A stretch of 64,000 bases of DNA from Basidiobolus meristosporus CBS 931.73. Its lineage: Eukaryota; Basidiobolomycota; Basidiobolomycetes; Basidiobolales; Basidiobolaceae. This document shows positions 1 to 64,000 of the stretch, piece after piece. The notes beneath the pieces were generated by a model. The model ran no database searches, had not been told where the DNA came from, and saw nothing but the letters and a program-made list of their open reading frames with translations. Numbering within the stretch: position 1 is the first letter of the stretch; each line of letters begins with the position of its first letter. Position numbers and translations under genes: made by a program. The stretch covers positions 104,835 to 168,834 of the forward strand of contig MCFE01000108.1 in the NCBI GenBank assembly GCA_002104905.1, given 5' to 3'.

Positions 1-2861
1 TAATTACTTCTTTGAAGTTGATTGAATGTACATTTTCTTCTTGATTGATCAATACAGTATCAGATAATACCATAGGTTGTTTGGTGGCTACTGTTAGAGT
101 GCCTGTACTGACTTGGATAGATGCTGCTTCAGCTTCATAGACAGCCAATTACAAGTTTCAACAATGGAAGCACTGCTGCATATATACTGCTATGTCTGAC
201 AGTTGAGCTAAGGTTTCATGACTCCTCTGAGCTTGCTGGCCTGGAAGCTTCATACAAGTGGCTCCATGGAGCATATATGCATTGCCAGATAGTCCAAATA
301 TAGCCTACATTAATTTTGGCTCCATTAAGAAGTATCCTAATTTGCAGTAGTAGTATTTTGTCAATTTTTTCTTCTTTTTCTTTTTTGGCTGGTGACTCAG
401 GGAAAACTCCTTTGATGGGATGACTCTGGACTTCCTTGCTTGTAGGACTATGTTGTATCCAAGTAGAGAAATACTCCTGACATTATTGGTACAGAATATT
501 TGACTACCTGTGAGTGAGCTAATCAAAACTTGTATATGCTTAGATCAACCATTACCTCTTGAAGAGCTGACCAGATTTGATCAAATAAGCTCCATTTGAG
601 ATCTAGTTTCATCAGTACAATAATATTGTACTTCAGCTGGGCAGTATTCTCAGTAGTAGAGCTTGATGGTGATGTGATCAATTGCGATGTTTCAGAACTG
701 ACCCAAAGAAACTGCATATCCCCAATTTTAATCTCCTACAGCATTAAATGATATATATAATAACACATATAGAGTACTGTGGTAATGGAAAGTATTCCAT
801 TACTACAATATCTCAAAACCAATAGTGCACTCATTTCTTTATTTTGCTTTTGCTGTTGTAACACACAGGTGAAAGATCAAGAATTTGCCGCTTTGAAGGG
901 CAAGTACTCCAGACCCTGACAAGCAATTCACCCAGGAGTATTATGTCATACAGAACACAAAGTAGCCAGCACATGATTCAAATTGCTGCTCATTTGGAGC
1001 AGTATTTGAGGAGTTATGTCCAAAAGAGTCCAATTATTATATATACTAGGTCTCTATTGCTAAGATTACTATAATGACTTTGATTGCGTGTAACTTTTGA
1101 ACCAGCCAATCAAATCACATGAAATCTTGACAGGCCCTGCGCCTATGTCCAATCTACGCTACTGCAAAAGTTTAGCTTTGTATCACATGTATTGCTTGCA
1201 CAATTGCTCAAAAACTTTGATCCTTCAGAAATTTCATATATATGACTTCCCCAGCTGAAAAATAAAGGAGAGCCTCTCTTTCCAGAATCTCCACACTACA
1301 ATTACCAGTTTAAAGGTTATAAGACTTCCCCTGCATCACTTGCACCGTTGAGTATTCTGACTTTGATTGGTACTACTTCAGTAAAGAGACTGCAAAGCTC
1401 ACAAGAATCCAATCTAGGTTCTACAAGAAACTACTACTTCTCTGTTGGAAAAGTCTCCTCTAAGAAGCCCCTTTACCCTAAAGACACCCCTTTATGCACC
1501 CCTTTAGACACCTCCTTAGGTCTAAAGACCCCTCTAGAGACTTCTTCAACACACCCCTTTAGGTTAAAGGGGAGCTCATAATTTCCATATTAGGAAATAT
1601 TTTCTCACAAGGGAAAGCGCCTTCCAAATCAGGAAAATTTATTATAAAAGTAAATAAGCCCATTAGCCAACAGAAGGTCAGAACACTGCTGTTGAAGTGA
1701 GAAACACTGCTTATAGTATATTTTGAGCCTAAGATTGAGGATATTAGTGAAAGTTATATCTTCTATTGGTGTATCAAACTCCCAATAAACTTTTTCAGTA
1801 TTAGCATACTGGAAGTTGTTGTGTATTGTTGATTAGCCTCTACATTGTTGAACAAGCCCTAAACTAATCATAATACAACACAACAGTACCTTCTATCTTC
1901 TGAGTGCTCTTGGGTGTGTGCAGGCCAGCTTTTGATTAGTTGTGTACTCTTTTCAGCCTTGCTGTTAGTTGCTTTGCTCTTTTTGACTGTAGGTAGAGCT
2001 CACTTGCATTGATTTTGTTAAATTTGTATAAAACTCTCTCACACTGTTTGGATTCTAGAATAGAGTGATAGCATGTCTAAAAGCTCCTTTTTATCTCCTG
2101 ATATACTAGCTTCTGTATCAACACACTTGATATTTATTCCATTTTTCCAATCAATCATGCTTTACATATCCATGCTCAAGAAGGATATCTTATGGACTGT
2201 ATACTGGTAGGATTGTTATAATTCTGGAGATTTATTTGGGAGATCTTCTTCCATCATTAGCTAGTCCAAGATGGCAGCTAACAGCTCCAGTGCTTGCCTT
2301 CTCAGTCTTATTCTCAGTGGCAACAGATTTTGGTAGAATTCTACTCTGGCAATCACTGAATAGTGTTCTATTTTTCTGTATTTCAGGACAGTATCCTATC
2401 AAAAAGCTTACTTAACAGTCTATTAGGGTCATATGAATAGATGTATAAATGTTTTGCATTGAATTTCTAGACCTCATTTGCAGAAGTTACTCTGTTTTAC
2501 TCAGTCAGAGTAAAGTACTAACATTCCACACCCTATGAGGAATTACTGAGATGATCCTGTCCAAAGGCCATCCCAAAGTTAAAGTCCCATGACTAAGAGG
2601 TACTGATCATGTTGGGACACCATCCAGAGACCATTGAAAAATAATTGCACCCCATATTTCACAACAAACTTGGTCAAAACTTTTCATCACAACAATGTAC
2701 AAGTGGCTTTTGATTGGTTCCCTGCCAATTTGCTCACTTTCTGATCCTGGACACTCTATTGCCTCCTACAATTGTGTGAATTGATTGGCTATTGCCTCTT
2801 TCTCACACTCCTTACTTTCTGACTCAACTGTTTGTCTTACTTTTCATGCATATGAATTGAT
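1..2861. other. CpG-poor region without a recognisable gene
   Basis: The longest open frames here are under 80 codons, overlap each other on both strands and match no family I recognise. CpG dinucleotides are rare, as in the transposon-derived sequence that follows, so this is probably decayed repeat DNA. The one structured stretch is the CCCTTTA-rich segment listed separately. Confidence 0.6.
1436..1577. repeat. Degenerate ACCCCTTTA-rich low-complexity segment
   Basis: The motif CCCCTTTA recurs about four times with imperfect spacing, interleaved with its partial complement (CTAAAG, TTAAAGGGG), so short hairpins are possible. It resembles neither a clean minisatellite nor a true telomere repeat. 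I see no coding or regulatory role. Confidence 0.45.
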
Positions 2862-4938
2862 TTATTGCTGTTGAAGCTTTAGTTGTACCACAATTGCCAA
2901 TTGTATTGATCTATACAGGTCTCCATACCCTACACTAACATTATGCCCAACCCCATACTCAACAAGTAATTCCATTAAAATCCACCACTCAATAAGTATT
3001 TCTGCTGTAACGCTCTGGTTCCACAACTTTGGCAGGAACTCAATGGCTTTATGCCACTGTTCATTCACCGGTTCCCACACATCCTGGTTTTCAGCCAGCA
3101 CTGCAAGGTCTAACTCCTCATCTGCCAGATTTTGCAATAAATCCGTGCAATATTCCAGTGCATTTTCTTGAGCACTGCTCTTGAAGATGTGCTGCAACAT
3201 CTGGTTGTGCCTATCAATGTTCCAAGCTCCACTGAAGGCATTGTGATAGTCTTTTGAGCTCTTGATGTTGTAGCCTTGTCTGTCAGTGGGACCTCCACCT
3301 TGTCAACAATGGAGGCTGTGGAAGCTGCGGAGGCTGTGGTAGATAAATTGCCTTTTTCAGTAAACTCATCTACCATGCTGGAATGTAGCTCAACTGGCTG
3401 TGCTTCCGATTCTTGTGAAAACAGCATATTTCTTGTTGGTAATTCTTCTTGGCTATGATGGGTTTCAGTCTGTTCCTTGCTTGCCACGTAAATTGGCCAG
3501 AACTGCAGTCTTTTTTGCACGCCTCCCTGTTTCAGGCTTGGGTAGACATTTTTCCCTTTACCTTTTCCTTTATCACTACTGAGTGTCTCACTGCTACTTT
3601 GTCTGAGTGCTACTTGTAAAAAACTACACTTTCTCCTGGATAAATTCTGCTTTGATGCATCTGTTTTGGCCTGCCTGTCCCTTGCAGGCACTCTTCTGGC
3701 AACCTGATGTTTCTTTTCTGCTTGTTTTGAGCTCTCAACTGTAGTTGTGACAGGCTCCTGTAAAAGAGGCTGGTTTCTATCACTGCAAGGTCCTTCACTG
3801 CTACTTTGACTGGGTGCTTCTTGAGTGGCACTATGCTTTTTCCTTGATAAATGTTGTGCTGGTGCATCCATGTCTGCCTGCTTGTCCCTAATTGGCACTC
3901 TCCCAGCTGTCTGATGTCTCTTTGACACTTGTCTGGAGCTTTTGGCCCTGCTTGTAACAAGCTCTTGAGGAAGCAGCTGGTTTTTAGCCATGGCACCCAT
4001 GCTCTTCTGCCTTTGATAGCTACTGCTATTCTCAAGATACTTTCTTTGCATACCAAGGCTGGCCCAAAATCTGTTTGCCTGTTTGAAACCAGGATAATGC
4101 TCATGGAAAAAGTCAGTGCATTCTACTTGGCCTTGAGTTCCTAATGTTACCATGGTATGCTGGCCTTAAGGTGATGGCGTGCTAGACTTCTGACAGCCTC
4201 TTGTATATTAGCCCACTCTTCATTATTGCACTAAACAGCTTCATGGATCTTCAATGTTTTTTGATCTTTATGCTTTGGTGTAAACACCACATTGTCTCCC
4301 TCCCATGCTATGCTAGATTTTTCTGTGGGCTTTATCTTTGGGCACTGTGGTTGCGCTTCAAAGACTGTATGTTGTTCCTCTGCTGCTACATTGGGAAATG
4401 GCTCAATTCTTGGCTGTGACATTGACCTACTGGAGTACCCTCTTTGCAGCAAAGATACTGCTTTCTCTACCTGGGATATTGATTGCTCTACATGTATTAT
4501 CTGCTCATCCTGTTTCTGGACTATTTTCTGATTTCTCTGGGCCATTGCATCTATCCTATCTGCCACTGCACCTAATTGCTTCATTAATGCTTTGGTATGA
4601 GCTGACAACAGACTTGCTAATATGGGAGGTGGTGATGTTATCATGGCCACTTGCTGATCTTCAACTGAGGGTACTATGCTTGCTACATTCCCATCTGCCT
4701 GAGCATAATGGTCAGCTTGTGGCTTCACAGAGGTTCTCAATTGCCTACTTGACTGAGAGCCTGAGGAGTCTGCATTGTTACCTTCAATGGGCACACTGTC
4801 CACAGGGCCTGTTTTGGATGTAGCCCTGCTTGTTGCACTGAATGTCAAAGCAAGCTGTTGTCCAACCATTCTTCTGTTGCCATCAGCAGCAGGGTTTGGT
4901 TGAGAACCAGACAACTTTGCTTTATTTTTTGGTTGCAT
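2862..4938 (-). pseudogene. Unknown coiled-coil/repeat ORF, broken, divergent from the tnp2 transposase
   Basis: Three open frames follow one another on this strand: 235 codons (4,938-4,231), 347 codons (4,153-3,110) and 112 codons (3,200-2,862). Coding-like sequence continues past the stop at about 4,231 and shifts frame near 4,150 and again near 3,200. This suggests one original protein of roughly 650-700 residues broken by a stop and frameshifts, or spliced by introns I cannot place. The first part has a Gln/Glu-rich stretch of likely coiled coil. The second part carries two tandem 69-residue repeats (3,569-3,982). I do not recognise the family. It is transcribed away from the tnp2 transposase starting about 220 bp to the right. 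A relative of its first part occurs at 42,471-42,830, so it belongs to a repeated element and may be a second transposon-encoded protein. Confidence 0.55.
3569..3982 (-). repeat. Two tandem 69-codon repeats within the unknown ORF
   Basis: Each unit begins with NQ(L/P)L.QE.VT and runs through a basic (V)(P)xRD(K/R)QA segment to an SRxK and a QSSSE motif, ending near SD(R/K). The two units are in the same frame with no gap between them. Similarity is seen at protein level, so the duplication is older than the recent decay of the locus. Confidence 0.75.
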
Positions 4939-5159
4939 ATAAATGGAAGTGAGTCATGCCAAAGTGGAAATAGTGCTACATACACATATGTATGGGGTAC
5001 CACAACTTTATTTTTAATGCTTACTATGGCAGGTCTGCATTAAATCTTACATTCATGTAGGTGCAATGTCTCAAATACAAGACTGTCTTAAGTTCACATG
5101 AGTACTGACCAAAAATGATATAATAGTGTTACATTGCTGAAGGTCAAACTGTTTGCCCC
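4939..5159. promoter_or_regulatory. Shared intergenic region between divergent transposon ORFs
   Basis: This 220-bp interval separates the minus-strand unknown ORF from the plus-strand tnp2 zinc-finger exon, so it should hold both promoters if the two belong to one element. The half next to the unknown ORF is conserved in the copy at about 42,392-42,470 (shared TGTGGTAC and CACTATTTCC), which supports it being part of the mobile unit. Confidence 0.4.
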
Positions 5160-6842
5160 ATGAACAAGACTACTTTGGCTCAACACTGTAAGAGAAGAGA
5201 AAAAACACAATGTGGCTATTGTGGCAAGCCTCTCAGCCATGAAGCATGCAGACAGCATAGGAAGTATTACAAGGATCATGGCCAGTGTTTTGCCACCTAA
5301 GTCATATTTGACCATTCATTGGTCACTACTGTACCAACATTATCTTGCCAGCCAGTTGATACTTTTATATTGGAACCTGGCTGTCTTTGTCACCTTGCAC
5401 AAACTGAGTCAGGTGAGTGTGTGACGCCTTTAGGCTTACCTCAGCCTTCTGAGCATGGCCGGCAGAGTGATAGCTCTGACAAAGAAGGTTCACTGATGGA
5501 TTTTGTGCCTATCTCCACTTACAACAGTACCATATATGAGCCCAGTCAAGTCCCATATGCAATGTGACAACACCCATTGAATCAAATGCCAAGGATACTA
5601 TATGGTGCCAAGTGAGTCCAGTAGTTCATCTACTGGTGAATGATATATTGTTGTGGCAGGAGAAGTGGCATATTTCCACTAATATCAGTAATGGGGCTTT
5701 GAGAATTTATTACTGTTTCTTGCCAAAATCATACCAGGATGCAACTCACCATGTACATGGTACAAGAGGACAACCATCATGTGGCTGGCAACACATGATC
5801 CAGAGACTGCCCTGATTCCAGCATGTGTCAACAGCTGCATGGCACTCACATCCAAAAATGCTACCATTGGAACATGTCCAAATTGTCAGGAATCCATCAC
5901 CATTGTGGGAAAACATTGTTAACACTCCAGATATATTCCCATCATTTCCTGTCTGAGGAAGCTGATGCGGTCCAACAAATATTGCAAAGCTATACAGTAC
6001 TGCACTCAGTATCAATCAAGTGCAAACATATCTGATATATTCAGTGGCAAACATTACAAACAGCTAAGAAGCAAGGGCTACTTTGAAGGTATATATGACA
6101 TGCCTTTGCTTTAGAACTTGATGGATTCTCATTAAACAAGTACTCTACCAGCAAATCCTGCTGGCCACTGGTTCTCATCAATCTGAGTCTGCTGCCCATC
6201 TTATGGTATCAGAGCAATAAACCAATGGTAGTATAACTGGTATCTGGGCCTAAATCACCGTCCAATCAGGATAGCTACCTGTATCCATTGCTGGATAAAT
6301 TTTGTATGCTTTCCAGAGGGAAAATGGTAAGTGGCCATCATGTAAAAGTGCATATTACTATCTGCACTGGAGATACCCCAGCCATCAGCAAGATAGCAGG
6401 TTTTTCTGGGTACAATGGACGGTATTGCTGCTGAATGTGTGAGATCCAGGGGATATACTCCATAGCTCACACACATTAACATTACCCAAACACCAGCACT
6501 AAGAACACCATCTTTCCACAGAGTGAATGTGCAGAAGTAAGCATGCAATTGCAGCAAAATTGGCACGCTATAAGCCATTGGCCAGAATATGGAATCAATT
6601 GGAAGTTGGAGATACTCAAGATTGAGGGTATCAGTGGGAGCAAAAGCTTTCTACTGGGAGCAATGCATTTGCTTTTCAACAATATCCCTATACTGATGGC
6701 TAAGTTGGTCATGGGGCATTTCAAGCTTAATGAGCCCTTTGAGATACCAGAGAAATTTGGAAGAATTGGCAAGATATTACAGAGTATCCACTACCCTAAG
6801 TACTTCTCATGGGCTCCAATTAATATCCATATGCATATGTGA
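5160..6842 (+). pseudogene. Decayed tnp2/CACTA (EnSpm)-type transposase
   Basis: A 46-codon opening frame (5,160-5,300) holds a Cys-x2-Cys zinc-finger-like segment (CGYCGKPLSHEACRQH). An acidic segment follows in another frame (5,319-5,567). About 5,700-5,915 reads as a conserved block ending ACVNSCMAL...CPNC, and 6,020-6,440 contains ISDIFSGKHY, LDGFSLNKYS, WPLVLINLSLLP, SGPKSPSNQDSYLYPLL and TGDTPAISKIAGFSGYNG. These correspond in order to the cysteine block, the first catalytic-Asp region (DGF), the PGPKKP-DSFLWP segment and the GDIPA block of fungal tnp2 transposases (PF02992). The block at 6,543-6,842 includes a degenerate MHL...NI motif. Stops and frameshifts break it repeatedly, so it cannot make an active enzyme. 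I did not find terminal inverted repeats. Confidence 0.75.
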
Positions 6843-6956
6843 CAATACAAATGCAAAGACTGGATGAGCTGGATATGTATTTATTCAGGAGGTGTTCTGA
6901 AGCCATTCCTACCAAGAGTACATTGTAAGCATTGGGCAAGCTTGGGGCTCATAGCC

Positions 6957-8683
6957 TGTTGCAATACTCTGAGGAGTATTGGTAGTGATGTGGAGAACTA
7001 GAGGCTTCACATGATATTCACTTATGGATTTATTGAGCACAAATATTGTGTTTATGGTTTTAATAGAATATACTAGAAGATACATCAAATCTGTTAAGGA
7101 GGCTCCCAAGAATACATGTGCAAGGTTGGGGTTCTCTTAGACAACTTTGGGAAAGGTCATAATCCAGGTACCAGATAACTTGGTGAAAGTATTCTATGCA
7201 AATCCTGGCAAGAAATTTGGTCAGGACAGAATGCTAATCACTGAATAAGACTTCAGTGACTAATTGGTATGGATATATAGGTGACAGACTAATAAATACT
7301 ACAATTTGGACTATTTATGGAAATTTCATGATATTGGTACTTAATATGTTGGTAAGAATACTCAACTATCTGCCATCAAGGAATTTGATCAGATTCTCCA
7401 ATATTTGTAGGTAATGAAGTGACTAAGTTAGGTGATTTTTTATGCTCAATTACAAATGTTAGTATGATCTCAATTAACCAAATACCCATATTGACTAATC
7501 GTAATCTTGATCCAAGGTATTCAAATTGTATCTAGCTAATGATATGGCTAATATATCTGCAAGCATCTCATTTGCAGGATAGTAGACCAAGTTGACTAAG
7601 TCTTTCTATACAGCTTCTCATAGGAAATGAAATACTTTATATATGTGCAGAGCTCTAGTATGCAAAGCTCACTTTCTACCAATTTGCTTGCATCCTTAAT
7701 ATCATGATATAAAGTAGCCAGAGCATCTTGCCATACCCCCAAGTCTTTAAACAGCTTTCATAACCTCATTGCTTCTTTTTTAGCCTCTTAGACTGCCATA
7801 TACTCTGTCTGACAGGTGGTAAATACCAGAGTTGACTACTCTCTTGAGTTCCATGATATTGCATCTTTACAATGCCTAGAGAAAAAGAATAACAAATGGA
7901 CAGAACAAAATCTTGATATTTTCAGTTGAATTTCAAGTTTCTCAATCCTTACAGCTCTCAATAACTCAAGTACTAGCATTTGAGAAGACAAACAGACATA
8001 TTCTCAAGGAAGAATTTAGCAAAACTAGCCTTTGTGCATGACTTGGCAATTAGCCAACCATTAATTCAATCAAAATCAGCAATTGAATATTTGAACAAGA
8101 AGAATCAGCTGAATACCAACAGAATATCACCAGAATACAAGCTGAAAATCACATTTTTCTCATGCTTGAGATTTTTCATAGTGAGTAAACCAGAGTGTAT
8201 CCTGTGGTGGAACTTTTATTTTTAGATTACATCACAAATCAGCAGCAAAGTATTCCACAAGAAAATGTTTTGAGACCTCTTTGGCAATCATTAAGCAGAT
8301 ATTAGCAGTTCCATTTTAATATCTGAGACTCTGCTTAACAGCTGCAATATCATTAGATCCATAGCTACAATTATGCTGACTGACAACTTATGCTCAATAT
8401 GAGATATTTAAGTGTGTTCCAAGTGTGGCTCACATTGATCTGCTGAATGTAGATTGGAGGGGACTATGGGCATTCAGATGGCACTAAACTCTCTTGATTT
8501 GGTAGAATTTTGAGCAAGCTGAGGCTTGTCTCCACTTGGGTAGCTGCTAGCTTAGATTCCTCCATTTAGCACTTCTGATATATATCTTAAATAAGCATAG
8601 ACTGGGATAGGGTATTTATCTAGGTACTTCTGGCTCTGGAGATCCGTATCCCAAAGTAATGAGTATCTTACAAGTCTTGATAC
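6957..8683 (-). mobile_element. Older Ty1/copia copy (LTR plus 3' coding part), truncated
   Basis: An LTR-like segment at 6,957-7,463 starts TGTTG and aligns throughout with the LTRs of the neighbouring copia, with extra sequence in the middle. From 7,464 to 8,683 the sequence parallels the RNase H and late RT part of that element (compare 7,480-7,620 with 9,040-9,200, and 8,460-8,660 with 9,700-9,910), but is full of stops. A roughly 310-bp segment at 7,882-8,193 with no counterpart interrupts it. The copy ends abruptly where the younger copia LTR begins at 8,684, and its remaining half does not reappear on the other side. Confidence 0.75.
7882..8193. repeat. Short dispersed repeat inserted in the older copia
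   Basis: This segment is absent from the equivalent place in the younger copia, where the sequence jumps directly to ATCCTGTGGTGGA. Related sequence occurs at about 36,940-37,150, 37,715-37,920 and 46,735-46,965. Shared words include CTCAATA.CTCA.GTACTAGC, GCTGAATACCA(A/G)CA and a terminal TTGAGA.TTTTCATAG. It encodes nothing, so it is most likely a MITE- or SINE-like non-autonomous element. Confidence 0.6.
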
Positions 8684-9032
8684 TGTTGTAAGAGTCTTGG
8701 AGATATTGGAAGTGATTGGGAGGACAAGTAGATTATGTGGTTTTCACTTCAAGATTTATTGAATGTAAAAGTAGTATTTATACTTTTACATGGTTTTGGC
8801 ATAACAAACATGTAGAATAGATTAAGGAAGATCCCAAGAGCATGTGTGCTAAGTTTGGGGCTGTTTGGATTGCATTGAGAATTCTCATGTTCTGGGTACC
8901 GGGTATTATGGTGAAAATATTTTAACTAAATCCCAACAAGGAACTTGGTCAGTACTCTCTAGGATTAGAAGGTAATGATCTAAGTGACTAAGTTAGAAGA
9001 ATATTTTGGTGGGATTACAAACTTTTACAACA
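8684..9032 (-). repeat. Copia 3' LTR
   Basis: About 349 bp, bounded by TG...CA with an 8-bp terminal inverted repeat. It lies immediately right of the truncated older copia, so this element inserted at or into that copy. Confidence 0.88.
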
Positions 9033-9621
9033 CTCCCACTCAGCTAAATGTTCATACTGACTAGTCCTAATTTTGACCCAAGATATTCAAGCTTATCTCT
9101 AGCTAATGGTTTGGTAAATATGTCTGCAATCATTTCATCTGTAGGACAATAAACTAAGCTAACTAAGCTCTTCTCTATAGCTTCATTTATGAAATGATGT
9201 CTAATATCTGTGTGCATAGTTCTAGCATGAAAAGTTGGATTTCTACCTCATTGTAAACATCTGTGATTATCTTGAAACAAAGTAATAGGCATATTTTGAC
9301 ATAGGCCTGAACCGGTAAAAAGCTTTCTTAAGCACATTTTTCTGTTGTAGCCTGACAGGCTGCCATGTACTCTGCCTCTGTGGCAGAAAGTGCTATGGTT
9401 GGCTGCTTTCTTGAATCTCATGAAATTGCTCCTTTACAGTAATGAAAGGTGGATCCTGTGGTGGATCTTCTGTCTTCTATATTTTGCCCACAATCAGCAT
9501 CAGAGTATCCCACAAGATCCTGTTCTGAATCCTTGTAGGTGTATCTTAAGCAAATATCAGCGGTTCCTTGTAGATATCTAAAAATCCACTTAACTGCTGC
9601 AATATGATCATATCCATAGTT

Positions 9622-10529
9622 CTAATTATGCTGGCTAACAACTCTCACGGGATATGAGATATCTGGACATGTTCCAAGCATAATATACATCACACTGCTG
9701 ATCCTAGATTGATAGGGAAAGTCAGTGCTTTCAGATGGCACCAAGCTCTCTTGATTTAGTTGAGTTTTGACCAAGTTAAGGTTTGTCTCCATTGGGGTAG
9801 CAGCTAGTTTACAGTCTTCTATTTGGTACTTCTTTAGTATATCTTGAATATACTTGGATTGGCTTAGGGTAATAGTCTGGGTACATCTGTCTATGGGGAA
9901 CTTAATCCCTAAGTAGTAACTGAGTTCTCCTAGATTGGACATCTTGAACACATTATATAGGCTGTATTTAGCCTCTTCCAATGTTACTAGGTTATTGGTG
10001 GCTATAATAAGATCATCCACATATAGAGCAAATAGAACTGGATTTGCTCTATCTGGCATATAATATATACTATGGTCAGCATTACTTCTTTTGAAACTTA
10101 AAGATTCAAATAAGAATATATCTTGCAATTCCAGGCTCTTGGTGATTGTTTGAGACCATATAGTGACTTTTTAAGCTTGCAGCCCCAATGGGAGTTATCT
10201 TGGTCAACAAGTCCATCAGGCTGGTCCATATACATGTCCTCATCAAGTTCTTTGTTTAAAAATGCAGTTTTTACATCCATTTGATGAATAAATGACTTGT
10301 ATTTGGCTGCAATAGCCAATATTAATCTGATGGAATTAAACTTGGCTACCAGTGCAAAGGTCTCAGTATATGTAAGTTCTTTTGTTTGAGAGTATCCATT
10401 GGCCACAAGTCTTGCTTTGTATCTTTCAACTTTACCATCAGCCTTGTATCTTGTCTTGAAGACCCATCTGCATCCAATTAATTTTTGGTTTATTGGTAAT
10501 TTGACCAAGTCCCAAGTTTGATTTTTCAT
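9622..10529 (-). pseudogene. Copia reverse transcriptase, two frames
   Basis: The first frame (10,529-10,098) carries the copia RT opening: KLIGCRWVFKTRYKADG, YKARLVANGYSQ, the motif A region QMDVKTAFLNKELDEDMYM and KKSLYGLKQSPRAW. The second frame (10,128-9,622) carries the catalytic YVDDLI motif and continues to YLGIKF and the start of RNase H. One frameshift at about 10,100-10,130 separates them. RNase H-like sequence runs on in damaged form to about 9,040. Confidence 0.92.
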
Positions 10530-11193
10530 CAGGGCCTAATGTTCCTCAGCCATTGCAGATCTCCAAAACTTTGTCTGAGGGCTATTTAGGGCCTCTTTTA
10601 CGGTCTGGGGTTAATCAATATGGACTGAATAGGCATAGGCTAAGTTTGTACCCTCATTGATATAATAATCTGGGCTATTTCTTGTCCAATTGGATATCCT
10701 GGCATTTGATACTGGAATGATCACTTTTGAAATATTCCTGGGCACTGATTCTGGCTGAACCATGGCTTTAGAGTCTGCAGGAGTGAAAGAACCTTCATTG
10801 TTTTGCTCCAAGTCAATCCTGACAATTGGTGGACTTGAAATCAGATTTTTGTCATCATCTGATATCATTTTTTGTGAAAATTCTAAATTTTCATCATACA
10901 ACACATCCCTGCATGCATTTTACCCTTTTTGGTTCAAATTTTGACTTATTTCTGGGCAGTTTCTTGCCATATGCTGTACACCTGAATATTCTTAGATGTT
11001 CTGCACTTAGTCTGTATCTATACCATACTTCAAATGGAGTAGAACCACAAAGTATTCTGATATAACTCCTACTTTTAAGATATACAGCAGTGGCAACTGA
11101 TTCTGCCCAAAAATCATAGGATAATATTTGATCATGGATCAGATATCATGCCATATCAATTATTGATCTGTTAGCACATTCTGCTACTCCAGT

Positions 11194-11949
11194 TTACTGA
11201 GCTTCTTCCTTTCTCTCCATGAAGTAGACCCATGTGTATCTTGTATAATAATCAATAAGTGTGACTAAAAACTTCATCCTGCCTAAGGATAAATTTTGCA
11301 TAAGTTCATACAGATCTGAGTGAATTAGATCTAATTTTTTCTTGGTTTTGATCAGCCCAGAGCTCTTGAACGGTTGTCTGGCTTGTTTCCCATATATGCA
11401 GGCTTCACAGTGCTCCAAATTAGCTGGAGGACCAATTTTTACTCTAGAAATTAGCTGATCTTTGCTCATCTTGCACAAATAATCAAAATTGATGTGCCCA
11501 AATCTCCTGTGCCAAAGCATTGGTGTTTCTTCATTTAAGTTACTTTTATTGGCTTCCAGATATGATGGAATATAAGTCAGCTTGTATAGATTCTGATCTC
11601 TGATACCCAAAGCAATATGGGCACCATTTTGATCAGTGCTCTTGCATCCAGAATTGTCAAAGCTGAAACTGAGTCCTTCTGCAGTGGCCTTGCTTACAGA
11701 TAGTAGGTTCTTGGCTATTTCAGGTACATAGAGTACTTCTTTAAAGGTCAGTGTATGGCTTCCTTCACTGCTCTGAAGGTTTACTTGGATAGTTCCTTTT
11801 CCCACTTCATCAAGTGATCTATCATCACCCATGAAAACCTTATTAATTGGAATTTCTTGATATTGAGTAAAAAGCTCTTTTTGGTGTGTAAAGTGTTGAG
11901 ATGCTCCAGAATTAATGTACCACATCTGAGAATCCCTATTTGTGGTCAT
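11194..11949 (-). pseudogene. Copia protease and integrase N-terminal half
   Basis: 251 codons are open. The protease motif reads WYINSGASQH where copia proteases have DSGAS, so the catalytic Asp is Asn. The GAG-pre-integrase zinc-binding segment follows (LWHRRFGHINFDYL ... CEAC), then the start of the integrase core (DLIHSDLYELM, VTLIDYYTRYTWVYF). The frame stops inside the core. The remaining integrase (11,190 to about 10,610) continues only in broken pieces. Confidence 0.88.
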
Positions 11950-12012
11950 ATTTAGTGCAGATATGAATAGTCTATCATCAGTTGTTGCAGCATTTCCATA
12001 TTCAGGCTTCTT

Positions 12013-12779
12013 TTACTGATTATCTCTGTTTTTGAGACACCAGTCTGATGTGTGTCCTTTCCTTTTGCAATAGTTGCAAAACAGGTTTCTGTTGCCTTTG
12101 CAGGGTCTTGGGTACCTCCTTTGTTGGTTATCATTGCTTATTAAAGCATTTTCTTCTTCCTTCTTATGGGCGCTTGATTTTCTTAATTCTTTATCCAAGA
12201 GCCTTCCATATACATAATTTAAGGTCAAATCTTCAGTTCTGGACTCTAAAGCTGATACAAGGCCCTGAAACCTGTCTGTCAGACTGTTTATGATGGTAAC
12301 TATCACTTCCTCATCAGTAGTTGGTATGCCCACAGATTTCATTTCATCTACCAGCAGAGTAATTCTGCTAATTAGATTTTTCATTTCTTCTCCTGGCTGC
12401 ATCTTTCTAGTAAATAATTTTTGTCTCAGATACATTTTCTTAGCAGCTGAGCATGACTGGTAGGTGTCTTCTAATGCCTTGCAGCATTCTTTGCCTTTTT
12501 TGCTTTTGAGCATTGAATTAGCAATTTGTCTTCAACATTAAGGTAAATGCAGTTAAAGGCACTTTGTTCTTTCTTCCAGTACTTCAAGGCTTCCTCTCCC
12601 ACGTTTTTAGGAGGGCATTCTTCTCCCATGAAAATATCCCAAAGGCCTCTTTCTTGTAGCAGCATCTTCATCTTCACCCTCCGCACCTGGTAGTTAGATC
12701 CATCCAACTTTTCAGCAGAGGGAAAAATTCCAGTAATAGCAGTAGTAGACATTGCAGAGAGTGACAGCTCAGAGCTCAT
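12013..12779 (-). pseudogene. Copia gag, frameshifted
   Basis: The start codon at 12,779 gives MSSELSLSAM, followed by the copia gag opening (KLDGSNY). A frame change near 12,480-12,510 leads into the UBN2-type capsid segment (EDTYQS, MKNLISRI, VTIINSLTDRFQ). It ends in a CCHC zinc knuckle, CNYCKRKGHTSDWC, at about 12,070-12,030. The zinc knuckle would bind element RNA. The frameshift makes the protein non-functional. Confidence 0.85.
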
Positions 12780-12783
12780 AACC

Positions 12784-13132
12784 TGTTGTAAGAGTCTTGC
12801 AGATATTAGAAGTGACTGGGAGGATAAGTAGATTATGTGGTTTTCACTTAGTGATTTATTGAATGTAAAAGTAATACTTATACTTTTACATGGTCTTGGC
12901 ATAACAAAGATGTAGAATAGATTAAGAAAGATCCCAAGAACATGTGTGCAAGGTTTGGGGCTTTTTGGACAACTCTGAGAATTTTCATGTTCTGGGTACC
13001 TGGTATTTTGGTGAAAATATTCTAAGTATATCCCATAAAGGAATTTGGTCAGTATTCCCTAGGATTTGAAGGTAATTATCTAAGTGACTAAGTTAGGGGA
13101 ATATTTAGGTGGAAATACAAATTTTAACAATG
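12784..13132 (-). repeat. Copia 5' LTR
   Basis: It aligns along its whole length with 8,684-9,032. The far terminus has diverged (ACAATG in place of ACAACA), so the exact end is uncertain by a few bases. I cannot call a convincing target-site duplication. Confidence 0.85.
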
Positions 13133-13134
13133 AT

Positions 13135-14445
13135 CCAACTTAGAAATTCAAGCATCGGATCATAAGATTTTTCCTACTAAAGCTGAGTGGGTTGTCCTAC
13201 ATCTTTTTCTTGTGGTACCAGTATCTTTATGGTTCAGCATTGTCAGTAAGTCATGCAAGTTCAAGTCTGTCTCTATGAACCAGTTCTTCTCAGATATTTG
13301 CTTGTTTGTCTACTGGTTGGTAAGTTGCAAATAGACATTCTCTAATGATCTTTAATGGTCCTGTCCACTGTGGCTCAAACTTCTTCCAAGTGTTATTTCT
13401 TAACATCACAAAGTTCCTAACTGTCAAAGCCTCTGGTGATGTAGTCTTTTAAAATCTCTACTGCATTATTCTGCACTTTTAGAGACTTTGGTCTGTGCCT
13501 CTTGATGTTCTTATTCCAATTGTTGGCATCTACTAGGCTGACTGAATTCATCCTTCAAGTTGTCAGTGAGTTTTGGCTGTGTGAGAGCTCCTGGAATTCT
13601 TGGTTCACATCCATACACTAAGTAAAATGAGGGTTGTTGGGTAGTGTTGCGCACCCTGACTCTGCAGGCAAACAATGCTTGGTCAATATACTTGTCACCA
13701 CTACTTACAGCTCCATTTGCATACTTGGTCAGCATTTTTCCAAATAATCCATTAAACCACTCAGTGACTCCATTAGTTCTAAGGTGCTATGCCAAAATTT
13801 TCAGATGTTTGATCTGCTGCATTTCCAGGTAGGCTTCCAATGTTTTTGCCATAAAGTTTGCTCCTCTATCAGATATGATTCCCACAGGACATCCCAACTT
13901 CATCAGGATCTCCTGGTAGAGGAAACTTGCAACTTCTTGTTCACAAGCTACAGATACAGCTTTAGCAACTGGCCATTTGTGGCATGGTCAATTGCTACTA
14001 GGATCCAACAGTTGCATTTCCTGGTGGTTGGCAGTCTTCCAATAAAGTCAATTCCCCATCTCTCAAGTGGTCTTACAGGCTGCAAGGGAATGAGTTTGGC
14101 AATTTTCTGTGGTTGGCCTTGATTGACTTGGCAACCTGGGCATGTTTTCCCTAGCTTCTCAATATCTTATTTCATTCTGGACCACTGTGCTCTAGCTTTT
14201 ACAAGGCTATAAGTTCCTTCAGCTCCAAGGTGCCAATATTCATTGTGTAGCTTGTGTACTAAGTCCAGAAAAGCAATATAAGGGCAATAGGCAATAAGGC
14301 TTCCATCAAGAATTTGGTAGAGTGTTTCATCCAGTACTGCATATTTGCTAGCGTCATCCCAGACAATCTTCTTAATATCTTCATCCACCTCATTAGCAAT
14401 GGCTTGGACTACCAAGTACTTTGGTAATAGGCTGGCACAATCCAT
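13135..14445 (-). pseudogene. Ty3/gypsy integrase remnant
   Basis: From 14,445 leftwards the order is an H2C2 zinc-binding segment (HNEYWHLGAEGTY), then an integrase core with WGIDFIGRLP and DHATKWP (about 14,060-13,970). After that come ISDRGANF (about 13,870) and VTEWFNGLFGK (about 13,760), the three blocks holding the DDE residues. A C-terminal segment (KFEPQWTGPLKII, LVHRDRL) reaches about 13,260. A one-base loss near 13,980 and several stops break it. No protease, RT or LTR is attached. It directly abuts the copia 5' LTR. Confidence 0.85.
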
Positions 14446-15073
14446 GGTTGCAAAGAATGATTGGGTGCAATATTGTAGCTACCAGTAGGCAGGATTGCTC
14501 TTGGACAATTTTGCACTATATGGCACAATCTTGCACACTATGGCACCATCTGACACAATGAGGTTGGCACAGATGATCTTGCCAACTTGTAATGTTTGCA
14601 TCACATACGCAATTGGATACCACTATTGCAGTAGGTAAAGTCTGGTATTTGGATATGTTTCTTTAATGTAAGTGGAGATAAATGTGTTTCACACTATAAA
14701 CTATGCTGATACTTACCATTTTGGATATTATCACCGCAATTGGACAGTACATCAATGGTTGATTGGTCCTAAAGTATCCTGAAGCTGTTAGCCCCTAATT
14801 GGCTCATTGACCAATAAAAAAGCTACCTGATTTGCCCTCAAATATCCCACCCTGCCCATTGAGCAAGTAGATCCCTGATCTTAGTGATTGGACAAGGTAT
14901 TATAGCAAGCATGCAACCAATTGTGTAGGTGCAAATCAGAGCAAATAGCTGCGCTGGTGCTACAGATGATATATATATATGCAGGGTGTATATTATAAGG
15001 GCTCTGTCTCAAATGTGAGATGACCTTGACATTACTTATATCAAAAATTTAGTGAATGCTGATTTTCAATGGC
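14446..15073. other. Noncoding CpG-poor stretch
   Basis: I see no gene. It contains repeated TGGCAC/GCACTATGGCAC words (14,510-14,570) resembling those in the foldback repeat near 40,600, so it may be a decayed relative of that family. Confidence 0.4.
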
Positions 15074-16388
15074 TCATTGGATTATCAAAAATATGCACTG
15101 TTTGGAACATGACAAATGGTAACAATTCAATGCAATTGCATCATCTTCTCCTAGGTTTTTTCTCACAGGGATTACTACTGAAGCATTTGGTAGTGATTCA
15201 CTTTGCACACCTGAACTACTTCCTTGTAGATTATCATCTTGGCTACTTGTGTACTTGTAGTCAGTATTTTGCCTCCTAGTTGATACGTGCAATGCTGGAG
15301 CTTGGCCATGCTGAATTGCTCCAGATGATAAAACAGAATTAGCCTGTAGTGCAATGTGCTGATGCATTCTTTTGCTTGCCCCAGGCTCTAGTGGTGGAGG
15401 CAGTTCATGTGGGTCATTGTTGGCCAGTTCATCAGAAGTAACTTGCTGGTGGTCAGGTGTAACAGTATGTGCAGGCACAACTCAATGCATTTATATAGCC
15501 CTTGGTTGAGTTTGATGTGATGTTACATGATGATACAACTTGGCCCACTCCAATGGACTTGTGTCTAAATGAGCAGTTTAGCAAGTTCTGGAAGTTTTGC
15601 TCTGAAGCACATGCATTGATCTGATGCATACTGACTCAATGCAGGGGGCTCTTGTGAAGGGTGTTGGCATGGATTGGACTGATATGCACCAGCACACCAG
15701 CATTGCAGGTGATGGTAAGGAGTCCAGCAAGGCATGCTGGTGCAATCTAGATGTAGTTGCTTGCGGTCTGTATTCTTCCTCTTGAAGCTCACATTCTGAT
15801 TCCTCAAGGTATTCACTTACCCGCAATCTGATACTTGGGAACTGTTACCTTGATGAGTCCTGTGTATACTGCTCTTGGAAGCCACTTAGCTCTACTAATA
15901 TATCATATAGTACATTAGTCATTTGAGGCAAAAACTCATTCAAAATCTCTTTGTTTCCCAAAGTTAAGGCACAAACAGACATGTCCCAGCCCATACTGTG
16001 CAAATTGTGCATGGAATTGGTTGCGCATGGCTTCCTCATCAAATCCCCTCTCACTAAGCTCATTCTAGGTTTCAATACCTGTCTTATTATATATCTTCTT
16101 ACATACATATGCTGGCATCTTAATGTAGAACTCATGCCATAGCTTTCTACTCTGATTCTTCCATCTCTGCTGACTCTCTGAGGTATACAATTCTGCTAGA
16201 TTAATGAGTAGTGTCCAAATATCTGTATTAAGGCTCATCATTGACACTTGGGCCATACTAAAATCTTTTGGCAACAACTTGAATGGATCCAACATTGACT
16301 TTTTTGGTCCAGACCATGCTTGTAAGCTGGGGGATGGGTTTTGTCTGGGTTGTACTAAATATGAGTTGAGACTTGGTATAAGGACCAC
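15074..16388 (-). pseudogene. Unknown decayed protein-coding remnant
   Basis: Overlapping open frames on this strand (16,388-16,065, 16,135-15,845, 15,826-15,565 and 15,478-15,074) read as one broken gene. One frame runs through SMAQVSMMSLNTDIWTLL and SQQRWKNQSRKLWHEFYIK, then passes a stop into NELSERGFDEEAMRNQFHAQ. The last part is rich in Gln, Ser, Pro and His. I recognise no domain. It lies in transposon-dense, CpG-poor DNA just inside the boundary with CpG-rich sequence, and may be a second ORF of another DNA transposon. Confidence 0.4.
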
Positions 16389-16479
16389 AGTGATGGATTT
16401 GGATACTTATACAGTAGTATATTGTCATCAACCTGGTCTTACATGAAATATATATGAAAACAAATGGGATTGTTGAATT

Positions 16480-19400
16480 TTTCATATATTACGCATGATG
16501 CATCTTGGATTGCATTGACACAGATCAGATCACATCAATTACAGATTTCCTATTTGATTATAGACTTGTGAGTAAATCATCAATAAAATCACCAAGTCAT
16601 TGTTTGAGGATGATTTAGTTTTAGAACTTTATCCCCGCCCCGGTAGCAATACAGAAAGCGCGTACTGGCTTCGGTGGAAAAGAAGCGCTCACCACAATAC
16701 TGAATGTTCCCCACCACGTTTGTACCCAATGCAGGATAGAGCCGCTTGGTTATTGAGGTGATTAAATATGGGCATGTTATACTGCTTTTCCAACCATGAA
16801 TATCAATGGTCAATCTGTGTAGACATTTATAGGCTAGCTAATACGATTAAGAGCGAAGACAATGAGTAAATGTTACACATAGAGCTGGTATGCAACCCGA
16901 TCATTCAGACAGCCGGATTTCAAACCTGGGCCAAGATTTCATGAGATAAACATCGAACTAACGATCCTATTCTTGGCACACAGTGTAAATTCAGGGGGAT
17001 TCGAAACTGGTCAACACAATAACGAATGGTTTGCATAAAATCTTAGGGCCATCATCGACTTATTCCCACCGCAGATAGGGTAATTCCCTGCCGGAAGATG
17101 ATAAGCTTTCATCTCCACCGAAGCGTATCACCCTTTCGGTTACATCAACCAGTGGCAAATAGTGGTATGCGTACCACAGGTGAGTCAAACTTGATCAATT
17201 GAATCCTTCGAGAATGGGCCCATCGAAGGTTGCAACGCCGGTGTTTGCAAACCAGAGGATGGCAGACAGCTCTCGGAGATTTGGGTTCACCACAGCCTGA
17301 AAGCAAGGTATGTAGAGTTTCATTTGGTCATCTATTTTCCGTAGTCATTTGATGAATACAGAAGATCTACTATTCTAAGCCTGCTCCTACAAACTAACTG
17401 ATAGCAGCATATCCTGCTAAAAATAGAACAGCGTTGTGTGACAAGAGGTCAATCCACGGTGGCACATACGAGATGAAGTTTGCGGAATGCATTGGGCGAT
17501 GTGTCTGTGGTGGGAGGATGTGGAAATGATAGAGATGTCAACATCCACTGCTATCCAAAGCCCATCGCTTCAAATCGATCATAGTGCAGCCGTGTAAATT
17601 GGTTTGGAAATTCCCAACCTTGTGGGAGCTTGTACAATCTCCCCTGATTGCTAGCTCCATGAGGCAATGTATCATCTGGGGATCCCACCACTCCAGTTAT
17701 GTTTCCTTCGACAATGGAGTTCTCGGATCGCTACGAGTCCTGAGAGCTTTCTTCGGTTGAATACTTTCCAATATGGAGAGTGCAGCATGGGCAGTTGAGG
17801 ATTTGGAAATGTTGGGTTGATCATTAGAGAGAGTTCATCTCCTGAATTCTCCGCCTATAGAGAGTGATTCTAGCTGGTTGGACTAAGAAGCCCCCATTCA
17901 GCCACGCTCCATCATGCAACCCTCATCCAGAAGGGGGAACACTCATCAAATCCCGCTGTTGATTTTCTTGTTAGACGAAGGTAGGAAAGTCAAATGAAGT
18001 CTATGGTTGCCCACGAGAAATCGGAATTCTGTGCACCTACATCGTGGGGCTTGGCAAGCTAGAAAATGCAGGTAAAAACTTTGTCGCAATGATCAGCTTG
18101 GGCTCCGGTTCCTCTCGCAGCCATTGGGTCCGATTCATATCCAGGACGTATACCATAGAAGGAACTTGCCAACGGGGTAGAACGTGGTGCCAAGGCTGCA
18201 TTAGGGATCTAGGTGGATATAGGACAGCAGTAATGATTTCAGTTTGCTCTGTCATGTAGACCGGCTCGGATCAATCTATCTAGGAGATTTGGATCTGAAA
18301 TAACTCCAATGCACTGCCAAACATGGGTGGAGTTGTTAGTATCAGGTTGTCCCTATAAGGCGTTTATTTTCAATTCGGGAAAGCGCTGGTCCTGCATTTC
18401 GCCGGTGCCAGAAGCAACCAAACGACCTCCATATCTACCTTATCCATCGCCTTATCACGGATGAACTTTCGAAACGCCATTCTCCCCAGGTTGCATACTA
18501 TGATACAGCTAGTACACACTCTCAACCCAACCATATGGTGCAAAAAGCGCCCCTACACCAAACCCCAATACGACGGAACAAAAGCAACCGGAGAGACACC
18601 GTGCAGGTCGACCACACTATCGATGCGTCTCAAAGTTATTATATAGACAGGCTACAGGCTATTAGAATGTGGTCACTCGAGCAACCATCATGATTGGGCA
18701 AGCCATTATGACCTGATCTTCCCAATTACGCCACGAAGTGGATCTCAACTTTGCATTCAATTTCCAGTCAATCATCATATCAGGGAGGTGTGTTACATAC
18801 AATGCTCAGTAACCATCAATGAACATGAAAAGCAACATCCAGGGGATGAGGCACTGTGCGGCCCACCCTACTCAATCCGCCCTTTGCTCTTCGATTTACT
18901 CTGCCAAGCTCCCAAATGCAAGAAGGTACTGAGGGCAAACTCCCTGGGCTGGATCGAGCATATACACCACCATGATCATTTGCCCAGACGCTACACTAGA
19001 ACTGATGCTACATGTGCGCCAATATCACCACTCAGATAAGATAGCCTCTGTACTCATACAGCCTCATTGTGACGATAGATTGAGGCAACATCAACATCAA
19101 TGCAGAAGACAGTCACCTCACGTGCCAACTGGAAAAACGGCCATGGATGGCGTGTATTGCATAGGAGTTTACGAGACCAAACTCAACGATACCGTTCAGG
19201 GCGCTAGCCAGTTTCCGCGTAGACCCAATTGAGCCCTATGATCCATGCAGGTAGAGACCAAAGTGTTTTCTCCTGGCCTGAACGCGCAGCCAGGGATTTG
19301 GTCTGAGACATAGCTTGGGCAGGAAAACCATTGCGCAAGGGGATGCTGTTTGTCCTGACGAGGTTTCTGGTTGGAAATTGAGGCGACCGCGGGCAATAGG

Positions 19401-22400
19401 TTTCGGAGCCATCGCAAGCATACGTGTGCCGAGAATGCAGCCAAACCTCCCATATTGTTCGAGAATGCACCAAGTGAAACATAACCCTAACCCTATATGG
19501 GATTGATGGGTAGATTGGTGTCATGCCAATTAACTAAACGCACACATCCGGTCTATTTAGGGATCAAACGTAGCAAATGAGTGCTAGTCTCGAAGCTTGA
19601 TTCAATCAAACCCCCGATTGACCAATTCCTCCCAAGAATCAACCCATCATCTAACCGTCAAACAGCGACTAATGAAGTCGCATCCACTTCATGTGGAATC
19701 ATATGAAATTGAGGGACGTAAGGGAACTTAGAGAGTCTGGGTCCTTCTGAAAATGGGAAGCCATGGCTGCACAGGGGGTTTTCGACCTTCCAGAGGCTGA
19801 TCATCTCCAACCGATCTGCACCAGAGGATTTGTAGCTTGTTTGGGACTGGTGAGTTGGGCATAGAATGGCATATGAACGGAACATCTTCGCCCTTCAACT
19901 GGGTCGGTGCAAAGCTAATGATAGCGAACCTGGAATCTACGCGGCCGTTGCTTCCCGATGTCTAACTTGGCTTCCTTGTTGAACCTTCGAAAAGCTGAGG
20001 CTTTCATGGGTTCAACAAAAGATAAGCAGGCCCAAGTGGCACCGGAACGCAGAAAACGTCGGGCTAATGGGACAGCAGAGGATGCAAAGTAAGGCTAGGA
20101 ATAGCAGTGGCATTGGCAAACCGATCAGCACTACTAAACCGCAGATTCCTTGCAAGCGCCTTCGACGGAGATCAACTGGCTGACGTATGAACGGACGATC
20201 ACGCTAGCCGAAGCTCACGTCAATGACGAATGTCACTTGCATCAGCGCTTACCAGCCCCATGATTGGCCGACGCCTTGGAAAGAATAGCAACCTGTCCCC
20301 AACTACGTTGCGCTAGTCCCACTTCTAAAGCGAAGATGGGCGAATGGGTACGTCGGAATGACATCGTGAAGTCCCCTGGCTGTTTATCTGAACGAAAAGA
20401 ATTCCCAAGAAACTCCAATGGATCTCACGATCCGAATAAATCTATTTATGAGGGATTGGGCAACATACGTAAGCCAGGCAAATATCCTTGGCATCACCAC
20501 ACATAATGACCTACATTGACGAATTCCGATCATTTCAGTGGAATCCGCTCCAAATGCCCATCTGCCTGGTGGATGACTGCAAATCGCAGTTACTCCCTCC
20601 CCATCGGACCAATAAGGGAGCAGCTGCAACAATCACTTCCTAGTCATGTTGTTCGGTTTGCTCGTTAGGCATAATGGAGCCAACAAGCCATTATCAATGC
20701 GCACCAGGCTTGGGTGGTTCAATAGGAAGCTACAGGCTTGACGTCCGAAACCAACCACTGGTAGCTGGGCAGACGGTCTCAGAAAACCCACTAGCAGCTT
20801 CGACAATCAGTAACTCGTCTCTGCTCAATACCTTGCCGAGGGTCCCATTGGTTTCCTTAGCCGTGATCCACCTACCCCTAGAATTGACATATGCTAAAAA
20901 GGCCATAGTGAGGTAAGCAACCCGATCATACCCCATTAGGCTGGACTCTTTGTTACCTATTCCTTTAGAGAGCATTTGGTTCACCGATTTGGGGAACGTG
21001 TAACCAGAAGACGGAGCCTCACAGGCCACTGAAAATAGGCAGCAACGGATGGATTCAATGGAAATAATGCAACCAATTTGGATTCCTGCTTCTGTACCGG
21101 GTTGAGCATTTGTTGAGGTTAGATACATGGCGCTTACAGGCTGGTGGGTTGTGCGGCTCCAAGCCCCAGCAAACACGCCATCGTGGTCCAGGTATTCTAC
21201 ATCGTCTCCAAGCGAAGCTGCTTTTCGTCAGAAAAGCGAAGCAGCCAATCATCAGCCACGGATCACTCTCACCACGCAGGGCTTCGTCGCTGATGCCCAG
21301 AAATGACGAATCTAATTAAACGGTGCCTCTGATAAGGACGCTCCCAAGGGCTAAAGCAGCCACGCATCCGCTCGTATGGACATCCGTTGGCAAGCCCTTC
21401 CGCACCCGCCGAAACGGGGGCCAAGGTGATGCATGCAATATCAAATTGGCAAGAGGCCAGGGTTAGCTTGATGAGGAAAGCATGGCGAATGGGCGACTAG
21501 ATAGGCCGCTCACCCTCCTGGAAGCCATGGTGCAAGGGTGATTGATTGAATTCATTTAGATATGGCTGGTAGTGTCATGTGCTATTTGTAATGTATGTAT
21601 GCTGGCATTAATTGGCTGAGCGGTTGATGTAATGGTCACAAAACCGTCGATGAAGCCAGACTGGCAGGCACGAGATTAGTGGTGAATGTCCCGGGATGGC
21701 AGCCTGTGGCAATCATAAGCGCACTCGGTAGAGCGCTGAGCTGCTCGACGCACCAGCGAGCGCTTGTCTCTAAACAGATGAGCTCAGGGGAATTGGAACG
21801 GTGTCTTCCCCTGGGATGCGAAGCGCAAAGCGGCCTCCAATATAGAGTGGAGAAATGAAGCCGAGGCGGCGCCCCATTGGCTCCTGTTTCATCGGGGAAT
21901 ACTTCGAGAGAGAGAATGCTATGCGCTAGTGATGAATGTCTGGATGGCGGTGGGCGATGAGTCGTCGCACTCCCAGATAAATATCGAGAAGCGCATCAAT
22001 CGGAGCCTCATCTGGCATCTGGAATGGAATACAGAGGATAAATCCCCCTCGACCGCATGTTTCACACAAATGACTATAATTCACATTGATTGATATTGGC
22101 AACGCATGCAATCCCCAAGTTGGTATGAGTATAAAATATTTGTAACCAAGTTTTGAGACAATATTTCTCTGCTCTCCATCTCACTATGGCAATCAGTGGC
22201 CATGGTTTGATGAGACTGCTGCAAGCCAATGCTTGATTGTAGGTAGACAATGTGTGCGTCGACTGGCCACTCAAGTGGGCCCGCCGGCTGAGGCACCAAT
22301 TGCGATCTCGCAAGAGATACAGAAATATTGGGAGAGTAGGGAGGGCGCGATGTGCTGGACGGATGGAGTGGGAGGTGGGCTCGCAGACGAGGAAACCAGC

Positions 22401-22700
22401 CAGAAGATGGATTCCTATTCTCACCATACCGGTTTGAGTGTGACATGGAATCTTTTCCAAACCGTCAGTTCCGACTGAATTTTAGCCATGCCATTGGCCA
22501 TGTATCACCAGCCCAAGAAATTTTTGGAACGACTTGAGTTGTGATGCTATCAATTCTACTATATCTCGTTGATGCTGAACTTTTTTGAAAAAATAAGCAC
22601 AACAACGTCCCTGCCGGCCAATCAGAGCGGCCTACTTTGAGTTTCAATCAAACCTCACCAATCGCACACCGCTCTAAATTATTCTTAAAATTTCTGGTGA
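16480..22700. other. CpG-rich region, no recognisable gene
   Basis: Base composition changes abruptly here and CpG becomes common. The longest open frame is 148 codons (20,730-21,176, minus), with no family match I recognise. Other frames are under 130 codons and overlap in several phases. I did not find splice-consistent exon chains. A short CCCTAA-type run lies at 19,482-19,495. This could be long intergenic sequence, a noncoding RNA locus, or genes too small or too spliced to see by eye. Confidence 0.5.
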
Positions 22701-22714
22701 GCAGCAAGGAGGGG

Positions 22715-22722
22715 TATATAAG
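22715..22722 (+). promoter_or_regulatory. TATA box of the C2H2 gene
   Basis: TATATAAG lies 116 bp upstream of the start codon. A CCAAT-like element (CCAATCAGAGCGG) lies about 100 bp further upstream. Transcription would start near 22,745, leaving a leader of about 85 nt. Confidence 0.6.
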
Positions 22723-22830
22723 CAGCGTTGGGCAGTCCCATGGGAAACCCAAAATTCTCCACTGCTCCTCTACCTGATATACCCAGCGCAACGCATCCCA
22801 TTTTGCTCTCGCTCATCTGCACAGACATCC

Positions 22831-23325
22831 ATGACAATCTCTAGTGAGTTCCACCCCCAGCCCAGCTTTCTGTTCTCCAAGAATGACAAGTTCAAGGTGA
22901 ACCTGAAGGCGGCCCGGGAAAACCTACAGAACAAAAGTGAGCTACGTCTACAAAACAATTCCACAAACTTTCGCACCATTCACACCTGCAGCGTCTGTGG
23001 AAAGAAATACAAACACAAGAACTGCTTGTATAAGGTACGCTTGGCCAACGCTTACCCACCCCGATTGCCCCTAACCTTGGCTTCGATGTAGCATTTCTGG
23101 GAGCACCATGAATCATGGGAAACCTGTCTCAAGTTCAATCTGACAAAGCACCAGCAGGTGCAGATGATGGAGGCCGCCCAGATATTGGTCGACATGGTGG
23201 CGCTTCCCACTCCGCAACAGCCGAGGCGCTTCTCTGCAGACGCAGAGGCAGAGGCATTTGTTAGCTGCGAGGTGCCGAATGTGCAACGCCGCCAGAGCGT
23301 CCCCGCCAAGTGGCTGTCCATGTGA
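22831..23325 (+). CDS. Small fungal C2H2 zinc-finger protein, two exons
   Basis: Exon 1 is 22,831-23,034 (68 codons) and exon 2 is 23,092-23,325. The 57-nt intron has a GTACGC donor, a CTAAC branch-like site and a TAG acceptor. The spliced product is 145 residues. It contains one classical finger: Cys53-x2-Cys56-x12-His69-x3-His73 (CSVCGKKYKHKNCLYK then HFWEHH). A segment after the finger, LTKHQQVQMMEAAQILVDM, belongs to a group of fungal C2H2 proteins in which that motif is conserved. It is probably a nuclear DNA-binding regulator; targets are unknown. The intron falls just before the first zinc-binding His codon, so unspliced RNA would lack a complete finger. The start is the first ATG after the TATA box. 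Confidence 0.85.
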
Positions 23326-24564
23326 AGAGTCATGTATTGAGGCCGAGGCGCCACTGCCTATCCTGCATCCTCTCCACAAGTATCGAGACCACTCCGTCCC
23401 TGGCTGTTTGATCGAATTTAGATAGTTGATATGTAAATATTCTCTGCCAAACCTAATAAGCATCAGTATCCATCTCATCGGCTCATGCTTGCGTGAACCG
23501 GCCCCGCTTATATCATTCATGTCACATACACAGTCCCCCTCCCTGATCTATCCTTACTTGTTCGACTTGATTCCATCCTTATCGACTCCCGTAAACCTCT
23601 TATGTACAGTAATGATAATTTCCGACTTGTGTGTGAGTGAAATATAAACATTCATGTTGACCAGACCAGACCATTCTATTATTAGGAACCAGTCTCCAAG
23701 GCAGGCTATATATACATCACATGATAACCAACAAAGACACCCGTGAAATTAGGAATTTCCAATATTGTCTGGCTCATGAGATCCAACAAATGCCATCCAC
23801 TCACATGCACATTGGCCCATCCAAAATCAATTGCCAATATGCCACCAGTAATCAATGCAACGGAGACGAATTCCTACACGGCCTTCCTGAATGAATGGTT
23901 GACGTGAAGAGCGCTGATTCGCGGGCGGAGTCGTCATGCGGAATGTTAATTTAGCAATGTTCATCAAGATTGAGCAGAGCCTGAATTTGAGACGGCTGGA
24001 TAACTAAATGCTCGTTCACATTCGCACTCGGCAGTTCATTGGTGCTATTGGTGAGCAAAATTAAATTGGTTTGTGACTGCCCGCTCAGTACACACTATCA
24101 ATGGTTGTCAGTGATAATGCTACCAGCATGGATAAGCCGTATTAGGATCTCTGCATAATACATTGGCGAGCGAGCTGGATTTGCCCTCTCTGTGGCTTAT
24201 CACACCACCACTCATCCCACAAGGTTGATTGCATCAAGGGTGTGTCGTTGGTGCTTCTAAATTCAAGGCGGTTTCCCATGATTCACGGAGCGTTGTTTTC
24301 AGAGGGTGAAGAATGGATTCGACCAGAGATGTATCCTGCGTGATTCTTTCGAGTGGCAGGGCCGCCTATGGCCTCTAATGCTCGTCGGCACAGACATGGT
24401 ACGCAACAGACTAGGTTTTTGGACAACCACCGTCGTCAGCTGATTTGGTAATTCATCGGAACGCGAATCCATCCCTCAAGCTGTCCATCCATCATGAATC
24501 GTGTTGGTGCACTGCGATTTGGTCCATTTCGAAGAGTATTTATTTAAATTGCAAATGCTGAGTC
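23326..24564. other. Intergenic, convergent gene ends
   Basis: About 1.2 kb between the C2H2 gene and the ubiquitin-S27a gene, whose 3' ends face each other. I see no open frame worth calling and no RNA gene. Confidence 0.6.
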
Positions 24565-26058
<1,494 letters not shown>

Positions 26059-27039
26059 CTACGAAACTCCCAATGGGAGGATTTTGGGCCATTGTGCGGT
26101 AAGCCAAGTATCCACTTTGCCGATCATGCTTTCAAACAACTCTAGCAAACCGGTTAGCTCACCCAGCAGCTGGCAGAGCTGGTTGTTTGCAACTTTCCCA
26201 TCGGTAACTGCGGAGCCCAACTTCACCGGGATATTGATGAATACTCTGCTAAGCTTGATGCTAAGGCGAAGTCTTCCAAAAACGTTGAGATACGAGAGAG
26301 ATCGAAGCTCCCCTTGGATTTCGTACAATCGCATGACCTCAAACTTCACCTGAGTCAAATATTTTCCTACCACTTGAGAAAACTTGGTGTTGGTGCGATA
26401 AAGGGGTGAGGACGTGCAGGGTTCACTTACCTATAAACTTCTCCCGAACCTGAACGAAAAGCTGGTTGGCTTTTTCTTTGTCGATGTTTAGCTCGGGGTT
26501 CTGTGTATTCAAAAGCTCTATTGTGTGCGGAAGATGGGTTATTGAGATGGCTCTATTTGGAGCGCGAGGTACACAAGCCACATACCAACGATAGAAAGCA
26601 GATGTTCAAAGTCTCCATCCATGAACTCCTTGAATATCTGAGACAGTGCCTCTGATAGGGTTTCTTCCCCGCTGAATCCATCAGCGCTAGCGCCGCTGCA
26701 ATCGTAGAGTTTACGACTGTTTTTGTTGGACAGCGTCTCGTATGCTACAGAGATTTCTAAATTGCGTCAACTCGATAAATACATGGCTGTGAAGTGGAGT
26801 GGGTAAAAGCAAGAAATACTTTGGAAAGCTTCAGTAGCTTGGTTGTTGTCGGGCAGTTTGTCTGGATGGCAGATTCTACTTCTAGAAATGTACGCTCGAC
26901 GGATGTCCTCGGGGGCTGCAGTGGGAGGAATGCCCAAGGTGTCGTACAAGTTACTTGCAGCTAGAATGTCCTCTACCAACTGTAAAGCAACCTTCCTATC
27001 AGGTCTGCTGTGGGTCGAAACACTTGAGCCTAGAGTCAT
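26059..27039 (-). CDS. J-domain (DnaJ-type) co-chaperone, four exons
   Basis: Exons are 27,039-26,820, 26,756-26,586, 26,517-26,431 and 26,366-26,059. The introns are 63, 68 and 64 nt with GTATTT, GTATGT and GTAAGT donors. The spliced product is 261 residues. The J domain spans about residues 29-92 (NLYDTLGIP, HPDK at 58-61, FQKISVAYETLSN). HPD is the motif that stimulates Hsp70 ATPase. There is no Gly/Phe-rich region or zinc-binding CxxCxGxG, so it is a type III (class C) J-protein. The rest is helical and unlike any C-terminus I can name, though it weakly resembles the DnaJ-X type. An open frame continues upstream to 27,186, but the ATG at 27,039 follows a plausible TATATA leader and is preferred. 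No signal peptide is evident. Confidence 0.92.
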
Positions 27040-30000
27040 GACAACGCGTGTTGGGGCCGATGTACGGGGTACGTATCTATGTGCTTCAACTGGATGGTGA
27101 TATTTAGCAGCAGCAGAATTCCGCCCGAGTTGTGAATATATAGGGATTGGCAAGTGATGAAAAAATAAACTCCAACCAATTTTCATGTGAAAGAAGGATG
27201 ATGATTTGCTATGAGCACATTAATGATAAAACAGGAAGAGCCTGGAAAATCTAATCGAATTTTCACGTGGATTTACCATTGGAACCTCATCAACATAATA
27301 GAGGAATTGGTCTCAAACGGCAGATGCTCTCTGCAGTCTCAAATGATATCAAATGGAGCCGCTTAATTGCAGCAGAAAGACACCATATTCCAAGAACTCG
27401 GGCACTTGCGCCGATACAGGCCCAGATTCACCATTCAAAGGATTTCTCGAGACATCGATAGCGAGATATCTTGACGATGTTGGTGATAGGCTTTTCACAG
27501 CGCAGGCGTACAGCGCAGTGAGGGTACAGATTTAATTTGCCACCGGAGTCGAGGGGACAGCACCGAGGTGACTTCCTTCCCGCAGTAGCCAACTCATTGG
27601 TGGACAGCCAACTCGCGCGGGCAATCAAACCTTCAGATCTTTGATACAGATAGGAATTGGGAGATAAGCTAGCCTGCTGGAGAGCAGTTAGCATTGCTGG
27701 TTCGCTCGGAGGTTAGCAGACGCTGTCAAGCAATCAATCTCATCTTGTTTATTTCTGTGCAACCTATCCTTAGTTACAAAGTTATTTTACCACGGCGGGA
27801 ATAATATCCGATAAGTAACTGCAACCGGATTGCATCGTAATGATCAATAGATAGGAAAATGAAGCACATTTGAGGAGCGAAGATAGGGTGACTTTTGTAT
27901 GAACCCTAACCGAAACCGTCGATTACATGCATATCGCGAGGTCTGGGGGTCGGCTAATCAAGACACGCAAGCCATGGTTCCATCGCTGCTATCCTCCATC
28001 AAGACACACCTGGTGCTCATATCATCAAAGCTGCGCCGGAATACCTACTGCCTCCGGCACAGACTTAGTGTGATGTCAATAGATTGGCCCGCAGTAGCAA
28101 GTCGAACTCGTGTACCACACCTGCGCCCAAAGAAACCTGGCCAAGGCAGTGGCATCCATTGGCTACCCAGTTTCAACCGAGCCAAGCATCAATTTCATAT
28201 ATGGGTAATGGCTTTATTACAAGCGGGTGAGCAGATGTGGCATCTGATGTCTGTAACAAAGCTAAATCGCATGCCCATGGTACAAGGCATATTATTAAGC
28301 ATTTTCATCTTTCGAAGAACGTTCCGGTTGTATAATGAAGTCATACCACCCATTTTTGGCAAAATGCGAGCAAAAGGTTCAACACAATGACAGGTATTCC
28401 CTAGATTTTTGGAAACCAGTATTCGCCCCTACGCCGGATTAATGTCTGTGATCCAGCCACCAGTTACCAATCACTACTCACTGGCGACTCGCTAGTCACT
28501 ACATTGCCATGTTTATACTGGCTGTCCTTGGGCTGAGTGCTGGATTATGAGGTGGGGCGATTGATTGGCTGGCTGGCGCATTGAATGCCTTTTTCCGTAT
28601 ATGTATATATATAGGTATGCCCAGATAATTCAACTTGGCCAGCTGGTTCCCGTTACTACTGGTAGGTGATTTGCGAAGGCCATCCAGAATATCTGTTGCC
28701 TTTTTTAGATTAAGCAGCTCACATCAGTACGGAGGCAATGTAAAGACATCGTATATTAAACATTATGCACTGGGAATTAACTGTAATATTACTGTTGCAG
28801 TAGACTTGTATGTTTGGGGTAGGTTCTGGTTCACATCAACACGCTGAGACTGTGTTCATTGTTGTGGATATACCAAAAGAAATCAGGTTTCCCTCAATTG
28901 TTGAGCACTGACATCAAACCTTGGTTTGTTTTTTTCGGTTTGCTTTCGCCATAAGGGCTTCATTTGCCCAACGCTCGTTTGAGTAGCTGTACCATTATGC
29001 CAGTTCACGCGATAACAGCTGGTGAATTACCCGAATAATCCATTAAAAACCTGTGGTCTGCGATACTGTGACTGACAAGCTTGGTCCCTTCCAACAGGGC
29101 TTCATGGTCAAACCTGTAGATATTCCCAAGTATCACTTTGTCCGTGTGGTGTGAATGCTCAAATAGCAAAAATTACACCGAGGTGACTCTTATCAAAGGG
29201 CACAGAAGCGAACTGTCCTTCAGAAAACTTGCCTTGATTCCCGTAGACATCTCTTCGCTGCCACAGCATCTTGACAAAAGCCAATGCATGGTTAAGTTTG
29301 ATGCATCAACTACTCCCATCCTACCAAAAGGGGCAGGTATTGGATTTGGCTAATAACAAATGTGTTTCATTGAGAAGGCTCTCCACTTGCATCAATACTA
29401 CTGAGCTTGTGCATGAGCATATAAGGCACTATGACTAGAGAGATGTCCTTTATTTACATACTATCAGGCAACTATCTGCTACTAGGAGAGGTTTGTTGTA
29501 TTATTGTTAGCTTTCCAAGGCACCAACTACTCTGGTTTCCAAGTATTCACAATTGGGACGCCATGATATCACACTGACTGCTGATGAATATGTAGTATGA
29601 ACATTCAGAGGGGTGCTACCCCAAACTTGACCAGGGCCCATCAAAAGAATCATGTTCAATATATATATGTTTGTGAATCAAGTGCAGTGACATGACTGAA
29701 TTAGCTCACCTAGCCATCAACTTCCATTAGAAACTACAATCGCTCAATGGCATTTGGGATAATATTTAGTCACTCTGTCTATACTTAACACGTCTGCTCC
29801 GCAGCATCCTGAAGCGTAACCATTGCTTATACAAACTCGTGGAAATTTACAAATCAGTCAGGATCAGATGATTTACGACCAATAGGCCTGCCAAGCAATC
29901 AATGAATACAGGCCCTTCTTTGTAACGGATGCGGCAAGGAAGCTCAATATTGTGAAGGATGTAACAATGCAACGATGATCTTGACAGCACCTGAGGTGTG

Positions 30001-32212
30001 GAAAACCTTAATATTAACCCCCTTGGTGTGTTGGAATCCGATAAATGAGAAGTGCTTGCATAACATCCAACCTGCAAGCGAGTCTGAAGACACTGAATGC
30101 CGATTGGGCAGCCATCATGTGAGCCAACAGATCCACTGATTCACTTGGGGCAATATTTGTCAACCATGAACTACTGCCAGTCAGTGTGGTCAAGGCTTCG
30201 ATGAGTCGAAAATGGAGGGAATGTAGAAGTTTTGCATGAATATATATAAAACGGTCGCCTGCAAGTCTCCATGTAAATATGTGGCAAGCACGCCAAATGG
30301 AGGATTTAGATCCGAAAAAGCCAGGCTTTTCGAGGCGACATTTGAGGATACACAGCTCTATAGTCAGACATACAAATGATCCTGTGCCCCACGAATGCCA
30401 AATGTGCGCCGATTTTGGACTCATCGAAATCCCATGATTTTGCTAATGAGCAATGCGATCATTAGTTGCAATCATGGAACAATGTCAGGAGAATGAAAGC
30501 TTGGTCTCACATCCTGATTCACCAGTCCAGAGCAACCCCAATCCTCCTCAACGCTTTTGGGTTTTATCTGGTAATTGCTCGTCATACCACATATATATAT
30601 ATATGTATGTAGGCTTAGTTGACACAGGTATTCAATCTGGTGCCGAGTTAAACAGGACAAGCAGTGGCTGTATTGTTGCGTGTCTGTCAGCTTCGTGACC
30701 TTGACCCGAGAAAGACGGCTCCTCTGTGATCCATGTTGCAGGTCCCTGATACAATCTAGTGAGCTCTATTGCATTGGCCTGGGGTCGTAGCTCGCAACTG
30801 ACCTACAGGTAATGCTGGGTGATCGCAATGAAAGAGGGTGAGTCAGACGATTACCAACCATCCCAATTGCCCAATGTCACCGCGGTATCCATTCACGTTG
30901 GAATTGGCAGGTGGCTTATTCTCGCTCACCTCTATCGATGGGGATAAGCCCAAGCAGCCAACGTGCTTCTTGTCACACACAATGGACCATGAAAATCTAG
31001 AAGATAGATATGGAAGCGTTGCGAAACCAAGCACTACACGGATCAAATCCACACTGAATACCCACTCGAAGCACTAGACTTGGATTCTTCAGTATCCAAC
31101 TGATTTGGAACTTCGAGTCGGCCCGATCCAGCGAACATGCCTTTCCTTGGTTACTTATTGGTGATTGCGCCTCAGCTCGAGAATTGTGACCACACCAAGA
31201 AGCTAGAGGGATCTCCTCGCTTATTTAGAATCAGATCATATTGCTCGGCCATGTATGCCAATTGGCTGGAGGCCAGGAAAGGACCGCCGAGTTTCCACCC
31301 CAAACACTCGTTGAGAGCTGTGTTCTGACTCATTGCCTTGGTGCCTAATTTGGTCCGAAACTCTAACTATTATGGGAATATTGGTCTCGTATTGACCCAG
31401 GCATTTTGGTCGATGCTGGTTAGAAACGGGGGGATGCGGGTGATTTGAGATTGGATATAATCGCAAATGCCAGGAGAGCAAAAGCGATCATTGCAGCTGA
31501 TCAATGGTGTTCGATGATTTTCGGTTCAAGTGACAGAGGATGGTCAAATGAGATAAGGATGATGAAAATGATGCTCACTTTGAGGGTCTAGTCTTCCTGA
31601 TTCTGGTTAAAGCACCATAATTCTTGAGCAAACCATTGGCACCGCTCCCGTCAGTGATCATTTGGTACCTTTTTTTGAGTAAGCGTATATACAGCCATGA
31701 ATGAATCGGTGGCCTATTCTATACCCAGCACCGCTGGAGTCCCACTTCCGGCAGATGCTCGACATCGTGTTTCACGCCGAACTTGAATCCCTTCTGCCTC
31801 TTGTCACTATTTATACTTCTGGAGTGCGAGGAGTCTCTAGGGTATCGGCTTGAGGCAACCTTGATTGATGAAGGTTTGGCTAACAAATTCCTAGCAAAAC
31901 GGACGGTTGGGAGCCTAACAAATTATCAGTAAGCAGTGGCCTGTATATTTGTATTGGCGCTCATTGTTGCAATGCATCATCGACAGGATAGTACTAATAC
32001 AATTGGGGCTCTTATTGGCCTACCATCAGGTTTAATACTTCGGATCTATACTGGAATATTGAGTTCACGGGCACCCCAAATTCTGACTAAAATATCAGTT
32101 ATCCAATAATCTATGAATCAATAGATCAGGTATTTTATGCCGTATAGTGGTGGCTTCTCAAATCACATTTAGGGTTCGCTGGGATCAAGCACTTATTTTG
32201 TCCAGATGGCTG
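27040..32212. other. CpG-rich region without a recognisable gene
   Basis: Five kilobases with only weak open frames. The longest are 163 codons at 27,899-28,390 (plus) and 136 codons at 30,014-30,424 (minus), neither with a recognisable motif. A (TA)n run lies at about 30,593-30,605. No RNA gene is evident. Confidence 0.5.
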
Positions 32213-32220
32213 TATAAAAG
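32213..32220 (+). promoter_or_regulatory. TATA box of the cyclin gene
   Basis: TATAAAAG sits 178 bp upstream of the chosen start codon. An in-frame ATG at 32,227 is only 7 bp downstream of it, probably before the transcription start, so it was rejected as the start. Confidence 0.65.
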
Positions 32221-32397
32221 TCCATTGTGTTCCCTTCACTGCAAAGCTCGTCAGTTCGTCTCGAGCTTGTCAGCAGACCTGATCCCTCTTTTAGCGATTC
32301 CTTGAAGATTGTCTTTACGTTTTCCTTGTCATTTAATTCACTTGCCTTGGCAGCAACTTCTCTTCCTTCTAATTGCTCCCCCCTCATCGAATCAAGT

Positions 32398-33291
32398 ATG
32401 TTGACATACCAGGCTTCCCAACATATGCAGCCCCATCTCTTGGCCTCGCAACTGGCGTACTACGGGCAAGCTCCCATTCAGTATTTCCCTGCCTCATACT
32501 ACTCCTATCAATCCTACCAGAAGAGCCAGGAAAATTCTTTGAACAATCGTTCTGCTGCTGATTTTGCGGACTTTGTTTCCCAAGCTGCTGTGCAAATTTG
32601 GATTGGGGAAACCGAAGCTTCATTCCCAGCCCCTGTCACCTTGGCCAAAGTCCCAGAAACCTTTAAACACTACACCAGACACACTCTAAAAGCCATTCAA
32701 CTCTCTAATTCTGTCTCACTGATCGCTCTGAAGTATGTGGAACGTCTACGGAGATCGTGCGTGACCTTAAAGACTTCGCTCTCCTCTAAACCTCAAAACA
32801 TCCTTGCTATTGCCCTGATACTGGCTGCGAAGTATCTTGATGACTCGACCTATACGAGTAAGACATGGTCGGATCTGCTATCAATTCCATTATCAGAATT
32901 GAACGCCATGGAGTTCGAGTTTCTTGATGCCATCAGTTACAACATACACGTTTCGGACAAGGAGTATTTGGATTGGCTCCAGAGTCTCATCCGGTTACAC
33001 GTACAGCAGCCAAGCAGCCTTGGGCAATATTCCGGCTTTCACCCAGACCAGAACCCTATCGCAAGCGAGAAACGTAAGCTTGAGGTGTCTATCAGTTCGA
33101 TAGCGAACTGGGAGTACATGTACAGTTGCTACCATTACCAGCCCCTTATGGTCCAATGGTATCATCATCCATCGAAGCCCAGGGCCGCCTACAGCCCCGA
33201 GTATTACATGTACGAGAGCGGTGGGTCCTATCCATACCATGGAAATGCCCACAACTACTCAATGCATGCCTGTAGTTACGGCTACGTCTAG
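32398..33291 (+). CDS. Pho80/PCL-type cyclin
   Basis: A single-exon gene of 297 residues from ATG 32,398. The cyclin box (PF08613 type) spans about residues 80-200: VPETFKHYTRHTLKAIQ, SLIALKYVERL, NILAIALILAAKYLDDSTYT, then SDLLSIPLSELNAMEFEFLDAISYNI with the family's L..LE.EFL..L.Y pattern. Proteins of this type bind Pho85-like cyclin-dependent kinases and act in phosphate response, cell-cycle entry or morphogenesis; the partner here is inferred. The N-terminus is Gln/Tyr-rich. The C-terminal 60 residues are rich in Tyr, His and Ser (EYYMYESGGSYPYHGNAHNY) and look disordered. The TATA box at 32,213 decides between two in-frame starts. Confidence 0.92.
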   Translation: MLTYQASQHMQPHLLASQLAYYGQAPIQYFPASYYSYQSYQKSQENSLNNRSAADFADFVSQAAVQIWIGETEASFPAPVTLAKVPETFKHYTRHTLKAIQLSNSVSLIALKYVERLRRSCVTLKTSLSSKPQNILAIALILAAKYLDDSTYTSKTWSDLLSIPLSELNAMEFEFLDAISYNIHVSDKEYLDWLQSLIRLHVQQPSSLGQYSGFHPDQNPIASEKRKLEVSISSIANWEYMYSCYHYQPLMVQWYHHPSKPRAAYSPEYYMYESGGSYPYHGNAHNYSMHACSYGYV

Positions 33292-35990
33292 CCTGCTACG
33301 CCTCTTGCCAACCATTGCTTTCGACCATCTCTCCTTATTATGTGCCATTCCAGATCTGCTTTATGCATAGTATACATACATCTAGTCCGCCCATTATTTT
33401 TATATTTACCTTCTTGACCTCTTGTTTCTCTGGCCATCATCCCGCCGATATGTGCATTACATTTTGCACGTTATTCATATATTTCCTATCATGAGTTGTA
33501 TAATTCCTTCCAATATTATTAGATTAGATTCGTCTTTAGTTTCTTCACCATTAGTTAGCCTCCAGGCTCGTATAAATCCATTTTCTGCATTTTTGAATTC
33601 CATCTCTATGATCATTCCCTCCACTTATTGCATATTTAAATTCCTTTTCTACGCTCATATATGTTATCACTCCTACGCAGGGTTGCTGGCTATCTTTACC
33701 TATTAGTGAAATGAATTCCCCCGAAATCGACTTAACGTCTATGACAAGCGACCGAATCTCGCTGGCCTACACCGTATGAGCGTAGATCAGAAGCGAGCCT
33801 CGGTCGCTCTGTAAATAGAAAAAAAAAGGAAATAAAGCAGTTTACGAAACCACTTTGGAAGCACCTTCCACCCGCTTGTACATCTCGCCGCTCGCCTGGT
33901 GCATTCGCATGAATCCGCGCACATGATCCAGCACCCTTCACGCCATCCGCCAGGCGACCATATTGGATGAAGAGGGGGGGGGGATTTCCGGATCCCTGAC
34001 AAATCCCGCGACTTCGGAGGTCGCGCCTTACGGGTTTTCCAATTGCTGGGATGGACATCCGTTCTGTAGCAGATCCATTTTACCGAAACCGCCGGGAAAA
34101 CAAGAGCTAGTCACCACCAACCCATGGTGGACGATTCTGTGGCAGTGCACCGAGTGGAGTGAGACCAATGTAGGACCGATGTAACATGAGGGCCAGCATC
34201 CAGCTGGGAATCGAGCGATGCATATGGCAAGCGCATTGGATGCAGCAGCAGCGTTGGAACCAACCTGTTTGTTGTCCGTTACCTGAGAACGGTGTACAGC
34301 CCACGATGAGTGGATTAGGCTCCTTTTCGATGGTTGAGAAGTGTTTCATCACAAACAGCAGAATGTTCGGAGCATGATGATTCGATCTTGACTGGAATTA
34401 TGTTGATCGCTGGGGGGGGGATCGTGTATGTCATGAGTAAGGGGCCCGGATGACTGCTCATATTCTGAGATGGGGATGGGTCATCCTTATGAACCATATA
34501 TACGTATTAGACATGCATCTGTCGTGCGTTGACTGATGGAGTATTCATTACTCTGATGCATGGCAGATATTTGATCATGGCCACTTTGTGCTACACGTTT
34601 GGTAACTGTAGCCGCAATCATCGCCATTGCAATCACCGTTGCTGTGCCAGTTGCTGGATGGTTTGACACGGAGGCGGTTCTGATAGGCGGCCAGGCGCCT
34701 CATGATGCATGCGTCTATGCCTGGTGACATTGGGTTTGATCCATTAGCGAGACAAACGATTGATTTCGATGTCTATCGTGTATGGGGTGGGCTCCCAGTT
34801 GCTTCGACAGCCAAGTCGGACCACGTTGGCGGTATTCGGGTATCCGTTACCATGGGTGCATGGCGAGCTGGCTATATAGGTTCCCGTTGCACAACTGGTA
34901 TCTCGCTCAAGGTATATAAGCACAGGCACAGGCACAGACACAGGTACCGGCACACCTCACCAAATACATTATGGTTTGCTTCCAACCATACGCCCAGTTT
35001 CGAATATTCCAGATCCGCAACATTCACTGCATCCTGTCTGTGGATAGGGAGTATACATGCTGGTGGTTGACGACATTGGCCCCATATGGATGGGTATCGC
35101 CGTTCCTAGGTCTGAGGCAACCCATTTGGTAATCCATCGTACCATCGGGCCGCTGTTAGTACCGCTTCTGGGTCACTGATGAGTTCCCGTCGTTTGGCCT
35201 TGGAGGCAAACCAACTGCATACCAAATCCACTGTCCAAGTCAAGTTGCCATTCAGGCCATTTTCCAGACTGCTGCATGATGTATGCAGTGGTGTGACTCC
35301 ATCCAGATGGTGTTTTACTGGATGATCTTGGCCCCATTCGAGTCCTGGCGAGTTTTATCCTGCCTCTGGTATCCACCGAAGTTTCTGCTAAGGTTGCTGA
35401 CTGAGGTCTGGAGCAAATTCCCATGTGATGCAGTGGTGATAGTGAGTTTACTCCCCGAGACTTCCATGGACAAGTCATGCTTCATTTAGGCTGGCTCGCT
35501 TGTAAATACCGAATACGAATGGTGTGCGAGGATGCCTCCATTGATGCTGGGTAGGTACCCTGTTAATACTTCGATTGACCCACATCTCTTTGAACATCCA
35601 GACTCCACAAGAGCCGTTCAGATAACCAGCTCTGCTAGATGAACGAGCGGCTACTGTAAATAGGACGGACTTGCCATTACCGGAAGATTTGGTGTTGGTG
35701 GTAGTGGCACTTCAACATCCAAACTTATCCCCACTCTCCAGAGAAATGAGGTTCGGTTGAAATCTATCATGAGCGCATGTTCCCTTACAGTTATCACTCA
35801 GCCCATGATAGCTAGTCTTTTCATATATGCTACCTGCCCATTGAGGGAACTCTCCAGAAGACGAAGTGGACTATCAGGCACATCAGTATTAGCTCAGGCA
35901 TAGACGCTGCTACTGTTCTCACCAATTCCTAATACCAGGGCTGGGTAAGTATCCCAGAATGGAATATGGGATTTGTATCAATGGTTTTCA
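33292..35990. other. CpG-rich, no firm gene
   Basis: The start (33,292-33,720) is T-rich and fits a cyclin 3' untranslated region and terminator. The rest has a 122-codon open frame at 34,702-35,070 (plus) with an HRHRHRHRYRH run from a CA-rich microsatellite. A short hydrophobic reading at 34,600-34,720 (VAAIIAIAITVAVPVAGW) could be a membrane exon. Neither is strong enough to call. Poly-G runs occur near 33,977 and 34,412. Confidence 0.45.
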
Positions 35991-36559
35991 AAGTCTCGAT
36001 ACATGTCAAAATAAGGGAACTCCACTGAATAGTCAAAAAGTCTCTCCCATTTGGAATCTAGAATCATCAGCTATTCTCAAGGAGTCAGTGAAATAATACC
36101 CAACAACATAAAATTAGAGACCTACAGGCCAGTCAGTGTTTATGGGAATCCAATTTTATAGATTATCCTTTATGGGAGAATGAAAACTCCTTTGCAAAAC
36201 TGGCATCAAAGTATTAGAGAAAGCCTTTCTGCAACATTATCATCTAACTTTTGCAAAGTTTGTGTAAAGCATTATCAGAAACTTTGAACTTGATTTCTTG
36301 ACATATAATCACCCCTACTCCCTATCTTAGATGGCCCTAGGCTGGACCTAGGTCTAATCTCTGCTGATTTGCACAAGCCTTTCTAGTAGTACTTGTTGAT
36401 ATATTGATTTGTAGCCTGGAAGTTATCTCTCTGGCTCAGTGTAGTATTCCTGCCTCATACAAAGCACCCAAAGAAAGCAAAATGTGTTGTTACATCCATC
36501 TGCACAAATGTCAGAGAAAAGCTGCTAATTCCATGCGCATATGTTAAAACAATATAGAA

Positions 36560-36850
36560 TGCTAGGTAGGCCTTCAAGGAAATGCAGCGGTCATGTTCAG
36601 CTGCAAAGAAGATGTTCTTGATTCTCTGCATGTTCTGTGAGATGAAATGAAGAACTTATTCAGCAGGTAAATCATATCTGGTCATGATAAGAAAAATGCT
36701 GGAGTGCAAGCTACCAGTAATATTTTTGAGTAGCTTCAGAGCCTTATATCAACTCTAGAGTCTAGTGCTGAGGATCTAGCTCATGATTATTTTTATGGAG
36801 ATCTCATTGATAAGGGATTAGCAACATCAAGTCCTTGTTATCTGTAAGAA
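36560..36850 (+). pseudogene. Copia gag fragment
   Basis: The frame around 36,735-36,830 reads SLISTLESSAEDLAHDYFYGDLIDKGL. It aligns with the capsid-end segment LVSALESRTEDLTLNYVYGRLLDKEL of the gag at 12,013-12,779. Upstream sequence aligns at nucleotide level but is shifted and stopped. This is a third, badly decayed copia copy in the opposite orientation. Confidence 0.65.
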
Positions 36851-36939
36851 AAAAATCAAGAAAAGGCTAGCTGCATAATATCTTAATATCAACTGAATTC
36901 TAATTTTTCAAAATTGACAACTCTAACCATGTCACATGC

Positions 36940-37150
36940 TAACTATTTGGCAGACAAGGCACCATATTTGCCAGCAGGAGGGTAGGCCCACTAGTGCTCA
37001 TAGCAACTTTGGTAATCAGCTGCTCATTGCCTCTGCTAAAAATTATAACTGAAAATTTTAAGGAAAAGCACCAGCTTAATACCAGCAAAGCACTGTTAGA
37101 ATACCCACAAAATGCTCACTGAGAATCTGATGAGCTCCCAGTTTGAGATA
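36940..37150. repeat. Copy of the short dispersed repeat
   Basis: Shares ACCAGC(T)TAATACCAGC and a GTTTGAGATAATTTGTAG-like end with the insert at 7,882-8,193. Boundaries are approximate. Confidence 0.4.
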
Positions 37151-37299
37151 ATTTGTAGGGAGGGTTGGAGACTGAGATATAGCCTAGTTTCACAATGGTG
37201 GATTCTTAGATTTATGCCCAAATCCATAAACCAAAAGTAAACTTGAATAGCTTTGATCACAATTATGTCTAGTTCCTATGGGCATTGAGTTCAGTGGCA

Positions 37300-37680
37300 G
37301 TATTGTAAGTATTTGTAGTTATACCTTAATACTCACCTAACATAGCTACCTGGATCATTGTCTAAAGATTATAGGGATTTTGGGCAAAGCTCCTTTTTGG
37401 GATTTACCTAGAGTATTTTCACCTAAATGTCAGATTTGCAGACCATCAAGTATCCCAAAGTTGTCCAAACCGCTCTAAGCTTTGCCTGCATGTACCTGGG
37501 ACTGTTCTCAGCATACTCCATAGGCTTACTTTGCCAAGACTATATAAAATTATAAATACTGTATAAATGCCACTTGTACATGCTCCTAGCAAAATAAACA
37601 TGTAGACTATATTTAAGAAGGTCTTAGAACCCCTAAAAGTAAAATAAACAAAAGTCAAGCAGAATTCCATGACAATCTCA
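37300..37680 (+). repeat. Copia LTR, opposite orientation
   Basis: Read on the minus strand, this matches the 8,684-9,032 LTR in order: TATAGTCTTGGCA, GTCCCAGGTACATG, GTTTGGACAACTTTGGGA, then AGGTGAAAATACTC and TAAATCCC. It is oriented opposite to the other LTR copies and so pairs naturally with the gag fragment at 36,560-36,850. Confidence 0.65.
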
Positions 37681-37714
37681 GCAGAGTTCTAGCTTTCCCA
37701 AAAGTAAAAACTCT

Positions 37715-37920
37715 CAATATCTCAGGTACTAGCTTCATGGAAGAGAAGCACACATCCTTTTCAGAGGGAAGCTGAATCAACTAGCACTCATATGTAAATT
37801 GGTAATCTGCAGCTCATTGCTTCCACCAAAGTTGCAGGTGAAAGTTTGAAGCAGAAGTACTAGCAGGTACCAGCTAAGAATCTAATGAGTTTCAATGCTG
37901 AGACTTTTCATAGGGTTCAA
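37715..37920. repeat. Copy of the short dispersed repeat
   Basis: Begins AACTCTCAATATCTCAGGTA and ends CTGAGACTTTTCATAG, matching the ends of the insert at 7,882-8,193. It sits between two copia LTR fragments. Confidence 0.55.
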
Positions 37921-38075
37921 GTGTGCAAAGTTTGGGGCTGTTTCAGCAACTTTAGGAAATCTCATGTTTTAACAAGGAATTTGGTCAGAATTCTCTTAGA
38001 TTGGTAGATAATGATCAAAATGCTCAGGTTAAGTAATGTTTAGGTATAGTTACAAAGTTTACAGTAGTACATACT
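37921..38075 (-). repeat. Copia LTR fragment
   Basis: TGTGCAAAGTTTGGGGCTGT, TCTCATGTT, AAGGAATTTGGTCAG and AATGATC match the second half of the LTR at 8,684-9,032 in the same orientation. Only about 155 bp remain. Confidence 0.7.
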
Positions 38076-38159
38076 CTGTTTACACCTAAGCCAATCAATT
38101 AATATGGGAGTTATCTTGACTTACTGCTAAGTAACAAAATATCTAATCTCAATTTAGTT

Positions 38160-38600
38160 TATACAACATTAGACTTGTTACATTGGATAGTGCTACATTG
38201 AGTCATGAGTGCCCAATAGTGCCATAGTAAGCCAGAGAGGCATAGCAGAAGTATAATTGGCCATACAATGTGGAAGATAATTCTACATGTTCATGCAGAG
38301 AAGCTCCTGTGTTTCACCCATTGTGCTGAAGACACTTCATATTTTGACCTTTAGTTTGGGATCAGTGTTGTGCATGCTGTGCAAGAGCACAGAAGAATGG
38401 AAGACATGCATTGAATACTTAATACACATGGCACTCTGAATCTGGCTGCAGAGGTGTGTAACTTATCACAAAAATGCATGGCATTAGCTTGGTCCACAGG
38501 TACTGTCTGGTGCATACTTAAATATTAGCCCTTAAGTAAGTCCTACACAAAGCACTTACAGTGCCAGATAGTACCAGTGGACTAATGTGGTGCCATAGGT
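38160..38600. repeat. Dispersed repeat related to the foldback unit
   Basis: Aligns in blocks with 40,420-40,690: AGCCAGAGAGGCATA, GAAGACATGCATT, CTGCAGAGGTGTGTAAC, CACAAAAATGCATGGCA and CACAGGTACTGTCTGG. It is noncoding and has only one arm of the inverted structure seen at 40,601-40,795. Confidence 0.6.
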
Positions 38601-38924
38601 ATTGAGTACCAAATGCTTGTCTTCTGTTCTTCTCTGCCCTTACAGATCATGCACAACATTGATGCCAAAATAAAGGTTAAAAAATGGATTTCCTTCACCA
38701 CAGTGGATGAGAGACAGCAGCTGCTTTACAAGAGGTTGTAGAACTACATTTTGTGGGTTATTACTGACTGTACTTGGTGAGTGGGAGAGCTTGTAGGTCA
38801 AGTCAGTACCACTTGGTTCAGAATAGCTTCCGATAGAAGGTAGCAAGGTAATAAAGACTTCTGTTTATTTCGTCCAAATCTCGTTGTTCTTCCTGGTTCA
38901 TTTGGGTAGATATATATATCACTT

Positions 38925-39125
38925 GGGGGGGGGCTTAGACAATAGACAATGTGTTATAAAATAGGGGTGTGAACACCTTCCTGTTATGGTAAGTGTTCTA
39001 ACTAGATAAGGGCAGGGATAGGAGGGGAGGACACGTGGGGGAATCATAGGGAGGGTACTGGAGGACTTTGGGTAGGACTCTGGAGGGAACTCTTGGGAGA
39101 ACTCTTGGGCAAAGAGTGGGTACTA
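38925..39125. other. G-rich stretch with quadruplex potential
   Basis: The plus strand has a run of nine or ten G and many GGG/GGGG tracts (GGGATAGGAGGGGAGG, GTGGGGGAA, ATAGGGAGGG) within 200 bp. There is no coding frame. It lies upstream of the internal LINE fragment. Confidence 0.55.
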
Positions 39126-39469
39126 CATTGAGTACTCACACATTTCACACTCTTCAATCAAGTGTAGGTCCACTTGGTCTCTCCTGCTCACTTTGGCACT
39201 CTTTGGCATTTGTGGATTGATATGACACTATCCAGCAGAGCCAGTCTATTAGCTAATATGAACATGCAATAAAGCACTGGAAGCTGTCAGGGCATTTAGA
39301 CTTGTGCAATAGACCCCAATATTTGCATATCATGCTCTATACCTTTCTTGAGGTAACTATAATATTGGCCTACAGTAGTATAAATAAACCTGGGTACTCA
39401 ATATTGATACAATTAAGTATCAGAAACTTACTGTAGTTCTCTAACTGAATTTCAATACTTCCTAGAATC

Positions 39470-40084
39470 CAGCAGTACAGACCATCCACCAGTATCTGCA
39501 GAAGAATAATCTCCAGCTTTCCCTTGCAAAGACAGTATCTGTGGGTTCTCCTATCAACCTGGAGCACTCTACTCTACCTGCTCAAGTCTCTGCTACATAT
39601 CTTGGCTTTCCTTTCCTTGCCACTGGACTAGACTCAGGAGCACACTTGAAGACAAGAGTCATCCTGACAAGACAGGCTCTCCACAAGCTACTGGCTGTTA
39701 CTCCTCCTACAACTTTAGCTCCCAGCTGCCTTCTTCTACTCAGGTGGTTTGTCTTTCCTGTCATGGAATTTGGCTTACCACTTCTCTCTCTTGCTTCTAG
39801 AGACTGGATTAAACTTGACAGGTTTGCAGTCCAGTGCATTACCTCCCTGGTCCCTCATCTGCCTGAATGCCTCTACAAACATGCAATTTCTGGTGCTTTT
39901 GGGTTTATGCCCTATAAGATCAGACTTCTCTACCTTAGAACCAAAATTTACCTCAAACTTCAGTACTGTAACAATTTATCAGTCAAGGCCTAGAAGAGCA
40001 CTTACTACACTATCCCTGGCTCCTGCGGCAGTACCATACTTGGAGATTCAGATTTAAAAAGCTTGCTATTTATGTCATGCAGTC
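39470..40084 (+). pseudogene. Internal fragment of the non-LTR retrotransposon RT
   Basis: The frame at 39,541-39,993 matches the RT end and post-RT region of the intact element at 61,629-63,974 (ATYLGFPF, GLDSGAHLK, LVPHLPEC, GAFGFMPYKIRLLYLRTK). Similarity starts at about 39,470 and stops near 40,084. A TAG replaces a Trp codon after 39,990. The fragment lacks the element's 3' tail, telomere-like repeats and the core RT motifs, so it is not a simple 5'-truncated insertion. It was probably placed by rearrangement or cut by later deletion. Confidence 0.88.
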
Positions 40085-40600
40085 ATCCTGGAGGAATGGC
40101 ATACTGCATGTCACAAAAAGAATAGTATTTGGGCACCTGGCACCCCATGGAACTTCTTAACACCATTTGTACTCTATGGTGCAGCCCAATGGGGCAAATC
40201 AAATGACTGCCTAGATGGGATTTTGTTAAATCTTAACTTCACATAGGTAAACTATTTAATAAGCAAGACTGTAGCAAGCCAGCATGAAGATCACAAGCCA
40301 GGTAACATACCTGCATTACATCAATCAACATTATATATATGCCCTATGGACAAGAATACTGTGATCAAGTAGCTCAGGAGAAGGCAAAAGAAGCCATGTG
40401 GTTATTGTAACAAGTTTATTAGCAACATAGTAGACTTGTTCTGTTAGGTAGTGCCACATTAAGCCATGAGTGCCAAATGGTGCCTTGGTGTGCCAGAGAG
40501 GCATAACAGCTCCATTCTTGGCCACAAACTGTGAAACAAAGTCTTAATGCACAAAACAACTGAAGACATGCATTTGGTGCTTCACACCCATTGCACTCTA

Positions 40601-40795
40601 AACTTAGCTGCAGGGGCTTGTAACATGTCACAAAAATGTATGGCACTATCTTGGCCCACTGGTACTATTTGGCACTCTAAGTACTAGGTATGGGCTTTAA
40701 AGGTTAATGTTTGTATATAGTGCCACTTAGCACCAGTAAATCAAAATATTGCCATACATTTTTGTGACAAGTTGTAAACATCTGCAGTTAAACAG
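40601..40795. repeat. Foldback (inverted-repeat) element
   Basis: The arm at 40,601-40,680 and the arm at 40,711-40,795 are imperfect inverted copies. Both contain the CTGCA...GT(A)AC...TGTCACAAAAATGTATGGCA series ending in a TGGCAC block, on opposite strands. About 30 bp separate them. The transcript would form a long hairpin. A single-arm relative is at 38,160-38,600. It is probably a MITE or palindromic derivative, with no coding capacity. Confidence 0.65.
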
Positions 40796-40799
40796 GAGC

Positions 40800-42105
40800 T
40801 ATGTCATATGAAGATGTAGGACTATGCTTTACAGTCTGTTGTTGGGTATAGGTATACTCTATCTCTTTTGCACACTATGGCACTAGTAGGTACTTTTGAC
40901 TTAATTTGGCAATTTTCAATGTAACAGTTCTAATGGATAAACAGCTTAGCAAATATTTTGAATAAAATAACCAATGCACTTTCACACAAGTGCAGCTTTA
41001 GCTGCACAGCACAATTTTGTAGGTACTGTAGTTACTGGTGTTAGTTTATCCCTATAAGAACTTCAAGCTTGGAATTTATCTGATATATAGCTAGTACCCC
41101 TATGCAAGCTAATTTGGTCCTGCAGGTGGATCCAATTCAGACCAGCTGTCAAGATCCTACAATGAGGCCATCATAATGCCAGCAGCTTGGAATTATTGAC
41201 CCTATTTATAATATTATGTCAGGATTGTGATGGTGTTGTGCTGATTATACTGCTGAATAGATAGGTAAACTTGACAGTGTTTAGGCAGTCATTTAATGGG
41301 ATTTAAATGGCATTGTGATATTCTTTTGAGGCATACATGTATCTGAGCAGACCCAACTAGCCAGTGCATGCTAATGCTGTGTATGGAAAAAAACTTGACA
41401 GTATTTTGACAATTTTTTAACAGCCTTGATCCAGACATCTATTGGCATTATAATGGCAGTATGGCAGCCTACAGCTACTACTGTATATTGCTACCATATC
41501 AATTTACCAAATGGTAATTCCATTTGCTACCACCCCTTGTACCATTTGTATATTCCATAATAGAATTATCCCAATATGTTTGCTAGCCCACTACAACTAT
41601 AGGTATTCCACCTATAGTTTGAATCAAAATAACTATGGCCTCCTGCATACTAACCTCTACATATATGCACACTCACTGCAATTGACACTCTTCTGTCACC
41701 TCAACTTTACATCTTCAAAGTGTGATGCTTGCAAAGTTGCCATATACCTTGTATGGCTGGTAAAATATATATCTTGCAAACAAATGCTGGGTTGCTGCCA
41801 CTTTTGCCATGAATACCTCCTGAATATCTGCTAAATACTTTTTGATAATTAGCCAATATATTCCTTCTCCCTGCTGGATACTAGTCCCCCCTATAGGTGT
41901 GCTCTGGCACCTGTTTATATGAATTTCATACTGATAGGTGTAGAAACTGGCTTTTACCTGCAAGAAACTTGGCATACTTTGGTAAATATGTCCTAATAAC
42001 TAGTTGCTTGTTGTGGCCAACCCAACTTTGCTTTACTTAACTGATTACCCATGCATTGGGGCTGCTTAACCTCTTAATACCTAAGAAATAGGTGTCTCCA
42101 TGTGC
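40800..42105. other. CpG-poor, no gene recognised
   Basis: AT-rich sequence with only short frames (up to 107 codons at 41,511-41,834) that match nothing I know. A minus-strand frame at 42,109-42,336 (LVEDVIRW-like, HMEGSQEELENIED end) is protein-like but unassigned. Confidence 0.45.
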
Positions 42106-42391
42106 ACATCAGTCCTCAATATTTTCCAGCTCTTCCTGGCTGCCCTCCATGTGCCATCTTATCACATCCATGAGAGACTTGAGTGTAATATGCCGGATGA
42201 GATTAAGATATGGTAGTGCCTGCAACTTGACTTGTTGTCCTATCTCCCCACACATCTGCACCATAGGAAGCTGCCAAAAGGTGAAGCAAGGCCCAATATT
42301 TTCCACAGACCAAGCAAGACAGAGTAGAGAATGCATACCATCACGGCAGAGATCTACGCATTCAGCTTTATGTTAGTAGCATAGCTGCTCA

Positions 42392-42830
42392 AATAGAATA
42401 AATCTGTGGTACCACATACTAACATATATGTAACACTATTTCCCATCAGGTTTGACTTGCTTTCATATATATGCTGCCAGAAAATAAAGCAAAGTTGTCT
42501 GTTTCCCAACCAAACTGCACTGCTGACAGCAACAGAAGAATGGTTGGACAACAGCTTGCTCTTACAATCTGTGCAACAAGCCTGGATACATCCAAAAAAG
42601 GCCATGTTGATTGTGTGTCCATTGAAGGTAAGAATGTGGACTTCTTATGCTCTCTGTCAATTAGGCAACTGCATATCTCTGCAGAGCTGCAAGCTGATCC
42701 TGATGTTCAGCCAGATGAAACTGTGGCATATGCATTACCTTGGGTGGAAGACCAGCAAATGATTGCCATAACATCACCACCACCAGTATTAGCAAGTATG
42801 TGGTCAGCTCTGTTGTGCATCAACATTTAA
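42392..42830 (+). pseudogene. Fragment of the unknown ORF family (copy of 4,938-4,500)
   Basis: The frame at 42,471-42,830 matches the first part of the minus-strand unknown ORF: NKAKLS.SQPN..AD.NRRMVGQQLALT, then V.IEG and WVEDQQM.AITSPPP.LAS. About 80 bp upstream of the start are also conserved, so a promoter-containing piece of the element was copied. It lacks the coiled-coil and 69-residue-repeat parts. The family function is unknown. Confidence 0.7.
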
Positions 42831-43790
42831 ACTTGGCCAGCTTTACTCTGTCAGAAAATCTTGTGCACTAGCTGATTTTCCCTAACCCAAACATAACTAA
42901 TACCTGTTATGGCTTATTGTATTACTTCTTAGAATCAATTTTTAGCAGCTACACCTGATCAATTTTCATGTGGTTTATATGTCTTCATCTGCTAAGCCTT
43001 TCCAAGTGATTAGTCATCTGAGATCTATCCAACCACTTAGCAGTTGCCAAGACATCAGCTGATTGATGATGCAACTTTCCATTATCATATGTGCCTATCA
43101 ACATCCAAGCTGATTTCAATTAGTCCAGCCTCTTGGTGCTTACTAATTCAACTTAATCAGAAAGCTTAAATAAAGCTTACTGTATTGTTTAGTTTACTGG
43201 GTGTCTCAACAGAGGTAAGAACTCAACAACTACATTCTAGTTTCTACCCAAGCCTAGCATATCTAGCACTCCTAAGAACACAAAGCCTAGCCTGCATAGC
43301 AAACCAGCTCTGTTGCCTTTATAGCCAAACCCAGCTTTATACAAGACCAACATAATACCAGAACCTCACTGTTAATATTTCTGCCACTCTCTACAATTCT
43401 AAGACTCTGCACTTAGTTGTCATTAATGTACCGTTAAGCCATTCAAGGAGCTTTATTACACTTTTCTCTTAGATACAATATTTTTTTGGTTGAATTCCAT
43501 TACATTCAACCACTTTACAATATGTCCTCAGCAGCAAGAAATCTAAATCTTTCCATGTTGGAAGAAGCCCAAAGAAATCAGGGAGAACTGACTGACAGCT
43601 TGAAAACATCATGCATGAAAGAAACACCTTGATGCTTGAGCACTCAAAGCTTACCAAGACATGATCTGACAATCATTGTAGAGATGAACTCCTTGAAGTT
43701 ATATCTGGATATCAATAGAAATTGGAATTATCAAAGAAGCTCTACAGAATGTTGCCTTAGTAATTGACAGCATTGAAAATCTGACAAGCC
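42831..43790. other. Noncoding CpG-poor stretch before gypsy gag
   Basis: No open frame of note. It may contain the left LTR and leader of the gypsy element that follows, but I found no matching right-hand LTR. Confidence 0.4.
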
Positions 43791-43801
43791 TTGCACTGCA
43801 T

Positions 43802-44700
43802 TTGCAATCAAGAAGTCATGCCTTTGGATTCTCCAGATCTACATCTCCCTCTAGACCTGACCTCATGGTTGTCATAAGATCCTTACCTCTTCATGCTGAA
43901 GGAGCCAATGCCATAAAGAATCCTACTGAGTTTCTTTTCAAGTTTAGCCATGTCTTAGATTCACACCAGCTAAATCCTGCCACCAATTGGGATAGACTTC
44001 TGCCTCTCTGTTTCACCATGCAAGATGCTTACTGGGCTGAAGTGAACATTCCCTCCAGCAGTATGTGGAATATTGCCCAAAGCCTCTTTTGCAGCCATTT
44101 TGAAGTTCCTCTCAAGAAAGCACATCTGAACTGCAACTTATGGAAAACTAAAATGCAAATCAGTGAATCTGAGCAACATTTCTGTGATAGATTTTAGCAA
44201 CAATTGAGATTAGCAGGAGTTGGCAATGATAATCCGTTGCTTACTTCTCATTTTCTTTCAAAATTTTCACACCAGCTACAGAGCAATATTGCTATTTTCA
44301 GAGCATGCAACCCTGCACATACTTATGACAAGATCTCAGAGACATGTACTCTTGTAATTACCATGACTGCAGCTGTTGGCCAGACTTCAGGCAACTCCAC
44401 TCAAGATCAAGCAATAACCAGAAAAGTGGCCAGTCATGTGACCAAGAAGAAGTCAACCTCTACCAAGCATTGTGAGCTTCATGGAAATTCTACCATTCTA
44501 TCAGTGAATGCAAAGGTATTACCAAGCAGTCAAACAAGTCAGTAAGCACTTCAGAGAAGCAGCAAAAACACCAAAACTGATAATACATATATGGATGACA
44601 AATGTTCTAAGTGTGGAAAGATTGGACATTGAACACCTGCCTGTCCTGAAAAGAATTCTACACCATTTGCAAGAATTACTCAGATCCTAGATGAAAATTC
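43802..44700 (+). pseudogene. Gypsy gag
   Basis: The capsid-like segment (FLFKFSHVLDSHQLNPATNW, then WAEVNIPSSSMWNIAQSLFCSHFE) is interrupted by one TAG at about 44,197 (RF-stop-QQLRLAGVG). It continues to KHCELHGNST, and a zinc knuckle follows in a shifted frame (CSKCGKIGH...ACP) near 44,605-44,650. The His is followed by a stop (TGA). Confidence 0.8.
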
Positions 44701-44710
44701 AACCAATGAT

Positions 44711-45304
44711 ATGACAGGGTATGTGGAAGCATATGAAGAGCTTACAATTCAAGATTACCACAATCTCTATGAATTTTGGGCTAAAATTACCACTGTTCAA
44801 GAAAAGAAGCAACCAATCACACAGCTAAAAGCCATAGAGGTGCCACTCAAACTCAACAGCCTGTCATCTGCAGCAATACTGGATTCTGGATCATCCAACT
44901 CTATTGCATCACCTAATGTAGTCAAAGAACTCAAATTGGAAATAGAAAAGCAACACAAAAAAATCATACTTGTAGCTAAAGGCCTCTCATCCCCAAGAAT
45001 TGGTATCACCAACCCAATCAGCATATGTTGTGGCTCAATAACTATAATCCATCAAATGGAAGCTATTGACATTCCAGGTGGACCTCAGGTAGTTATTGGT
45101 CTAGACACCTTCACCAAACTTAGCATTTGCATAGGCAGACTACCAATTTCCTATCCTGGAATCACTAAATCTCAGCCACCCATAATGAATCAGATTCCAG
45201 AAATTATCTCACCCCATCCAGAAGAAGAGGAGTCAACCCCAACTTTTCAAGCATATACCCAATCTGTCAAATTAGATACTCAGCCAGCCATAGACAGAAA
45301 CTAA
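44711..45304 (+). pseudogene. Gypsy retropepsin-type protease
   Basis: A 197-codon frame contains the aspartic protease active-site signature AILDSGSSNSIAS at about residue 56, followed by the hydrophobic second half ending VVIGLDTF. Here, unlike in the copia above, the catalytic DSG is kept. Upstream and downstream parts of the polyprotein are broken. Confidence 0.82.
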
Positions 45305-45498
45305 GCCAATCCAAAAAATAGTTTCTGCACTATGCCAGAATCCATTGCTTCACTAGAAACCCAACCTGGTGAGTCAACAAGGAGGAGACAATACCCAATT
45401 TGGCATTCATGTCAGCACTAAGTTGATGAACAAGTCCAAAGTGGGCTGGAAATGGAATTATCACTCAAGCCCCTGTCAACACAATATTAAACAGCCCA

Positions 45499-46240
45499 TT
45501 GACACTTGCACCCAAGAAAGAAGCTGATGGAAATCTAACACTGAAGAGACCATGTTTGGACCCTAGACCTCTGAGCAAACTCCTCCAAGATGATAAATAT
45601 CCAATTCCAAGAATCCAGGATATCTTTTCCTCACTATCTGGGGCCAAAGTATTCTTCCAAGTTGGACTTGAAGGATGCATATCACCAATTTGGCCAAATA
45701 TCTAAGCTGACTGCCTAGAATTTGTCCAGTCTTGCATAGAATGTCAACTTTACAATATCAGCTGCCATGGATTTCACCCTTTGAGTCCCATCTGTGCAAG
45801 CCCTCCTATGGGTCATATTGCAATTGATCTAGCAGGATTTTTCACCACTAGGGTTGATAGTAGTCACTACCTCTTTGTAATTATAGATGTCTGCACACAT
45901 TTTGTCTTCCTCAAAGCTATCCTAGACAAGTATGCTGCCACTATTACACAAGTACTATTCAAGCTCTTCTGCCTCTTTGGTTTCCCTATGGTCATTCAAT
46001 TTGTTAATGGAGCAGAATTTGTGAATCATGGGGTCAAAGCCCTTTGCGATAATAGTGCCATTGATCACCATCTGATCACTCCATATCATCCCAAGGCTAA
46101 TGGACCTGCTGAAAGACATGATTAGACCTCAGTGAGCATCATCAGGAAATCTATCAAAGGTATCAAGAAGAGTTGGGACAAGTATGTTCCAACTGTAAAA
46201 TATGCTATCAGCACCAAAATTGCTGCTCTAAATGCTGGTA
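45499..46240 (+). pseudogene. Gypsy RT stub joined to integrase
   Basis: 45,499-45,670 encodes the RT opening (APKKEADG, RPCLDPRPLSKLL, DDKYPIPRIQDIFSSLSGAKVFF). The sequence then breaks, and from about 45,715 reads as integrase: SCIECQLYN, a core with IAIDLAGFF, VIIDVCTHFVFLKAI and FVNGAEFVNHGV, then ITPYHPKANGPAERHD. The usual DNG.EF appears as VNGAEF, so the second catalytic Asp is lost. The YxDD catalytic region of RT is absent. Confidence 0.85.
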
Positions 46241-46734
46241 TTCACATGTTATTTTGCTAGTGTTTTTCCTTCATTATGCAGTTGCAATTTTTGGTGGAAG
46301 TAGTGCACAACTAAAGACCAAAGTTAGTGTGTATGTTGGTTGGCATAGTCTTCTCCTGGAAATTAACAATACATTTCCACCCAACTGCTGGTACCTGAGA
46401 TATTGAGAATTATCAGTTTTGAGAAGCATGAGATTTAGCTGATATTGTAATAGTATTCTGCTGATCTTCTCCTAAATTTCTTTCTTGGGGTATGATTCCA
46501 TTATGCCACATAGCTATCACTCTCAGTTTGTTCCAACAAAGATTGGTAGGTAAAAGGCACTTCATGATTAACCTTGATGTTCCAAACATGTACTGTATGA
46601 TAATAGGAGTGAGGATGAAGGTGTTCATATGGACTGTGAGCTTATTTCTTTTTATAGTAGGAGCATAAGAAAGAAAAATAACAACATGTGTAGCAGTTAC
46701 TATTACAAGACCTGCCACTTTTTATACTTAATTA

Positions 46735-46965
46735 GACTAAACACTCCCATTATTACAAGTGTTAGCTATCTTGCAGCCAAGCAGAAATATTCTGTAGGAG
46801 GAAGCTAGGCCAACTGGCACTTATACTTAACCTGCTCATCAGTTATTCACCACTTCCACCAGAAATTACTACCAAAATACAAAGGAAAAATCTGCTGAAT
46901 ACCAGCAAAATATCATGAGAGTATCAACAGACTATTGTATAAATTCCAAGTTTGAGACTGTTTAT
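46735..46965. repeat. Copy of the short dispersed repeat
   Basis: Contains GCTGAATACCAGCAAAATAT and a TTGAGACTGTTTATA end like the insert at 7,882-8,193. It lies immediately left of a tnp2 fragment. Confidence 0.5.
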
Positions 46966-47340
46966 AAAGATTACTTCACTTCAGTGGACAACAATTCAAC
47001 AACGGATAACAAAATGGCTGAGAAAATTAGTGCTGGGGATACTTTCAGGGAACAAGTCAGCCAAGCAATTGGTTTTCTGGTGAATGATGTGATGTTGTGG
47101 CTAGAGAAGTGGTGCACTTCCACAAACATCAATAATGGGGGCTTGGAGGATTTACTGCTACTTCTTGCCAAAGTCATTCTGGGAAGCAATTTAACCTGTG
47201 CTTGGTATAAGAAGAAGCCATTGTGTAGCTGGCAACATATGGCCCTGAGACCATCCTGAAACCAGCAAGTGTTATCAATCAGTTTACTGGTCAGTGGCAT
47301 CATGTACAGGCTACTGAAGTAGCATACTTTCACAAATACT
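46966..47340 (+). pseudogene. tnp2-like transposase fragment
   Basis: The frame at 46,915-47,259 contains VSQAIGFLVNDVMLWLEKW, STNINNGGLEDLLLLLAK and CAWYKKK. These align with the pre-catalytic part of the transposase at 5,600-5,800. A shifted frame continues LATYGPETILKPA, matching LATHDPETALIPA. The catalytic blocks are absent. Confidence 0.72.
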
Positions 47341-47356
47341 GGTAATGGAGTATTTA

Positions 47357-47612
47357 TATTGTAAGAGTTTTGGAGACATTAGAAGTGATTGGGAGAATAA
47401 GTGAATTATGCAGTTTTCACTTAATGATTTATTGAATGTAAAAGCAGTTTTTATACTTTTACATGGTCTTGGCATAACAGACACACAGAATATGTTTAGG
47501 AAGGTTTCAAGAACCTGTGTGCAGATTTTGGGGCTGTTTAGACAACTTTGAGAATTTTCATGTTCTGGGTACTTGATATTTGAGTAAAAATATTACATAG
47601 AAACAAGGAATT
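47357..47612 (-). repeat. Truncated solo copia LTR at the compartment boundary
   Basis: Starts TATTGTAAGAG and follows the 8,684-9,032 LTR through CATGTTCTGGGTAC to AACAAGGAATTGG. It is then cut about 100 bp short. CpG-rich sequence starts at the next base. No internal copia sequence is attached. Confidence 0.85.
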
Positions 47613-48600
47613 GGCTTGCAGAGCGGAAACTCGGGACAGAGAACCACCACAATATTCCGGGATAGAAGCCGCCAACCACTGCACCGTTCTTCCGCAACCC
47701 TTTCCCCTTTGCACCTTCTTGGCAGTGCCTCATCAATCACCACCTCCGGTGGTATGCATGGACCCAGAACAATCAAAATGCATTGGCCTCAGAGTATCCC
47801 ATCCACTTCCAAAATCTCTGCACTATCCTGAGCCAAGTTTTCACCATCATCACCTAACCCAGAATGTTGACCGTGATCTTGGGAAACAGGTATGCTCCAA
47901 AGCGGTCGATGCCATCGAACGTAATCGAAAACTGAGCATCGACAAGTGGGAAAAATGAGAATTTCGATTGTCAACATCACCGATGACCCCAGGATTCAGA
48001 AGATATCCAACCTGATTGTAGCTCAGGTTTGGAACGACATGCTGGTGATAAAACCTCTCGCTGCCACTGCAAATACAAACCCGATGAAGTGATGGCGGAA
48101 AGCTGCACAGTTTCAGGTAGAATCCCAGATATGGAGTTGGGAGTGGCTAGCTCCAATTGTGTAGCACCCCAATACGCTGCTAAAACCACTCTGCGATCTT
48201 GCGTTGGCCAAGCAACCCTAAGAACACCAGCCGCAGAGGTCGACAGCCCATGTACTGCCGCCGACCAGGTGAATACCAGGGAGCGTCCCGCGTACAAATA
48301 TGCGGCGACCATACCGCCCACCAAATTCGATTCCGTGTCAAGACTTCCATGGGATGAGGTGATTCAAGCCTTCCCGCAACAGCGGCATGCTAGGGAGAAC
48401 TGGGGTAAAATTTGATATGCAGGCGCATCCTCGTTTGCCGGATTCAACACAATGAAGCACCACCAGAGCCGCCTGGCCAATAGATTCCAGCAGAGGAATC
48501 AAAATTTGAACAGCTCATAACGCACCGGCAAAATAGATTCCGCAGTGGGTCAGCATCAGTGAGGCAGCTATTCGTCAGCAACCGGTTGGAATAAAAAAAG
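47613..48600. other. CpG-rich sequence, no firm gene
   Basis: Open frames of 115-128 codons lie on both strands (47,611-47,958 plus, 47,977-48,324 minus, 48,029-48,415 plus). They overlap and match nothing I know. Part of it may belong to the 3' region of the minus-strand candidate gene at 48,601-48,927. Confidence 0.4.
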
Positions 48601-48927
48601 TTAGCTACCTGCAGTTAGCATATGAAATAGGATAGTCCATCCGCCTAATTTGTTAGCCCCATCTCCTTTTTCGTCCTGAGGAATATTGGCCAGAAGCCCT
48701 CGAAAGCCTATGTATATTGTGGGGCCATCGCCCTCGCCCATTGTCAATATCATGGGATTCTCCCTCGGCCAGCACCCAAAACAATCCAGCATTACGAGTC
48801 CATTAGTCATTCCAAAATACAGAGGTTACCTACGATTTTCAAGTGCTTCAGACACACGGTTGCACCACGGATTTGTGTTCCCTTTGGTCAACGTTGCAGT
48901 AAAGTGACACGCATTGTAATGAGCCAT
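48601..48927 (-). CDS. Candidate small membrane-associated protein, two or three exons
   Basis: Exon 1 (48,927-48,830) begins MAHYNACHFTATLTKG. A 66-nt intron (48,764-48,829; GTAACC donor, GACTAAT branch-like, GAG acceptor) joins it in frame to an exon reading RENPMILTMGEGDGPTIYIG and ending GGWTILFHMLTA. That exon either stops at 48,601 (total 86 residues) or splices over 41 nt to 48,567 and continues AASLMLTHCGIYFAG, which would add a hydrophobic helix. The family is unknown. Support is the in-frame splice and a protein-like second exon; against it are the small size and lack of any homologue I can name. Confidence 0.35.
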
Positions 48928-50526
48928 CCAAATTAGGCAGGTGATTTCGCTAATCCCCGGTCACGCGGATATCGGTGGTGGAGCATCGCTAACGAGGAAT
49001 ATGTCAATGGCTCGCAGAAACCAGCGAGGCTGCCGATTCACTTGGTCGTGTCAAGTGTCGGCGATGAAACGGCACCGCTTGTCCCTCGGTATCCTGAAGG
49101 GCAGAGTCAGTACAATGTTTGTTGAGGGCCGATTTGCTCATCAACCGGAAATCTCTCTAGTGCTTGCACATGCAACGAGCCAGGCGAGATTTTCCCAAGC
49201 ACATGCTGCATAATGTACGCCTATGCACTATGATTTTGGGTGGTCAGTCACTTGGTAGCAAATGAAGCATCCATACCGTGCATGCGCCATGCCTCTGAGT
49301 TGGAAATGCATCTGCGGCCGCCCTGGTCCCGAAGTGCTGACCATCTCGAAGAAATCGACCCTGCCCCTACTAGTCCAGTATTGGAGTGAGGAATTCTCCG
49401 ATCTTGATCTGTGGCAGTTCAAAACCTCGGTCATGCAGCGAACTCTAAAGATCACTTGAATCAACCTGCCTTCTGGATGCCATTTAGAGCAGTGACCTTC
49501 ATCTTGGTCTTCCCTTGGTTGATCTGTTATCTTGAGATCTGGTGGGTATTCCGCTATCGCCTCCGTGTCAAATCAACCTGCACCGTATGCGAAACGCAAA
49601 CTAGTTATAAACTAGAAACCGCACGAAATAGCCCATCCATTGGAAAGCACACCAAGTGCACTGAGGAGGCGTTTGCTATAGTGATGCAAATGCAGTCATC
49701 TGAAATATAGTCTGTGTGAGATTTGGGTTGCTTCCAATCAACCACAATCTCCAGTGGCCACCAATCTGATGCTGAGGACCTACCAGATATCCATGTTCCA
49801 CGTTGCTAATTTGGCGACTGCCTCTTTACCGCGTAGTGGTGTGGAGACATCATCGTACAATCTGGTTTATCATGAAGTGGGCAAAGTGCACCGCATATAT
49901 CTCATGACATGAATCCACTCTTGTGACCAATGGGTGCTGTTGTATGTGAATTGAATTTTCCGATGGTCCATTCTGTTGACATGCTGAAAAACGGCCTGCA
50001 GTGTTACTGGATACAGACACTATGATCTGCATGCTTCTAAATATAAGAGAAACGATACAATTGAGATTTGATGAGATTCGGGCCAGTCTAGACCATACCA
50101 CACCATCCTAAAAAGGCACATGACATGGATTGTTTTGTGCGCTTGCGACGGCTTAATATCACAATGATCAACGAGGTCTCCTTGGCGTATTGCGGACAGA
50201 TAATGTGCAAATCGACGCTATCATTCAACCCTTTACCAGGGTCAAACGGTCCTGGGCAGATAACCCGGTTGAACATGATGCCGGACAAGTCCCAACCTGG
50301 AGAAGAAATGACTTAGAACGACGAGTCTCAGTTAGTCGACTTCACCACCTGCAAATCAGAGAGGCATCAGCGTGGTATATGTCTGAGCACAAACAAGCTT
50401 TGATATGGGCTCGGAGATTATCCATCCTACCTCTGTCTAATGGGTGATGTCTGTCTCGGAGTATTCAAGACATTTGGTGTGTCTCCAAGTCGAATGGCCA
50501 GTATCCCATAGCCTTCGTTTGACAAA
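48928..50526. other. CpG-rich region, weak ORFs only
   Basis: A plus-strand frame at 49,411-49,710 contains a likely transmembrane stretch (AVTFILVFPWLICYLEIWWVF) followed by a Cys-containing tail, but has no recognisable start context or family. The remaining frames are shorter and overlapping. Confidence 0.4.
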
Positions 50527-50769
50527 CTACAGCACACAGCACGTATAATAGATGAATGTACCATCAATGATACAATAGTAACCTAATTGAGGATCACTTC
50601 CTTGAAAGTTTCGAGGGCCTCTGGGCTCATTGGATCCTGCATATGCAAGTATGGCTTTCCTGAACAATGGCAGTGTATATCCTTCGGTGAATTGGGTCAA
50701 ATCCAGTTTTCCGTGTGTGATGATTCTTAACGCGAGCCGGTTGGGATTGCCAGCAACTGGCTTATGCAT
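50527..50769 (-). CDS. Hypothetical 80-residue ORF
   Basis: The ATG at 50,769 follows an A/T-rich leader (ATTTAATTAAA) with a reasonable ACC context. The product is basic and compact (NRLALRIITHGKLDLTQF, LFRKAILAYAGSNEPRGP) and has no motif I recognise. It could be a small gene or chance. Confidence 0.25.
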   Translation of the reverse strand: MHKPVAGNPNRLALRIITHGKLDLTQFTEGYTLPLFRKAILAYAGSNEPRGPRNFQGSDPQLGYYCIIDGTFIYYTCCVL

Positions 50770-51050
50770 GGTTGTTTAATTTAATTAAATGGGGGATCAC
50801 TAACTTCTAAAATTAGTCAAGTGAGTTGTTCAGGCTGTGTATCGAAGTGCTGCAGTGTTGCTGAGCCTGACTAGGATCTGTTCACGGCCTTTAAGCATAG
50901 GATCCCATCTGCCTTCCTGAATAGGAAGCCTCGCTTTACCATCACTCATCAGGTTTCTGCTGGAGAGTGATCTAAGACTCCCCTCAGTGTGCACTCCGAA
51001 TTAGCTTGATTCTGACTTCCAAGAACTGTTTAAACTAGCTCTGACATATC

Positions 51051-51614
51051 TCAGAGCACTGGTGGTGTTTCACACTTGAGGTTTCGCTCCGGCCAATTAA
51101 GCCATGTTTTGGATGATGTTCTATGGACGCAATCTAACTTAAGACCAATAGCTGAGGGTTCATATGTCTCAAACTCTGGACTTTTTTGGAGATCATTTAA
51201 CTCCAAGCTGAACCAGTTATTTGACAGGAGTCGTGAGTTCACTGGTATTTGCATGAGTGATCTCGCACCAGGTAATACTGTTGGACGCCAAACTAGGTGC
51301 ACTGAGAGGTGGACACGTAATGGAAGGCCTTGCCACAAGAAATTCTCCTACACCATCGTCCCACAAGGCTTTAGGTGTTGTGGGCTTGCTATGGCTTTTC
51401 GCAACCGCCGTCCGGCGTCCGTCAGCGTATCAGGCCACTCAGGAATCTGATAATTTAATTCATCGAATAGGCCACAGTAGGAAACCCGAGTACTCCCCTT
51501 GTCACTATTGACAGATTCGCTGCCCAACCAGATGCCAAAATGAGTAACCCAAATCAGACCAGTAAAGATAATCAACCACGAATACCAACAGGGTGTCATG
51601 AAGGCCACTGCCAT
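51051..51614 (-). pseudogene. Candidate signal-anchored protein with one in-frame stop
   Basis: Two open frames of 88 and 95 codons lie in the same phase, separated by a single TAG at 51,348-51,350. The first starts MAVAFMTPCWYSWLIIFTGL, a good signal peptide or membrane anchor, and continues GIWLGSES and QIPEWPDTLTDAGRRLRKAI. The second ends WLNWPERNLKCETPPVL. Together they would give about 187 residues. The stop could be a real nonsense mutation, a short intron I cannot define, or a sign that the reading is spurious. No family recognised. Confidence 0.35.
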
Positions 51615-52525
51615 TCCGGTAGATCATTGTTACCATGATACATTTACCAGTGACCAAAGGTAAAAACATTCCCTTTAGTCATAGACGTCAGGCCGGCCCT
51701 GATTGGCCGCATGGCTGCCATACAGGATTGGTAACTAAAATAATCGAAGGGGGTATTACAAACGACATAAGCCAAAGTTCTTAGTCACCGTGCAATTGTA
51801 CTTAATCACCCATGACTTTGTGACATGCACCTGATCAGCTCACGAGTTGCCTCTACAGCAGATTGAGTCAACAAGGGCTTATCAACAACTCCCCTGAATC
51901 AAGCGTAATCGCGACTAAGAGAGAAGTGGTAGTCTTACAGAAAATGCCCGAGACTAAACAAGTCGAACGTTCACACGCATCGCATGGAACGCAACTTCAG
52001 TCTCTCTCGAGTGGGTTGTGCTGATCCATCAATAACACAGACGGGCCTAATTCCTGGTCAAGAAAATCATGGCCTGCCGTCGGATTTTCTCCAACGCCAC
52101 AGTTTTTACACGTAATAAGCAGCGCAGAGTTCACTGGTGATGATGGCGCATCTGTTCGGCGGTATTGAGGAATGCAGATAGGAGCCAAGATTAAGAGGTA
52201 GCCTGAATGGGCTCCATATTGCTTTGGTTTGCGTTACCTTGTGTGGCTTCCACTTTTGATAGGCACAGTCGATTTATTGGTCATCCGGTTTTAGAATGGC
52301 CATTAGTTACACTTATATCCGCGATTATTAAGCTCTGCTATGTGGCTTGATGGAAGCAACCACTGATTTCTGCTGCTCTTAATTAAGTGTGTTTAATATG
52401 ATATCTTGAGTCAGCAATTCTTACTAAATCTGTAATTAATCTACACCCTGATCACAGAAATCCGAGTATTCTTAATTATCCATGTTCTCTCATATTGTTC
52501 GAACAAGAATCAGATCCACGTTGAT

Positions 52526-52846
52526 TTAAGATTTCGGATGCAACCGGGTTTTTTTTACTGTCTCTTCCTCCATTTTAGGGCCGAATGTATCACCGTTTCC
52601 GCCTAAGGCAGTTCCCCTTTCGATAGCGTCTGGTAATGGGCCATCACTGCTGTCGCGTTTTGTTGGATATATACCATGCCGATTAGTGTCGTAGCGGATG
52701 GACTGTTCTGTGCCTGCAAGTCCGAGTATATCCCTCAGCCATCCAGTGGTCCCCAGTCTGTAAAGTCCTCTGTATATTTGAGGCTTACTCTTGTGCCAAG
52801 TAACTAGAGTACCAGTTACAGCAGGTTTCTCCAACCGCTGACTCAT
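52526..52846 (-). CDS. Hypothetical 106-residue ORF
   Basis: Starts MSQRLEKPAVTGTLVTWHK. It is rich in Gly, Thr and charged residues (GGNGDTFGPKMEEETVKKTR) and has no hydrophobic segment or known motif. Its codon phase is the only uninterrupted one over this interval. Confidence 0.28.
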   Translation of the reverse strand: MSQRLEKPAVTGTLVTWHKSKPQIYRGLYRLGTTGWLRDILGLAGTEQSIRYDTNRHGIYPTKRDSSDGPLPDAIERGTALGGNGDTFGPKMEEETVKKTRLHPKS

Positions 52847-54228
52847 AGCCAGATCCCCAAGCTCATTTGATGCTGTTGGAATGGGCTTAAGCTCTTTTTG
52901 AGCATGCTCAGCTTATGCACGAACAGTACAGCTCCTGGTAACCATAGTTTTAGCTACAGGTTATCAAACTACTTTCGAATTGGACAGTCTCTCCACAAAT
53001 ACGCTTGATAAGAAATCGATTGCTTCGGTTTCCAATGTACGGTCAATTCCGTGTGGTGTATTCTCGTTGTAGGCTGAGATGTGGGGTTACAGTACAAAAG
53101 GTAAACCGCACGAATCCAAACACTTACGCATCATTTCAATTGCCATTTACGCTAAATTGGTGAACAATTATCGAGAATCAGGCCGTCTCCCAATTGAGCT
53201 ACTCGGATCACAAGGGGATGTCAAAATGCCAGTAAAGGGCAGCTGGTTGTGATCATGTATTCAAGTGCTATGCTTATTTTAGACTTATCACGGTAAACCA
53301 CCTAAAACCGCCGTACAAATATATACTATGCTTCACACACTTGTTGAGCTCATGGAGACAACAAATAGAGTAGCAAGGGATTATTGGTAGTTTTATTTAT
53401 GGTAGCGTTTAGCTTTCGCCCTGCTGGTTACCTTGGACAATGGCACACGGGTAGCCCAGCGAAGAATTGCAACCTAGGCACCGATCTGGCAGGTCCTCCT
53501 TTGTCTCTAGAGTGGTAGGAAGCTGCAGCTGGTATGAGATGCTCTGTCCGAATATACACACCAGGGTTGGAGGTGTGGCAAGCTACGGAGTCTCATAGTA
53601 AGGTTGACGGGCTTACGTGTTCCAACACGCTACCTTTCTGGATTTGCTTGGTGTCGGTTACTTTGCGGCCGGTGCTCTCGCCGTACCTCAAGAGTAACTG
53701 GGCGCCCCAGATGCAAGAGCTCAGAAGAATTCAATTGATGCCTACATGGTTGTCCATCACAGTGTTTCATTGAACAGCTCGTTTGATTCCAGTTTTCTAC
53801 AGCGCATCCAAGCCTGGTTGTGCTCTCCACCGGGTATCAATGTCACTGGTAAGATACCAACTCACTCGGAGTTGCAGGTTGTGATTGGGCTGGGAGAGGC
53901 GTACAAAATTGGGGCTAATAAGTGGTTGCAAAGTGGATAGAATACGATCGACTTAATCCCGTCAGTAGCTCAAAACGAATCTCCAACATGATGGTGACTA
54001 GGAATGCGATGTTTCAAACAAAATTTAACTTGGAATATTGACCAACGATATGCGTACAACTCCATTGGCTGGAGAAGTCTCCTGTTTTACAACTTTTATT
54101 GAAATTGATGGAATTTCAATGGGCCCGAAATGGATATCCTCTGGATTTGTTGGCTCTTCGTTTTTCCCCAACGAAATTCATGGTTTATGATATATCGGGT
54201 GACCTTTCATGGAGGCCGTGGATTTTGT
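52847..54228. other. Intergenic region upstream of CSL
   Basis: Frames up to 79 codons only, e.g. 53,746-53,940 (plus), with no recognisable family. The right end merges with the CSL promoter. Confidence 0.45.
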
Positions 54229-54235
54229 TATATAA
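54229..54235 (+). promoter_or_regulatory. Probable TATA box of the CSL gene
   Basis: TATATAA lies about 375 bp upstream of the CSL start, leaving a long leader of roughly 340 nt that ends in a pyrimidine-rich tract (CTTGCTTTTCCCACTCGC). The leader contains no open frame long enough to call. Confidence 0.5.
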
Positions 54236-54604
54236 GAGCGCCAGCGCGGCCCTTACTGGCCATTTGATAATACTCGGCTCTACAAGAGTTGCCTTGATCC
54301 TCACGTTCCAACATTACCTCAATCATCCTTGAATAGGATACCGTGTTCATTGTTCCCCATTGAAGTATTCATCCTTTGTGTCGTTGTTCTCTCCTTGGCG
54401 TCAACTTCACAAGTTCTTGCTGAATACTGCTGCATACAACCTTCTTTCCTTTCACCACTCTCGAACTAGTATTGTTGGAAGCATATTTGGCTGGTTCCCT
54501 GCTGTGTTTGGTCGATTATTAAGGTCTAACTAATTCCAGAGTCAAGATAGTTTATCAACCCCACCTCCCTTGCTTTTCCCACTCGCTCCCAGTTGTACCT
54601 AATC

Positions 54605-57600
54605 ATGGGCTACTCCTCCTACTCGTCTTCATACTTCCAACCAATTCCTGAAAATTCCAACCCAAACGTGAAGAAGCGCAGTTTCGACATGATTCCGCAA
54701 GTCTCCTCGATCCCTGTTTATCATCGCCACAACTCTCACAACGATCCCCTATTGTCCTCGGAATCCAACTGGATAACCGAGCTAAGCAGCGGCGATCTGT
54801 CCTATTCCGAGCCTGCTACCCCTAGCCTCATGAACTCCGGCAGTTTGTGGACGTACGGCTCCGATGTCCCAACACCATTGCAAGAGATGAAGCTGGAAGG
54901 CTTTGAGCCCACGTTGGACATGGCATCGTTAGTCCCTGGCACACTTCCCAAACAGGAAAGCTTCGGGCTCGTCTTTCCATTTGATGATTTTGAGTGCAGA
55001 GCTGGATCGTTCGATGACCATAGCAACATGCACCTGCAATCACATTCTCTGATTCGCTCACATCCCTCCACATCTCCAAGTGAGTGTTCTCAATCATTTT
55101 CGTCGATTCATGACTCGTCACTTGCCATGCACGATGGCATGCTATCGAATGCCATGGACCAGCGGCAATTGAGAAACATCCAGTTCAACCGTGTGCGGAT
55201 GGCGTCGGAGAATCACTCCGAGTTCAGCAGTTCTATGACCAGCCCCGTGGACTCCGGTTTCTGCACTCCTATCGATAGCTACACATCAAGCCCTGTTCTT
55301 CACCATTCAACCGTAAATACAAGAAGCTATTTCCCTTCGGAATACATTGACACCCATCGACGCCCTAGCATCTCTACCGGCCTCCAGTCGCTCCACATGG
55401 CAGACGAGATGTCCTTAAACTCTGCACTTTCCATGACACAAGCATCATCATCATTGTCTGCCCCACTTTCCATCAACTCTTTCCTAGATGCAAACCATGA
55501 TATACCTGGTGCACTGCTGCATTCCTCCGATCCTCTGGGTGTGGTTAATGGCCACTTCTATAATAACAAGCTTCATTTAGACCAACATTCGGCCTTCATG
55601 AATCCGACGCACGAAGATATTATGAGTGGAGGCGGTGGGCACAATTCAACTTACGGGTTCCATGACGGCGCCCCTCCACCCCCCACATTGTCGCCACCTT
55701 CCTCGCCAAACACTGAAAATAGATGCACTCCTGTCTCACCTGCCAACGGCTTAAATTATTCTCTGGGAAACAAGATCGAACTGAGTCAAAACACTCACCT
55801 ATCACTGAAGCCTCTCGTTCATAGCTACGTGTCACCGACCACCAACCCACTCCTCAATGGGGAGAAGACTGTTGTTATTCTGACGTCTAAAGTCGCCCAG
55901 AAGTCATACGGCACTGAGAAAAGATTTCTATGCCCTCCTCCTACTGTCCTGCTTCTGGGTCAAAATTGGCGTGTTAACACCTTCCCCAAAAGCGGATCTC
56001 CCAATGAGGGTTCCACTTTGGTAAGCCCAAAGCTTACCATCGGCATCCCTGGAGAGTCTGGGCAGCAGCAAGGGGTGTTGGAGTGGTCCGGACCATCTAG
56101 TCCCACCGTCGATTCCAATGCACCAGAATCAACCTCTGTCGGGAGGTGTGTGGCCAAGCATCTGTTCATCAATGACGCTGATGAGAAGCGCAAACGGGTG
56201 GAAGTGATGGTGAACGTCCAGTCTTCCTCAGGCCAACCGGTGGGTACTTTCGTCTCCAAGCCTATCAAAGTGATTTCCAAGCCTTCCAAAAAGCGGCAGA
56301 GCGTCAAAAATATGGAGCTCTGCATACACCATGGCACGACCATTTCTCTTTTCAATCGGATCCGATCGCAAACCGTATCCACCAAATATCTTGGGGTTTC
56401 CTCTCCATCCGCATCCACGTTTGGCAATGCCAAGTGGCCAGCCAACATGAATCACATTGGGTCTCCGAGTGATTCAGCTTGCTTTGTTGCTAGGACTGGG
56501 CGCTGGGACCCGTTTGTTATATGGCTGGTGGACTTGAACAAGAGAAACCTGCCGCCTTCCGAACAGACATCAACCCTTCCTCCTCCTGGCTTCCCGGCTC
56601 CTCCAACCATTGCCGTGCAACCTCAGGAATATGCGATGTCCTTTTCACCTGGCTCCGATTCGAGAGTTAACTCTGATGGCAAATCTCCAATCCCCATCCA
56701 TTACAACCAGCCCGTTGTGCTGCAGTGCCTTTCAACAGGTTTGATCAGCCCGGTAATGATCATCCGTAAGGTTGACAAAGGTAGTCTCGTGGTTGGGACT
56801 GGAACTGGAACAGGCCGTGAGGAGATGCTTGGAGACCCAGTTTCGCAGTTGCACAAAGTCGCGTTTCAAATCGTGGAGGACATGGTAGAGGAAGAGACCC
56901 CGTTCCCAATTCGGCCTACAGCTGGCTCGTATCTTGTTTGCTTGGGCGACGTTGTTGGTGTGCAGCGCTCGAACGAGGGTCGCAAATTTGACACACCGTC
57001 CGCCAAAAAGGTACCATCCCGTTCTGAATCCCTACCCAATGTCTTGGAGCATTCTTACGAAAACTTGCCTAATGGGACCGCTGCCAATGAGGGTGATAAT
57101 GGCACACGCAAAAGACGTGCGCCCACGTCCGCTGCTAGTGGGCCACCCATGAAAGCCTCCAAGGCTGGTAGAAGGAATTCTATTAGAGAAGACCTTCTGT
57201 CAGGTAATGACTCTGCCCTGCAGAACATGTGGTCTGAGGATGTGTCAGACACAGCCGTTTGGACAATCGTTGGTACTGATTGTGTGCAATACTCATTCTA
57301 CACGCCCAACTCCAACACGCACGGTGATGAATCCAGTATAAATCCCATTACTCCCATTCCTTATATCACACACATTATTCCTTCTACACAAAGTGGCGGA
57401 TCCAGCATCCTCAGCATTTACGGTGAAAACCTTACTGCTGATCTTTCGGTTTGGTTTGGGGAGACGCAGAGCAAAGTCACCGAATTCAAAAGCCGGGAAA
57501 GTATAGTTTGTGCCCCACCCGCCCCTGGACAAAACGGAGCCGCAGAAGAAACCTCATTCCCAATCTTGCTGGTCAGAAGCGACGGAGTTGTATTTAAAAC

Positions 57601-57622
57601 CGGTAAATTCTACACGGTTTAA
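54605..57622 (+). CDS. CSL-family (CBF1/Su(H)/LAG-1) transcription factor
   Basis: A single exon of 1,005 residues from ATG 54,605 (MGYSSYSSSY). The first 410 residues are Ser/Pro/His-rich and look disordered, as in long fungal CSL proteins. The Rel-homology N-terminal DNA-binding domain starts near residue 420 (EKTVVILTSKVAQKSYGTEK, RFLCPPPTV). The beta-trefoil domain follows from about 567 (MELCIHHGTTISLFNRIRSQ, TKYLGV) and includes CFVARTGRWDPFVI, VVLQCLSTGLISPVMIIRKV and AFQIVEDM, ending near WTIVGTDCVQYSFYTP (about 883-898). A C-terminal IPT/TIG domain (about 915-1005) contains SILSIYGENLTADLSVWFG. CSL proteins bind GTG(A/G)GAA-type sites. Fungal members such as S. pombe Cbf11 and Cbf12 regulate cell adhesion, cell cycle and lipid metabolism, without Notch. 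All three structural domains are intact. Confidence 0.95.
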   Translation: MGYSSYSSSYFQPIPENSNPNVKKRSFDMIPQVSSIPVYHRHNSHNDPLLSSESNWITELSSGDLSYSEPATPSLMNSGSLWTYGSDVPTPLQEMKLEGFEPTLDMASLVPGTLPKQESFGLVFPFDDFECRAGSFDDHSNMHLQSHSLIRSHPSTSPSECSQSFSSIHDSSLAMHDGMLSNAMDQRQLRNIQFNRVRMASENHSEFSSSMTSPVDSGFCTPIDSYTSSPVLHHSTVNTRSYFPSEYIDTHRRPSISTGLQSLHMADEMSLNSALSMTQASSSLSAPLSINSFLDANHDIPGALLHSSDPLGVVNGHFYNNKLHLDQHSAFMNPTHEDIMSGGGGHNSTYGFHDGAPPPPTLSPPSSPNTENRCTPVSPANGLNYSLGNKIELSQNTHLSLKPLVHSYVSPTTNPLLNGEKTVVILTSKVAQKSYGTEKRFLCPPPTVLLLGQNWRVNTFPKSGSPNEGSTLVSPKLTIGIPGESGQQQGVLEWSGPSSPTVDSNAPESTSVGRCVAKHLFINDADEKRKRVEVMVNVQSSSGQPVGTFVSKPIKVISKPSKKRQSVKNMELCIHHGTTISLFNRIRSQTVSTKYLGVSSPSASTFGNAKWPANMNHIGSPSDSACFVARTGRWDPFVIWLVDLNKRNLPPSEQTSTLPPPGFPAPPTIAVQPQEYAMSFSPGSDSRVNSDGKSPIPIHYNQPVVLQCLSTGLISPVMIIRKVDKGSLVVGTGTGTGREEMLGDPVSQLHKVAFQIVEDMVEEETPFPIRPTAGSYLVCLGDVVGVQRSNEGRKFDTPSAKKVPSRSESLPNVLEHSYENLPNGTAANEGDNGTRKRRAPTSAASGPPMKASKAGRRNSIREDLLSGNDSALQNMWSEDVSDTAVWTIVGTDCVQYSFYTPNSNTHGDESSINPITPIPYITHIIPSTQSGGSSILSIYGENLTADLSVWFGETQSKVTEFKSRESIVCAPPAPGQNGAAEETSFPILLVRSDGVVFKTGKFYTV

Positions 57623-60017
57623 TCCTTTCACCGTGCAGTAAGCTAGTAGACCTTGATGTGCAGTTTCGGCATTCCATCACATCACTCCTACTTGATATCA
57701 GCCTTTGTAATTTCTTGATGCATTTACCATCTTCCTTGAAGCAAGGATTTCAGTACAGTATTTTGATTCATCGACTTTGTTTTAATATTTTTGTATAAAA
57801 TCCTCATTTCCTCCAGCTCACTATAAACATCAACTTTACCAACCCTTCCAAACATCCTTTCAATGCCATATAAAGAATGTCCATTTAGAGTATATTTTGT
57901 AAACCGGGGGCGCATCTGGCAATGTAAACAGAGGGCCTGATGCCATCTATCATGTACGTACGGTCTACCGCGTGATGTTCCATAGACCCTCATATCGTTT
58001 GTCGTGAACTAGCGTTTAGAGAAGGATAAGGCAGAAGATTGGCTCAACTAAAGCTTCAGTCAGGTGGGGTCCTGAAGAGTGGCTGACCCAACAGGGCTAA
58101 TAAAGCCTAATGCTAACAAGTCAACGAAAGTCGTGTAACCATGTATCATTTCTCTGTCAACTATTCGCAGGCCAGCATTTACTAGGCCTAATGAGAGGAA
58201 GTGTGAATCAGGGGTTTGGGCTTGATCGAACTGACAACGAAGGTGTGATAGCTCTTGGGCCAATGATAGGCATCTATACGGTTCCCCTGAATACCCCAAG
58301 GTAGTTGATTGGTGTTGGTTTACATTCATTAAGCCAAATTCTTACCAGCAGCTAACTAATCCTCTATTTGCTATTTACTAGCGGTTCATCAAGAGTAGAT
58401 GAAATATACGCAAATCATCCTGCGACCATTCAGAAATTGGCCAGCAAAATGCATTTCTATAGGCGTGTGATAATAGATGTTACCAATACCTACCAAAGAT
58501 ACGTTAGTGCAGCTATTGTTGCTAACCCATCCACCCAAATGATGATTCTTGGCATGAGTCGTATGCCAGCTTTAGTGACTGCGCCAAATCGTTCTGGGCC
58601 ATTATTGAGAATTCGATCTATACCAGTTCTCTATAGTTCACGCATTTGAGTATCTCTACTTGCAATGGTTCATTCGATCCGGGATCGAATGCGTGGATAG
58701 CATCAAGCATGCTGTACACTTGACTAGAAATGGAGTAATGAAAGTATCCCTGATGCCAAAATCCTTGGACCTCGTGTACATCCAAGGTTTCGCCGAAGCG
58801 CCATAGTGAATGCATATTGGCTCAATACGTGCGCTTGAAACATTCCATCAATCAAGATTCTTGATACATAATTCGTAGTAGCGGTGTAATGTTCAGCCAT
58901 TCCCGGAAAAAATGGTAATAGCAGCTGGAGGCTTTGATACTTTCGGAATGCGTCAACATTAATTTTGCTGTGGCTTAATTCTCCTGAAGTACCAACACCA
59001 ATAAGTGTCATAGGGAATCCCTTCAAATGCCATGTTTTCGCATTCAGCAATAATAGGGTGTTCAGTCATGAAAATGATTATAGAGGATTGTGGGGGACAG
59101 TGGCCAATTGGTGAAGAGAAGCGTAGCTCTGGAGATCAATCACTGCGAATCCAGTTGACAATAATCTAAATTGAGTGATCAACATGTGGGGTAACTGGTC
59201 CCGAAATTCAATCAGATGCTGCTCATAAGGGTTAACATTCTTCCATATCGCCTTAAATCCCCAACAGACAAATCGAAGTTTTACTACTTGGCCATACTAA
59301 GCTCATCCACAAACGCTGACGCAACTGTGACGTTAGCAAAATATCAAATTCCCCATTATAACGATACGCATATATCACGAGGTATTTCACAAATCCTCCT
59401 GATACCTAATGTAGAAGGTTGCTTTCTGCACACCCGTCATTAGTCGTCTCACACTTGGTGAATCTAAGTGGCTGATGCTCTCGTTATCCTCGTACTGGTT
59501 AATTCTGAAATTGCTTGGCTATTTTCGGTGATGAATCTGAGACCATTCTTAGTGTGTAGAAAAATAATCACCCGTGGAGCTTTAGCAATTAGTGGCAATA
59601 ATAATGTATACATATGTGGATTGTTGGATCAAGTACTGATGTGCATTGACAGAAATTAGATTTTTGTTTTACTGTACTCTATTCAAGTCCCACTTACAAT
59701 GATTTCATCTGTTCATAGTTTGTTCAGTACTTTGTTTAAATGTATTTACTGCTGTTTCTGGTCTATTTCATTAAAATAATTGGTTACGCTCACATATACA
59801 TGCTTATTTCGAAGTAGAGCACAAATTCAGGTCATATCCATCATTGAGTTAGAATTAAAAGTTGCTATTGGCATAGCATTCAGAATTAAATTAATTTAAA
59901 AAATCTAAATAATACAAAGATATATTTAACTCAACACTTTGTTACTCATAACCTTTACTGCAAGTATAGGTGCTCACTCTTAGACTTTTCTGATGATAGC
60001 ACATAAAATACATAGGG
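57623..60017. other. CSL 3' flank and transition to repeats
   Basis: No firm gene. Weak frames include 58,368-58,649 (plus) and 58,724-59,050 (minus, 108 codons, YVSRILIDGMFQAHVLSQYA). CpG density falls from about 59,500, and the sequence becomes AT-rich up to the first telomere-like unit at 60,015. Confidence 0.45.
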
Positions 60018-60101
60018 TTGGGGGAGGAAAGTGACCAAGTGGTGAAGTCTTTATTTACTTATGACAAGCATCTAAAGAAGCCAAGTTAATCTGAAGTTAA
60101 T

Positions 60102-60220
60102 CCTAGAAAGCTAGGCCTGATAGATATCTTCCTGGTAAGCCAGGTCTGAGAGTTGAGAAGCTGAGTTGTACTATATTTCCTAGTTAGCTAGGTCTGAGAG
60201 AGGTTTCCTGGAAAGCCAGG
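60102..60220 (-). repeat. Four short hairpins in the SINE body, copy A
   Basis: Hairpins lie at 60,102-60,115, 60,131-60,144, 60,179-60,192 and 60,207-60,220. Each has a 5-bp stem and 4-nt loop and is followed by a CTGA-type spacer. The plus-strand stems alternate CCTAG/CTAGG, CCTGG/CCAGG, CCTAG/CTAGG, CCTGG/CCAGG, so both sides of the pair change together. Confidence 0.8.
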
Positions 60221-60474
60221 CCTGAGAAGTGAGAATCTGAATATATCTGAGGGGAGTTGTGCTGGTTTGCGGAAGCTGATTTTTGGTTTAAATGGCCAGC
60301 AGACTGGTGGAACTGAGGACACCTTTTAGGCAATCACCAGCCAAGTTTACCAGGCAAATCTAACCAATTAGCATTTCAAGGATTTCAGCCAATCAGAGAA
60401 TTTACTTTGCCTGATGGTTGATCAGGCCATCTCTCAATGAGCACACATCAATTTATTAATCAAATTTTGTTGGA

Positions 60475-60540
60475 TCCAGGATTTGAACCCACAACCATGG
60501 GTATGGAAGGGTTAGGGATAACCACAAGGCTAAGTGTTCT
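60475..60540 (-). promoter_or_regulatory. tRNA-like head with A and B boxes, copy A
   Basis: The minus strand has GGTTCAAATCC (60,479-60,489), a full match to the Pol III B box. Upstream of it is TAGCCTTGTGG (60,522-60,532), close to the A box. The spacing of about 32 nt is tRNA-like. A CCCTAACCC lies between them (60,509-60,517). The cloverleaf is incomplete, so this is a derived promoter head, not a tRNA gene. Confidence 0.55.
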
Positions 60541-60545
60541 TGGTT

Positions 60546-61066
60546 AGGGGGAGGAAAGTCACCAAGTGGTGAAATCTTTATTTACTTATGACAAGTATCT
60601 AAAGAAGCCAGCTAATCTGAAGTTATTCCTAGAAAGCTAAGTCTGAGAGATATCTTCCTGGTAAGCCAGGTCTGAGAGTTGAGAAGCTGAGTGGTACTAT
60701 ATTTCCTAGTTAGCTAGGTCTGAGAGTGGTTTCCTGGAAAGCCAGGCCTGAGAAGTGAGAATCTGAATATATCTGAGCTAAGTTATACTGGTTTGCGGTA
60801 GCTGAATTGTGGCCGGAATGGCCAGTAGACTGGGGGAACTGAGATGTATTTCTGGGCAATCACTGGCCAAATTTACTAGGCAAATCTGGCCAAGTAGCAT
60901 TTCAAGGATCTCAGCCAATCAGAGCCTTTACTTTGCCCGATGGTTGATCAAGTCATCTCCCAATGAGCACACATCAATTTATTAATCAAATTTTGCTGGA
61001 TCCAGGATTTGAACCCACAACCATGGGTATGGAAGGGTTAGGGATAACCACAAGGCTAAATGTTAT
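60546..61066 (-). mobile_element. SINE-like element, copy B (full length)
   Basis: Aligns end to end with copy A. It has the B box at 61,005-61,015, A box at 61,048-61,058, internal CCCTAACCC at 61,035-61,043, hairpins, and tail stem-loop at 60,559-60,572. The 3' end abuts TTAGGGGG (plus strand) and the 5' end abuts GGTTGGGTTAGGGG. The first hairpin has one broken pair. Confidence 0.78.
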
Positions 61067-61072
61067 TGGTTG

Positions 61073-61098
61073 GGTTAGGGGAGGGAGGGTTAGGGGGA
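61073..61098 (+). other. Telomere-like G-rich junction with quadruplex motif
   Basis: Four or more GGG tracts lie within 26 nt: GGGTTAGGGG, AGGGAGGG, TTAGGGGG. It separates SINE copy B from the truncated LINE tail. Confidence 0.75.
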
Positions 61099-61222
61099 GA
61101 CAGTCACCAACAGGTGAAATCTTTATTTCAGTTGAAACAAAGAAGCCAGCGCTACTGTTGTAGCTTTGATACAAGAGTGTGTAGCTGAGGGGAATTTGTA
61201 GGTAAGTTAATAAGAAGTGATG
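61096..61222 (-). mobile_element. 5'-truncated LINE copy (tail only)
   Basis: About 125 bp identical or nearly so to the 3' end of the large element (61,572-61,700), covering the last codons of its ORF, the 3' untranslated region and the TCACC-AACA-GGTGA stem-loop (61,104-61,117). Its truncated 5' end joins three TTAGGG units directly, as expected from incomplete reverse transcription into telomere repeats. Confidence 0.85.
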
Positions 61223-61245
61223 GGTTAGGGTTAGGGTTAGGGGGG
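61222..61245 (+). repeat. Telomere-type repeat (GGGTTA)3
   Basis: Three perfect GGGTTA units followed by a G run, between the LINE tail and SINE copy C. The plus strand carries the G-rich sequence. Confidence 0.88.
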
Positions 61246-61558
61246 AGGAAAGTCACCAAGTGGTGAAATCTTTATTTACTTATGACAAGTATCTAAAGAA
61301 GCCAAGTTAATCTGAAGTTATTCCTAGAAAGCTAGGTCTGAGAGATATCTTCCTGGTAAGCCAGGTCTGAGAGTTGAGAGGCTGAGTTGTACTATATTTC
61401 CTAGTTAGCTAGGTCTGAGAGAGGTTTCCTGGAAAGCCAGGCCTGAGAAGTGAGAATCTGAATATATCTGAGCTAAGTTATACTGGTTTGCGGTAGCTGA
61501 ATTGTGGCCGGAATGGCCAGTAGACTGGGGGAACTGAGATATATTTCTGGGTGATCAC
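61246..61558 (-). mobile_element. SINE-like element, copy C (5'-truncated)
   Basis: Has the tail stem-loop (61,253-61,266) and all four hairpins (61,323-61,336, 61,352-61,365, 61,400-61,413, 61,428-61,441), all perfectly paired. It stops in the body before the tRNA-like head and joins TTAGGGTTTAGGG at 61,559. Confidence 0.8.
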
Positions 61559-61574
61559 TTAGGGTTTAGGGGGG
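61559..61574 (+). repeat. Telomere-like junction at the LINE 3' end
   Basis: TTAGGGTTTAGGGGGG joins the truncated SINE copy C to the 3' end of the large LINE. The extra T is a common degenerate telomere variant. Confidence 0.75.
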
Positions 61575-64000
61575 AGACAGTCACCAACAGGTGAAATCTT
61601 TATTTCAGTTGAAACAAAGAAGCCAGCGCTACTGTTGTAGCTTTGATACAAGAGTGTGTAGCTGAGGGGAATTTGTAGGTAAGTTAATAAGAAGTGATGA
61701 TAGTTCTTCAGTGCTCAAGACACTGTTCAGTGGGAAGGGGGGTAGCAAGAGAGGTAAGAATGACTTGTGAACAACATCAATGAGGGGAATGTGATAAGGA
61801 TTGATATTCATCATAAAGGGAGTGTGCTGCTGCAGATATTGCTGCCAAAGGTCTGTCAAGTACTTCATGTAGGCCAGCTTGGGTTTTTCTGACTGCAGAA
61901 TATAGTGTGCAAACTTCTTGACTTCAGGATCTCCAAGTATAGTTCTCCAGCAGGAGCCAGGTGTTGTGTGGTGTGTTCTCTTCCAGGCCTTAATCAGTGG
62001 GTTGCTGCAGTTGTGAAGTCTGAGGTATAATCTGGTTCTAAGGTAGAGAAGTCTGATCTTATAGGGCATAAACCCAAAAGCACCAAGAATAGCATGTCTG
62101 TAGGGGCATTCAGGCAAATGAGGCACCAAGGAGGTAATGCACCATACTGCAAACTTGTCAAGCTTAGTGCAGTCACTAGAAGTAAGAGAGAGAAGTGGTA
62201 AGCCAAATTCCAGGACAGGGAAGACAAACTGCTTGAGTAGAAGGAGGCAGCTGGGAGCTGAAGTTGTAGGAGGAGTAACAGCCAGTAGCTTGTGGAGTGC
62301 CTGTCTTGCCAGGATAATTCTCTTCTTCAGGTGTGCTCCAGAGTCTAGTCCAGTAGGAAGGAAAGGAAAGCCAAGATATGTAGCAGAAACCTGAGCAGGT
62401 AGAGTGGAGTTCTCCAAGTTGATGGGAGAGCCCAAAGGTACTGTCTTTGCAATGGAAAGCTGGAGATTATTCTTCTGCAGATACTGGTGGATGGTCTGGG
62501 AGTCTTGTTGCACATTGGAGGAGGATATTCTGATGTCATCAGCAAAGAGAGTAACCAGGCAGTCAGCTGAGAGTCTTGGGAAATCATTCAGGAAGATGGC
62601 AAACAGTATAGGACCAAGCACAGAGCCTTGAACCACTCCATTAGGAACTGAGAACACAGCTGATTGCTCACTTGGGTGCAGAATTCTTGCTTGTGGATCC
62701 AGAAACAGAGACCTGACAAGGAGGGTGAGAGAGGTACTGGAGAAGCATTGCAACTTGGACCAAAGCAGATTTCTGTCAACTGAATCAAAGGCCTTAGTAA
62801 TATCAAACAGAACTGAGGGATACTTGCACTGGAGAGAGTGATCTTGGCTAAGTATGACTGCATATTCCAAGGAGAGGCCAGGAACAAAGCCAAACTGTGC
62901 AGGATGAAACTTGAGGGAGTCAGAGTAGAGCTCCTGAGCAAGCAGAAGCTCAAACACCTTTCTGCAGGTGGGCAGCAGAGATATTGGCCTGTAGGAGCTA
63001 GGATCCAGGTGCTTTCCTTTACCCTTGTACAGTGGCAGAACATTTGCAAAGGACCATTCCTCAGGAGTAGAAAGCTGGGCTGAGCATTGTTGAAACAGTG
63101 GAAGCAGAAGTGCAGACATGGCCTTGGTACTAGTCTTCAGAAGCTCATAAGAGATTGTGTCCACACCTGGAGCAGTAGAGTTGGGAAGCCTCTTGAGCAC
63201 ATTATGGATTCTCCTTTGATCAAGTGCAAGTGGGATGGGCAGAGTCTTGAAGTCAGGATGAAAGCCAGGAGTTGAGTACTGCTTTGTAGAGAAGAAGATG
63301 TTAGCCAGCTGTTCTGTTGAAGGTAACTTCCTGGAAGAGGGCCTCATTGCCCTGTAGAGTCTCGATACTGTTCTTGTTATAGAGTTGGAAGATTGCAGAG
63401 GCAAAGAACTCATAATATGATCCCAGAGCTGAGTATGCAGAGTGTGGTGAATTGCCTTGGAGTGATGTATTGCTGTCAGGAGGAGTTTCTCTGTTTTTGG
63501 GTTAGGGAAACTCAGGTAGCTTTGTTGCAGGGCTGAAACAATGGATTCCCATTTTCTTGAGGTAACAGCAGTAGTCTTGCATGGCAGTGAGAGGGAGGCA
63601 GACACCAGAATCAGATGCTTCACAAAGAGCCAGGCATAGTTGAGATCATCTGGCAGAGAAAGTAGCAAACTGGCAAGCTTCAAGTAGTTCCCAAAGTCTT
63701 TCTTCTGATTCTTGGTAGCTTTGTGGGTGAGCACAGTAAGCTTTGGCAGCTTCTTCTTCACAACTGGTTGCATAGAAAGGGACCAGGCTGGGTGGTCAGA
63801 GGCTCTCAAGGATCCTAGCTCAGCTCCAGAGAATTGCCTAACTTCATTCACAAAGTAGAGGGCAGCAGCAGAAGGGCAGATCCAGTCAACACATCTTTTC
63901 TCAGATTGAGCACCTAGTGCTAGCAGATGGCTTTCTCTCAGGAAGTTCAGTAGGAATGTAGACCTTGGCTTCATTTTTGCAGTCAGAGTAGTCTTGTTCT
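61572..64000 (-). mobile_element. Telomere-associated non-LTR retrotransposon, runs off the window
   Basis: The element's 3' end is at about 61,572 and its 5' part lies beyond the right edge. It has a very short 3' untranslated region of about 57 nt, containing an AATAAA-like word and a TCACC-AACA-GGTGA stem-loop (61,581-61,594), then a CCCCCCTAAACCC end. There is no poly(A) tail. The orientation is the same as all neighbouring copies. Confidence 0.9.
61629..64000 (-). CDS. APE-type endonuclease/reverse transcriptase ORF (5' partial)
   Basis: The frame is open from the stop at 61,629 to the right edge with no stop. The first ATG inside is at 63,974, but the frame continues upstream (NKTTLTA), so the true start is probably outside. 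Counting from that ATG, the end of an APE-like endonuclease is at 29-65 (CVDWICPS, then SLRASDHPAW with the terminal SDH motif). The RT domain is at about 250-560: APGVDTISYELL, YRPISLLPTCRKVFE, motif A LFDITKAFDSVD (Asp391), VPNGVVQGSVLGP and the catalytic FADD (477-480), then the thumb region ATYLGFPF. The last 200 residues are a helical region without a CCHC knuckle I can see. All catalytic RT motifs are intact over 781 codons, which implies recent activity. Confidence 0.93.
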   Translation of the reverse strand, partial: NKTTLTAKMKPRSTFLLNFLRESHLLALGAQSEKRCVDWICPSAAALYFVNEVRQFSGAELGSLRASDHPAWSLSMQPVVKKKLPKLTVLTHKATKNQKKDFGNYLKLASLLLSLPDDLNYAWLFVKHLILVSASLSLPCKTTAVTSRKWESIVSALQQSYLSFPNPKTEKLLLTAIHHSKAIHHTLHTQLWDHIMSSLPLQSSNSITRTVSRLYRAMRPSSRKLPSTEQLANIFFSTKQYSTPGFHPDFKTLPIPLALDQRRIHNVLKRLPNSTAPGVDTISYELLKTSTKAMSALLLPLFQQCSAQLSTPEEWSFANVLPLYKGKGKHLDPSSYRPISLLPTCRKVFELLLAQELYSDSLKFHPAQFGFVPGLSLEYAVILSQDHSLQCKYPSVLFDITKAFDSVDRNLLWSKLQCFSSTSLTLLVRSLFLDPQARILHPSEQSAVFSVPNGVVQGSVLGPILFAIFLNDFPRLSADCLVTLFADDIRISSSNVQQDSQTIHQYLQKNNLQLSIAKTVPLGSPINLENSTLPAQVSATYLGFPFLPTGLDSGAHLKKRIILARQALHKLLAVTPPTTSAPSCLLLLKQFVFPVLEFGLPLLSLTSSDCTKLDKFAVWCITSLVPHLPECPYRHAILGAFGFMPYKIRLLYLRTRLYLRLHNCSNPLIKAWKRTHHTTPGSCWRTILGDPEVKKFAHYILQSEKPKLAYMKYLTDLWQQYLQQHTPFMMNINPYHIPLIDVVHKSFLPLLLPPFPLNSVLSTEELSSLLINLPTNSPQLHTLVSKLQQ

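Follow-up and report, generated by a model that had tools for sequence, protein, structure and literature searches.

Telomere-joined LINE and SINE elements in a chromosome-end array of Basidiobolus meristosporus: probable products of telomere-directed retrotransposition

The window analyzed here is a 64,000-nucleotide stretch of the Basidiobolus meristosporus CBS 931.73 genome whose right end coincides with the end of its contig (168,834) and there carries an array of five retroelement units, all read from the sequence as lying on the minus strand with their 3′ tails pointing inward. The innermost unit is a full-length SINE (copy 1, 60015-60541), its 5′ end to the right and its 3′ end to the left adjoining ATAGGGTT, with relatives genome-wide that are 89-95% identical over the aligned parts. 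A second full-length SINE (copy 2, 60542-61072) is joined to it through GGTTAGGGGGAGG and is followed by a plus-strand telomere-like joint (61073-61096) with two TTAGGG units (61075-61080 and 61090-61095), a 5′-truncated LINE 3′ tail of about 125 nt (61097-61221; truncation joint GTGATG/GGTTAGGG), a plus-strand joint (61222-61243) with three consecutive TTAGGG units (61225-61242), a 5′-truncated SINE (61244-61558; listed at C91:166073) and the plus-strand telomere joint TTAGGGTTTAGGG (61559-61573). The outermost unit is a larger LINE, LINE-A (61574-64000), with its 3′ end to the left and its 5′ part lost at the contig end. The earlier note's description of five same-orientation units with telomere-type sequence at their 3′ ends, two of them (the LINE tail and the third SINE) 5′-truncated at telomere-like sequence, is borne out to within a few bases, except at the innermost junction (near 60,015), where the sequence is ACATAGGGTTGGGGGAGG, without an exact TTAGGG. 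Within the window (TTAGGG)2 occurs only at 61225-61242, and none of 100 shuffles yielded two matches. A LINE fragment without a tail also lies at 39466-39993, which counts against a chromosome-end reading. A LAG1/CSL gene in the window shows 73% similarity to strain CBS 931.73 and 79% to B. ranarum.

ORF2 of the window’s LINE-A is open to the contig end (61629-63998, minus strand) and would encode the end of an APE endonuclease, with its SDH motif, and a reverse transcriptase (RVT_1, E 2.1e-25). Other LINE-A copies add an upstream GDLN motif and a weak PF14529 match, with a separate ORF1 preceding ORF2, and the GDLN/GDFN and SDH motifs are near-invariant in the ORF2 alignment. In the copy L010 the ORF2 N terminus matches Exo_endo_phos_2 (E 0.001, 19.4 bits, below the 27.4 cut-off) and Exo_endo_phos (16.7 bits, also below cut-off) alongside RVT_1, and the Pfam profile search gave no further match at E ≤ 1; the relative P0006 carries a precomputed PF14529 annotation. 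On these sequence features LINE-A is an APE-type element with the SART/TRAS layout, endonuclease and reverse transcriptase together in ORF2 and ORF1 apart, rather than one of the MoTeR1, FoTeR and Cnl1 kind, for which a REL endonuclease and no APE would be expected. Reverse transcriptase matches in the PDB comprised only L1 ORF2p and a group II intron enzyme and are uninformative on clade.

The SINE, about 527 nt long, appears non-coding, with no ORF of at least 100 aa at 60015-61072. In copy 1 a candidate A box-like TAGCCTTGTGGT (60521-60532, minus strand), found by A+B consensus score, is followed by a B box, GGTTCAAATCC (60479-60489, minus strand), starting 43 nt past it; in both copies the boxes match 16 of 18 consensus positions with tRNA-like position and spacing, and none of 300 dinucleotide shuffles of copy 2 reached that score. 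The SINE had been called tRNA-headed, and the boxes uphold this in part, but no recognisable tRNA was found: searching 59900-62000 against Rfam at E ≤ 1 brought up no RNA family and ARAGORN no tRNA across the window, with relaxed runs giving solely implausible, low-score matches. A tRNA origin of the head nevertheless seems likely, and a short, non-coding element with a putative internal pol III promoter is a SINE in the usual sense. It also shares its 3′ tail with partner LINEs, more closely with a second LINE, LINE-D (97% over 32 nt), than with LINE-A (88% over 43 nt). To our knowledge no telomere-specific SINE has been described before, and the Basidiobolus element would be the first.

That tail, in LINE-A a AAATAAAGATTTCACC-loop-GGTGA hairpin plus C-run (61574-61629, minus strand), is common to five families: LINE-A, the SINE, families B and C, and LINE-D. 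Its stem does not vary between families and thus offers no covariation support for the hairpin. LINE-A ORF1 is matched by nine B-tail and six C-tail units longer than 600 nt, mostly at 29-36% over 113-163 aa. In unbroken B- and C-tail units the longest stop-to-stop ORF spans 271-298 aa and stops 95-130 nt short of the 3′ end, which leaves no room for a reverse transcriptase; the reading frame is broken or shifted in units on C581, C679, C1245 and C473, and the B-tail unit at C2:257460 has a Gypsy-like stretch in place of the ORF1-like ORF. Families B and C are accordingly predicted to code only for an ORF1-like protein, as HeT-A-like, Gag-only elements do.

A genome-wide search for the exact tail core gave 1,164 occurrences, against 0 for the reversed-pattern control. 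A BLAST sample is skewed to the best-scoring copies; the unbiased list comprises the first 100 of the 1,164 tails, among which a hand count of the loop letters gave 58 CA (LINE-A type), 37 GT (SINE type), 3 AG, 1 CT and 1 GA. An exact TTAGGG lies 6-15 bases upstream of 86 of these 100 and telomere repeats outside that range flank 5 more, so that 91 are clearly telomeric; counting against the pattern are 6 with a TAGGG-like or variant flank and 3 with no telomeric flank. The possibility that most copies sit in non-telomeric sequence, which the earlier note had named as fatal to telomere targeting, is thus contradicted among the 100 tails listed. On the 14 contigs longer than 100 kb all 36 listed tails lie no more than 18,332 bases from the end that their orientation predicts (chance about 6e-15, with one count per contig). 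However, on contigs of 16-20 kb the wrong half holds 8 of 64 listed tails, and on C558 an array lies about 98 kb inside a 218-kb contig and includes at least one tail without a telomeric joint. In their location at ends (36/36 on long contigs), telomere joints (91/100 listed) and single orientation, the elements behave as telomere-specific retrotransposons do in general.

Across 164 junctions the in-phase telomeric length ranges from 0 to 41 nt, which speaks against the repeats being a fixed part of each element, the other outcome that had been raised against telomere targeting. The proximal tract has a median of 6 nt and is at most 24 nt long in 162 of the 164, with peaks at exactly TTA plus the G-run (31/164) and at TTAGGGTTA (14/164). 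The 31 junctions on LINE-A bodies occupy 30 different positions, and the 67 other flanks have 63 different ends; breakpoints this diverse imply largely independent insertion events. Among 51 truncation joints, 27 were set aside, and 21 of the 24 clean ones contain an in-frame telomere seed, a count that fits telomerase addition and an RNA-templated TTA equally. No poly(A) run separates tail from flank in the junctions listed, in contrast to SART/TRAS. Full-length SINE 5′ ends abut (TTAGGG)4 directly in 23 cases, and at six contig ends (C21, C991, C822, C872, C458 and the left end of C424) a full-length SINE is followed solely by 140-264 nt of TTAGGG. C424 (312,558 bases) opens in CCCTAA repeats, with SINEs at both ends, and (TTAGGG)n ends other contigs beyond the same elements. 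The fungus also has a candidate telomerase gene, C880 containing two Telomerase_RBD matches. The first scores 40.5 bits; the other, at 34.7 bits, contains a single in-frame TAG, possibly explained by an intron, which weighs against taking the enzyme as working. By this evidence the elements would not be a replacement for telomerase.

Together, these data support the earlier interpretation of a telomere-targeted LINE/SINE pair, and we consider it highly probable that the window captures the inner margin of an array that telomere-directed non-LTR retrotransposition has assembled at a chromosome end, with use of the machinery in trans and capping by telomerase as parts of the same scheme. In the target-primed mechanism we propose, an APE-type LINE with ORF1 and EN-RT would recognise a short RNA 3′ end, a AAUAAAGAUUUCACC-loop-GGUGA hairpin followed by a C-run; a TTAGGG chromosome-end 3′-OH, whether a free G-strand end or an endonuclease nick, would pair with the C-run and prime reverse transcription. 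Priming at such an end places the 3′ tail inward and the 5′ end toward the telomere in each copy. The cDNA 3′ end, complete or stopped early, would become the new chromosome end, to which telomerase would add TTAGGG, often seeded by at least one matching base, before the next copy lands. The pol III-type SINE and the two ORF1-only families would use the same machinery in trans.

Pure end priming would need no APE, and the intact-looking APE domain counts against it. An endonuclease of this type, with GDLN and SDH, could nick within the telomere tract so that the element lands between repeats without any free-end addition, as SART1 and TRAS1 insert inside TTAGG tracts (PMC7265360), and we hold this to be possible, if not what we would expect. 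Random insertion into tracts of 140-264 nt should leave a proximal tract of at most 24 nt in only about 9-18% of cases, against the 162 of 164 observed, an objection that would lift if nicks were preferred near the proximal edge or tracts shrank before or after insertion. The short joints bear equally on whether their TTAGGG belongs to the element RNA, with a CCCUAA-repeat end annealing to DNA ends by a few bases in a general form of break healing for which telomerase is unneeded. The peaks at exactly TTA and TTAGGGTTA and the many joints on broken element bodies favor such a scheme, and TTA could indeed be RNA-encoded in some joints, the minimal TTA plus G-run joint being templated by RNA ending in CCCUAA rather than by telomerase; as a general account it seems to us unlikely, given the variable tract length, the absence of TTA from some joints, the 140-264 nt terminal tracts capping the last elements and the presence of a telomerase RBD.

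That the arrays are instead ordinary subtelomeric repeat blocks, multiplied from a few ancient insertions through ectopic recombination or break-induced replication, would suit the near-identity of the copies (of 457 LINE body matches, the 100 listed were all free of mismatches, in a list possibly sorted by mismatch) and has a precedent in MoTeR arrays, which undergo recombination and break repair (PMC7367193), but block copying would not generate so many distinct breakpoints, most joints in this sample seem confined to a single chromosome end, and we regard it as very improbable. An assembly artefact is scarcely credible: contig orientation is oddly uniform, with (TTAGGG)3 found 8,002 times forward and 103 times in reverse, yet the many different joints are spread over many contigs, real telomere tracts stand at contig ends, and telomere repeats lie on opposite strands close to the left and right ends of one contig.

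Several features of this community recur separately in known systems. A 3′ stem-loop tail common to SINE and LINE characterizes stringent-tail pairs such as eel UnaSINE/UnaL2, which are not known to be telomere-targeted. The HeT-A/TART/TAHRE arrays of Drosophila likewise run head to tail at chromosome ends and mix RT-bearing with Gag-only elements, HeT-A being Gag-only, and we know of no SINE among them. Drosophila has neither telomerase nor telomeric repeats (PMC7265360), whereas Basidiobolus has TTAGGG and a telomerase RBD.

The insect elements SART1 and TRAS1 resemble LINE-A in being APE-type, two-ORF and telomere-targeted, and require their 3′ UTR for retrotransposition (PMC7265360, PMC4700185), but end in poly(A) inside TTAGG tracts, whereas the Basidiobolus elements end in a C-run and have only a very short tract on the proximal side. 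Similar in arrangement are MoTeR1 and MoTeR2 of Magnaporthe/Pyricularia, described as forming telomere arrays with 5′ ends toward the chromosome end, (TTAGGG)n spacers that range in MoTeR from half a repeat to over 20, in-frame telomere seeds at 5′ truncations (17/23), interstitial relics and a non-autonomous partner with common termini (PMC7367193). MoTeR2, however, has both MoTeR1 ends, whereas in Basidiobolus the passengers comprise a SINE of pol III type together with the ORF1-only families, and MoTeR1 is grouped with REL-endonuclease elements (PMC12857005), in contrast to the APE motifs and ORF1 of LINE-A. FoTeR of Fusarium, with telomeric motifs at both ends, and Cnl1 of Cryptococcus are likewise fungal and belong to the same REL group, and the abstract and relevant sections of that source mention no SINE with them (PMC12857005). 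Compared with the fungal telomere LINEs treated there, the Basidiobolus LINE differs in its predicted endonuclease and apparently had a separate origin in Basidiobolomycota.

With more than 1,000 tail copies at mostly different joints in one genome, whether elements attach at free ends or at nicks becomes a question that can be asked. As a tentative view, which we advance with some doubt, an early-diverging fungus may have independently evolved a Drosophila-like chromosome-end community in which RT-bearing LINEs and Gag-only elements are joined, uniquely, by a pol III SINE. End-primed reverse transcription would there extend critically short telomeres while telomerase still caps the products, a present-day intermediate state between telomerase-based and retrotransposon-based telomeres. 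The Basidiobolus arrays allow one to ask how retrotransposons and telomerase share chromosome ends.

Read on the minus strand from the right end of the window, which is also the contig end since C91 is 168,834 bases long (window G000:C91:104835-168834), the window LINE (LINE-A, 61574-64000) is followed by CCCCCCTAAACCCTAA, a 5'-truncated SINE, CCCCCCTAACCCTAACCCTAACCC and a LINE tail (the element 3' end) of about 125 nt, and then by a telomere-like joint and two full SINEs, with ordinary DNA beginning at 60,014, inward of the innermost full SINE. The earlier note had described five units with TTAGGG-type 3' joints; the units and their order are present, but no exact TTAGGG stands at the innermost joint. 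No tail was found in the window outside 60559-61581 at up to 4 edits. A decayed LINE-A-like RT fragment lies in the opposite orientation at 39466-39993 (plus strand, ~24 kb from the contig end), and Ty1/copia-type retrotransposon-like ORFs were recognized by eye at 9622-13058 on the minus strand. For a LAG1/CSL-type gene at 54608-57619 the match is 79% to B. ranarum and 73% to B. meristosporus CBS 931.73, and we treat the host as a member of Basidiobolus (Basidiobolomycota).

Across the 89.0-Mb, 1,311-contig assembly, exact copies of the tail core TCACCAANNGGTGAAATCTTTATTT occur at 1,082 places on the forward strand and 82 on the reverse (1,303 and 127 with at most one mismatch), and its reversed control has none. 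Contigs are mostly oriented telomere-right, with 8,002 forward vs. 103 reverse (TTAGGG)3 matches, probably a product of how the assembly was made. The proposed genome-wide tabulation of flanks bore out the telomeric association: among the first 100 of the 1,164 exact matches listed, on 35 contigs, TTAGGG lies 6-15 bases upstream of the tail in 86, and individual reading of the remaining 14 flanks showed five more to be clearly telomeric (L074, L076, L078, L080, L085), six to be TAGGG-like or variant (L073, L075, L077, L083, L084, L086) and three to be nontelomeric (L079, L081, L082). The TTAGGG-flanked tail pattern has 1,098 matches genome-wide, some places being counted twice (9 repeats among 95 listed rows compared).

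The copies also cluster toward the contig end that tail orientation predicts to be the chromosome end. On contigs >100 kb all 36 listed tails (14 contigs) lie within 18,332 bases of it, and on contigs of 16-20 kb 56 of 64 fall in the predicted half and 8 in the other. A second, biased sample from BLAST loci (165 copies, 57 contigs) gives a median distance of 2.7 kb, with two copies closer to the opposite end, on the short contigs C343 and C284, and two ~98 kb inside, both on C558. The C558 units share one orientation and several are joined by CCCTAA-like sequence, at least one (with a C-type tail) having no such joint; the array could be a fossil end, stem from a fusion or reflect misassembly. 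At C558:94000-102000 (L105-L106) the interstitial units are partly decayed and adjoin, by eye, chromodomain Gypsy-type integrase-like sequence. At 23 places the 5' end of a full-length SINE is directly followed by four or more TTAGGG repeats, and for the 14 where contig extent was established, 11 (on 10 contigs: C21, C52, C77, C83, C110, C424 left and right, C458, C822, C872, C991) stop 116-240 bases past the match and three (C291, C424:311595, C980) continue. Six of these 11 ends were read, and each shows the SINE followed solely by 140-264 nt of telomere repeats. Among 17 further contig ends, 11 have terminal TTAGGG repeats and C380 has just one TTAGGG at its end; the other five, including the window's, stop within an element or other DNA.

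Junction anatomy distinguishes these joints from uniform insertion into 140-264 nt tracts, under which about 9-18% would have ≤24 nt of in-phase telomeric sequence ahead of the G-run: 162 of 164 parsed joints do, with a median of 6 nt. G-run length varies (SINE 4-10, mode 5; LINE 3-10, mode 6), as expected if GGG pairs with the C-run in different registers. SINE endpoints coincide with the 5' end in 46 of 60 cases, the other 14 being scattered; the 31 LINE-A joints fall at 30 positions, and other flanks give 63 distinct endpoints among 67. Of the joints on known bodies, 51 were scored as truncated; a strict rule excluded 27 of them because the break was not cleanly telomeric, and 21 of the 24 clean joints left carry at least one in-frame seed base, i.e., a telomere-matching base at the break (chance 2e-10 for p 0.25 and 2e-7 for p 0.35), as do 17 of 23 MoTeR truncations in the available text of PMC7367193.

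Common to all five families compared are AAATAAAGATTTCACC-loop-GGTGA...C-run and an upstream GGCTTyTTT; at E≤0.01 this 3' end is all that the SINE has in common with the others. LINE-A (457 body matches at up to 3 mismatches) encodes an ORF1, one stretch of which (CPNC...CKC) is zinc ribbon-like and another part coiled coil-like, followed by an ORF2 with APE motifs (GDLN...SDH) and RT, all Pfam matches of ORF1 and of the ORF2 endonuclease falling under cut-off; among B. meristosporus gene models, P0005 is 63-69% similar to the LINE. Both ORFs lie in the same frame, divided by UGA then CUA (L019, L045, L052, L061, L066, L072), and ORF2 in the copies read has no AUG ahead of the GDLN motif. The stop is kept in 100 of 100 matches listed (131 genome-wide), which suggests stop readthrough or reinitiation. 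Directly upstream of ORF1 at L052:1439-1450 stands CCCTAACCCTAA, either part of the element 5' end or a telomere joint. The C-terminal half of ORF1 recurs in families B and C (B tail: 244 matches at up to one mismatch), whose unbroken copies encode an ORF1-like protein ending 95-130 nt before the 3' end, so that no RT can follow. A second LINE, LINE-D (C748, a broken copy), is 46% identical to LINE-A ORF2 across 413 aa. Diverged LINE proteins in the same subtelomeric stretches (34-53% identity to LINE-A, 61-493 aa; L015, L020, L035, L044, L045) raise the possibility that further families may share the chromosome ends.

The SINE (307 body matches) had been called tRNA-headed. Its head scores 16/18 for A and B boxes, where 300 shuffles reach 15 at most, with 9-14 nt separating the A box from the tested piece's 5' end and 43 nt onward to the B box; by sequence it is a pol III-type promoter, but its tRNA origin is likely only. 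Within the head, CCCTAACCC (60509-60519) recalls the telomere-like terminal run of MoTeR1. Known telomere retrotransposons include SART/TRAS, GilM/GilT, Zepp1, MoTeR1, Tx1-1_ACar, Athena and the Drosophila HTT set (PMC10088271, in the portion available), as well as FoTeR (PMC12857005, likewise). The words SINE and Basidiobolus have no match in the available portions of PMC8381367 or PMC10088271, and our search of open-licence papers, in the text available, found neither a telomere-specific SINE nor a Basidiobolus telomere element.

Together, orientation, joints, truncations and seeds agree with target-primed reverse transcription of element RNA from a TTAGGG 3' end, after which telomerase would act. 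A telomerase RBD is found in the genome in two pieces, one with an in-frame TAG that could be explained by an intron. Priming would occur at a free end or a nick, the form of the RNA 3' end is inferred, and the SINE and families B and C would use the LINE machinery in trans.
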